From the IMG/VR virus record IMGVR_UViG_3300009636_000030, positions 1-27,273 of that record: 27,273 nt of DNA; one strand, 5' to 3'. Origin of the DNA: a virus. Made by a program: the position numbers and the translations under genes. The notes under the pieces were generated by a model. The model made no database searches, was not told the origin of the DNA, and saw only the letters and a program-made list of their open reading frames with translations. Below are positions 1-27,273 of this stretch, piece after piece (the stretch's first letter is position 1; each line of letters opens with the position of its first letter).

Positions 1-2
1 AA

Positions 3-62
3 GAAGATATGAAAAAAGCCGGTTGGGAAAAGAAGGAAAAGAGTATCATTATTACACCTTAA
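3..62 (+). CDS. C-terminal end of an unidentified protein (partial)
   Basis: This open frame enters from the left edge and ends at TAA 60-62. The visible tail contains MKKAGWEKKEKSIIITP. An ATG lies at 9, but the frame is open to the window edge, so this is more likely the end of a longer gene. The next gene starts 2 nt after the stop, the spacing typical of this genome. Function cannot be judged. Confidence 0.4.
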   Translation, partial: EDMKKAGWEKKEKSIIITP

Positions 63-64
63 TT

Positions 65-262
65 ATGGATGATTGTAATAAATATTTTATTTCTTGGAAT
101 GAGTTTTTGAAGGATGCTAAAGTTTGTAATGACCTTCAATTAACCCAAGAAGAGATAAATGAATTAATGGAATTCCATGAAAAATCAATTCAACAACGTG
201 ATAGAGATTGGTCATTGATATCGAATTGGGTTGTTGGAGCAGAGCCTATTGGTGAGGCTTGA
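65..262 (+). CDS. Small hypothetical protein
   Basis: A 65-aa acidic protein starting at ATG 65, 2 nt after the preceding stop. The frame is also open upstream to a TTG at 23, but that longer form would overlap the preceding reading frame, so ATG 65 is preferred. Residues such as LTQEEINELMEFHEKS look helical. No cysteine motif, signal peptide or membrane segment is visible, and I do not recognise the family. It opens a rightward group of small genes that continues to the HNH gene. Confidence 0.5.
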   Translation: MDDCNKYFISWNEFLKDAKVCNDLQLTQEEINELMEFHEKSIQQRDRDWSLISNWVVGAEPIGEA

Positions 263-292
263 CTTTTATAATTAGTGGAGTATCATCATAAA

Positions 293-499
293 ATGAATGA
301 TGACGAGCCTAAATATCGCTGTGCTTGGTGTATAAGAGACACCCATACCAATCCATGCGAATTTTGTGGAAGCGATACTGTTCATGTCAAAGGAACGGTA
401 CACAATTGCCATTGGTCCATGTACACAATTAGCACGGTCAAATGTAAATTGTGTGACAAAATCATCAGTTACGAAGATTATCTGAACGGGAAATTTTAA
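293..499 (+). CDS. Small zinc-ribbon-like protein
   Basis: A 68-aa protein from ATG 293; a GTG at 275 would add six residues but has no better ribosome site. It contains CAWC and CEFC near the N-terminus and CKLC near the C-terminus, plus further Cys/His residues. This pattern fits one or two structural zinc sites, as in zinc-ribbon proteins. Such small Cys-pair proteins are common in large phages, usually without known function. The next gene starts 2 nt after its stop, so the two are probably translated from one message. Confidence 0.55.
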   Translation: MNDDEPKYRCAWCIRDTHTNPCEFCGSDTVHVKGTVHNCHWSMYTISTVKCKLCDKIISYEDYLNGKF

Positions 500-501
500 A
501 T

Positions 502-879
502 ATGAAAACAACATTGGAGAAATGGGCAGATAAAATAAGGAAATTACGGAAAAATCAACCCAAAGTGACTCTGAAAGAAGCTCAGGCACAAGCAGACCGG
601 GTTATGAAAGTTGTTAGAGAAGCCAAAGGTATTAAACGGCTGGAACCAAGGGTTTATCATAAGACACCTTATGTTTTGGATGAAGACATAAAGAAACTGC
701 ATGGGGCCGCTTGGTTTAAAAAATTCGTCAAAGCTGCCGGCCCCGGCAATACAATGATGATTATTCCAGCCAATGACCCGTCGCATAAAAAATCAAGGCA
801 ACAAATAGGTATGTATATGTGGGATTATGAAAGATTTGCTGATGTGGTTGATTTTAACAGACCCACATATTTCGATTAA
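502..879 (+). CDS. Hypothetical protein, 125 aa
   Basis: Starts at ATG 502, 2 nt after the zinc-protein stop. The first third is strongly basic and helical (Lys/Arg-rich, with a KEAQAQADRV stretch). The rest is mixed, with a Gly/Pro-rich turn (AAGPGNTMMIIPAND) and a Tyr/Asp-rich end. No known domain, signal peptide or membrane segment is recognisable. The basic N-terminus could bind nucleic acid or a partner, but that is only a guess from composition. The length and gap-free spacing support a real gene. Confidence 0.55.
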   Translation: MKTTLEKWADKIRKLRKNQPKVTLKEAQAQADRVMKVVREAKGIKRLEPRVYHKTPYVLDEDIKKLHGAAWFKKFVKAAGPGNTMMIIPANDPSHKKSRQQIGMYMWDYERFADVVDFNRPTYFD

Positions 880-930
880 AAAATAACAACAAGTAGTAAA
901 ACGCATATGAGATAGAAGAACAATAACGAT

Positions 931-1590
931 ATGAACATTATCAACAGAACGCAAGTCTTGAAGCTAAACAGCGCTTGGCAAGCTGTAGGTCAATCAACCG
1001 TGGGTAAAGCCTTGGTTGACTTGGCCGCAGGCAAGTGCGCTTTGGCTCTTGACATTGAATACGAAAAGGATGAAAAAGGTGAATACATCCTTGACGAAAA
1101 TGGTTGGCCATCCGGTCAATCATGGCCTCGTCCGGTAACTTGGGAAGAGTGGATTACGTTACCTGTTCGCCCGTTTGATGATGTCATTCATTATGGTAAT
1201 GGCCTCAAAACCATGAGAGCGCCTACGGTCATTATTGCTAAAAACTTTAGCAGAATGCCTCTTAAAAAATTCAAAGGCAAACCTTCCAAGGATGCTATTT
1301 GGATTCGTGATAACGGTACCGACCAATACACGGGCAGAAAATTGAAGCGTCATGAAGCTACGGTTGACCACATTCTCCCTCAATCGAGGGGTGGTCAAAA
1401 TACTTGGGAAAACCTTGCCCTCACAGCCAAGGAAATTAATGCCAAGAAAGGTAACAAGCTTAACAGTGAAGTGGGTTTGAAATTGATTCGCGAGCCAAAG
1501 GCTCCAAGACCAATTCCATTGTCTCACTTGATTAGAGAAATCAAGCATCCTGATTGGAGACCACACCTTCCGCATTTGGTTGAAGATTAG
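931..1590 (+). CDS. HNH endonuclease family protein
   Basis: A 219-aa protein with the HNH core in its middle-to-C-terminal part. The segment VDHILPQSRGGQNTWENL gives the His of the beta-beta-alpha metal finger, and the downstream NAKKGN completes the His/Asn pattern. Family members often carry CxxC just before this core. Here that position reads DQYTGRKL, so the structural zinc cysteines are missing, although the DH and N residues remain. The enzyme probably nicks or cuts DNA with a divalent metal, and it could be a free-standing homing nuclease or a packaging/recombination helper. It faces an endonuclease VII-like gene whose 3' end overlaps it by 50 nt. Confidence 0.8.
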   Translation: MNIINRTQVLKLNSAWQAVGQSTVGKALVDLAAGKCALALDIEYEKDEKGEYILDENGWPSGQSWPRPVTWEEWITLPVRPFDDVIHYGNGLKTMRAPTVIIAKNFSRMPLKKFKGKPSKDAIWIRDNGTDQYTGRKLKRHEATVDHILPQSRGGQNTWENLALTAKEINAKKGNKLNSEVGLKLIREPKAPRPIPLSHLIREIKHPDWRPHLPHLVED

Positions 1591-2071
1591 GAAAATTACT
1601 CTTTGGGGAATTAAAGTTAAAAAAGGACCCTCTGTTAACTATAATAGAGGGTTCTTTTTTTAAATATTTGATTGCAGATTCAAGAATTGATATATTATCT
1701 TTGAATAAGCCTATCCCAACATTACAACTATGACATAATAATCCTCTTATTACATTAGTTTTATGGCAATGGTCAACGTATAATTGAGGCGAAATGGAAT
1801 GTTTACTTTCTTTATTACCACATATAGCACAACATCCGTTTTGATTATTTAATAGGATGATATAATCTTCCATTGAAAGGTTGTGAACTTTTTTAAGACG
1901 ACCTCTTCTTTTATGAATCTTTACTTTATCTTTATTATTGGCCTTCCATAATTTAGACCTTAGTTTAGCACAAGATTTACAATATGGCCCTTTACCCATT
2001 TTGCCTGCACTTGGATTATTGTAAAATTCTTCCAAATTCTTTTTTATCTTACATTGTGCACACCTTTTCAT
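1541..2071 (-). CDS. Recombination endonuclease VII-like protein (HNH/T4 gp49 family)
   Basis: A 176-aa protein. The N-terminus has a zinc-ribbon-like part with CAQC and CKSC. The central core has CAIC, then YVDHCHKTNVIRGLLCHSCN, which is the endonuclease VII signature (zinc CxxC pairs plus the catalytic DHCH and Asn). T4 endonuclease VII resolves branched DNA before packaging; free-standing relatives also act as homing nucleases. The fold should end near residue 138 (AIKYL). The remaining ~38 residues are translated from the terminator hairpin and the 3' end of the opposing HNH gene, so this tail looks like accidental read-through. No Shine-Dalgarno is visible before ATG 2071. Confidence 0.75.
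   Translation of the reverse strand: MKRCAQCKIKKNLEEFYNNPSAGKMGKGPYCKSCAKLRSKLWKANNKDKVKIHKRRGRLKKVHNLSMEDYIILLNNQNGCCAICGNKESKHSISPQLYVDHCHKTNVIRGLLCHSCNVGIGLFKDNISILESAIKYLKKEPSIIVNRGSFFNFNSPKSNFPNLQPNAEGVVSNQDA
1621..1661. terminator. Bidirectional rho-independent terminator between convergent nuclease genes
   Basis: A 9-bp stem pairs 1625-1633 with 1646-1654 (one G-U pair, 12-nt loop). It is flanked by AAAA at 1621-1624 and a T run at 1655-1661, so it can act in both directions. It lies 30 nt after the HNH stop codon, the right place to end that transcript. Unusually, the leftward endonuclease VII frame reads straight through it. Confidence 0.8.
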
Positions 2072-2091
2072 TAATAGTAGTTATCGAAAGC

Positions 2092-2134
2092 AAAAAACAG
2101 GTCATCTTGCATTACACAAAAAGACCTGTTTTTT
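2092..2134 (-). terminator. Terminator after the vWA gene
   Basis: A perfect 12-bp inverted repeat pairs 2092-2103 (AAAAAACAGGTC) with 2123-2134, with a 19-nt loop. The outer A/T pairs supply a U run in either direction. It lies just downstream of the vWA stop at 2149 and probably ends that leftward transcript before the endonuclease VII gene. Confidence 0.75.
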
Positions 2135-2148
2135 ATTAATTATCAAAA

Positions 2149-2838
2149 TTAAACAACTTTTGATGGAATTTTCTTTTTTGTTTTAGAAGCCGCTGTATCG
2201 GTGGTGTCCATAAACTTGAAACTTGCACCTTTCAAACTGCGATATGCGGTAGCGCTACGAGACAATGTATCGAAAGCAAGAGCTGTTCCCGCTGAATCGG
2301 CTACATAATCCAATGTGGTTCCTGCTTGATAGCCCATTGAACTGCCGACTGCCCAAGAATCTTGGTTGGCTCCAATATAAGCAAAATCCCAACTATAAAC
2401 CTTGGTTTGATGCTCAACCATTCCTTTTACCATTATGGAATCCATACGAACCGCATCCCTGTTGTGCAGGTGGTCGTTGTCTTCGCCGTCGGTGATGGTC
2501 ACAACCAAAACTTTTTCAGGTCGTTCCTCTTCCGGCATGGCTGACAAGCGAGCACCCATGTCATTGATGGTCTTGCCAAGAGAATCGTAAAGCGCTGTGC
2601 CGCCTCTTGGAATATAATTGTTTTTGTCCAATAGAGGAACCTGATACAAGTCAACGTCCTCAAACATTGTCTCATATTGCGTGTCAAATTTATAAGCAAA
2701 AACACGGCATTGACCGAGCTTTGCGTCCTGTTGTGATTTGATGAATGTATTAAATCCACCAATCATGTCGCTGCAGATTGATTGCATTGAACCTGAACGG
2801 TCAATGACAAATATAATATATGTGAGTCCACTTTTCAT
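2149..2838 (-). CDS. von Willebrand factor A (vWA) domain protein
   Basis: A 229-aa protein that is nearly all vWA domain. The metal-ion-dependent adhesion site is complete: DRSGS at residues 13-17, the Thr in RGGTALYD near 76, and the Asp in TITDGED near 115. vWA domains bind partners through a divalent metal. In phages such stand-alone proteins are common but of unknown role (virion assembly, or partner of an ATPase or metal-stress system). The C-terminus is Thr/Lys-rich and probably flexible. There is no signal peptide. It has its own sigma70-like promoter inside the end of the upstream gene and its own terminator, so it can form a single-gene unit. ATG 2838 lies 7 nt after the -10 box, with no Shine-Dalgarno between them. 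Confidence 0.85.
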   Translation of the reverse strand: MKSGLTYIIFVIDRSGSMQSICSDMIGGFNTFIKSQQDAKLGQCRVFAYKFDTQYETMFEDVDLYQVPLLDKNNYIPRGGTALYDSLGKTINDMGARLSAMPEEERPEKVLVVTITDGEDNDHLHNRDAVRMDSIMVKGMVEHQTKVYSWDFAYIGANQDSWAVGSSMGYQAGTTLDYVADSAGTALAFDTLSRSATAYRSLKGASFKFMDTTDTAASKTKKKIPSKVV

Positions 2839-2845
2839 AGATTAC

Positions 2846-2873
2846 ATTATATGACAGGATTGTAAGAAGTCAA
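2846..2873 (-). promoter_or_regulatory. Sigma70-like promoter for the vWA gene, leaderless
   Basis: On the minus strand TTGACT (2873-2868), a 16-nt spacer and a perfect TATAAT (2851-2846) lead to ATG 2838 after only 7 nt. Transcription would start at or within a base or two of the start codon. The promoter lies within the last codons of the GDP-mannose dehydratase gene. Confidence 0.7.
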
Positions 2874-4010
2874 GTCATTAGCAACCATTTTTTCAATCAA
2901 GCCGTTAAACGTGGTTTTTGGCTGCCAGCCCAATTCTTCTCTAATCTTATCAGAATTGGCGCACAATACATCCACTTCGGCAGGACGATAGAATTTTGGA
3001 TTTACTTTAACCAACGTAATCAATCCATTGGGCGTTATTCTTTGCATGAACTTTTCATTCACTCCTGTATCATACCATTCGCCCTTTATTCCAACCATTT
3101 CAAAAGATTTTTCTACAAATTCACGAATTGTATGTTTTTCTCCACTACCAACAACGTAATCTTTTATATATGGAGCAACATTCTTTACATCTTTACACGT
3201 TTCTATTACTGCTGGATTAGATGGAAGCCACAGATAATTGCATTTGTCTTGATTCAACATTTTCCATACCGCATCCATCATGTCTTCAGCATTGGACCAA
3301 TCTCGTTTAGCATCAAGGTTGCCCAATTCGATAGGAACAATTGGTGTGCCATTGTTGATATCGTTATAAATTTTAACTATGCCTTTTGTAATTTTTCTTG
3401 TGACAAATGCCTCACCGCGCCTTGATCCTTCATGATTGAACAACCAGCCTTGAACGGCGTAAATTCCATATGACTCCCTATAAACTTTTACTAATTGGCG
3501 AGCAGCGACTTTGGATGCTCCATAAGGACTTCTTGGCCTTAAAGGATGATTTTCATCTTGTGGTTCATATACAACATTGCCAAACTCTTCCGAAGAGCCA
3601 GCATTGTAGAATCTGCAATCGGGTTTGAGACGTTTGATAGCTTCCAAACAATCCAAAATTGCTGTGGAATTACATTCCCATGTTTGTCGAGCAAAATCCC
3701 AAGAAGAAGCCACAAAACTTTGAGCGGCAAAATTTATAAAATAATTCGGTTTTATACACTCCATAATTTTGTATATGGAATGAGAATCCGTCAAATCAAA
3801 ATTGACTAATTGAAATCTTGACTCATTCTCAAGATGTTTGATGTTGGAATGATTTTCTACACTTAAGCGTCTAGCGCCACCAACAACGGAGGCACTTGTT
3901 TCACTAAGGAGGTAATCAACCATCAGAGAACCGTCTTGTCCTGTAACGCCTGTAACGAATACTACTGTTCCTTCGGGACGTTTGATATCTTGAATATTAT
4001 TGACTTTCAT
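2847..4010 (-). CDS. gmd: GDP-mannose 4,6-dehydratase
   Basis: An extended short-chain dehydrogenase that converts GDP-mannose to GDP-4-keto-6-deoxymannose, the precursor of GDP-fucose, GDP-rhamnose and GDP-perosamine. The nucleotide-binding GxxGxxG is G21/G24/G27 (GVTGQDG). The catalytic set is visible as S139 and E141 (AGSSEEFG), Y163 and K167 (SPYGASK). The family segment GWLFNHEGSRRGEAFVTRKI is intact. At 387 aa it is somewhat longer than the usual ~345-375. The extra residues appear to sit around 250-275 (NPAVIETCKDVKNV), before the canonical GEKHTIREFVE. A glycosyltransferase lies at 25562-27064, and together they could decorate virion, DNA or host surface. A hairpin abuts its ATG. Confidence 0.92.
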   Translation of the reverse strand: MKVNNIQDIKRPEGTVVFVTGVTGQDGSLMVDYLLSETSASVVGGARRLSVENHSNIKHLENESRFQLVNFDLTDSHSIYKIMECIKPNYFINFAAQSFVASSWDFARQTWECNSTAILDCLEAIKRLKPDCRFYNAGSSEEFGNVVYEPQDENHPLRPRSPYGASKVAARQLVKVYRESYGIYAVQGWLFNHEGSRRGEAFVTRKITKGIVKIYNDINNGTPIVPIELGNLDAKRDWSNAEDMMDAVWKMLNQDKCNYLWLPSNPAVIETCKDVKNVAPYIKDYVVGSGEKHTIREFVEKSFEMVGIKGEWYDTGVNEKFMQRITPNGLITLVKVNPKFYRPAEVDVLCANSDKIREELGWQPKTTFNGLIEKMVANDLTSYNPVI

Positions 4011-4032
4011 AACCTATACGTATGTATAGGTT
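4011..4032 (-). promoter_or_regulatory. Perfect inverted repeat touching the gmd start codon
   Basis: AACCTATAC and GTATAGGTT (9 bp, 4-nt loop) end exactly at the base before ATG 4010. The minus strand also reads TACGTATA (4022-4015), 4 nt before the ATG, matching the looser TAnnTATA pattern seen at other leftward starts. It may be an operator over a promoter. If it lies in the transcript, it would be a hairpin masking the start. Confidence 0.5.
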
Positions 4033-4046
4033 CACGTAGAATTTAA

Positions 4047-4184
4047 TTATAATTTGATGTATTTGTATGTGCGGTCATTAATATCATAATACCAATAACC
4101 ACATACTTTACCTAATTCAGAACGAAGAGCTAAATTTTTCCACTCTTTCATCCAATCGGAATTAATCCAACTCATTGTTGCCAT
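4047..4184 (-). CDS. Small hypothetical protein
   Basis: A protein of about 45 aa, Trp/Tyr-rich at its end (VCGYWYYDINDRTYKYIKL). The frame is open to an ATG at 4229, but that form overlaps the upstream gene by 68 nt. ATG 4184 follows a purine-rich ACGGA and overlaps by only 23 nt, and ATG 4175 is also possible. The last residues look like a folded beta-rich protein, not random translation. Function unknown. Confidence 0.45.
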   Translation of the reverse strand: MATMSWINSDWMKEWKNLALRSELGKVCGYWYYDINDRTYKYIKL

Positions 4185-4602
4185 TGATTCCGTCTCTGAA
4201 TTTTGAAAATCTTCTATGGAAGTCATCAAAATCTTCCTCCGTTAATCCTAATACATTTACGATTGCATTGATGATATAACAAGAGTGATATTTTCCTATA
4301 TTTTTCTCTGCCAATTTTTTAGCGATGATGGAAGCAAAATAAGTTAACTCCATCAATCTTTTTTTCTCTTCGTTCTCTTCAAAACCACCAAGTATCAATC
4401 CGGGGATTTGCTTGGATCCAATATCAGATTGGGTTTCCTTAATGACCGCGTTTCTCAATAACTCTTTAAGTTTTTCAGCATCCACCTTTGCAGTTTTTAA
4501 CTTTTCACGAAGTTTTTTAACATCCCTCGCGGCAACTTTTTTAGCTATGGAGAACGTGGTTAAAATGCCCTCTTTTGCCAAGATGTGGTTTACTGTTTGC
4601 AT
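4162..4602 (-). CDS. Hypothetical helical protein with a late-type box
   Basis: A 146-aa Lys/Glu-rich protein, mostly helical. Residues 20-55 (AKKVAARDVKKLREKLKTAK and onward) have coiled-coil character. No cysteine pair, signal peptide or membrane segment is present. TATTTATA stands 6 nt before ATG 4602 and no Shine-Dalgarno is present apart from a weak AGG overlapping it. The box is shared with the likely virion genes at 8162-13381, so this may be a late gene. I do not recognise the family. Confidence 0.6.
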   Translation of the reverse strand: MQTVNHILAKEGILTTFSIAKKVAARDVKKLREKLKTAKVDAEKLKELLRNAVIKETQSDIGSKQIPGLILGGFEENEEKKRLMELTYFASIIAKKLAEKNIGKYHSCYIINAIVNVLGLTEEDFDDFHRRFSKFRDGINGNNELD

Positions 4603-4608
4603 TCTGCC

Positions 4609-4616
4609 TATAAATA
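4609..4616 (-). promoter_or_regulatory. TATTTATA box, candidate late promoter
   Basis: The minus strand reads CTATTTATAGGCAGA and then ATG 4602. The octamer is the same as those before 9121, 12568 and 13381, at nearly the same spacing. No -35 element is seen, as in T4-type late promoters. Confidence 0.5.
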
Positions 4617-4623
4617 GAATGAA

Positions 4624-5349
4624 TTAAAATCGAGCTTCGATTTTTCGGGAAGAACCCTGAATTCTGTCGGGGTCTGAAAAATTAAATTCTACCTTACCCC
4701 TTCGTATGTATCCACGTCCCGTAAGAAACATGCAATTATAGCACAAAATTTCTATGTTTTCCAACAGATGATTTTTTTCATTACCATCTTTGAAACTTAT
4801 CAGCAGAGGCATTTTTTTGTCTGTCAATCTGTGCTCATTGAATCCACAGTTTTCACATTCCGCTTTTTTTGTTCCGCTTCGAATGAGAAGGTCTTTAAGC
4901 CGGTAAATGGGATAATTTGGAAATTTGCCTTCAAGTATTTGATTGAGGGGATATTTGCCTTTATCGGGAGCCCAATATCTTTTTCTGTCCCCCTTGCCCC
5001 AAGGATTTGTTTTGAATAGGCTGTATGTTTTTGCCCATTTTTTATAGCAATTATATCCGACATTGAGGTATTTAGCGCAGGCCGTAGCATTGTTACAATG
5101 TTCTTGAGCTTCCTTTATTTCCGATTCCAGCAAAGGTCTAGCGCCTCGTCCTTTGCGAAGTCTTCGGGGGTCAATCTTGATGATGCCTATGGATTTTAAA
5201 TCTTCTTCGGGAAGCTGCAACTCTTCCAATACCGTTTTATTTTCAAGGTTTGCAATCTTTTTTTTAACTTCCTGTAACTCTCGGACCACGACTTCCAACA
5301 CTTTATTTTCCGTTGGTGTCGGTGATGGATTGATTTGTTGTGTTTCCAT
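4624..5349 (-). CDS. HTH and zinc-finger protein with a degenerate HNH-like core
   Basis: A 241-aa protein. The N-terminus is Pro/Thr-rich, then a short coiled coil (about residues 18-45). A basic patch (RRLRKGRGARP) precedes a helix-turn-helix-like stretch around 77-105 (ATACAKYLNVGYNCYKKWAK). The C-terminal part has CENC near 164 and CYNC near 203 flanking PLLISFKDGNEKNHLLENIE. This resembles HNH proteins in which the DHxDGN segment is replaced by SFKDGN, so the catalytic His is absent. It probably binds DNA and may be a regulator derived from a homing nuclease. ATG 5349 has a good AGGAG site. Its start lies inside the upstream gene (47-nt overlap). Confidence 0.65.
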   Translation of the reverse strand: METQQINPSPTPTENKVLEVVVRELQEVKKKIANLENKTVLEELQLPEEDLKSIGIIKIDPRRLRKGRGARPLLESEIKEAQEHCNNATACAKYLNVGYNCYKKWAKTYSLFKTNPWGKGDRKRYWAPDKGKYPLNQILEGKFPNYPIYRLKDLLIRSGTKKAECENCGFNEHRLTDKKMPLLISFKDGNEKNHLLENIEILCYNCMFLTGRGYIRRGKVEFNFSDPDRIQGSSRKIEARF

Positions 5350-5692
5350 TTTCTCCTCTCAAACTTTCTTTTTGAAGGTCAATACCATGCATTCTCATGA
5401 AATTTAGACGAAGTATTTCAGCTTTTTCATGCAATCCAGCATTGATTAAAACACGATAAGTATTGTAACAAAAGTGTTTTTCCGGCTTTTTAAAATCCTT
5501 TTTCTCCCAACATTCAAGAATGACTGTGACTTTAAATCCCGGTGTATCTTTTCTTTTTTCGATAGCGCGAGTGGCGGCTTCGACGTAAATATCATCAAAG
5601 CTGTCTGAATCGATGTCAAATTCATCCATCCAAAAATTTGAACATTTTACCACAACCGTTTTAAGTGTTGAAGTTTTTGTATCTTTTTTCAT
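5303..5692 (-). CDS. Conserved-looking hypothetical protein
   Basis: A 129-aa protein from ATG 5692. That start overlaps the TGA of the upstream gene as ATGA and follows GGGGA at about 8 nt. An upstream in-frame start at 5725 would add 11 residues but lies deep in the previous gene. The middle is acidic and then alpha/beta (VTVILECWEKK). The C-terminal half contains HFCYNTYRVLINAGLHEKAE, a compact helical motif I associate with phage proteins of unknown function. The last ~25 residues are Asn/Thr-rich and overlap the next gene. Confidence 0.6.
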   Translation of the reverse strand: MKKDTKTSTLKTVVVKCSNFWMDEFDIDSDSFDDIYVEAATRAIEKRKDTPGFKVTVILECWEKKDFKKPEKHFCYNTYRVLINAGLHEKAEILRLNFMRMHGIDLQKESLRGENGNTTNQSITDTNGK

Positions 5693-5907
5693 AGTTTGTT
5701 TCCCCAACCGTCTATTCCTGCGCAATCATTACAAATCCCCTCAAAGGTTCGTTTTGGTTTGGAGCACCTACACGTTTCAGTTGTTCCGCATTTCAGGCAC
5801 ACCAAACGAAGGTCGTGTTTCATTCCATCCGGGTCATGTTCCCTTCGAATTTCAAAAAACGTCTTGGGTTGTTCGTCTTCTTTTAATAGGGATTTTAGTT
5901 TGATCAT
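5689..5907 (-). CDS. Small zinc-binding protein with N-terminal KLKSLLKE motif
   Basis: A 72-aa protein with CLKC, CRC and CNDC, six cysteines that could hold one or two zinc ions. It begins MIKLKSLLKED. Short basic N-termini ending in [LI]xE resemble the capsid-targeting peptides cut by T4-type prohead proteases, so a virion-internal role is possible but unproved. No Shine-Dalgarno is seen before ATG 5907. Its stop overlaps the next start (ATGA), implying coupled translation. Confidence 0.55.
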   Translation of the reverse strand: MIKLKSLLKEDEQPKTFFEIRREHDPDGMKHDLRLVCLKCGTTETCRCSKPKRTFEGICNDCAGIDGWGNKL

Positions 5908-5912
5908 AAATT

Positions 5913-6140
5913 TTAGGCCAAAAAACTCGTTGGATATTCCACTTCCATTCGCTGCTTCATTTTTTTCATGATGTTATGGATTCGAGGCAATCTTTTAACC
6001 CTTACATCATTGACATAAAAGGGTTCCATTATCCTTCCAAGATTTACAATTCTATCATATTCTCTCAAAACACTATAGATTTCTTCGTACTCTTGGGCTG
6101 TCAGGCTACCTTCATCTTTTTTATTCGTCTTTTTTTTCAT
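5913..6140 (-). CDS. Small hypothetical helical protein
   Basis: A 75-aa highly charged protein beginning MKKKTNKKDEG. Two helical stretches follow (AQEYEEIYSVLREYDRIVNL and IHNIMKKMKQRMEVEY). The start overlaps the end of the helicase gene by 20 nt and is preceded by GGAG about 10 nt upstream, so translation is probably coupled to the helicase. No domain is recognised. Confidence 0.6.
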   Translation of the reverse strand: MKKKTNKKDEGSLTAQEYEEIYSVLREYDRIVNLGRIMEPFYVNDVRVKRLPRIHNIMKKMKQRMEVEYPTSFLA

Positions 6141-7764
6141 AAGTCAAATCTCCATCATTTAAAAGGTCAAGATTTTTAAGTTTTTCCTTGACGTTATCAC
6201 AAACTTGTTCTTCGATTGTTCCCGCTACAAACATTATTTTCTGAACGCTTTTACTCTTTGCATTTTCCCGCCATACTCTACCTGTGGCCTGTCTCATTAA
6301 CACGGCTGAATAACTTGGTGAAATCAATGTTAAACGCGGATTAAGACCATCTATATCATGAAGGGAAAGACCAGCACCGCCACTAGCTATGTTCACTAAA
6401 ATCACCTTCTCCTTACCAGCCTGAAAGTCATCCACATTCTTCTGACGTTCTTCATCCTTGGTTTTACCGTCAAAAATACACGAGATATTCAACCTTTTAG
6501 CTATGGCTTGAAGAGTTTCAGTAAAGTTAACAAAAACTACCACAGACATGCCATTTTCCAATCCCTCTTCAATCATGTCTATAAATAGGGGGACCTTAAT
6601 CAATTCAATATGTTGTCGTGCCCGCAAAATGGCGGTCAATTCACTAGCCTTGTCGGTTTTGGTCAATTGAGCTAGTTTCTTCAATTCCTTTTGCATTTCT
6701 GCATGACATTCATTTATTTTTTTGACATCCGCATCATCCATGTTATAACATTCAGCAATGATTTCAGATTCAGGAAAATTGGGAATGGTATCTCGGGTGA
6801 GTCTGACACCACGATTAATGAAAATATCCTTGTGTAATTTTTTCAAAACTTTTTGTCTAAGCTTCATGTCGTCGGTAAATTCCAAACCAAAACGCCCTTT
6901 GTGGACTCCATGTTCATAACACCACTGATAATAAGCATTTGCACCTTTGAATAGTTTTAAACAAGTGCCGACGGTTCTAAGTTCGAGGGGATTGGTTGCA
7001 TTAGTGGCCGAACAAAATAGCATTTTGTAATTTTGCTTGAGAGCTTCGATACAAGTCTTTGAATTCTTGGTCTTCCAATTCTTTAATTTTTGTGACTCAT
7101 CCCAAACAATCAACGTATCTTTCGGGATTTTCCATATAAATTTTCGTTTGTGTGTTTTTCTGTTTTCAACATAAGAGGCAAAGGGGGAATCGGTTTTACC
7201 TATTCGAATTTGTTCATAGTTTATAATACCCACCAATGAACTCTTCATTTTAAAATGGTCTGTCACCACACGCTTCCACGGTTCCATCACAGCCTTGGGA
7301 CAAACTACAAGCATCTTCATTTTAAGTTCTCGGGCAACTGAACAAGCTACGTAAGTTTTACCGACACCCACATCCGAACCATCAATGGCACAACCTGTCT
7401 TATTGATAGCTGTCACCAATTTGCTTACAGACTCAACTTGCCAAGGTCTAAGACCGTCTTCATTTTCAACCTTGTAGGGGGGTATCCAAAACTCTTCAGC
7501 CTCTATTGGAGGGGAGGGCGGGTCTTTAGCACCGATATTACTAAAATTTTCCGCACAAACTTTGGTTTCATAAAGGTACCAATCGTTATCAACCTTGGCT
7601 ACGGAGAAACCTTCGCCCCACATTTTATATTTGGCATGATTCCAAAAAGTAAAAAAGGGCGGACGATATTCAACAGGAATTTTCCATGCACGGCGCCATA
7701 CAAATTCGCCGTCTTTGTTTTCCCACTGATAGGGGTCACTCCATTCAATATCCAAGTTTATCAT
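6121..7764 (-). CDS. Superfamily 2 (SNF2/UvsW-like) DNA helicase or translocase
   Basis: A 547-aa two-lobed motor. A ~100-residue N-terminal part rich in aromatic residues precedes the core. Motif Q-like LRPWQVESV is near 105; Walker A GSDVGVGKT at 129-137; motif II DESQ at 222-225; motif III SAT at 252-254. Motif V is NIASGGAGLSL, and motif VI is RQATGRVWRENAKS near 490. It uses ATP to move along or remodel DNA. In T4-like phages comparable enzymes (UvsW, Dda) act in replication restart, recombination or the switch from early to late replication. DESQ and the RQATGRVWR motif favour the SNF2/SF2 side over Dda. No nuclease domain is seen. Confidence 0.85.
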   Translation of the reverse strand: MINLDIEWSDPYQWENKDGEFVWRRAWKIPVEYRPPFFTFWNHAKYKMWGEGFSVAKVDNDWYLYETKVCAENFSNIGAKDPPSPPIEAEEFWIPPYKVENEDGLRPWQVESVSKLVTAINKTGCAIDGSDVGVGKTYVACSVARELKMKMLVVCPKAVMEPWKRVVTDHFKMKSSLVGIINYEQIRIGKTDSPFASYVENRKTHKRKFIWKIPKDTLIVWDESQKLKNWKTKNSKTCIEALKQNYKMLFCSATNATNPLELRTVGTCLKLFKGANAYYQWCYEHGVHKGRFGLEFTDDMKLRQKVLKKLHKDIFINRGVRLTRDTIPNFPESEIIAECYNMDDADVKKINECHAEMQKELKKLAQLTKTDKASELTAILRARQHIELIKVPLFIDMIEEGLENGMSVVVFVNFTETLQAIAKRLNISCIFDGKTKDEERQKNVDDFQAGKEKVILVNIASGGAGLSLHDIDGLNPRLTLISPSYSAVLMRQATGRVWRENAKSKSVQKIMFVAGTIEEQVCDNVKEKLKNLDLLNDGDLTYEKKDE

Positions 7765-7792
7765 TCTATAACAAATGACCTACACTTGTTGT

Positions 7793-8086
7793 TTAATCGC
7801 CGTATTCTTCTTTTTGGAAGGCGGTGGCGGTGTGAATATCAGTTTTTACGTAGTTATTGTTTTTAATAACTCCAATGTTAAATTCTTCCGATAGAGCACG
7901 GGTTAGCATGACTCCGGCTGGGTCGTCATATCCATATCCTAAATCTATAAGATTTTGAACATATTGACTCCTTGACATTTTAAATGCCCTTGGAATCAAA
8001 TAATTGAAATAATTGACAAGCTCCGGCACCGTATTAAAGGTGACATACCGACTTATCGTTGAATCTTGTATATAAAATTTACTCAT
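7793..8086 (-). CDS. Hypothetical protein, 97 aa
   Basis: A 97-aa soluble-looking protein starting MSKFYIQDSTISRYV, with a helical centre (MSRSQYVQNLIDLGYGYDD) and an acidic end. No motif is recognised. It heads the leftward helicase group and carries a promoter-like TAnnTATA and inverted repeat directly before its ATG, so it is probably the first gene of that transcript. The gap to the helicase is 28 nt. Confidence 0.55.
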   Translation of the reverse strand: MSKFYIQDSTISRYVTFNTVPELVNYFNYLIPRAFKMSRSQYVQNLIDLGYGYDDPAGVMLTRALSEEFNIGVIKNNNYVKTDIHTATAFQKEEYGD

Positions 8087-8089
8087 ATC

Positions 8090-8105
8090 ACACTATATGT
8101 AGTGT
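8090..8105 (-). promoter_or_regulatory. Start-proximal inverted repeat containing a TAnnTATA box
   Basis: ACACTA (8090-8095), a 4-nt loop and TAGTGT (8100-8105) lie 3 nt before ATG 8086. The minus strand reads TACATATA (8101-8094) with 7 nt to the ATG. The layout mirrors that at gmd and at the RHH gene, and it may be an operator overlapping a promoter. Confidence 0.4.
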
Positions 8106-8142
8106 CAATATTAGCATTATGTCTTAAGATTGTGTAAATTAC

Positions 8143-8163
8143 AAGTTTTTATATTAAAAACTT
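8143..8163. terminator. Weak A/T-only hairpin at the end of the lipoprotein gene
   Basis: AAGTTTTTA, three bases and TAAAAACTT form a 9-bp stem that overlaps the stop codon region of the leftward lipoprotein gene. The sequence after it on the minus strand is T-poor, so it is a weak terminator at best. The ~75 nt between 8087 and 8161 otherwise hold only the promoter-like repeat. Confidence 0.35.
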
Positions 8164-9106
8164 AATGGCTGCCACTTATACTTGATGTGGGGGTGGTATT
8201 AGTAGTGATAACTACTGTTGGAGGAGCTATACTTCCTGCTGTTGGTACTGCGGCAGTAGCTACAGTTGTTGCAACAGGTGCAACAGCTGCGGCTATAATT
8301 GAATTTTTCAAAGTAGTATATTCGGTTTCCAATGCTTTATATGCATCGTTGCTTACCAATTCAAGTTCATCTATACTTTTTGGAACAATATATTCAATAA
8401 GCTGTATAGCAATAGAACCAACTCTGCTGAATATACTAAATATGGATGCTGCAACAGGATTGGTAAACGAAAGTATTCTTAATACTGTGTAAGCAATACC
8501 TAAAAATAAGCCTACCCAAAAAATATGTTTACCAAAATTTACCAATCCTTTTACTACTGCACCCAATCCCCAATATGATGTATAAGAAGATAATTGACTT
8601 GATAATGTATCAGTTTTTAATGCAGTAGCATTAGCAAGTGTCATGTAATCAGAAATTGCTTTATCTTTATTAGCTTCTAAATCCTTTTTCTGAGCTTGAA
8701 GGTCAGATATTTCTTTATCTTTATCTTCTAATTCTTTACTACCTTTTCCATTTATTAAATCATCAGCTAAAGATTGAATTGATTTTTGGTCATTGAGATT
8801 TGGTAAACCAGCAATATTCTGAACTCTTTCATTCAATGTTTGAGCAGTTTTAACTGCTGGGTCATCGGTTACAGATTGATTCAAAGAATAGCCGACACCA
8901 AAAGATAATCCTGATATTTCATATAATTGGTCGCTGGTATTTTGTGCAATGTCATTTTGGGCTAATGTAATCTTTTGTGCGGATTTTTGTTCTGCGGTTG
9001 CAGATTTACCAAAAATACCCTTAACCGTTGAACATCCTACCACCAATGATGCGATGACCAATGAAATAGCTACTTGTTTTAATATTGAGGATTTAATGCT
9101 TTTCAT
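8162..9106 (-). CDS. Lipoprotein with internal membrane segment (candidate envelope or lysis protein)
   Basis: A 314-aa protein from ATG 9106, which has GGAAGG 7 nt upstream; an in-frame ATG at 9121 lacks such a site. The signal peptide runs from MKSIKSS to the lipobox LVVGC, with the lipid-bearing Cys at residue 25. Residues ~120-160 form a Lys/Glu-rich coiled coil. Residues ~195-215 (HIFWVGLFLGIAYTVLRI) are a transmembrane segment, followed by an amphipathic stretch. The C-terminal ~45 residues are Ala/Thr/Val/Pro low complexity. A lipid anchor, coiled coil and membrane span recall unimolecular spanins that fuse inner and outer membranes at lysis. However, the long tail after the span is atypical, so superinfection exclusion or another envelope role is equally possible. 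Confidence 0.7.
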   Translation of the reverse strand: MKSIKSSILKQVAISLVIASLVVGCSTVKGIFGKSATAEQKSAQKITLAQNDIAQNTSDQLYEISGLSFGVGYSLNQSVTDDPAVKTAQTLNERVQNIAGLPNLNDQKSIQSLADDLINGKGSKELEDKDKEISDLQAQKKDLEANKDKAISDYMTLANATALKTDTLSSQLSSYTSYWGLGAVVKGLVNFGKHIFWVGLFLGIAYTVLRILSFTNPVAASIFSIFSRVGSIAIQLIEYIVPKSIDELELVSNDAYKALETEYTTLKNSIIAAAVAPVATTVATAAVPTAGSIAPPTVVITTNTTPTSSISGSH

Positions 9107-9128
9107 AACTTTACCTTCCATAACAATC

Positions 9129-9136
9129 TATAAATA
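9129..9136 (-). promoter_or_regulatory. TATTTATA box upstream of the lipoprotein gene
   Basis: The minus strand reads ACCTATTTATAGATTGTT before ATG 9121, then GGAAGG and ATG 9106. A transcript starting about 6 nt after the box would carry a short leader with the Shine-Dalgarno. This is the one member of the class with a normal ribosome site. Confidence 0.55.
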
Positions 9137-9139
9137 GGT

Positions 9140-9589
9140 TTAACCATTGAGAATCATCTTTTTCTTTGTTACATTTGTGTAAGGATAGTTTGAACTATTT
9201 ATACCTATTTTTTCATAACCATAAGGTATTCTTTCTTCCAACGGACCGTCAACTATTCCCAACTTTTGTTTAAGAAATGCTAAAGCGGCTATGGGCGACA
9301 TTCTTCCACAATTAAATCCGACAATGCCGTGTTTTTCACAAAAATCTTCCAATACCTTTACATCCTTTTCAGGCCATGTCTTTTTTGGGGTGGTATCTTC
9401 AATTTCACCATCATTCAATTGTTTTTTCTGAACCATTATTTTATATGGGTCAAAACCGTTATTTTGCTTAAGAGTGTCAATTTTTTTAGATATCACTTGA
9501 TTAAAATCAGGAATGATACTCGTTTTTAAATCAGGATATTCTTCAAATCCTAGAGTCAATTGAGTTCCACTTTGATTGAAGTCGTTCAT
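9140..9589 (-). CDS. Conserved-looking hypothetical protein
   Basis: A 149-aa protein lying between the metallopeptidase gene (5-nt gap) and the lipoprotein gene. Residues 65-110 contain TWPEKDVKVLEDFCEKHGI and then FNCGRMSPIAALAFLKQKLG. The stretch reads like a small helical domain, and I associate similar sequences with T4-like phage proteins of unknown role. The first ~60 residues are polar. The setting among probable virion genes suggests a structural or assembly function, but nothing in the sequence proves it. Confidence 0.55.
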   Translation of the reverse strand: MNDFNQSGTQLTLGFEEYPDLKTSIIPDFNQVISKKIDTLKQNNGFDPYKIMVQKKQLNDGEIEDTTPKKTWPEKDVKVLEDFCEKHGIVGFNCGRMSPIAALAFLKQKLGIVDGPLEERIPYGYEKIGINSSNYPYTNVTKKKMILNG

Positions 9590-9594
9590 ATAAA

Positions 9595-10764
9595 TTATCC
9601 ACTATAATCCATCTTTTTTGGTGGATATTCCTTGCCAATCAAATAAGTTCTCTCGACCATTTTCTTACTACTTTTTCGGTCTTTAGCTTTCTTTTGATCT
9701 TCCCAATCACGAAACATTATATTACCAAGTAAGTAAGCTTGTTTTTCCATTTGACGCAGCCACGGGTTGTGCTGAGCATATTGTGGGTCTTCACCCCTTT
9801 TATCTATGTTCCTGCCACTTTTACTTGTTTGAAGTTTTTCGTTTTCGTGTTGCCAATGATGGACTATTTCATGAGCAAAAGAACGAAGAATGTCTTTTTG
9901 ATGGCGGTCAGTTATGTACAAGTTAACGGTTCTTGTATCAGGGTCATAATAGGCCGTCTTGCCCAAAATCTTGTTGGCGTTCTTTTCATCTGACAATAAC
10001 TTTACCTTTGGCACAGTCTTTATTTTCAATTCATTTTGCAAATAAGAAAATAATTGTGCCAAATGCGATTTAAACGTATCCATGTCTTCAGGCATCATAC
10101 CTTCTATAAATAGTTGTCGATTACCCTTATTTTCACGTAAAGCTGTAGGATTATGCCTTATTCTATTTGATGGTATTTTACTTTTGTCTTTTACGATTTT
10201 ATTGGCTGATTGGTCAATTAAAGTGACACCTGACTTATTTGCACTATCTATCAAAATGTCCCATTGTTTATCCGTTGGTGGTAACGTATAACCTATTAGC
10301 ATCAACCCTTCTTGAACCAAAATTCGGACGAATCCCATGTCTTTTAAAGCTTTGGCCGAGCCTTCATGGCTCAGAGGTATGTCGTGGGTTTTTAAATAAT
10401 TTTTAGCCCACAATTCATGACTATTACTACCTATGTAAGCATCCTCAAACTTGCATTCCGGTGTCAACCAATAACCACCACTTGCAAGAATCCTAGATTC
10501 ACCTGTCTCTTCCCAAAGACCTTTAAACAAATCTTTGGCACGGGTAGGATAATCCACGGGTTGGACAAAATCCGCATTGTCGTTCTCTTCACAGGTTGGA
10601 GTGGTTACAAAAGTAGGTTTTACTTCGTAAGGAACAGAATCATCAAAATAATCACTAAAACTAAGACCTTCTCGTATTCCCATGTGGGAACGATAAGCAC
10701 TCAGCTTTTTTTGTGATTTTTTAATGCGCACATTGAAAAAATTACGGCTTTCTTTTATGGACAC
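9595..10764 (-). CDS. Putative zinc metallopeptidase (HExxH)
   Basis: A 389-aa protein. The zinc motif HEIVH at 298-302, extended as AHEIVHHWQHENE, is typical of zincin-type metallopeptidases. A downstream Glu in the helix QMEKQAYLLGNIMFRDWE (340-355) could be the third ligand. Residues 1-220 form a separate basic/mixed N-terminal region. The start is GTG 10764, overlapping the upstream gene by 23 nt. Met28 (MGIREGLSF) is an alternative. Residues 223-224 are MM directly after a TATTTATA octamer, so a shorter product of only the peptidase part is conceivable. Its place beside probable virion genes suggests a head or tail maturation role or a packaged peptidase. Confidence 0.7.
   Translation of the reverse strand: MSIKESRNFFNVRIKKSQKKLSAYRSHMGIREGLSFSDYFDDSVPYEVKPTFVTTPTCEENDNADFVQPVDYPTRAKDLFKGLWEETGESRILASGGYWLTPECKFEDAYIGSNSHELWAKNYLKTHDIPLSHEGSAKALKDMGFVRILVQEGLMLIGYTLPPTDKQWDILIDSANKSGVTLIDQSANKIVKDKSKIPSNRIRHNPTALRENKGNRQLFIEGMMPEDMDTFKSHLAQLFSYLQNELKIKTVPKVKLLSDEKNANKILGKTAYYDPDTRTVNLYITDRHQKDILRSFAHEIVHHWQHENEKLQTSKSGRNIDKRGEDPQYAQHNPWLRQMEKQAYLLGNIMFRDWEDQKKAKDRKSSKKMVERTYLIGKEYPPKKMDYSG
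10105..10112 (-). promoter_or_regulatory. TATTTATA octamer inside the metallopeptidase gene
   Basis: The minus strand reads CTATTTATAGAAGGT and then in-frame ATG ATG at 10098. Spacing (6 nt) and flanks match the candidate late boxes in front of genes, and GAAGGT could also serve as a ribosome site. It may be an internal promoter or start for the peptidase domain. It could equally be a coincidence of the codons for Leu-Phe-Ile. Confidence 0.3.
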
Positions 10765-12568
10765 CGCTAGTAGTTTTCTTTGGTTTCTGAAATTTTAGTT
10801 TTGGATTTTTCAAAGTGGTCTTTGGTTTCATTCCCTTTTGAATGGTTTTGGCCACCTTGCTCGGCTTTTTGGAAGCTTCATCCAAATCATCCGCCCATCT
10901 TTGTTTTCCTGATTGCGGAAGGTTTCCATGAGTAATGGTTCTGTAGGAACTATGCTGAACCGCCTGTCCACCAGCTTCGTCCATTGCAGCTTCATCTTCT
11001 TGTTCTTCACCTTCACTTACTTCGGGGTCGTATTGGTTTGTTCTAGCAAACATGTCAGGTTCAGAAGTCTTAGCTAATGTTGGCTGAACAACCTTATATG
11101 ACGGTCCCATTTTCATGTCAACCGTAGCCTCGTCCATCTCTTCTGCGCCGGGATATTTTTGTGGGTCTAAAGCTTCATCCTCTTCCTTGTGGGATTTATA
11201 GCCTTTATTCTTCATCCACCATGCTAATGCATAGGGATTGGTAATCTTTTTCTTTTCAGCTTCTTCCACGCCTACAGTTTCTTCCTCTTCCTCCTTTTTG
11301 GGATTCCATCTTTTGGCACCACCAACAGAATGTTTCTTCATAGCCTTTACCGTTCCTTCCCATCCCGGAGGCGCTACTTCTTCTATTGATTCGTCGTTTT
11401 TACTAAATTTACCGGCTTTAGCCATTCTAGCAAATGCTTTACGATGTGGAGTGCAGGTAGGCTTAGACATTGGTGTGCAATATCCTTTATGAGCAGGATT
11501 TACAGCCTTTTTTAGAAATTTTTTCTTTTCAGAAATCCTATCAATCTTTTCACGAAGACTCTTTAATTCAGACAATTCGGTTTCAGTCAGATTGCGTTGT
11601 GCATTGGCTAACGCAACATAACGTTCATTCATCATGCATTCTTCTTCGTCATCATACATTTCACTGATTTCAGGTTCATATTGATTGGTTCTAGCAAACA
11701 TGTCAGGTTCGGAAGTTTTAGCCAAAATAGGTTGAACCACTTTATACGAAGGACCCATTTTCATGTCAACTGTTGCTTCATCCATTTCTTCCTTTTTATC
11801 CTTCTTCCCAAATGACCCTTTATTTTTACAAAATGCGCATTTGCATCCAGCCTTATGTCCACCTTCATTTAATTTAACCCATTTGCCACTCTCTTTGTCA
11901 AATCGGATTTCCTTCAAGACTTCTTTGACAATTTTACGGACTTGGGCCTTATTTTCATCCAATTTTGGAGTATTAGCAATGGTGCCCTTGGTGTTCAAAC
12001 CACCCTGTTTTTGACCTTCACCCGGTGCAACGGCACCACCAACCGATTTGGAAGCCACCGAACCATCAGTTTTCTTACCACCTGCGGTTATAGTTTCCTT
12101 ATCACCATCTTGACTGACAAGAAGACCACCTTTATCCTTGGCCACGCCAGCTTTTTCCGTACTACTGCCGGCTGCGGTCATACCTGATAACTCACCGGTG
12201 GCTGGGCCACCGAATCCCCGGCCAATTTGTATAACTTTACCGAGGCGAATTGGTTGGCCATGATGAGGAACATTTAAAGCGCCGCCCAAAAGAGGCAAAC
12301 CACCATTGTCATCATATTCACCACTGCCTTCTTCCTCTTCTTCATCTTCGCCGCAGTAACCACAATGTTCTTGAATCTTGGAATAGTAATGTGCATCGCT
12401 TTGCAAATTTTTACTTGCGATCTTGGCGGCAACAAATTCATCTTCGGTCTGTTTAATTTCAGCAAGGATGCCTTTTTGAAATTCTTTTGCGTCAACACCT
12501 TCCGGAATAAGATTTTGAATATCTTTCGCAGTTGCCTTTTTATTTTTGAAGAAATCTCGATAGTTCAT
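10742..12568 (-). CDS. Large low-complexity virion-type protein with internal repeat
   Basis: A 608-aa mosaic. Residues 23-66 (ending DAHYYSKIQ) resemble the DUF5661 type of small helical phage module. An acidic patch (EDEEEEEGSG, ~74-83) and a Gly/Lys-rich linker follow. A Cys cluster (CKCAFC, 242-247) adjoins the first copy of a 44-residue repeat (260-303), whose second copy is at 476-519. Between them are a coiled-coil-like stretch (~325-355), a CTPMSKPTCTPHRKAFARM segment, PPGWEGTVKAMKKH (400-413) and NPYALAWWMKNKGYKSH (444-460), small motifs I associate with phage proteins. The end is Lys/Pro-rich. Probably a virion or head-internal protein; enzymatic function is not evident. TATTTATA precedes ATG 12568. 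Confidence 0.65.
   Translation of the reverse strand: MNYRDFFKNKKATAKDIQNLIPEGVDAKEFQKGILAEIKQTEDEFVAAKIASKNLQSDAHYYSKIQEHCGYCGEDEEEEEGSGEYDDNGGLPLLGGALNVPHHGQPIRLGKVIQIGRGFGGPATGELSGMTAAGSSTEKAGVAKDKGGLLVSQDGDKETITAGGKKTDGSVASKSVGGAVAPGEGQKQGGLNTKGTIANTPKLDENKAQVRKIVKEVLKEIRFDKESGKWVKLNEGGHKAGCKCAFCKNKGSFGKKDKKEEMDEATVDMKMGPSYKVVQPILAKTSEPDMFARTNQYEPEISEMYDDEEECMMNERYVALANAQRNLTETELSELKSLREKIDRISEKKKFLKKAVNPAHKGYCTPMSKPTCTPHRKAFARMAKAGKFSKNDESIEEVAPPGWEGTVKAMKKHSVGGAKRWNPKKEEEEETVGVEEAEKKKITNPYALAWWMKNKGYKSHKEEDEALDPQKYPGAEEMDEATVDMKMGPSYKVVQPTLAKTSEPDMFARTNQYDPEVSEGEEQEDEAAMDEAGGQAVQHSSYRTITHGNLPQSGKQRWADDLDEASKKPSKVAKTIQKGMKPKTTLKNPKLKFQKPKKTTSGVHKRKP
11012..11143 (-). repeat. Second copy of the 132-bp coding repeat
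   Basis: Encodes residues 476-519 of the 608-aa protein, beginning EEMDEATVDMKMGPSYKVVQ. It differs from the copy at 11660-11791 at about four residues, with many synonymous base changes. Protein sequence is therefore conserved more than DNA. Confidence 0.85.
11660..11791 (-). repeat. First copy of the 132-bp coding repeat
   Basis: Encodes residues 260-303 of the 608-aa protein. The shared core includes VDMKMGPSYKVVQP and SEPDMFARTNQY. The two copies are 172 residues apart and suggest an internal duplication of a binding or cleavage unit. Confidence 0.85.
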
Positions 12569-12575
12569 AGATGTA

Positions 12576-12583
12576 TATAAATA
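12576..12583 (-). promoter_or_regulatory. TATTTATA box before the 608-aa gene
   Basis: The minus strand reads ATATTTATATACATCT and then ATG 12568, a 7-nt spacing. No Shine-Dalgarno lies between box and start, so a promoter here would give a nearly leaderless mRNA. Confidence 0.5.
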
Positions 12584-12613
12584 TTCGCTTATTTTGTTAA
12601 AACCGACAAAATA

Positions 12614-13381
12614 TTAAGATAGACTTAATTTCTTGACAGCCTTTCGTTTGTCATATAGGTCTTTGAAGATTTTATCAAGTTCCGGCGTATTGGCCACCGC
12701 CACGCTCTTCTGCTTTTCAGCAATCATTTCATCAAGAACCGCTTTTGTTTTGGAAAAAGTGGTTTCATCAACTTTCATTTTTTTATCATCAATGTTTAAC
12801 ATATGGAGCCTACTGTAATAATGGGGGTCTTCTTTCATGTTTTTCAATACGGTTTGTTTAGCTATGGCTTTGTCTTTTTTGACCATTTGACTTAATTCGT
12901 ATTGAAGCGCTGACATTATTTCATCAGGAGAAGGCGTTTGTTTCTTTCCCTGAAATAATTGGTCAACTTGTGGGTCAAATCGGGCATCGGGATTAAGAGG
13001 TCGTTCAGATTGTGCTTTATCCGCCGCACCAGCAGGACTCATGATTTGATTGCCCATTTTTTGTCCAGCTACTCCTTCGCCACCATCGGTTTCTTTATCC
13101 TGAACAATTTTACCATCGGGATATCCTGTTATTGTCTTACTTCCTTGACCATCTTTGTCAGGCCTGTCAGGCATAGAAGGAACAGCAGAGCCGGAACTTG
13201 TGTTGGGTTGAAAATGGTCTTGGGTTTTGTCGGATGAAGAGAACTTGGATGGATTTTGCGTAATATTTCCACCGCCGGGAGTACCATACCCCGTTTGGTA
13301 ATTCAATGTCCCGCTACCACCACCGGGTGCTCCATCTATAGCGTTTTCTCTAATGATTCTTTTAATGACTCTTTTTGCCAT
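12614..13381 (-). CDS. Low-complexity virion-type protein with DUF5661-like module
   Basis: A 255-aa protein. It begins MAKRVIKRIIREN, a short basic amphipathic segment ending in IxE like T4-type capsid-targeting peptides. Residues ~15-130 are Gly/Ser/Pro/Asp-rich and probably disordered. Residues 152-192 (YELSQMVKKDKAIAKQTVLK and then EDPHYYSRL) match the same module found near the start of the neighbouring 608-aa protein. A helical, Lys-rich end follows. The shared module and adjacency suggest the two proteins work together, perhaps inside the capsid. It starts a transcript with TATTTATA 4 nt before its ATG, downstream of a terminator. No enzyme motif is seen. Confidence 0.6.
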   Translation of the reverse strand: MAKRVIKRIIRENAIDGAPGGGSGTLNYQTGYGTPGGGNITQNPSKFSSSDKTQDHFQPNTSSGSAVPSMPDRPDKDGQGSKTITGYPDGKIVQDKETDGGEGVAGQKMGNQIMSPAGAADKAQSERPLNPDARFDPQVDQLFQGKKQTPSPDEIMSALQYELSQMVKKDKAIAKQTVLKNMKEDPHYYSRLHMLNIDDKKMKVDETTFSKTKAVLDEMIAEKQKSVAVANTPELDKIFKDLYDKRKAVKKLSLS

Positions 13382-13385
13382 ATCA

Positions 13386-13393
13386 TATAAATA
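13386..13393 (-). promoter_or_regulatory. TATTTATA box at the head of the virion-type gene block
   Basis: The minus strand reads ACTATTTATATGAT and then ATG 13381, a 4-nt spacing, the shortest of the class. It lies between the upstream terminator and the first gene of the block, exactly where a promoter is needed. Confidence 0.6.
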
Positions 13394-13430
13394 GTATGGA
13401 TAATAAAGAAACTATTATATATGACCGCAT

Positions 13431-13458
13431 AAAAAACCGACATCACAAGATGCCGGTC
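13431..13458 (-). terminator. Rho-independent terminator of the replication-gene block
   Basis: On the minus strand ACCGGCATC, loop TTGT and GATGTCGGT form a 9-bp stem with one G-U pair, followed by a T6 run (13436-13431). It closes the leftward block that begins near 23491 and separates it from the virion-type genes. Confidence 0.85.
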
Positions 13459-13490
13459 AAACAGAAACTTTCCTCAATTATTTGTTCGGG

Positions 13491-13580
13491 TCATTCTATG
13501 AAACAATCATGAACAAAATAAAGTTCAAATGTTTGAGGGTTATACTCACAAATAATCGAGCTTATGATTTCGGTTGTATT
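13491..13580 (-). other. Open stretch with protein-like sequence but no start codon
   Basis: Between the 45-aa gene and the terminator, one leftward frame reads 29 codons (including SSIICEYNPQTFELYFVHDC) to TGA at 13493-13491. It is bounded upstream by TAA and has no ATG, GTG or TTG. The composition looks protein-like, so it may be a gene remnant or chance. Apart from the terminator, I see nothing else in 13394-13585. Confidence 0.2.
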
Positions 13581-13585
13581 TTAAA

Positions 13586-13723
13586 TCATTCTTCGTTTAC
13601 AGGTATGGTAAATATCCACCTAAAAGGTTGATGAACTATCAAATCCACAGGCCAAGCAAAAACTGCAAAAAGCCAATTCGGAACCCATTTTCTTTTTATT
13701 GCTATCAGTTCGTAATTAGCCAT
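13586..13723 (-). CDS. Small hydrophobic protein, 45 aa
   Basis: ATG 13723 lies 3 nt after the TAA of the upstream gene (TAAAATATG), the usual spacing here. The product starts MANYELIAIKRKWVPNWLFA and has a Trp-rich hydrophobic middle (LFAVFAWPVDLIV), perhaps a short membrane segment or amphipathic helix, and ends VNEE. It is the last gene before the terminator. Short size hides it from length-filtered gene calls. Function unknown. Confidence 0.6.
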   Translation of the reverse strand: MANYELIAIKRKWVPNWLFAVFAWPVDLIVHQPFRWIFTIPVNEE

Positions 13724-13726
13724 ATT

Positions 13727-13978
13727 TTAAAGGTATTGCGGTTCGTCCACATAAATGTTTTCGGAAATCAATTCCAAATTTATTTCTTCTACACTAATTT
13801 TACCTGCTCTCAAATAAAATATCTTGTAATTACCACCACCCCTAATTTTTGAAAGTTGACATTGAACAGATCCTTCATTTGGTAAATCATAACAATTGCC
13901 TTCAACATAATTTTCACTTCTGTCCCATCTATCGTGTAGCTTTTTAGCAAAATGCTTTTTCCATTCGTGTATTCTCAT
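13727..13978 (-). CDS. Hypothetical protein, 83 aa
   Basis: A basic N-terminus (MRIHEWKKHFAKKLHDRWDR) is followed by a beta-rich, Gly-containing middle (KIRGGGNYKIFYLRAG) and an acidic end. The ATG lies 1 nt after the upstream stop (TAATATG). No known family is recognised and there are no cysteine pairs or membrane segments. Confidence 0.6.
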   Translation of the reverse strand: MRIHEWKKHFAKKLHDRWDRSENYVEGNCYDLPNEGSVQCQLSKIRGGGNYKIFYLRAGKISVEEINLELISENIYVDEPQYL

Positions 13979-13979
13979 A

Positions 13980-14546
13980 TTATCTAATTTCCGGTTTCAG
14001 TAACTTCCATCGGTCACTGTTTGTTTTTACAAACCCATTGTCTATGTGTTTAATCATGTCAATCACATCTTCAATGTTATCGTAAATGTATTTGTGAGGA
14101 ACAACGCCCATAAGCCAAAGTGGGCATTTTGATTTGCCACCTTCCACCGATAAAAACAACGGTTTCTTCTCACGAATGATTGTGGTTATTTCTTCAGCGC
14201 TACCCCACGAAGCTACGTCAGGAATAATGTGAGCAATGAAAAAATCACAAATGTCGCACAGTCTCAAATCATAACCACGAACATCCCACATGCGTTGTTG
14301 AACCAAATCATATTGACCTGTTTCCATCCAATGTTTCAGGTCGTCTCTAGCCGATTCATCTTCCGGTATATCGTGAACAAACGGTTTGTAATATGGGTCA
14401 AAGAATCTTATGCCACAGTATTTCAATTTTTGTTTAACGATTTCTCTCCAAGGCCGGCCATTTGCATACTGCATGTGGCCTATCAAATAACATCGTGTTC
14501 CACGAAGAATATGAACTTTTGGCGTGATCTTTTTTGCGACGGCCAT
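13980..14546 (-). CDS. Nucleoside 2-deoxyribosyltransferase-like protein
   Basis: A 188-aa protein. It has the Rossmann-like pattern of the nucleoside 2-deoxyribosyltransferase/DUF4406 group: CYLIGHMQYANGRPWRE near residue 19, FFDPYYKPF near 49, then RLCDICDFFIAHIIPD (~95-110) and SWGSAEEI with its Glu. The last motif is where the catalytic Glu and the small-residue/Glu pair sit in this family. The family splits the glycosidic bond of (deoxy)nucleosides or nucleotides, fitting nucleotide salvage or modified-base metabolism in a phage. The Mom-like gene nearby makes a DNA-modification link attractive but speculative. An AGAGG site precedes the ATG. Confidence 0.7.
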   Translation of the reverse strand: MAVAKKITPKVHILRGTRCYLIGHMQYANGRPWREIVKQKLKYCGIRFFDPYYKPFVHDIPEDESARDDLKHWMETGQYDLVQQRMWDVRGYDLRLCDICDFFIAHIIPDVASWGSAEEITTIIREKKPLFLSVEGGKSKCPLWLMGVVPHKYIYDNIEDVIDMIKHIDNGFVKTNSDRWKLLKPEIR

Positions 14547-14569
14547 AACCTCTTTTTTAATAACAATTC

Positions 14570-14854
14570 TTATCCCTGATTTGAGCGAGCAACAATTTCC
14601 AAGGCTAAATCATATTTAGCCGTAAATTGAAGTATCTCCTTCATTTCCAATACCGGAGCATACTCACAATAAATTTCAAGTGTATTTTTCATGTGCATAG
14701 GATGTTGTTGAACAATCTCTGCACGACGAAACCATTGCTTGTTTTTGGAATTATCGTAAAATTCACCTAGAGCTAGTCTTAACCTGTCCGGCAATTGTTT
14801 ATAATGATGCGGCAGCTCTATGTGATTGACCTGCTCGGTTGGTTGATTTTCCAT
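14570..14854 (-). CDS. Small hypothetical protein, paralogue of its upstream neighbour
   Basis: A 94-aa protein clearly homologous to the next gene upstream. Both share LGEFYD, W-F-x-RAE, HP-H-K-TL-x-YC, KEI-QF and YDLALEI or YNLALEI. This copy has an extra ~12-residue N-terminus (MENQPTEQVNHIE). The fold looks like a small helical domain. AAGGA stands before the ATG, and the gap to the neighbour is 8 nt. It lies directly after the clamp-loader gene, where T4 has gene 62, but the sequence does not look like gp62. Confidence 0.65.
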   Translation of the reverse strand: MENQPTEQVNHIELPHHYKQLPDRLRLALGEFYDNSKNKQWFRRAEIVQQHPMHMKNTLEIYCEYAPVLEMKEILQFTAKYDLALEIVARSNQG

Positions 14855-14862
14855 AATTTTCC

Positions 14863-15111
14863 TTATTTTTTATTCGGGCGAATAATAATTTCCAATGCCA
14901 AATTATAAGTGGCTGCAAATTGAACTATTTCCTTTCTTTCCAAAGCCGGTTCAAAATCACAATAGACTTGAAGTGTAGGCTTTAAATGGTCAGGATGCAT
15001 TTCCATCAACTCAGCTCTGTAAAACCACGGTCTATTTTTGTAGAGGTCGTAAAATTCACCAAGGATTCTTTTATGCTCTCTTCCTTCCGGTAACTTTCTT
15101 GGCAGTTCCAT
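14863..15111 (-). CDS. Small hypothetical protein, tandem paralogue
   Basis: An 82-aa protein, the other half of the tandem pair, starting MELPRKLPEGREHKRILGEF. Identity with the 94-aa neighbour is roughly half over the shared ~75 residues. Conserved aromatic, His and Pro positions imply a folded domain. It follows the clamp-loader gene by 8 nt with AAGAAA before the ATG, so it is co-transcribed with it. No enzymatic motif is seen. Confidence 0.65.
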   Translation of the reverse strand: MELPRKLPEGREHKRILGEFYDLYKNRPWFYRAELMEMHPDHLKPTLQVYCDFEPALERKEIVQFAATYNLALEIIIRPNKK

Positions 15112-15119
15112 AATTTTTC

Positions 15120-16103
15120 TTATTTTAAATGTTTCAGTATCTTATACATACACGCTAAAAATGTTATATCTCTAACTTTTGGTATAACTAGCCCCGATTG
15201 ATATATAGAATCAGCTAATTCATATATAATTAATGCTTCTTTTCCTTTGGCATATTCTTCCACCTTATCAAACAAATATCTATAAACCGTCTCCAATGAC
15301 CCTGCATCAAATTCGGTGGTTATTTGACGAATTTCATTGAATACACCAGCTTTATTTGGTGTTTTTAGCAAATCAACTAATTTGTTCAGCATGTCCATTT
15401 CCACGGCATTTTCCTTGGAAATCTTGATTTTAAGAACTGTATTTCCCGTATCATCCACTGTTTCGATGGTTGATTGTTGAGCAAAATTGATTACTTTTCT
15501 GATGTCAGGATAGTAAGTGTTGACAATGAAAACAATATCTTCCTGCGTAAATGACACCTTTTCATTTTGCAAAATTTCCACCAATCTAAGTGCTACTTCC
15601 TTTTTGGAGATTGGCTTGATTTCAAACGATTGCATCCTTGATGAAATCGGGTCAATCATTTTTTCCACATAATTACATGTTAGAATGAATCGTGTATGGG
15701 CTGAATAAGTCTCCAGCATGTTTCTAAGAATGCCTTGTGCATCCTGAGACAATCTATCGGCTTCGTCAAGAATGATGACTTTAAGAGGATAAAATCCCGC
15801 TGATGAAGCATAATTCTTCATTTTGACTCTTACATCCTCGACACCATTTTGGTCTGATGCATTGATGTACATTGAATCACATTGGACATTATTTGTGAGA
15901 ATTTTTGCCAAGGAAGTTTTACCCGTTCCAGCAGGGCCAAACAACAAAATATGCTGAAAATCACCCTTTTTGATAAATTGGGAAAATTTCTCCTTTACAC
16001 TGTCATTACCAATGAAAGCATCCATTGTAGTTGGTCTATATTTCTCCACCCACAATGAATGGTCTCTCTTGGGGACTCTACTTTCTTCAACCAAAAAATC
16101 CAT
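15120..16103 (-). CDS. 44: Clamp loader large subunit (T4 gp44-like, RFC-small-subunit-like AAA+ ATPase)
   Basis: A 327-aa AAA+ ATPase that opens the sliding clamp and loads it at primer ends. It begins with the family signature WVEKYRPTTMDAFIGND. Walker A GPAGTGKTS is at 56-64, Walker B LDEAD ends at 116, sensor 1 is TCN near 143, and the arginine-finger segment SSRM (154-157) replaces the usual SRC. The C-terminal domain is helical. Length is close to T4 gp44 (319 aa). The usual partner gp62 is not recognisable nearby. Order is clamp, 58-aa gene, loader, reading leftward. Confidence 0.92.
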   Translation of the reverse strand: MDFLVEESRVPKRDHSLWVEKYRPTTMDAFIGNDSVKEKFSQFIKKGDFQHILLFGPAGTGKTSLAKILTNNVQCDSMYINASDQNGVEDVRVKMKNYASSAGFYPLKVIILDEADRLSQDAQGILRNMLETYSAHTRFILTCNYVEKMIDPISSRMQSFEIKPISKKEVALRLVEILQNEKVSFTQEDIVFIVNTYYPDIRKVINFAQQSTIETVDDTGNTVLKIKISKENAVEMDMLNKLVDLLKTPNKAGVFNEIRQITTEFDAGSLETVYRYLFDKVEEYAKGKEALIIYELADSIYQSGLVIPKVRDITFLACMYKILKHLK

Positions 16104-16105
16104 AA

Positions 16106-16282
16106 TTAGATAAATTTGACCTTGCGAGTGCTAACTTTGGATTTCAAAATTTTTCTAGCACGGGGAAGTTCCGCTGTGATTTCTTTTTTGGTGAGAACTT
16201 CCTTGAACCACGGCCCAATCCATTCACCGTGACTCTTGTAAAATAGACCGTAATAATTTTGTTGAGTTTGATTCGTTTTCAT
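16106..16282 (-). CDS. Small basic protein between clamp and clamp loader genes
   Basis: A 58-aa protein missed by a 60-residue cutoff. ATG 16282 has AAAGGA about 7 nt upstream, and the TAA is 2 nt before the clamp-loader ATG. The product starts MKTNQTQQNYYGLFYKSHGE. It has an aromatic N-terminal half (EWIGPWFKEV) and a Lys/Arg-rich end (RARKILKSKVSTRKVKF) suited to binding nucleic acid. Its place inside the replication cluster points to a replication or late-transcription accessory, but no family is recognised. Confidence 0.65.
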   Translation of the reverse strand: MKTNQTQQNYYGLFYKSHGEWIGPWFKEVLTKKEITAELPRARKILKSKVSTRKVKFI

Positions 16283-16314
16283 GTTATTTCCTTTGTTTTA
16301 ATTTATTGTTATTA

Positions 16315-17064
16315 TTAATCTTCCACTTCGGTTTTAACCAAATAATATTGACTCTTGAAACCGCTTGCATCAAAAGCTATTCCTGCCAAACCGGCTTCTG
16401 ATACTCCAAGAACAGAGTCACTTACCTCACTATTTGCGGCAAAAATTTCCTTAAGATGTTTAGCATTGAAACTGATTGGATTCTTTACGGTATCCTTGCC
16501 CGCAGTCGTGGTGATTTCCAAGGCAATTCGGTCAGAGAGGTTCTTTTCCTTGTAACCCAAAATCATTTCCAATTTTTGTTTCTTCTTGTTCATAATGAGC
16601 GTGAACAACGCATCCTTGTCATCCACACCACTAAATGCTTTGTTAAAGGCGCCAACCAATTCTGCGTTACAAACGACCTCGACGGTGAACGGTGGAATCG
16701 TTTTCATGGTTGGTGCAGCTTCGACACCATCAACGCCCGCAGCAACATATGTGACCACATATTTTCCATCATCCACAATTACCTTGCGAACCCTTGTCTT
16801 GTCGTTTTCATCCATGTCCAAGGTAAATGAAATATTATCGGAAAGAACAGGTAACATCCCTTTGAATTTGTTGGTGTCTTGAATGCCGATTTCAAGGCCT
16901 GTGAAAAACGCTCCCTTTTCCAACCGAACAGAATCAAACAACTTTCTGTCGGAACTCATCGCTCTCACCATTAAATCGTTGTTGTCGGCATACCATCTGA
17001 CGCCTTCAACGATGCCACCCAAATGATATTTTTTAATAAATGTTTCAATATTTTTCTTTTCCAT
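16315..17064 (-). CDS. 45: Sliding clamp, DNA polymerase processivity factor (T4 gp45-like)
   Basis: A 249-aa protein from ATG 17064, which has GGAG at 9 nt; a TTG at 17079 would cut into that site. The sequence has the alternating beta/alpha style of gp45 clamps, including SDRKLFDSVRLEKG, DNISFTLDMDENDKTRVRK, ISFNAKHLKEIFAAN and a C-terminal QYYLVKTE strand. Length is close to T4 gp45 (228 aa). The trimeric ring tethers the polymerase and in T4 also activates late transcription with gp33 and gp55. The neighbouring loader gene supports the call. No gp55-like gene is in this window. Confidence 0.85.
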   Translation of the reverse strand: MEKKNIETFIKKYHLGGIVEGVRWYADNNDLMVRAMSSDRKLFDSVRLEKGAFFTGLEIGIQDTNKFKGMLPVLSDNISFTLDMDENDKTRVRKVIVDDGKYVVTYVAAGVDGVEAAPTMKTIPPFTVEVVCNAELVGAFNKAFSGVDDKDALFTLIMNKKKQKLEMILGYKEKNLSDRIALEITTTAGKDTVKNPISFNAKHLKEIFAANSEVSDSVLGVSEAGLAGIAFDASGFKSQYYLVKTEVED

Positions 17065-17094
17065 AGTTATATTCTCCAATGATTCTTCATCTTA

Positions 17095-17493
17095 TCACAG
17101 CTGTTGTATTTTGTCTATTTTTTTTAAAAGATTGGGCGTTTCAAAAATATTTCCGATGATTTCAACGGTTCCTTCAATCATTCTTTGTGTAAACGACATA
17201 CTTAATAATGCAGACCCACAATCAGCAATATACGCACCACGACAAAATTTTACTTCGGCTATTTTAGGAATAAATTCTGATTTGGCATGATTTGTTATTA
17301 TATCACCTTCATAAATCTCTTTACCATTTTGGTCTTTGAAACCGGTATATTGCATTACTTCACAATCTTCTGTCCATTCATCACCACACTCATATTGAAT
17401 AGCATCCAATATGATGTCTTCATTACCAAACCAATTATAAATTTTCTTTTCTGATTTAACCCAAATTCTAAATCTTATTTCTCTATTATTCAT
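17095..17493 (-). CDS. YopX family protein
   Basis: A 132-aa protein with the YopX pattern. The N-terminus is REIRFRIWVKSEKKIYNW, the central signature is VMQYTGFKDQNGKEIYEGDI, and the end is VEIIGNIFETPNLL. The family is widespread in phages and prophages and has no established biochemical role. The start overlaps the macrodomain stop by 4 nt, so the two are translationally coupled. Confidence 0.88.
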   Translation of the reverse strand: MNNREIRFRIWVKSEKKIYNWFGNEDIILDAIQYECGDEWTEDCEVMQYTGFKDQNGKEIYEGDIITNHAKSEFIPKIAEVKFCRGAYIADCGSALLSMSFTQRMIEGTVEIIGNIFETPNLLKKIDKIQQL

Positions 17494-18035
17494 ATGAATG
17501 TATCCAAGGTTATCTTGGGTTTTACAGGTGCTTCGTCAGGAATGCACAATTGAATAGCTACACCAAACTTTTCAGCAAAAGGTTTTAATTCAGCTTCAAT
17601 AAGACATTTTAGTTCTGTTCTTTCAGGTGGTGGAGTAAAACCGATGACTTTTCCATACGGCCCCCGCCTTCCATTTTTTCCCCCAAGAAGAGGCATGTTC
17701 ACAGATTTTATGTCATTTTCCAAAATGGCAAGTTTCAATGATTTGATTGACGCATCAATCCATTCAAGGGTGCTCCAATACTTCCAATCATCCTTCACCG
17801 CCAAGCCAAGAAGATAGACATGATGTTCCAAATCAAAATATGTGTAACAATCGCCGGGACGAATTCCATGTTTGGAACATTTCTCCTTGTAATCTTCAAA
17901 CATCTTTGGATAACGTTTTTTGAACTCCAAAGCAATACCGGCACCCATAACTCCCACACAGTTAATGGTATTTACGTAGGCATCAGCAGGAGTGTCAAAG
18001 ATGGATTTGTAACTGATGATAAATCTTTCACCCAT
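17490..18035 (-). CDS. Macrodomain protein (DarG/ADP-ribosylglycohydrolase-like)
   Basis: A 181-aa single macrodomain. The ADP-ribose-binding motif is VNTINCVGVMGAGIALEFKK (21-40), with the Asn residues and GAG loop typical of DarG/TARG1-like enzymes. The second loop LLGGKNGRRGPYG (~116-128) resembles the phosphate-binding/catalytic loop, where DarG-type proteins use Lys and Gly residues. Such enzymes remove ADP-ribose from DNA or protein. A phage copy could reverse host DarT-type ADP-ribosylation of phage DNA, or handle NAD metabolites. There is no DarT-like toxin beside it. The tail (PVKPKITLDTFI) is short and possibly flexible. Confidence 0.85.
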   Translation of the reverse strand: MGERFIISYKSIFDTPADAYVNTINCVGVMGAGIALEFKKRYPKMFEDYKEKCSKHGIRPGDCYTYFDLEHHVYLLGLAVKDDWKYWSTLEWIDASIKSLKLAILENDIKSVNMPLLGGKNGRRGPYGKVIGFTPPPERTELKCLIEAELKPFAEKFGVAIQLCIPDEAPVKPKITLDTFI

Positions 18036-18046
18036 ATTATAAAATA

Positions 18047-18262
18047 TTATTGAACTTCTCCTTCTTTGTACAGTTTATTTACAATGCGTTCTATTATTTT
18101 CTTTGACTCTTCCAATAATTCTTTTCTGTCAGGTGTTGAAGAGTCGTTATTAATCAACAATGACAACGCATTAATATAGTTACCACCATACGGCGTAGGA
18201 ACTAGCATAATACAACTTGGTTTTTGGTAATATTCAAAACCGAATATTTTTTCCTTATTCAT
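18047..18262 (-). CDS. Hypothetical protein, 71 aa
   Basis: A 71-aa protein starting MNKEKIFGFEYYQKPSCIML, with a Gly/Tyr-containing middle (PYGGNYINALSLLINND) and a charged helix at the end. It fits between the Mom-like and macrodomain genes with 11-13 nt gaps, so it belongs to the same transcript. The sequence TATAAATT lies just before the ATG. No family is recognised. Confidence 0.55.
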   Translation of the reverse strand: MNKEKIFGFEYYQKPSCIMLVPTPYGGNYINALSLLINNDSSTPDRKELLEESKKIIERIVNKLYKEGEVQ

Positions 18263-18275
18263 AATTTATATATTT

Positions 18276-19073
18276 CTATCCGAAAAACGGATTTTCTTTT
18301 CTTTTATAAGAATCAACATTTTTTTTATTAATGTTGACTACACCCAAATTAATTTTTGGAAATTCTTTAATGGTTTCATAACCGCCATCAACTTGTTTTT
18401 TCCATTCCAAATCTTTTTCTTTTGGATAGTCTATTGTCCATTTAACCGTTGATTTGTCAAGCATTTTCCTAGCCACCTTCGACAACGGCATAATGTACCT
18501 GAATTGTTTTCCCCTTATTCTAACGATGCCTTTCGTTTTCATAAAATCACGGGTCAACCAAAATATTTTTTCCTTATTACAAAACTTAGCGTTTTCAACA
18601 CAAAGGTTGTGTGCGGTTCTTGGATGAATCTTTTCACCATCAGGGCCAATATAAATGTCTGTCCATATAAAGCCACCATATAAAAAATTGGCAGACTGAT
18701 AAACATAACCACATTTTCCCACAATGCCATCTGCCCAAGTATATAAAAACAATCTTTCCGGCAAATTTATTTTCATCCATTTGACTACTGCTGATAGCAT
18801 TTGTGACTCGGAATTTTTTGGCATTTCAGGAAGCATACACATTTTGCCAATTTCATAATAGTCCTTGGTGGTAAGTGCAGGAAAAAGTTTTCGAATGGTC
18901 GCAAGGGGTTGTGTTCCCCAACCAAGAGTCAGAACGCCAACCATTTTATCTCCAATGAATACACCAAGATAATGTTTGGTAAGTCGGGGCATTACTTTTG
19001 AGTAATGATGTTCTTGAACTAATTCGGCTGCGGTGTATTTGTTTACTTTCTTGATTTTGAAATCAAATTTCAT
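18276..19073 (-). CDS. Mom-like DNA-modification protein (GNAT-type acyltransferase fold)
   Basis: A 265-aa protein resembling phage Mu Mom, which turns adenine in DNA into a carbamoylmethyl derivative and blocks many restriction enzymes. Shared features in order are EHHYSKVMPR (21-30), YLGVFIGDKMVGVLTLGWG (GNAT beta strands), YYEIGKMCMLPEMPKNSES, the FLYTWADGIVGKCGYVYQSA block (Mom-type Asp/Gly/Tyr-Gln-Ala), LYGGF, and GEKIHPRT. The C-terminal ~70 residues are extra and Lys-rich. It probably modifies phage DNA against restriction. No cofactor-supplying enzyme is obvious next to it. I am confident of the fold, less of the exact modification. Confidence 0.75.
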   Translation of the reverse strand: MKFDFKIKKVNKYTAAELVQEHHYSKVMPRLTKHYLGVFIGDKMVGVLTLGWGTQPLATIRKLFPALTTKDYYEIGKMCMLPEMPKNSESQMLSAVVKWMKINLPERLFLYTWADGIVGKCGYVYQSANFLYGGFIWTDIYIGPDGEKIHPRTAHNLCVENAKFCNKEKIFWLTRDFMKTKGIVRIRGKQFRYIMPLSKVARKMLDKSTVKWTIDYPKEKDLEWKKQVDGGYETIKEFPKINLGVVNINKKNVDSYKRKENPFFG

Positions 19074-19078
19074 GAAAA

Positions 19079-19321
19079 TTATTCGGCATCATAAAATCTA
19101 TCACCATTAACATCTGTTATTGGTTTAACATCAGTTGGTAAAGATTCGTCCCACTCAAACTTTGGATGAAAGTCGCCATCACCATCTGCATATATTGTCA
19201 CTTTGCGGGATGCTCCAATTCTGCCAAGATATGCCATGTATTTTAACATAGCTAAAAAATGAGGAACCCACCTATCTTTCATGGTACATTTAATTGTAAA
19301 GGTTTTATCGGTGTCTTTCAT
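19079..19321 (-). CDS. Conserved phage-type hypothetical protein
   Basis: An 80-aa protein with RWVPHFLAMLKYM followed by IGASRKVTIYADGDGDFHPK, an Asp/Gly-rich segment I associate with a phage protein family of unknown role. It is acidic at the end. The start overlaps the preceding TGA as ATGA, so translation is coupled. No signal peptide or membrane segment is present. Confidence 0.6.
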   Translation of the reverse strand: MKDTDKTFTIKCTMKDRWVPHFLAMLKYMAYLGRIGASRKVTIYADGDGDFHPKFEWDESLPTDVKPITDVNGDRFYDAE

Positions 19322-19608
19322 AATTTTTCTATCTTTTCAATAAATCGTTTATCACAAGACTCCCAAGATAAGTCACAATTTTGAATATCTTGTTTAAGAA
19401 TAGTTAATACTCTTGATTTACAAAGTTGGAAAGCTATGGTATATCCGTTTTTAAGACCTAAAGAATAACCACTACTAAAAGCATTACTAACATTTTTCTC
19501 TTTTTTTAGATTGTCTTCATATTCACGCATTTCTGCTTCCGTGCATTTGCATACATCATAATGGTCCCAACAACGGGGACAGTGGCTATATGGTGTTCCT
19601 ATAGACAT
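19318..19608 (-). CDS. Hypothetical protein with N-terminal Cys cluster
   Basis: A 96-aa protein with CPRC and CKC in residues 10-22 (HCPRCWDHYDVCKC), enough for one zinc site. A charged helix and a small-residue segment follow (FSSGYSLGLKNGYTIAF). It ends in KIEKL, as does the next gene upstream, from nearly identical DNA. The start is 2 nt after the upstream TAA. No family is recognised. Confidence 0.55.
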   Translation of the reverse strand: MSIGTPYSHCPRCWDHYDVCKCTEAEMREYEDNLKKEKNVSNAFSSGYSLGLKNGYTIAFQLCKSRVLTILKQDIQNCDLSWESCDKRFIEKIEKL

Positions 19609-19610
19609 AC

Positions 19611-19799
19611 TTACAATTTTTCAATTTTCGTGCTTTCACATTTTATATGGTTATAATAAAAATCGTTACCACAATAAAAGCATTGTATATTTTTAAAACT
19701 ACTTACATTAGTAACAATATTTTCAATTTGTGTTGCGCCACACCAAGGGCATTCAACTTTTATCTTTTCCCATTTATTTTTAAATACAGCAACACTCAT
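19611..19799 (-). CDS. Small zinc-ribbon protein
   Basis: A 62-aa protein with CPWC near 17 and CFYC near 40, a minimal four-Cys zinc ribbon. Its ATG overlaps the TGA of the upstream gene (ATGA). It may bind nucleic acid or a partner, as small phage zinc ribbons often do, but the partner is unknown. Confidence 0.6.
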   Translation of the reverse strand: MSVAVFKNKWEKIKVECPWCGATQIENIVTNVSSFKNIQCFYCGNDFYYNHIKCESTKIEKL

Positions 19800-19984
19800 T
19801 TTAATGTTTTTCCAATACTTGGATGGCTCTGAACTTCACTTGTAACAAGATTGCGAACTTTTGAATTGATTCGTTCAAAAAATTCCTTACCCACACGGGT
19901 AAAACGTCCTGCTCGGTTGGCTTTAGCATAGTCCAAAGCAAGTTTTTTAATAGCGGCTCGGTTGATGTACGGGGTTGTATTCAT
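19796..19984 (-). CDS. Small basic helical protein, first gene of a promoter-driven unit
   Basis: A 62-aa basic protein starting MNTTPYINRAAIKKLALDYA. The rest includes GRFTRVGKEFFERINSKVRN and ends HPSIGKTLK. The helix-strand-helix rhythm with conserved basic residues faintly recalls small DNA-binding or histone-fold proteins, but I cannot assign it. It follows a strong sigma70-like promoter whose -10 lies 8 nt before the ATG, so it is likely expressed early and from an almost leaderless message. It heads the run down to the clamp genes. Confidence 0.6.
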   Translation of the reverse strand: MNTTPYINRAAIKKLALDYAKANRAGRFTRVGKEFFERINSKVRNLVTSEVQSHPSIGKTLK

Positions 19985-19992
19985 AATCGGTC

Positions 19993-20021
19993 ATTCTATC
20001 ATAACCACCTATTTTAGTCAA
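19993..20021 (-). promoter_or_regulatory. Sigma70-like promoter, near-leaderless
   Basis: On the minus strand TTGACT (20021-20016), a 17-nt spacer and TAGAAT (19998-19993) are followed by 8 nt and ATG 19984. It sits in the 56-nt gap after the gene downstream of the polymerase. Confidence 0.7.
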
Positions 20022-20040
20022 ATATTATTCGGTATTCATT

Positions 20041-20241
20041 TTAATTCTTGTTTATAAAAACTACACGGCATTCATCATTATGAATGACATACGTTCCCAC
20101 TATCTTACCATCAGCGGGAAGTTCTTTCAGAGGAGTTTCTATATGTAAAATAAACCATCCCTTAACTGAATTGTTGTCAGAGAATCTCTCTAATAAACAA
20201 TAGGTATTATCTTCTTGTTCGGATTTTAAATATTCTTTCAT
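20041..20241 (-). CDS. Hypothetical protein coupled to DNA polymerase
   Basis: A 66-aa protein starting MKEYLKSEQEDNTYCLLERF, with a beta-rich middle (GWFILHIETPL, KIVGTYVIHNDECRVVFIN). Its ATG overlaps the polymerase TGA (GGAGCATGA) with GGAG just upstream, so it is translated together with the polymerase. No domain is recognised. Confidence 0.6.
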   Translation of the reverse strand: MKEYLKSEQEDNTYCLLERFSDNNSVKGWFILHIETPLKELPADGKIVGTYVIHNDECRVVFINKN

Positions 20242-22901
20242 GCTCCAAAATCAAAAAACTGACTTGCTGTTTTCATCGCTGGATTTGGAAATGTCCACTT
20301 GAACACATCATAAATTCCATCGTTTTTGCCGTTTGCAAATTTTGATTTTAATTCTTGCTCGAACATCTTTTTTCTGTCCACCAACTGATTTACAAGGTCT
20401 ATTATTTCATCAGGGTCGTTTCCATCACCTTTTAATGCCAAAGCATCAAGACCGTATTGGTTGGTTTGTAAATATACCCATTTGATTTTTTGGCCGTGAT
20501 GAATGGGTTCAAAATCTCTTTCCAATCCCAATTTAATCAACAAATCATTATACGCTAACGCGGCTTTGGCTTGAGCGGGAGTGGCCAATTCAAAATGAAA
20601 TGGCAACCGACTGTCGGGGTTATAATTTTTGGTTCCGTCCTGACTTATAAATTTTACGGAAGTGTTCTTTGCTATATCAAGAACATCAAAAGTCTTCATA
20701 TCTTCCCTAAATTTGAGAATCATGTCATCCAATTCTTTTTTGGGAACATCGGTCAATAATTTTCTCAAAAAAGAATCCATAAACTTGCGAAATGAAGCTG
20801 GAAATGATGAACGCACCACGTCAATGCCCTTTACTTCCAACCTTGGTTGTTTCAATAAGGCACCTTCTTCATGAATAATCCACTGTGCATATCGTTTCTT
20901 AGCCAGCCAAAACGACGATTTACTGATAACTTCCTGTTTAGCATCAAACGTGTGTTTATTCAAATTGAAAAAACGTTTAGCCATGACGTTATAGAACTGA
21001 TTCACATAGCTCTGAACTTCGGTGGTGACGCTCATGATGGCTTTTGTCATGTCATCCTCATTATTCAAATCTATGTTTGGAAATCTCTTCTTGATAATGG
21101 GAATTGAATCAACAAAACACGAATCGGTATCACTATAAATCACCCAATCACCATCTTCAGCGGTGTCCAAAGCTTGTTTGTAATAAACATTTATTGCTTT
21201 TGCGGTAGTCTTGATGATATCCACACCGGTTGTAGTGACCGCTTCAGCATTATCCACATCATAGAAACGAAACACAGGCAATCCCAAAACTCCATAAAAT
21301 GAATTAAGCAAGATTTTCCAAACCGCTTGTCGTTGATTGTAGAAATTATATTGCTCCATGTCACCTGCCTTTTTGAATTCGGCAGCCTTCTTTCTCATGT
21401 CTTTGCGTTGTTTAAACCACAAATCCAACAATATTGGTATCACACCCCTTTTATCCTGCCTATAAAGCACCCCATTGGAAGATAACGAATAATTACATTT
21501 TTCAATCCATTCTCCAAATTCTTGTGGTGTATAATCAGCCTGACCCACCCGATAATTTGTCAATTCACCCTTTACGTGGGATTCAACCGAATAATTTTCC
21601 AGCTTACCCACCTTTGTTTCAGGTGATATATTCAAAGAAATGATGATATTGGGATACATGGAAGTTAAATCAAGGTCAAAGACCCAATTATACCTTCCCG
21701 GCACGGGTTCTTTTACAAAAGCACCCGAAAAGCCTTCTTCTCCTTCTTCCAATCTGTCTTCATAATCCTGTCTTCCCTGTGAAGGTTTGTTTGGCGCAAT
21801 CAAACCACCATTGCGTTTCAAATAAATCAGTGTGGCGCCATCGAGATATCTTGATGACATATGAAAGTTATCGTAAGGAACATGGCCGACATGGCAAATG
21901 TTTCTAGCCAAATCAATAAATTTAAGTTTTCTGTCCAACGCTACAACAATTTTAACGTCGGTCATGTTATATTCCAAAAACTTATTGATGTCTGCTTTAT
22001 ACAGGTCATTTAAATTACCGTGATACTGAATTTTACCTATACCTACCGTCTTTTGACCTATCGGACCAAGAGCATAAGTGGGTTCCATTTTTCCTGAGAA
22101 TTTTTTGTATAACAAAATGTAATCAAGAACGGATATGCCACCCACGGTTAATTTTTTACTAAAACCGTTTACGTAGGCTGCACCGATGGGTGACAAGCAC
22201 TTGGCCGCTTTTGCACCAAGACAATTTTTCAAACGAAGATAAAGATAAGGCATGTCAAAATAATCAACATTCCAACCTGTAACGATTGTGAACGCACACT
22301 CTTGCCATTTATCCATGAAACTTATCAAAAGATTGTCTTCATCGTCAAACGACCTTGTAACAATTTTTACCTTCTGTCTTTCTTCATCAGTGGTAATCTT
22401 CCAATCCTTTGGCAACCAAGGTTCAACTTCCTCTTCCTTGGAATCTATTTTATGGTCTTTATCAAGAATAAACACATAACAGGTCTTGGTCAAATAATCA
22501 AATAATGAAATGCCTGTAATTTCCTTGTTGGCCGTTTCCATGTTGGGAAACCCACCTTCGGTGGACACTTCAATATCAATAACTCCGACCTTATGTCCTT
22601 TGGATGGTTCGTCCGAATCCACATAGGTATCCATAAGAACTCTCGTTTCGGCTGGAACATCGGATTCAAACAATTCGGGGTCATTATCATTATAGTTGAA
22701 TACTTTTACAAGTTCGTCGCCGTAAAGTGAACGTTCCGGTCCACCTACCTTTTTCTTGTATGCATATTTTGGATAATCAAATGAGGTATAACCTTTTTCG
22801 TCATCCCAAAGATGAACAACCCAATCCTTTTTATTTATGTATATATTCTGGTAAATAAAATCCCATCCTTCTTTCTTTTCTTGTGTTTCTTGTTTTTCTT
22901 T
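20238..22901 (-). CDS. 43: Family B DNA polymerase (T4 gp43-like), N-terminal frame without a canonical start
   Basis: Replicative polymerase with 3'-5' exonuclease. Numbering from TTG 22673: Exo I VIDIEVSTE (D33, E35), Exo II TGWNVDYFD (~132-140), Exo III YNMTD (235-239), motif A DLTSMYP (335-341), motif B KILLNSFYG (453-461), motif C YSDTDS (513-518). The first ATG/GTG/TTG in frame is that TTG, but the frame is open to TAA 22904-22902. The extra 76 codons (for example WVVHLWDDEKGYTSFDYPKY) align with the gp43-type N-terminal domain, so they are coding. They begin in a Lys/Glu-rich stretch with no start codon. An ATG at 22930, overlapping the upstream stop as ATGA, opens the frame from which a -1 shift at 22892-22903 would enter the polymerase frame. 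Alternatives are an AUU start at 22856 after AAGGA, or a sequence error. Confidence 0.93.
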   Translation of the reverse strand, partial: KEKQETQEKKEGWDFIYQNIYINKKDWVVHLWDDEKGYTSFDYPKYAYKKKVGGPERSLYGDELVKVFNYNDNDPELFESDVPAETRVLMDTYVDSDEPSKGHKVGVIDIEVSTEGGFPNMETANKEITGISLFDYLTKTCYVFILDKDHKIDSKEEEVEPWLPKDWKITTDEERQKVKIVTRSFDDEDNLLISFMDKWQECAFTIVTGWNVDYFDMPYLYLRLKNCLGAKAAKCLSPIGAAYVNGFSKKLTVGGISVLDYILLYKKFSGKMEPTYALGPIGQKTVGIGKIQYHGNLNDLYKADINKFLEYNMTDVKIVVALDRKLKFIDLARNICHVGHVPYDNFHMSSRYLDGATLIYLKRNGGLIAPNKPSQGRQDYEDRLEEGEEGFSGAFVKEPVPGRYNWVFDLDLTSMYPNIIISLNISPETKVGKLENYSVESHVKGELTNYRVGQADYTPQEFGEWIEKCNYSLSSNGVLYRQDKRGVIPILLDLWFKQRKDMRKKAAEFKKAGDMEQYNFYNQRQAVWKILLNSFYGVLGLPVFRFYDVDNAEAVTTTGVDIIKTTAKAINVYYKQALDTAEDGDWVIYSDTDSCFVDSIPIIKKRFPNIDLNNEDDMTKAIMSVTTEVQSYVNQFYNVMAKRFFNLNKHTFDAKQEVISKSSFWLAKKRYAQWIIHEEGALLKQPRLEVKGIDVVRSSFPASFRKFMDSFLRKLLTDVPKKELDDMILKFREDMKTFDVLDIAKNTSVKFISQDGTKNYNPDSRLPFHFELATPAQAKAALAYNDLLIKLGLERDFEPIHHGQKIKWVYLQTNQYGLDALALKGDGNDPDEIIDLVNQLVDRKKMFEQELKSKFANGKNDGIYDVFKWTFPNPAMKTASQFFDFGA

Positions 22902-22930
22902 TTATCAACCACCAATATTCTTTTTTTCAT
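22835..22930 (-). CDS. Lys-rich leader frame overlapping the polymerase 5' end
   Basis: A 31-codon frame starts at ATG 22930, coupled to the upstream gene by ATGA, and ends at TAA 22837-22835. It begins MKKRILVVDKKKNKKHKK. It is either the true N-terminus of the polymerase joined by a -1 shift, or a leader peptide, or the 5' end of a gene split by an indel. The A-rich run TAAAAAGAAAAAC (22904-22892) holds imperfect slippery sites (T AAA AAG, G AAA AAC). Confidence 0.4.
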   Translation of the reverse strand: MKKRILVVDKKKNKKHKKRKKDGILFTRIYT

Positions 22931-23241
22931 AATTCATTCAAATATTTTACAACTTCTTCGCCCAATTCTGCTAAATCTTTTCCTTCGTGAAAATATTCAT
23001 CAAACAAAATAACAAAACCCTGTTCATTGAATTGTTTATATGATGGTAAATCAACATGTGCTGAATTGTCATGAAAATCATCTTCATCACCTAATTCAAA
23101 ATATACACTTCCGTTTTTTCTGAATTGACAGATAAATTGCCACTGTCCCAATTCTTGTTTTTTTGGAAATTTCCAAACAAATTCAATATATTCAGAATGA
23201 AAACTCTGATTGGATAAAAATTGGTTTTGAGGTATGTTCAT
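22927..23241 (-). CDS. Hypothetical protein upstream of DNA polymerase
   Basis: A 104-aa acidic protein starting MNIPQNQFLSNQ. It has beta-like segments (QWQFICQFRKNGSVYFELGD) and an acidic helical end (GEEVVKYLNEL). Its TGA overlaps ATG 22930. Its own start lies 50 nt inside the preceding gene. No family is recognised. Confidence 0.6.
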   Translation of the reverse strand: MNIPQNQFLSNQSFHSEYIEFVWKFPKKQELGQWQFICQFRKNGSVYFELGDEDDFHDNSAHVDLPSYKQFNEQGFVILFDEYFHEGKDLAELGEEVVKYLNEL

Positions 23242-23491
23242 AATCTTTTGCCTCTTCGGTTGCGGTTTTATTTAATTTGGTCATCAAATTTTTGAATACA
23301 ACTTGTCCTTCGGGCGTCAATTTTGATTCATGTTTGGAAAGTTTCTGTAAAAGAACCTCATGCTTGAACCACAAAAGTTCTTTGAAACCTATATCTGTTT
23401 TTGGATTGGTCAATGGTTCCATTACATTGACCACATAAAGAAGAAGTTGAAGCTCTTCCTGCGTTAATGATTGAAGTTGACTAATTCTCAT
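23192..23491 (-). CDS. Hypothetical helical protein, first gene of the polymerase transcript
   Basis: A 99-aa protein from ATG 23491. An in-frame TTG at 23497 would fall inside the likely transcription start region and is rejected. The sequence is helical and Leu/Gln-rich (ISQLQSLTQEELQLLLYVVN), with a Lys-rich middle and a polar C-terminus that overlaps the next gene by 50 nt. It lies 8 nt after a TATAAT box, so it is probably an early gene read from a leaderless message. Confidence 0.6.
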   Translation of the reverse strand: MRISQLQSLTQEELQLLLYVVNVMEPLTNPKTDIGFKELLWFKHEVLLQKLSKHESKLTPEGQVVFKNLMTKLNKTATEEAKDYEHTSKPIFIQSEFSF

Positions 23492-23499
23492 CGTCAATG

Positions 23500-23527
23500 A
23501 TTATACTCCGCCGCAAAAAGAAGTCAA
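23500..23527 (-). promoter_or_regulatory. Strong sigma70-like promoter for the polymerase transcript
   Basis: On the minus strand TTGACT (23527-23522), a 16-nt spacer and TATAAT (23505-23500) precede ATG 23491 by 8 nt. Its hexamers and spacer length are identical to those of the vWA promoter. Confidence 0.8.
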
Positions 23528-23558
23528 TTTATAATATTCGTGTCATTTTCTTTGGTTC

Positions 23559-23566
23559 TATAAATA
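23559..23566 (+). promoter_or_regulatory. TATAAATA octamer in the divergent region
   Basis: TATAAATA is the T4 late promoter consensus and points toward the nuclease gene 36 nt downstream. It directly precedes the TTGACA of the sigma70-like promoter, so the gene could be read both early and late. The orientation is uncertain because the same octamer occurs in reverse sense before leftward genes. Confidence 0.35.
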
Positions 23567-23567
23567 T

Positions 23568-23596
23568 TTGACAGATTATGCAAACACTGATAAAGT
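23568..23596 (+). promoter_or_regulatory. Sigma70-like promoter for the nuclease gene, near-leaderless
   Basis: TTGACA (23568-23573), a 17-nt spacer and TAAAGT (23591-23596) are followed by 6 nt and ATG 23603. It is divergent from the polymerase promoter in a 111-nt intergenic region. Confidence 0.7.
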
Positions 23597-23602
23597 AAAT
23601 TA

Positions 23603-24511
23603 ATGGAAAAAAATTTAACACCAACCAATGGCAAAAAACGGGTCAGTTTTTCCCAATTCTCCAATTGGTTTAATTGCCGACATAGATGGTATCTTGACCA
23701 TGTAAAAGGACTACGCGAATTTGAGGATAATGTCAATACATGTTTTGGTACAGCCATGCACGAAGCCGTTCAACTTTATATTGAGACTTTGTATAAAAAA
23801 TCTGCAAAAGAAGCTGACACGCATAACCTTTATGAAGTATTCAAAACTGCTTTTGATAGAGAATTAAAAAACACAAAGGTTGTGGTTGAACCAAAAGACT
23901 ACAAGGACTATTGTGACGATGGTGACAACATTATTGTTGCATTCACCAATGTAACCAATCGTATCAAGCATTTTCCATCAGGCAAATATGAATTCATTTC
24001 CATTGAAGATGAAATCATCATGCCCATCAAAAACGATGTGGAATTTGTTTGTTACCTTGATGTGGTATTGAGAGAAAAGGCAACAGGCAGATACAAAATC
24101 ATTGATATCAAAACGTCCACCAGCGGCTGGAATCACTATCAAAGGGATGATGAAGCTAAAATCTCTCAAATTCTTCTCTATAAAGCATTTTTTAGTAGAA
24201 AATACAATGTTGATATTGACATGATTGACGTTGAATTTTTCATTTTAAGAAGAAAACTTTGGGAAAATTATGCTTATCCTCAAAGTCGAATTCAGACCTT
24301 CGTTCCAAAGAATAATCAGCGAGCGGTAGCGGGAGCCCTGAATAACTTCTCCGAATTTGTTACGGAATGTTTCACACCCAATGGCAAGTTTGTAGAAGAT
24401 GCCAAAATTTATCTTAAAAATCCCGGTAAAGGAAAGAAAAATTGTCGTTATTGCCCACACAAAGGCAAAAATTGTGATGCGGTTTCAGATATTCCAAAAG
24501 ATGAGTTATGA
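23603..24511 (+). CDS. PD-(D/E)XK nuclease with Fe-S-type cysteines (Cas4/RecB-like)
   Basis: A 302-aa protein of the PDDEXK_1/Cas4/AddB-type nuclease group. Residues 15-31 (SFSQFSNWFNCRHRWYL) carry C25. FGTAMHEA has the H53/E54 motif. YLDVVLRE gives D153, IIDIKTST gives D168 and K170, and QILLYK (Q189, Y193) is the QxxxY motif. C281, C284 and C291 near the end complete, with C25, the four cysteines of an iron-sulfur cluster. It should cut or resect single-stranded DNA ends and fits phage recombination, repair or host-DNA degradation. No helicase is fused. It starts the rightward block under its own promoter and is coupled to the next gene by ATGA. Confidence 0.85.
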   Translation: MEKNLTPTNGKKRVSFSQFSNWFNCRHRWYLDHVKGLREFEDNVNTCFGTAMHEAVQLYIETLYKKSAKEADTHNLYEVFKTAFDRELKNTKVVVEPKDYKDYCDDGDNIIVAFTNVTNRIKHFPSGKYEFISIEDEIIMPIKNDVEFVCYLDVVLREKATGRYKIIDIKTSTSGWNHYQRDDEAKISQILLYKAFFSRKYNVDIDMIDVEFFILRRKLWENYAYPQSRIQTFVPKNNQRAVAGALNNFSEFVTECFTPNGKFVEDAKIYLKNPGKGKKNCRYCPHKGKNCDAVSDIPKDEL

Positions 24512-24747
24512 AATTTGAAACAAAATATGATGTAAATGAAATCCTTTGGCATATGCGTGATGGTAAAATCATACCAATGAAAATTACTGACATACAAATT
24601 CATTTTGACCCCGATTCAAAATACGAAAAACTGTCTATTCTTTATGGAACAGACGATTATTGCGCTATTTATGAATCACAAGAAGGAAAAACGTGGTGGA
24701 AAACCCGCGAACAACTTGTAAATTATATTTTGAATCCACCATCTTAA
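24508..24747 (+). CDS. Conserved-looking hypothetical protein
   Basis: A 79-aa protein starting MKFETKYDVNEILWHMRDGK, with two beta segments and a C-terminal EGKTWWKTREQLVNYIL. The shape suggests a small beta-barrel-like or DNA-end-binding accessory, but no family is certain. It overlaps the nuclease stop by ATGA, so translation of the two is coupled and they may act together. Confidence 0.6.
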   Translation: MKFETKYDVNEILWHMRDGKIIPMKITDIQIHFDPDSKYEKLSILYGTDDYCAIYESQEGKTWWKTREQLVNYILNPPS

Positions 24748-24755
24748 TATAAATA
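24748..24755 (+). promoter_or_regulatory. T4-type late box TATAAATA before the RHH and tail genes
   Basis: TATAAATA starts directly after the stop codon of the preceding gene and points toward the RHH, tail-tube-like and glycosyltransferase genes. It stands 55 nt before ATG 24811, leaving a ~50-nt leader that contains the hairpin at 24785-24806. Confidence 0.45.
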
Positions 24756-24784
24756 ACATTTTTCTCAATCTACTTCATATATAA

Positions 24785-24806
24785 ACATGTAAACACTTTT
24801 ACATGT
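24785..24806 (+). promoter_or_regulatory. Perfect inverted repeat before the RHH gene start
   Basis: ACATGTAAA and TTTACATGT (9 bp, 4-nt loop CACT) end 4 nt before ATG 24811. Beyond one A-A mismatch, pairing can continue outward to include the ATG itself (24778-24783 with 24808-24813). It may be the operator of the RHH protein, or an RNA hairpin that hides the start codon. Confidence 0.6.
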
Positions 24807-24810
24807 ATAT

Positions 24811-25026
24811 ATGAAAACAAAAACAGCTACTACGGTAAAGATTGAAAAAAGCCTTTATGATAATTTTAAGATATTAGGCATTCAAAACAATCTTACTCTT
24901 CAAACATTCGTTGAAAAGTGCGTCAACCTTTATGTTGGTGACACTTCTTCTAGTTCCTCATTCAGAACTCTTGTGAACAATTTCGTTGTCCCTGTTCTAA
25001 GCGAAACCGGTTCATTCGGTTCTTAA
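24811..25026 (+). CDS. Ribbon-helix-helix (RHH)-like small DNA-binding protein
   Basis: A 71-aa protein. Residues 6-43 have the RHH pattern: a short beta strand ATTVKIEKSLYDNFKILG, a turn (IQNNLT) and a second helix LQTFVEKCVNLYV. The C-terminal ~28 residues are Ser-rich and then hydrophobic (SSSSSFRTLVNNFVVPVL). RHH dimers bind short repeats in DNA, and the perfect palindrome just upstream of its own ATG is the obvious target, suggesting autoregulation. It could also control the tail-tube and glycosyltransferase genes that follow. The start is fixed by the stem-loop and the next in-frame Met being absent. Confidence 0.6.
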   Translation: MKTKTATTVKIEKSLYDNFKILGIQNNLTLQTFVEKCVNLYVGDTSSSSSFRTLVNNFVVPVLSETGSFGS

Positions 25027-25039
25027 CTTCTGTTGTTCT

Positions 25040-25558
25040 ATGAAAAGCAAGAAACATAAAACCACACCTGAATCTCATATTAAAAGACAGTACCACTATA
25101 AAGTGGGTACAAAAAGAAAAACTATTAATATGACCGTCTCTAAAAAAGATAAATTTACAGCATATGAACCCAAAACAGAAAATCGATTTATCGCTTCTAT
25201 CAAAAATAAAAAAGGTGAAATCGTAATTCCTTCTTATGTTATCAATGCAATAGATAGACCAAAACTTAGTATAAATTCTATTGGGGAAGTTGAATACGGT
25301 GCCCTTAGTATAATGTGTTATGACCCAATTGACCCAAGTACGACACATGCTATAATGAAGGCTATCACAACAAAAAACACTACATGGGATATAACTCTGA
25401 AAATTCTTGGACCAGTTGGAAATGTCGTAGAAGAATGGGAAATATCTGATGCATCATTGGATGACGTTGATTGTAGTAATTTTGATTGGCAAAACACCGG
25501 AGACCCAGCCTATGTTCACTTGATAGTCAAACCGAAGAAAATTGTTTTAAAAAATTAA
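25040..25558 (+). CDS. Probable tail tube protein (T4 gp19-like)
   Basis: A 172-aa protein that reads like T4-type tail tube subunits. After a basic leader come YEPKTENRFIASI, a PSYVINAIDRPKLS segment, IMCYDPIDPSTTHAIMKAI, WDITLKILGPVGNVVEEWEI, and ASLDDVDCSNFDW followed by a closing beta strand (VHLIVKPKKIVL). Length is close to gp19 (163 aa). The subunit would stack in hexamers to form the inner tail tube. The call rests on pattern memory and not on any single diagnostic residue. It lies between the RHH gene (13-nt gap) and the glycosyltransferase (3-nt gap). Confidence 0.55.
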   Translation: MKSKKHKTTPESHIKRQYHYKVGTKRKTINMTVSKKDKFTAYEPKTENRFIASIKNKKGEIVIPSYVINAIDRPKLSINSIGEVEYGALSIMCYDPIDPSTTHAIMKAITTKNTTWDITLKILGPVGNVVEEWEISDASLDDVDCSNFDWQNTGDPAYVHLIVKPKKIVLKN

Positions 25559-25561
25559 GTT

Positions 25562-27064
25562 ATGGATACTACAGCAATTAACAAAAAACCAAAAGGTTTA
25601 TTACTATCAGACGACTTAAGAATGCATTCAGGAGTCGCTACAATGAGTAGAGAACTCGTTTTGGGAACAGTCAAGGCTTATGATTGGGTTCAGATTGCCG
25701 GTGCAATTCAACATCCTGAAAAAGGCAAAGTAATCAACATGGATGCGGCTACTGCGCAAATGACAGGCGTTAAAGACGCACACGTTACAATTTATCCTGT
25801 TGATGGTTATGGGAATGAGGAACTTTTGTTTGCTATTATGGATAGAGAAAAACCCGATTTCATTATGCATTTCACAGATCCAAGATTTTGGGGGTGGTTA
25901 TATTCCCTAGAAAGGCAAATCAGGTCCAAAATACCACTCACATATTACAACATTTGGGACGATGTACCATATCCGATGTATAACAGGCCATATTATGAAT
26001 CCTGTGATTTATTGATGTCAATCAGCAAACAAACCTATAATATAAACAAATGGGTATTGGGTCCTGATAAAATTTCCACCATAGATTCTCCAAATACCGA
26101 TGGAAGAGCCGTATTGCATTACGTTCCGCATGGAATTAATAAGACCATTTTTTATCCCATTCCCGACGACGATGCCAATTTAAAGAAAAGAAAAAAAGAA
26201 ATTTTCAACAACAAGAATTATGATTTTGTAATCTTTTACAATTCACGCAATGTTCAGAGAAAAAGAACCAGCAATATTATGTTGGCCTACAAAGCCCTTT
26301 GTGACAATCTCACACCTGAGGAAGCGGCAAAATGTGTATTGGTATTACACACCGAAGTCCGTCAGGATGCTGGAACAGATTTGATTGCAGTCAAGGAAGC
26401 GTTTTGTCCAAATTATGACGTTATCTTTTCCACATCAAAATATTCACCACAAGATATGAACCTGTTGTATAACATGGCTGACGTTACCATTAACATATCA
26501 TCCAATGAAGGATTTGGTCTTTCAACGGCTGAATCACTCATGAGTGGGACGCCCATTATCGTAGCGGTGACGGGTGGCTTGCAGGATCAAATTGGGCAAA
26601 CAAAGGACGATGGTTCGCCCATTGAATTTGATTTAAACTTCGGGTCAAATAATGTAGGAAAGTATAAGAAGCATGGTGTTTGGGCGTATCCTGTTTATCC
26701 GCCAGTACAATGTATCCAAGGTTCCATACCAACGCCATATATTTTTGATGATATGACACGTTGGGAAGATGCAGCCGAAGGCTTGATGTATTGGTATCTA
26801 GCCGGTCCTAAAAAAAGAGAATGGTGTGGTCAGCAAGGAAGAGAATGGGCATTGAAGGAAGGAGGTATCAATGCTGAAAACATGTGCGACCAATTTATCA
26901 AATGTATGAACTATACATTGGATAATTTTAAACCAGTAAAACCTTTCAGTATTTTCACCGAAAAGGATTATGTGGGCAACTTGATGCCGGGTGGTATGGG
27001 GTTTGAAATTCCAAAATTTGATAAAGATAAAATCAAACAAGAAATAGAAAAGATAAATATATGA
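25562..27064 (+). CDS. Glycosyltransferase, GT-B fold (GT4/group 1)
   Basis: A 500-aa GT-B enzyme. The N-terminal lobe starts LLLSDDLRMHSGVATMSREL, the GxA(x)MSRE pattern of the acceptor side. VPHGINKTIFYP (~195) is the hinge-like His-Gly motif. The C-terminal donor lobe has FYNSRNVQRKR and SSNEGFGLSTAESLMSGTPI, with the E-x7-E nucleotide-sugar motif. A ~100-residue insert-rich tail follows (EKDYVGNLMPGGMGFEI). It transfers a sugar from a nucleotide donor. The gmd gene in the same window could feed a GDP-deoxysugar, and the acceptor (tail protein, DNA base or host glycan) is unknown. No signal peptide or membrane segment is visible, so it acts in the cytoplasm. Confidence 0.85.
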   Translation: MDTTAINKKPKGLLLSDDLRMHSGVATMSRELVLGTVKAYDWVQIAGAIQHPEKGKVINMDAATAQMTGVKDAHVTIYPVDGYGNEELLFAIMDREKPDFIMHFTDPRFWGWLYSLERQIRSKIPLTYYNIWDDVPYPMYNRPYYESCDLLMSISKQTYNINKWVLGPDKISTIDSPNTDGRAVLHYVPHGINKTIFYPIPDDDANLKKRKKEIFNNKNYDFVIFYNSRNVQRKRTSNIMLAYKALCDNLTPEEAAKCVLVLHTEVRQDAGTDLIAVKEAFCPNYDVIFSTSKYSPQDMNLLYNMADVTINISSNEGFGLSTAESLMSGTPIIVAVTGGLQDQIGQTKDDGSPIEFDLNFGSNNVGKYKKHGVWAYPVYPPVQCIQGSIPTPYIFDDMTRWEDAAEGLMYWYLAGPKKREWCGQQGREWALKEGGINAENMCDQFIKCMNYTLDNFKPVKPFSIFTEKDYVGNLMPGGMGFEIPKFDKDKIKQEIEKINI

Positions 27065-27261
27065 AAAAATCAAAATCAAAATCTATTTTGTTTATAGGTC
27101 TTGACAGCACTCGCTTCAAAAAAGAAGAAGATTATAAAAAATATGCTGATAAGATTAATGAACAGTTTAGAGAAGGTACGGGAATTATCGACGAAAAATT
27201 ACCTATTGTAGTTTATGATAAGTCATCCACAAGTATAGACCTTTTAGAAATAAAATTATGA
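27061..27261 (+). CDS. Hypothetical protein, 66 aa
   Basis: A 66-aa basic protein starting MKKSKSKSILFIGLDSTRFK. Its ATG overlaps the glycosyltransferase TGA (ATGA). A hydrophobic strand follows a Lys/Ser-rich start, then charged helices and a DKSSTSIDLLEIKL end. It is probably co-translated with the glycosyltransferase. No family is recognised. Confidence 0.55.
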   Translation: MKKSKSKSILFIGLDSTRFKKEEDYKKYADKINEQFREGTGIIDEKLPIVVYDKSSTSIDLLEIKL

Positions 27262-27273
27262 ACGAAAAAGAGC
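27258..27273 (+). CDS. Start of a further rightward gene (partial)
   Basis: An ATG at 27258 overlaps the preceding TGA (ATGA) and reads MNEKE to the window edge. The ATGA coupling seen throughout the phage supports a real start, but nothing can be said of the product. Confidence 0.4.

Follow-up and report, generated by a model that had tools for sequence, protein, structure and literature searches.

The replicative DNA polymerase of this virus is best explained, on the evidence as a whole, as being translated from an AUU codon (22856), a reading in which we have good confidence on comparative grounds. The window, that is, the whole stretch of DNA analysed (27,273 bases), is an IMG/VR virus record; a contig of 85,160 bases (G001) includes all of it with 2 mismatches, and the start region is identical in the two. 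The polymerase frame is open on the minus strand from 22901 to 20238 (887 codons) and is bounded upstream by a TAA at 22904-22902. Its first ATG, GTG or TTG is TTG 22673, which is the 77th codon of the frame, or the 62nd if counting begins at the ATT, so that our reading of the ORFs bears out the preliminary description of a long open stretch with no canonical start. The protein carries both the family B polymerase domain (DNA_pol_B, 8.1e-38) and the exonuclease domain (1.5e-17) by which T4-type gp43 proteins are recognised, and the G001 copy matches the PHROG 262 DNA polymerase at 5.3e-167. The features discussed are collected in Table 1.

Table 1. Positions in the window of the polymerase gene, its proposed start and the surrounding elements.
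Feature	Position	Strand	Remark
Family B (T4 gp43-type) DNA polymerase	20238..22856	-	872 codons and stop if ATT 22856 is the start
Proposed AUU start codon	22854..22856	-	Site of ATG/GTG/TTG in relatives; L019 and L101 likewise carry ATT
TTG, first canonical in-frame start	22671..22673	-	Rejected: 61 codons lost, the last 60 under selection
Shine-Dalgarno-like match AAGGA(U)GG with a bulged U	22863..22870	-	AAGGA at 22870-22866, nine bases before AUU
Leader ORF, Lys-rich	22835..22930	-	31 codons; overlaps the polymerase start in another frame; ends at TAA 22835
Gene X, upstream of the leader	22927..23241	-	Joined to the leader by ATGA
Proposed slip site TAAAAAGAAAAAC	22892..22904	-	Rejected: in L019, which also has T AAA AAG, a TAA follows in the -1 frame
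Predicted stem, left arm GGUUGAUAAAA	22900..22910	-	Pairs with 22860-22850; tentative
Predicted stem, right arm UUUUAUUUACC	22850..22860	-	Contains AUU; tentative

A genome-wide start test, which flags genes whose homologue match reaches at least 6 codons upstream of their first canonical start, singles out the same gene. On G001, 13 of the 96 genes with homologues were flagged, the polymerase by 69 codons and the other 12 by no more than 14 in the match printed. On a second contig (G002), which bears another IMG dataset number, is about 84% identical in DNA (compared over the first 1,400 bases) and also has ATT at this position, 17/96 were flagged, with a polymerase reach of 60 codons and all others at 19 or fewer. 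The noise of the test can be gauged on G004, whose polymerase starts with ATG: 21/112 genes were flagged there, and these include three at 23, 32 and 49 codons as well as an ORF of 50 codons that has no start whatever. By this noisy test, the missing canonical polymerase start stands out within this phage.

IMG/VR searches returned 20 polymerase loci and 32 loci overlapping them. Wherever the N-terminus was seen, the ATT contigs excepted, Met, Val or Leu (ATG, GTG or TTG) followed by Tyr-(Gln/Lys)-Asn-Ile stands at the position of ATT 22856. A census was drawn from two pattern scans, each for this N-terminus with the WD motif after it (80 of 89 stretches and 15/15), together with the cultured Microcystis phage Mel-JY01 (L003). 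Its 96 places, less 6 shorter than 80 codons (L100, L118, L123, L151, L152 and L195) and 13 repeats with the same first 120 residues, gave 77 distinct N-termini, and blastp matches every one of them to the window polymerase (E 1e-5 or better). The first codon of xY(Q/K)NIY is ATG in 47 of them, TTG in 10, GTG in 4 and ATT in 3, and in the remaining 13 an ATG stands one codon earlier, with Ala (11) or Ser (2) after it; no other arrangement occurs among the 77. Alignment with these relatives thus places the AUU at the true N-terminus. ATT is carried by the window virus (L024), by G002 (L019/L025) and by contig G009 (L101). ATT is a frequent codon in AT-rich DNA, which counts against the AUU reading. 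Among the short omissions, L123 is apparently a true but broken polymerase with an ATG start, and the other five look like chance matches. A few census rows, such as L130 and L185, have a further GTG or TTG upstream in frame. The genome contigs were also scanned for a host or prophage relative; five stretches matched and none was a relative.

A tree of 72 of the 77 N-termini (five under 200 residues were left out) joins L101 to the ATG-bearing L108 (support 100/96), and their clade is separate from the window virus and G002, whose own pairing is only moderately supported (93/60). The first 285 residues of L101 and L108 are nearly the same, and the history of ATT on the tree requires at least two changes by the count of the tool. 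The ATT start thus appears to have been reached twice, in two lineages; since the window virus and G002 are of common ancestry, the independent cases are at best two. In L101, known with this exact start region from one contig only, the ATT follows TAAGGAGG, the sequence before it reads TAAGGAGGATTT, and the Shine-Dalgarno sequence is perfect. An in-frame stop lies three codons before this ATT, which excludes slippage from the upstream gene and leaves initiation at the ATT only. Between the L101 polymerase and the neighbour it has in common with L108 lies a 283-codon ORF with NUMOD3 motifs (Pfam E 3.2e-8). NUMOD3 is a motif of homing endonucleases, and the gene upstream of the L101 polymerase is endonuclease-like.

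The AUU is preceded by a Shine-Dalgarno match that is better than usual in energy and imperfect in form, and the imperfection counts against the AUU reading. Pairing energies were computed as the best duplex with the 16S tail in a 17-base stretch whose end lies three bases ahead of the start. The window site reaches -8.4 kcal/mol with its bulged U, and -4.8 for the stretch ending at AAGGA. The pairing in G002 (-6.1) is also interrupted, and that in L101 (-12.2) is unbroken. Random sites are equally strong in 0.9% of cases for the window, 4.1% for G002 and 0.07% for L101 (the window and L101 measured against G001), and L101 and the window have the strongest and second strongest pairing among the 77. 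Median energies by start codon are -3.6 for ATG (60), -5.75 for GTG (4), -6.05 for TTG (10) and -8.4 for ATT (3), with p of 0.0036 for ATT against ATG and 0.00013 for GTG/TTG against ATG, uncorrected for relatedness. As the ATT rows number just three and two of these are related, these p-values are indicative, as is the resulting trend in this polymerase family for a weaker start codon to go with a stronger Shine-Dalgarno sequence. The phage overall makes little use of such sequences, with some present: the median for 73 G001 genes whose starts are shared between contigs is -1.0, compared with -0.9 in shuffles, two of these genes lie at -8.4 or lower, and 29% lie at -4 or lower, compared with 16% of shuffles. 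The preliminary description had named AUU 22856 as a second option, with AAGGA nine bases upstream. The positions are as described, and the alignment with the starts of relatives, the recurrence in L101 and the better-than-usual Shine-Dalgarno sequence all favour it as the start.

The leader ORF, which has no Pfam match, is present among the loci read only in this virus (the window and G001). Its start, ATGAAAAA, and its tail, VVDKKK..GILFTRIYT and stop, match gene Y of G002 (68384-68647), an 87-codon gene that begins with ATGAAAAAG; it shares an ATGA overlap with gene X, and the same GILFTRIYT and stop close it across the polymerase start. The middle of gene Y is absent from the window with the frame preserved, and the 31-codon leader is an apparent remnant of this larger gene. 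A pattern search for further relatives of gene Y found only its own contig; at L008, a gene similar by eye ends at the same place, and the polymerase start there is ATG. Gene X has a counterpart with 63.6% protein identity upstream of the G002 polymerase and matches no Pfam family above the cut-off. Before the ATT, the window and G002 agree in the leader frame and diverge in the polymerase frame, whereas after it the polymerase frame is the conserved one, which speaks for initiation at the ATT. Loss of the middle of gene Y would preserve the frame by chance one time in three, so that its preservation is weak evidence for a role of the leader. The overlap of ATG 22930 with the TGA of gene X, described earlier as coupling, is confirmed, and the coupling itself is putative. 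Translational coupling of the leader to the polymerase is likewise plausible, and re-initiation after a leader, assisted by a Shine-Dalgarno sequence, is established in E. coli (PMC2268962, in excerpt).

These comparisons also bear on how the absence of a canonical start might otherwise be explained. The mechanical ORF list begins the polymerase at TTG 22673, its first canonical start, and translation from there or from further in would give a shortened protein. Such a start would drop 61 residues that are found in relatives and under selection, the loss of a conserved N-terminus that the preliminary description had foreseen, and the 20 bases preceding it show no purine-rich Shine-Dalgarno sequence. 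Indeed, the 60 codons between ATT and TTG show dN of 0.083 and dS of 0.726 between the window virus and G002 (dN/dS about 0.11). They are thus under purifying selection and therefore probably translated, and we consider a shortened polymerase extremely unlikely. An assembly or sequencing error might instead have replaced a canonical start, as all three ATT sequences are metagenome contigs. However, the same ATT stands in G001 and G002, contigs of two dataset numbers at about 84% identity, and is therefore not the error of one contig; the third lineage, L101, has ATT together with a perfect Shine-Dalgarno sequence, and an error at this codon is hardly credible. Erosion of the start in a dying polymerase gene, after the arrival of a new upstream neighbour, would fit the finding that this neighbour is unlike that of the ATG relatives in both ATT lineages (the gene Y remnant and the NUMOD3 ORF), as well as the insertion carried by the G002 polymerase gene. 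Yet the frame is intact over 872 codons in the window and 847 in L101, and the low dN/dS over the first 60 codons also speaks against decay, which makes this explanation very unlikely.

A further possibility, raised in the preliminary description, is that ribosomes slip by -1 within the Lys-rich leader, which would join the frame of ATG 22930 to the polymerase. The leader does overlap the polymerase in the frame relation required, as does the end of the longer gene Y in G002. An A_AAG tetramer follows the last polymerase-frame stop in both viruses, and A_AA.G is among the three most shift-prone tetramers in E. coli (PMC4066793, in excerpt). The same paper defines the -1 slippery heptamer as X_XXZ_ZZN. 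Neither T AAA AAG nor G AAA AAC has this form, so that the candidate sites are as imperfect as first described. Moreover, the residues that a frameshift would add differ between the window (KKEGWDF) and G002 (ERRRYF), relatives with canonical starts have no N-terminal extension, and the L101 polymerase cannot be entered from any upstream frame. Slippage at TAAAAAGAAAAAC is rejected on the evidence of L101 and of L019 of G002, where a TAA closes the -1 frame before the polymerase. No frameshift stimulator was recognised in one fold of the region, and none of the loci read has an extra or missing base that would bring ATG 22930 into frame. We therefore regard frameshifting as the source of the polymerase N-terminus as unlikely; low-level slippage at A_AAG may occur in the lineage of the window virus and G002. 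ATG 22866, which opens an 11-codon frame (MGFYLPEYIHK), was also considered as a start and rejected: it lies outside the polymerase frame and is absent in L019.

With initiation at the AUU as the preferred reading, the predicted secondary structure around it deserves mention. The duplex between the two stem arms was matched in strength by 16 of 1000 shuffles for the window and 60 of 1000 for G002. The arms are identical in the two viruses, so nothing covaries, and no such stem is found in L101 (666/1000 shuffles as strong). The fold of the whole region is no better than that of shuffles (115/200 fold at least as well). The predicted pairing probability of the start codon in the window is 0.81-0.99; a start codon paired in this manner would hinder initiation, which counts against the AUU reading.

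The preliminary description had compared the AUU with the autoregulation of infC. The AUU start codon stands as a likeness, and the autoregulatory part does not: an IF3 domain (PF00707) was found in none of 12 phage contigs, some of them partial, and in 10 of 14 control genomes, so that infC-type control of the polymerase by IF3 is unsupported. G001 encodes, at 20508-20586 and 6 kb outside the window, a tRNA with a CAU anticodon and a C1xA72 mismatch. This mismatch and three G-C pairs in the anticodon stem are features of initiator tRNAs (PMC2268962, in excerpt), and the G001 tRNA is without the three pairs. As a constant partner of the ATT, this initiator-type tRNA was rejected: it is present on G001 and found neither on the L101 contig nor on G002, both of which are fragments. 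A phage bS21 that frees the anti-Shine-Dalgarno sequence, an idea taken from an excerpt of PMC9976891, was rejected likewise (0/14 IMG/VR contigs). bS21 was found in the cultured Microcystis phage Mel-JY01. That the AUU is a switch owned by the phage, in which the leader delivers ribosomes and the initiator-type tRNA sets permissiveness, seems to us quite improbable.

The following course of events can be proposed. The ribosome would be placed at the AUU by the purine-rich AAGGA(U)GG match, and the CAU anticodon, pairing with AUU as a near-cognate codon, would bring in fMet. More tentatively, the leader ORF, entered from gene X via ATGA, might carry ribosomes through the start region, and its translation might open the weak stem between GGUUGAUAAAA and the AUU. 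As the leader ends 19 bases past the AUU, polymerase synthesis might be low and tied to the translation of the preceding genes. The canonical start was probably lost upon exchange of the upstream neighbour, and a Shine-Dalgarno sequence that arose or came along would have kept the polymerase gene working.

Binns and Masters reportedly showed in 2002 that the AUU start of E. coli pcnB limits expression; the proposed phage start is likewise AUU, and pcnB is a chromosomal gene. E. coli infC, which encodes IF3, has an autoregulated AUU start (PMC5472188, in excerpt), and the phage gene shares the codon but encodes a polymerase. In S. aureus, near-cognate starts with extended Shine-Dalgarno sequences are described for cvfC1 (AUU) and ccpN (AUA) from ribosome profiling and reporter tests (PMC13009471, in excerpt). 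The proposed phage start likewise combines a near-cognate codon with a Shine-Dalgarno sequence, and cvfC1 shares the AUU itself. By contrast with these cellular genes as presented there, ours is a viral replicative gene with a bulged Shine-Dalgarno sequence and is described from its sequence. Gene 43 of T4 has a translational operator ahead of its start, a hairpin whose loop is UAAC (PMC3014915, in excerpt). The autocontrol of gene 43 in T4 and RB69 thus concerns the same polymerase family and also has translation initiation as its control point; unlike the operator in that account, the weak stem predicted here pairs the start codon itself. Homing endonucleases are associated with a split gene 43 in a T4-related case (PMC2988022, in excerpt), whereas in L101 the NUMOD3 ORF lies directly before a polymerase gene that is whole and in which the start codon differs.

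Among the open-licence PMC titles and abstracts listed, none describes a phage DNA polymerase that begins at AUU, which does not prove that there is no such report. Very few genes have a documented AUU start, and those in these sources are all cellular. The class of mechanism is known from a handful of cellular genes, and a case in a replicative phage polymerase, here in two lineages, is absent from the titles and abstracts listed. A gene finder restricted to ATG, GTG and TTG would trim 61 residues from this polymerase. If the AUU start is real, near-cognate starts persist in essential phage genes, and it would become possible to test, inside a single gene family, whether start-codon strength is traded in evolution against the strength of the Shine-Dalgarno sequence.

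The phage-encoded tRNA(CAU) on G001, the 85 kb contig that contains the whole window, is of initiator type as judged from its C1xA72 mismatch, and the three anticodon-stem G-C pairs are absent from it. Its counterpart on G004, a relative whose polymerase starts with ATG, carries A1xA72 rather than C1xA72. The Ile(UAU) identity of another tRNA on each of these contigs is a tentative one, called by ARAGORN; the variable arm is long and class II-like in both. G004 also encodes a tRNA with a CUA anticodon, and TAG is the stop codon of four of the 94 compared genes longer than 300 bases on this contig.

Features of the window and related contigs
Feature	Sequence	Position	Strand	Basis or remark
Mom family protein	window	18276-19073	-	Pfam 3.7e-53
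tRNA(CAU)	G001 (L035)	20508-20586		CAU anticodon, C1xA72; beyond window
Counterpart tRNA	G004	237603-237679		A1xA72
tRNA Ile(UAU)	G001	20383-20475		ARAGORN; long variable arm, class II-like
tRNA Ile(UAU)	G004	129666-129760		ARAGORN; long variable arm, class II-like
tRNA, CUA anticodon	G004	266814-266888		one of 53 tRNAs on 365 kb contig
Polymerase gene break	G002 (L019)	~70080-71110		~1 kb

The break in the polymerase gene of G002, a contig close to the window in this gene, contains two ORFs, one of them HNH-like as judged by eye, and may represent an intron or a split gene. The polymerase match of a further relative (L021) is ~1.2 kb longer than most. Directly before the polymerase start, an upstream ORF ends in a RIWED(E/D) motif in the relatives L011 and L013, as translated, and by eye in L186, L189 and L194; this motif is known from Vsr-like endonucleases.
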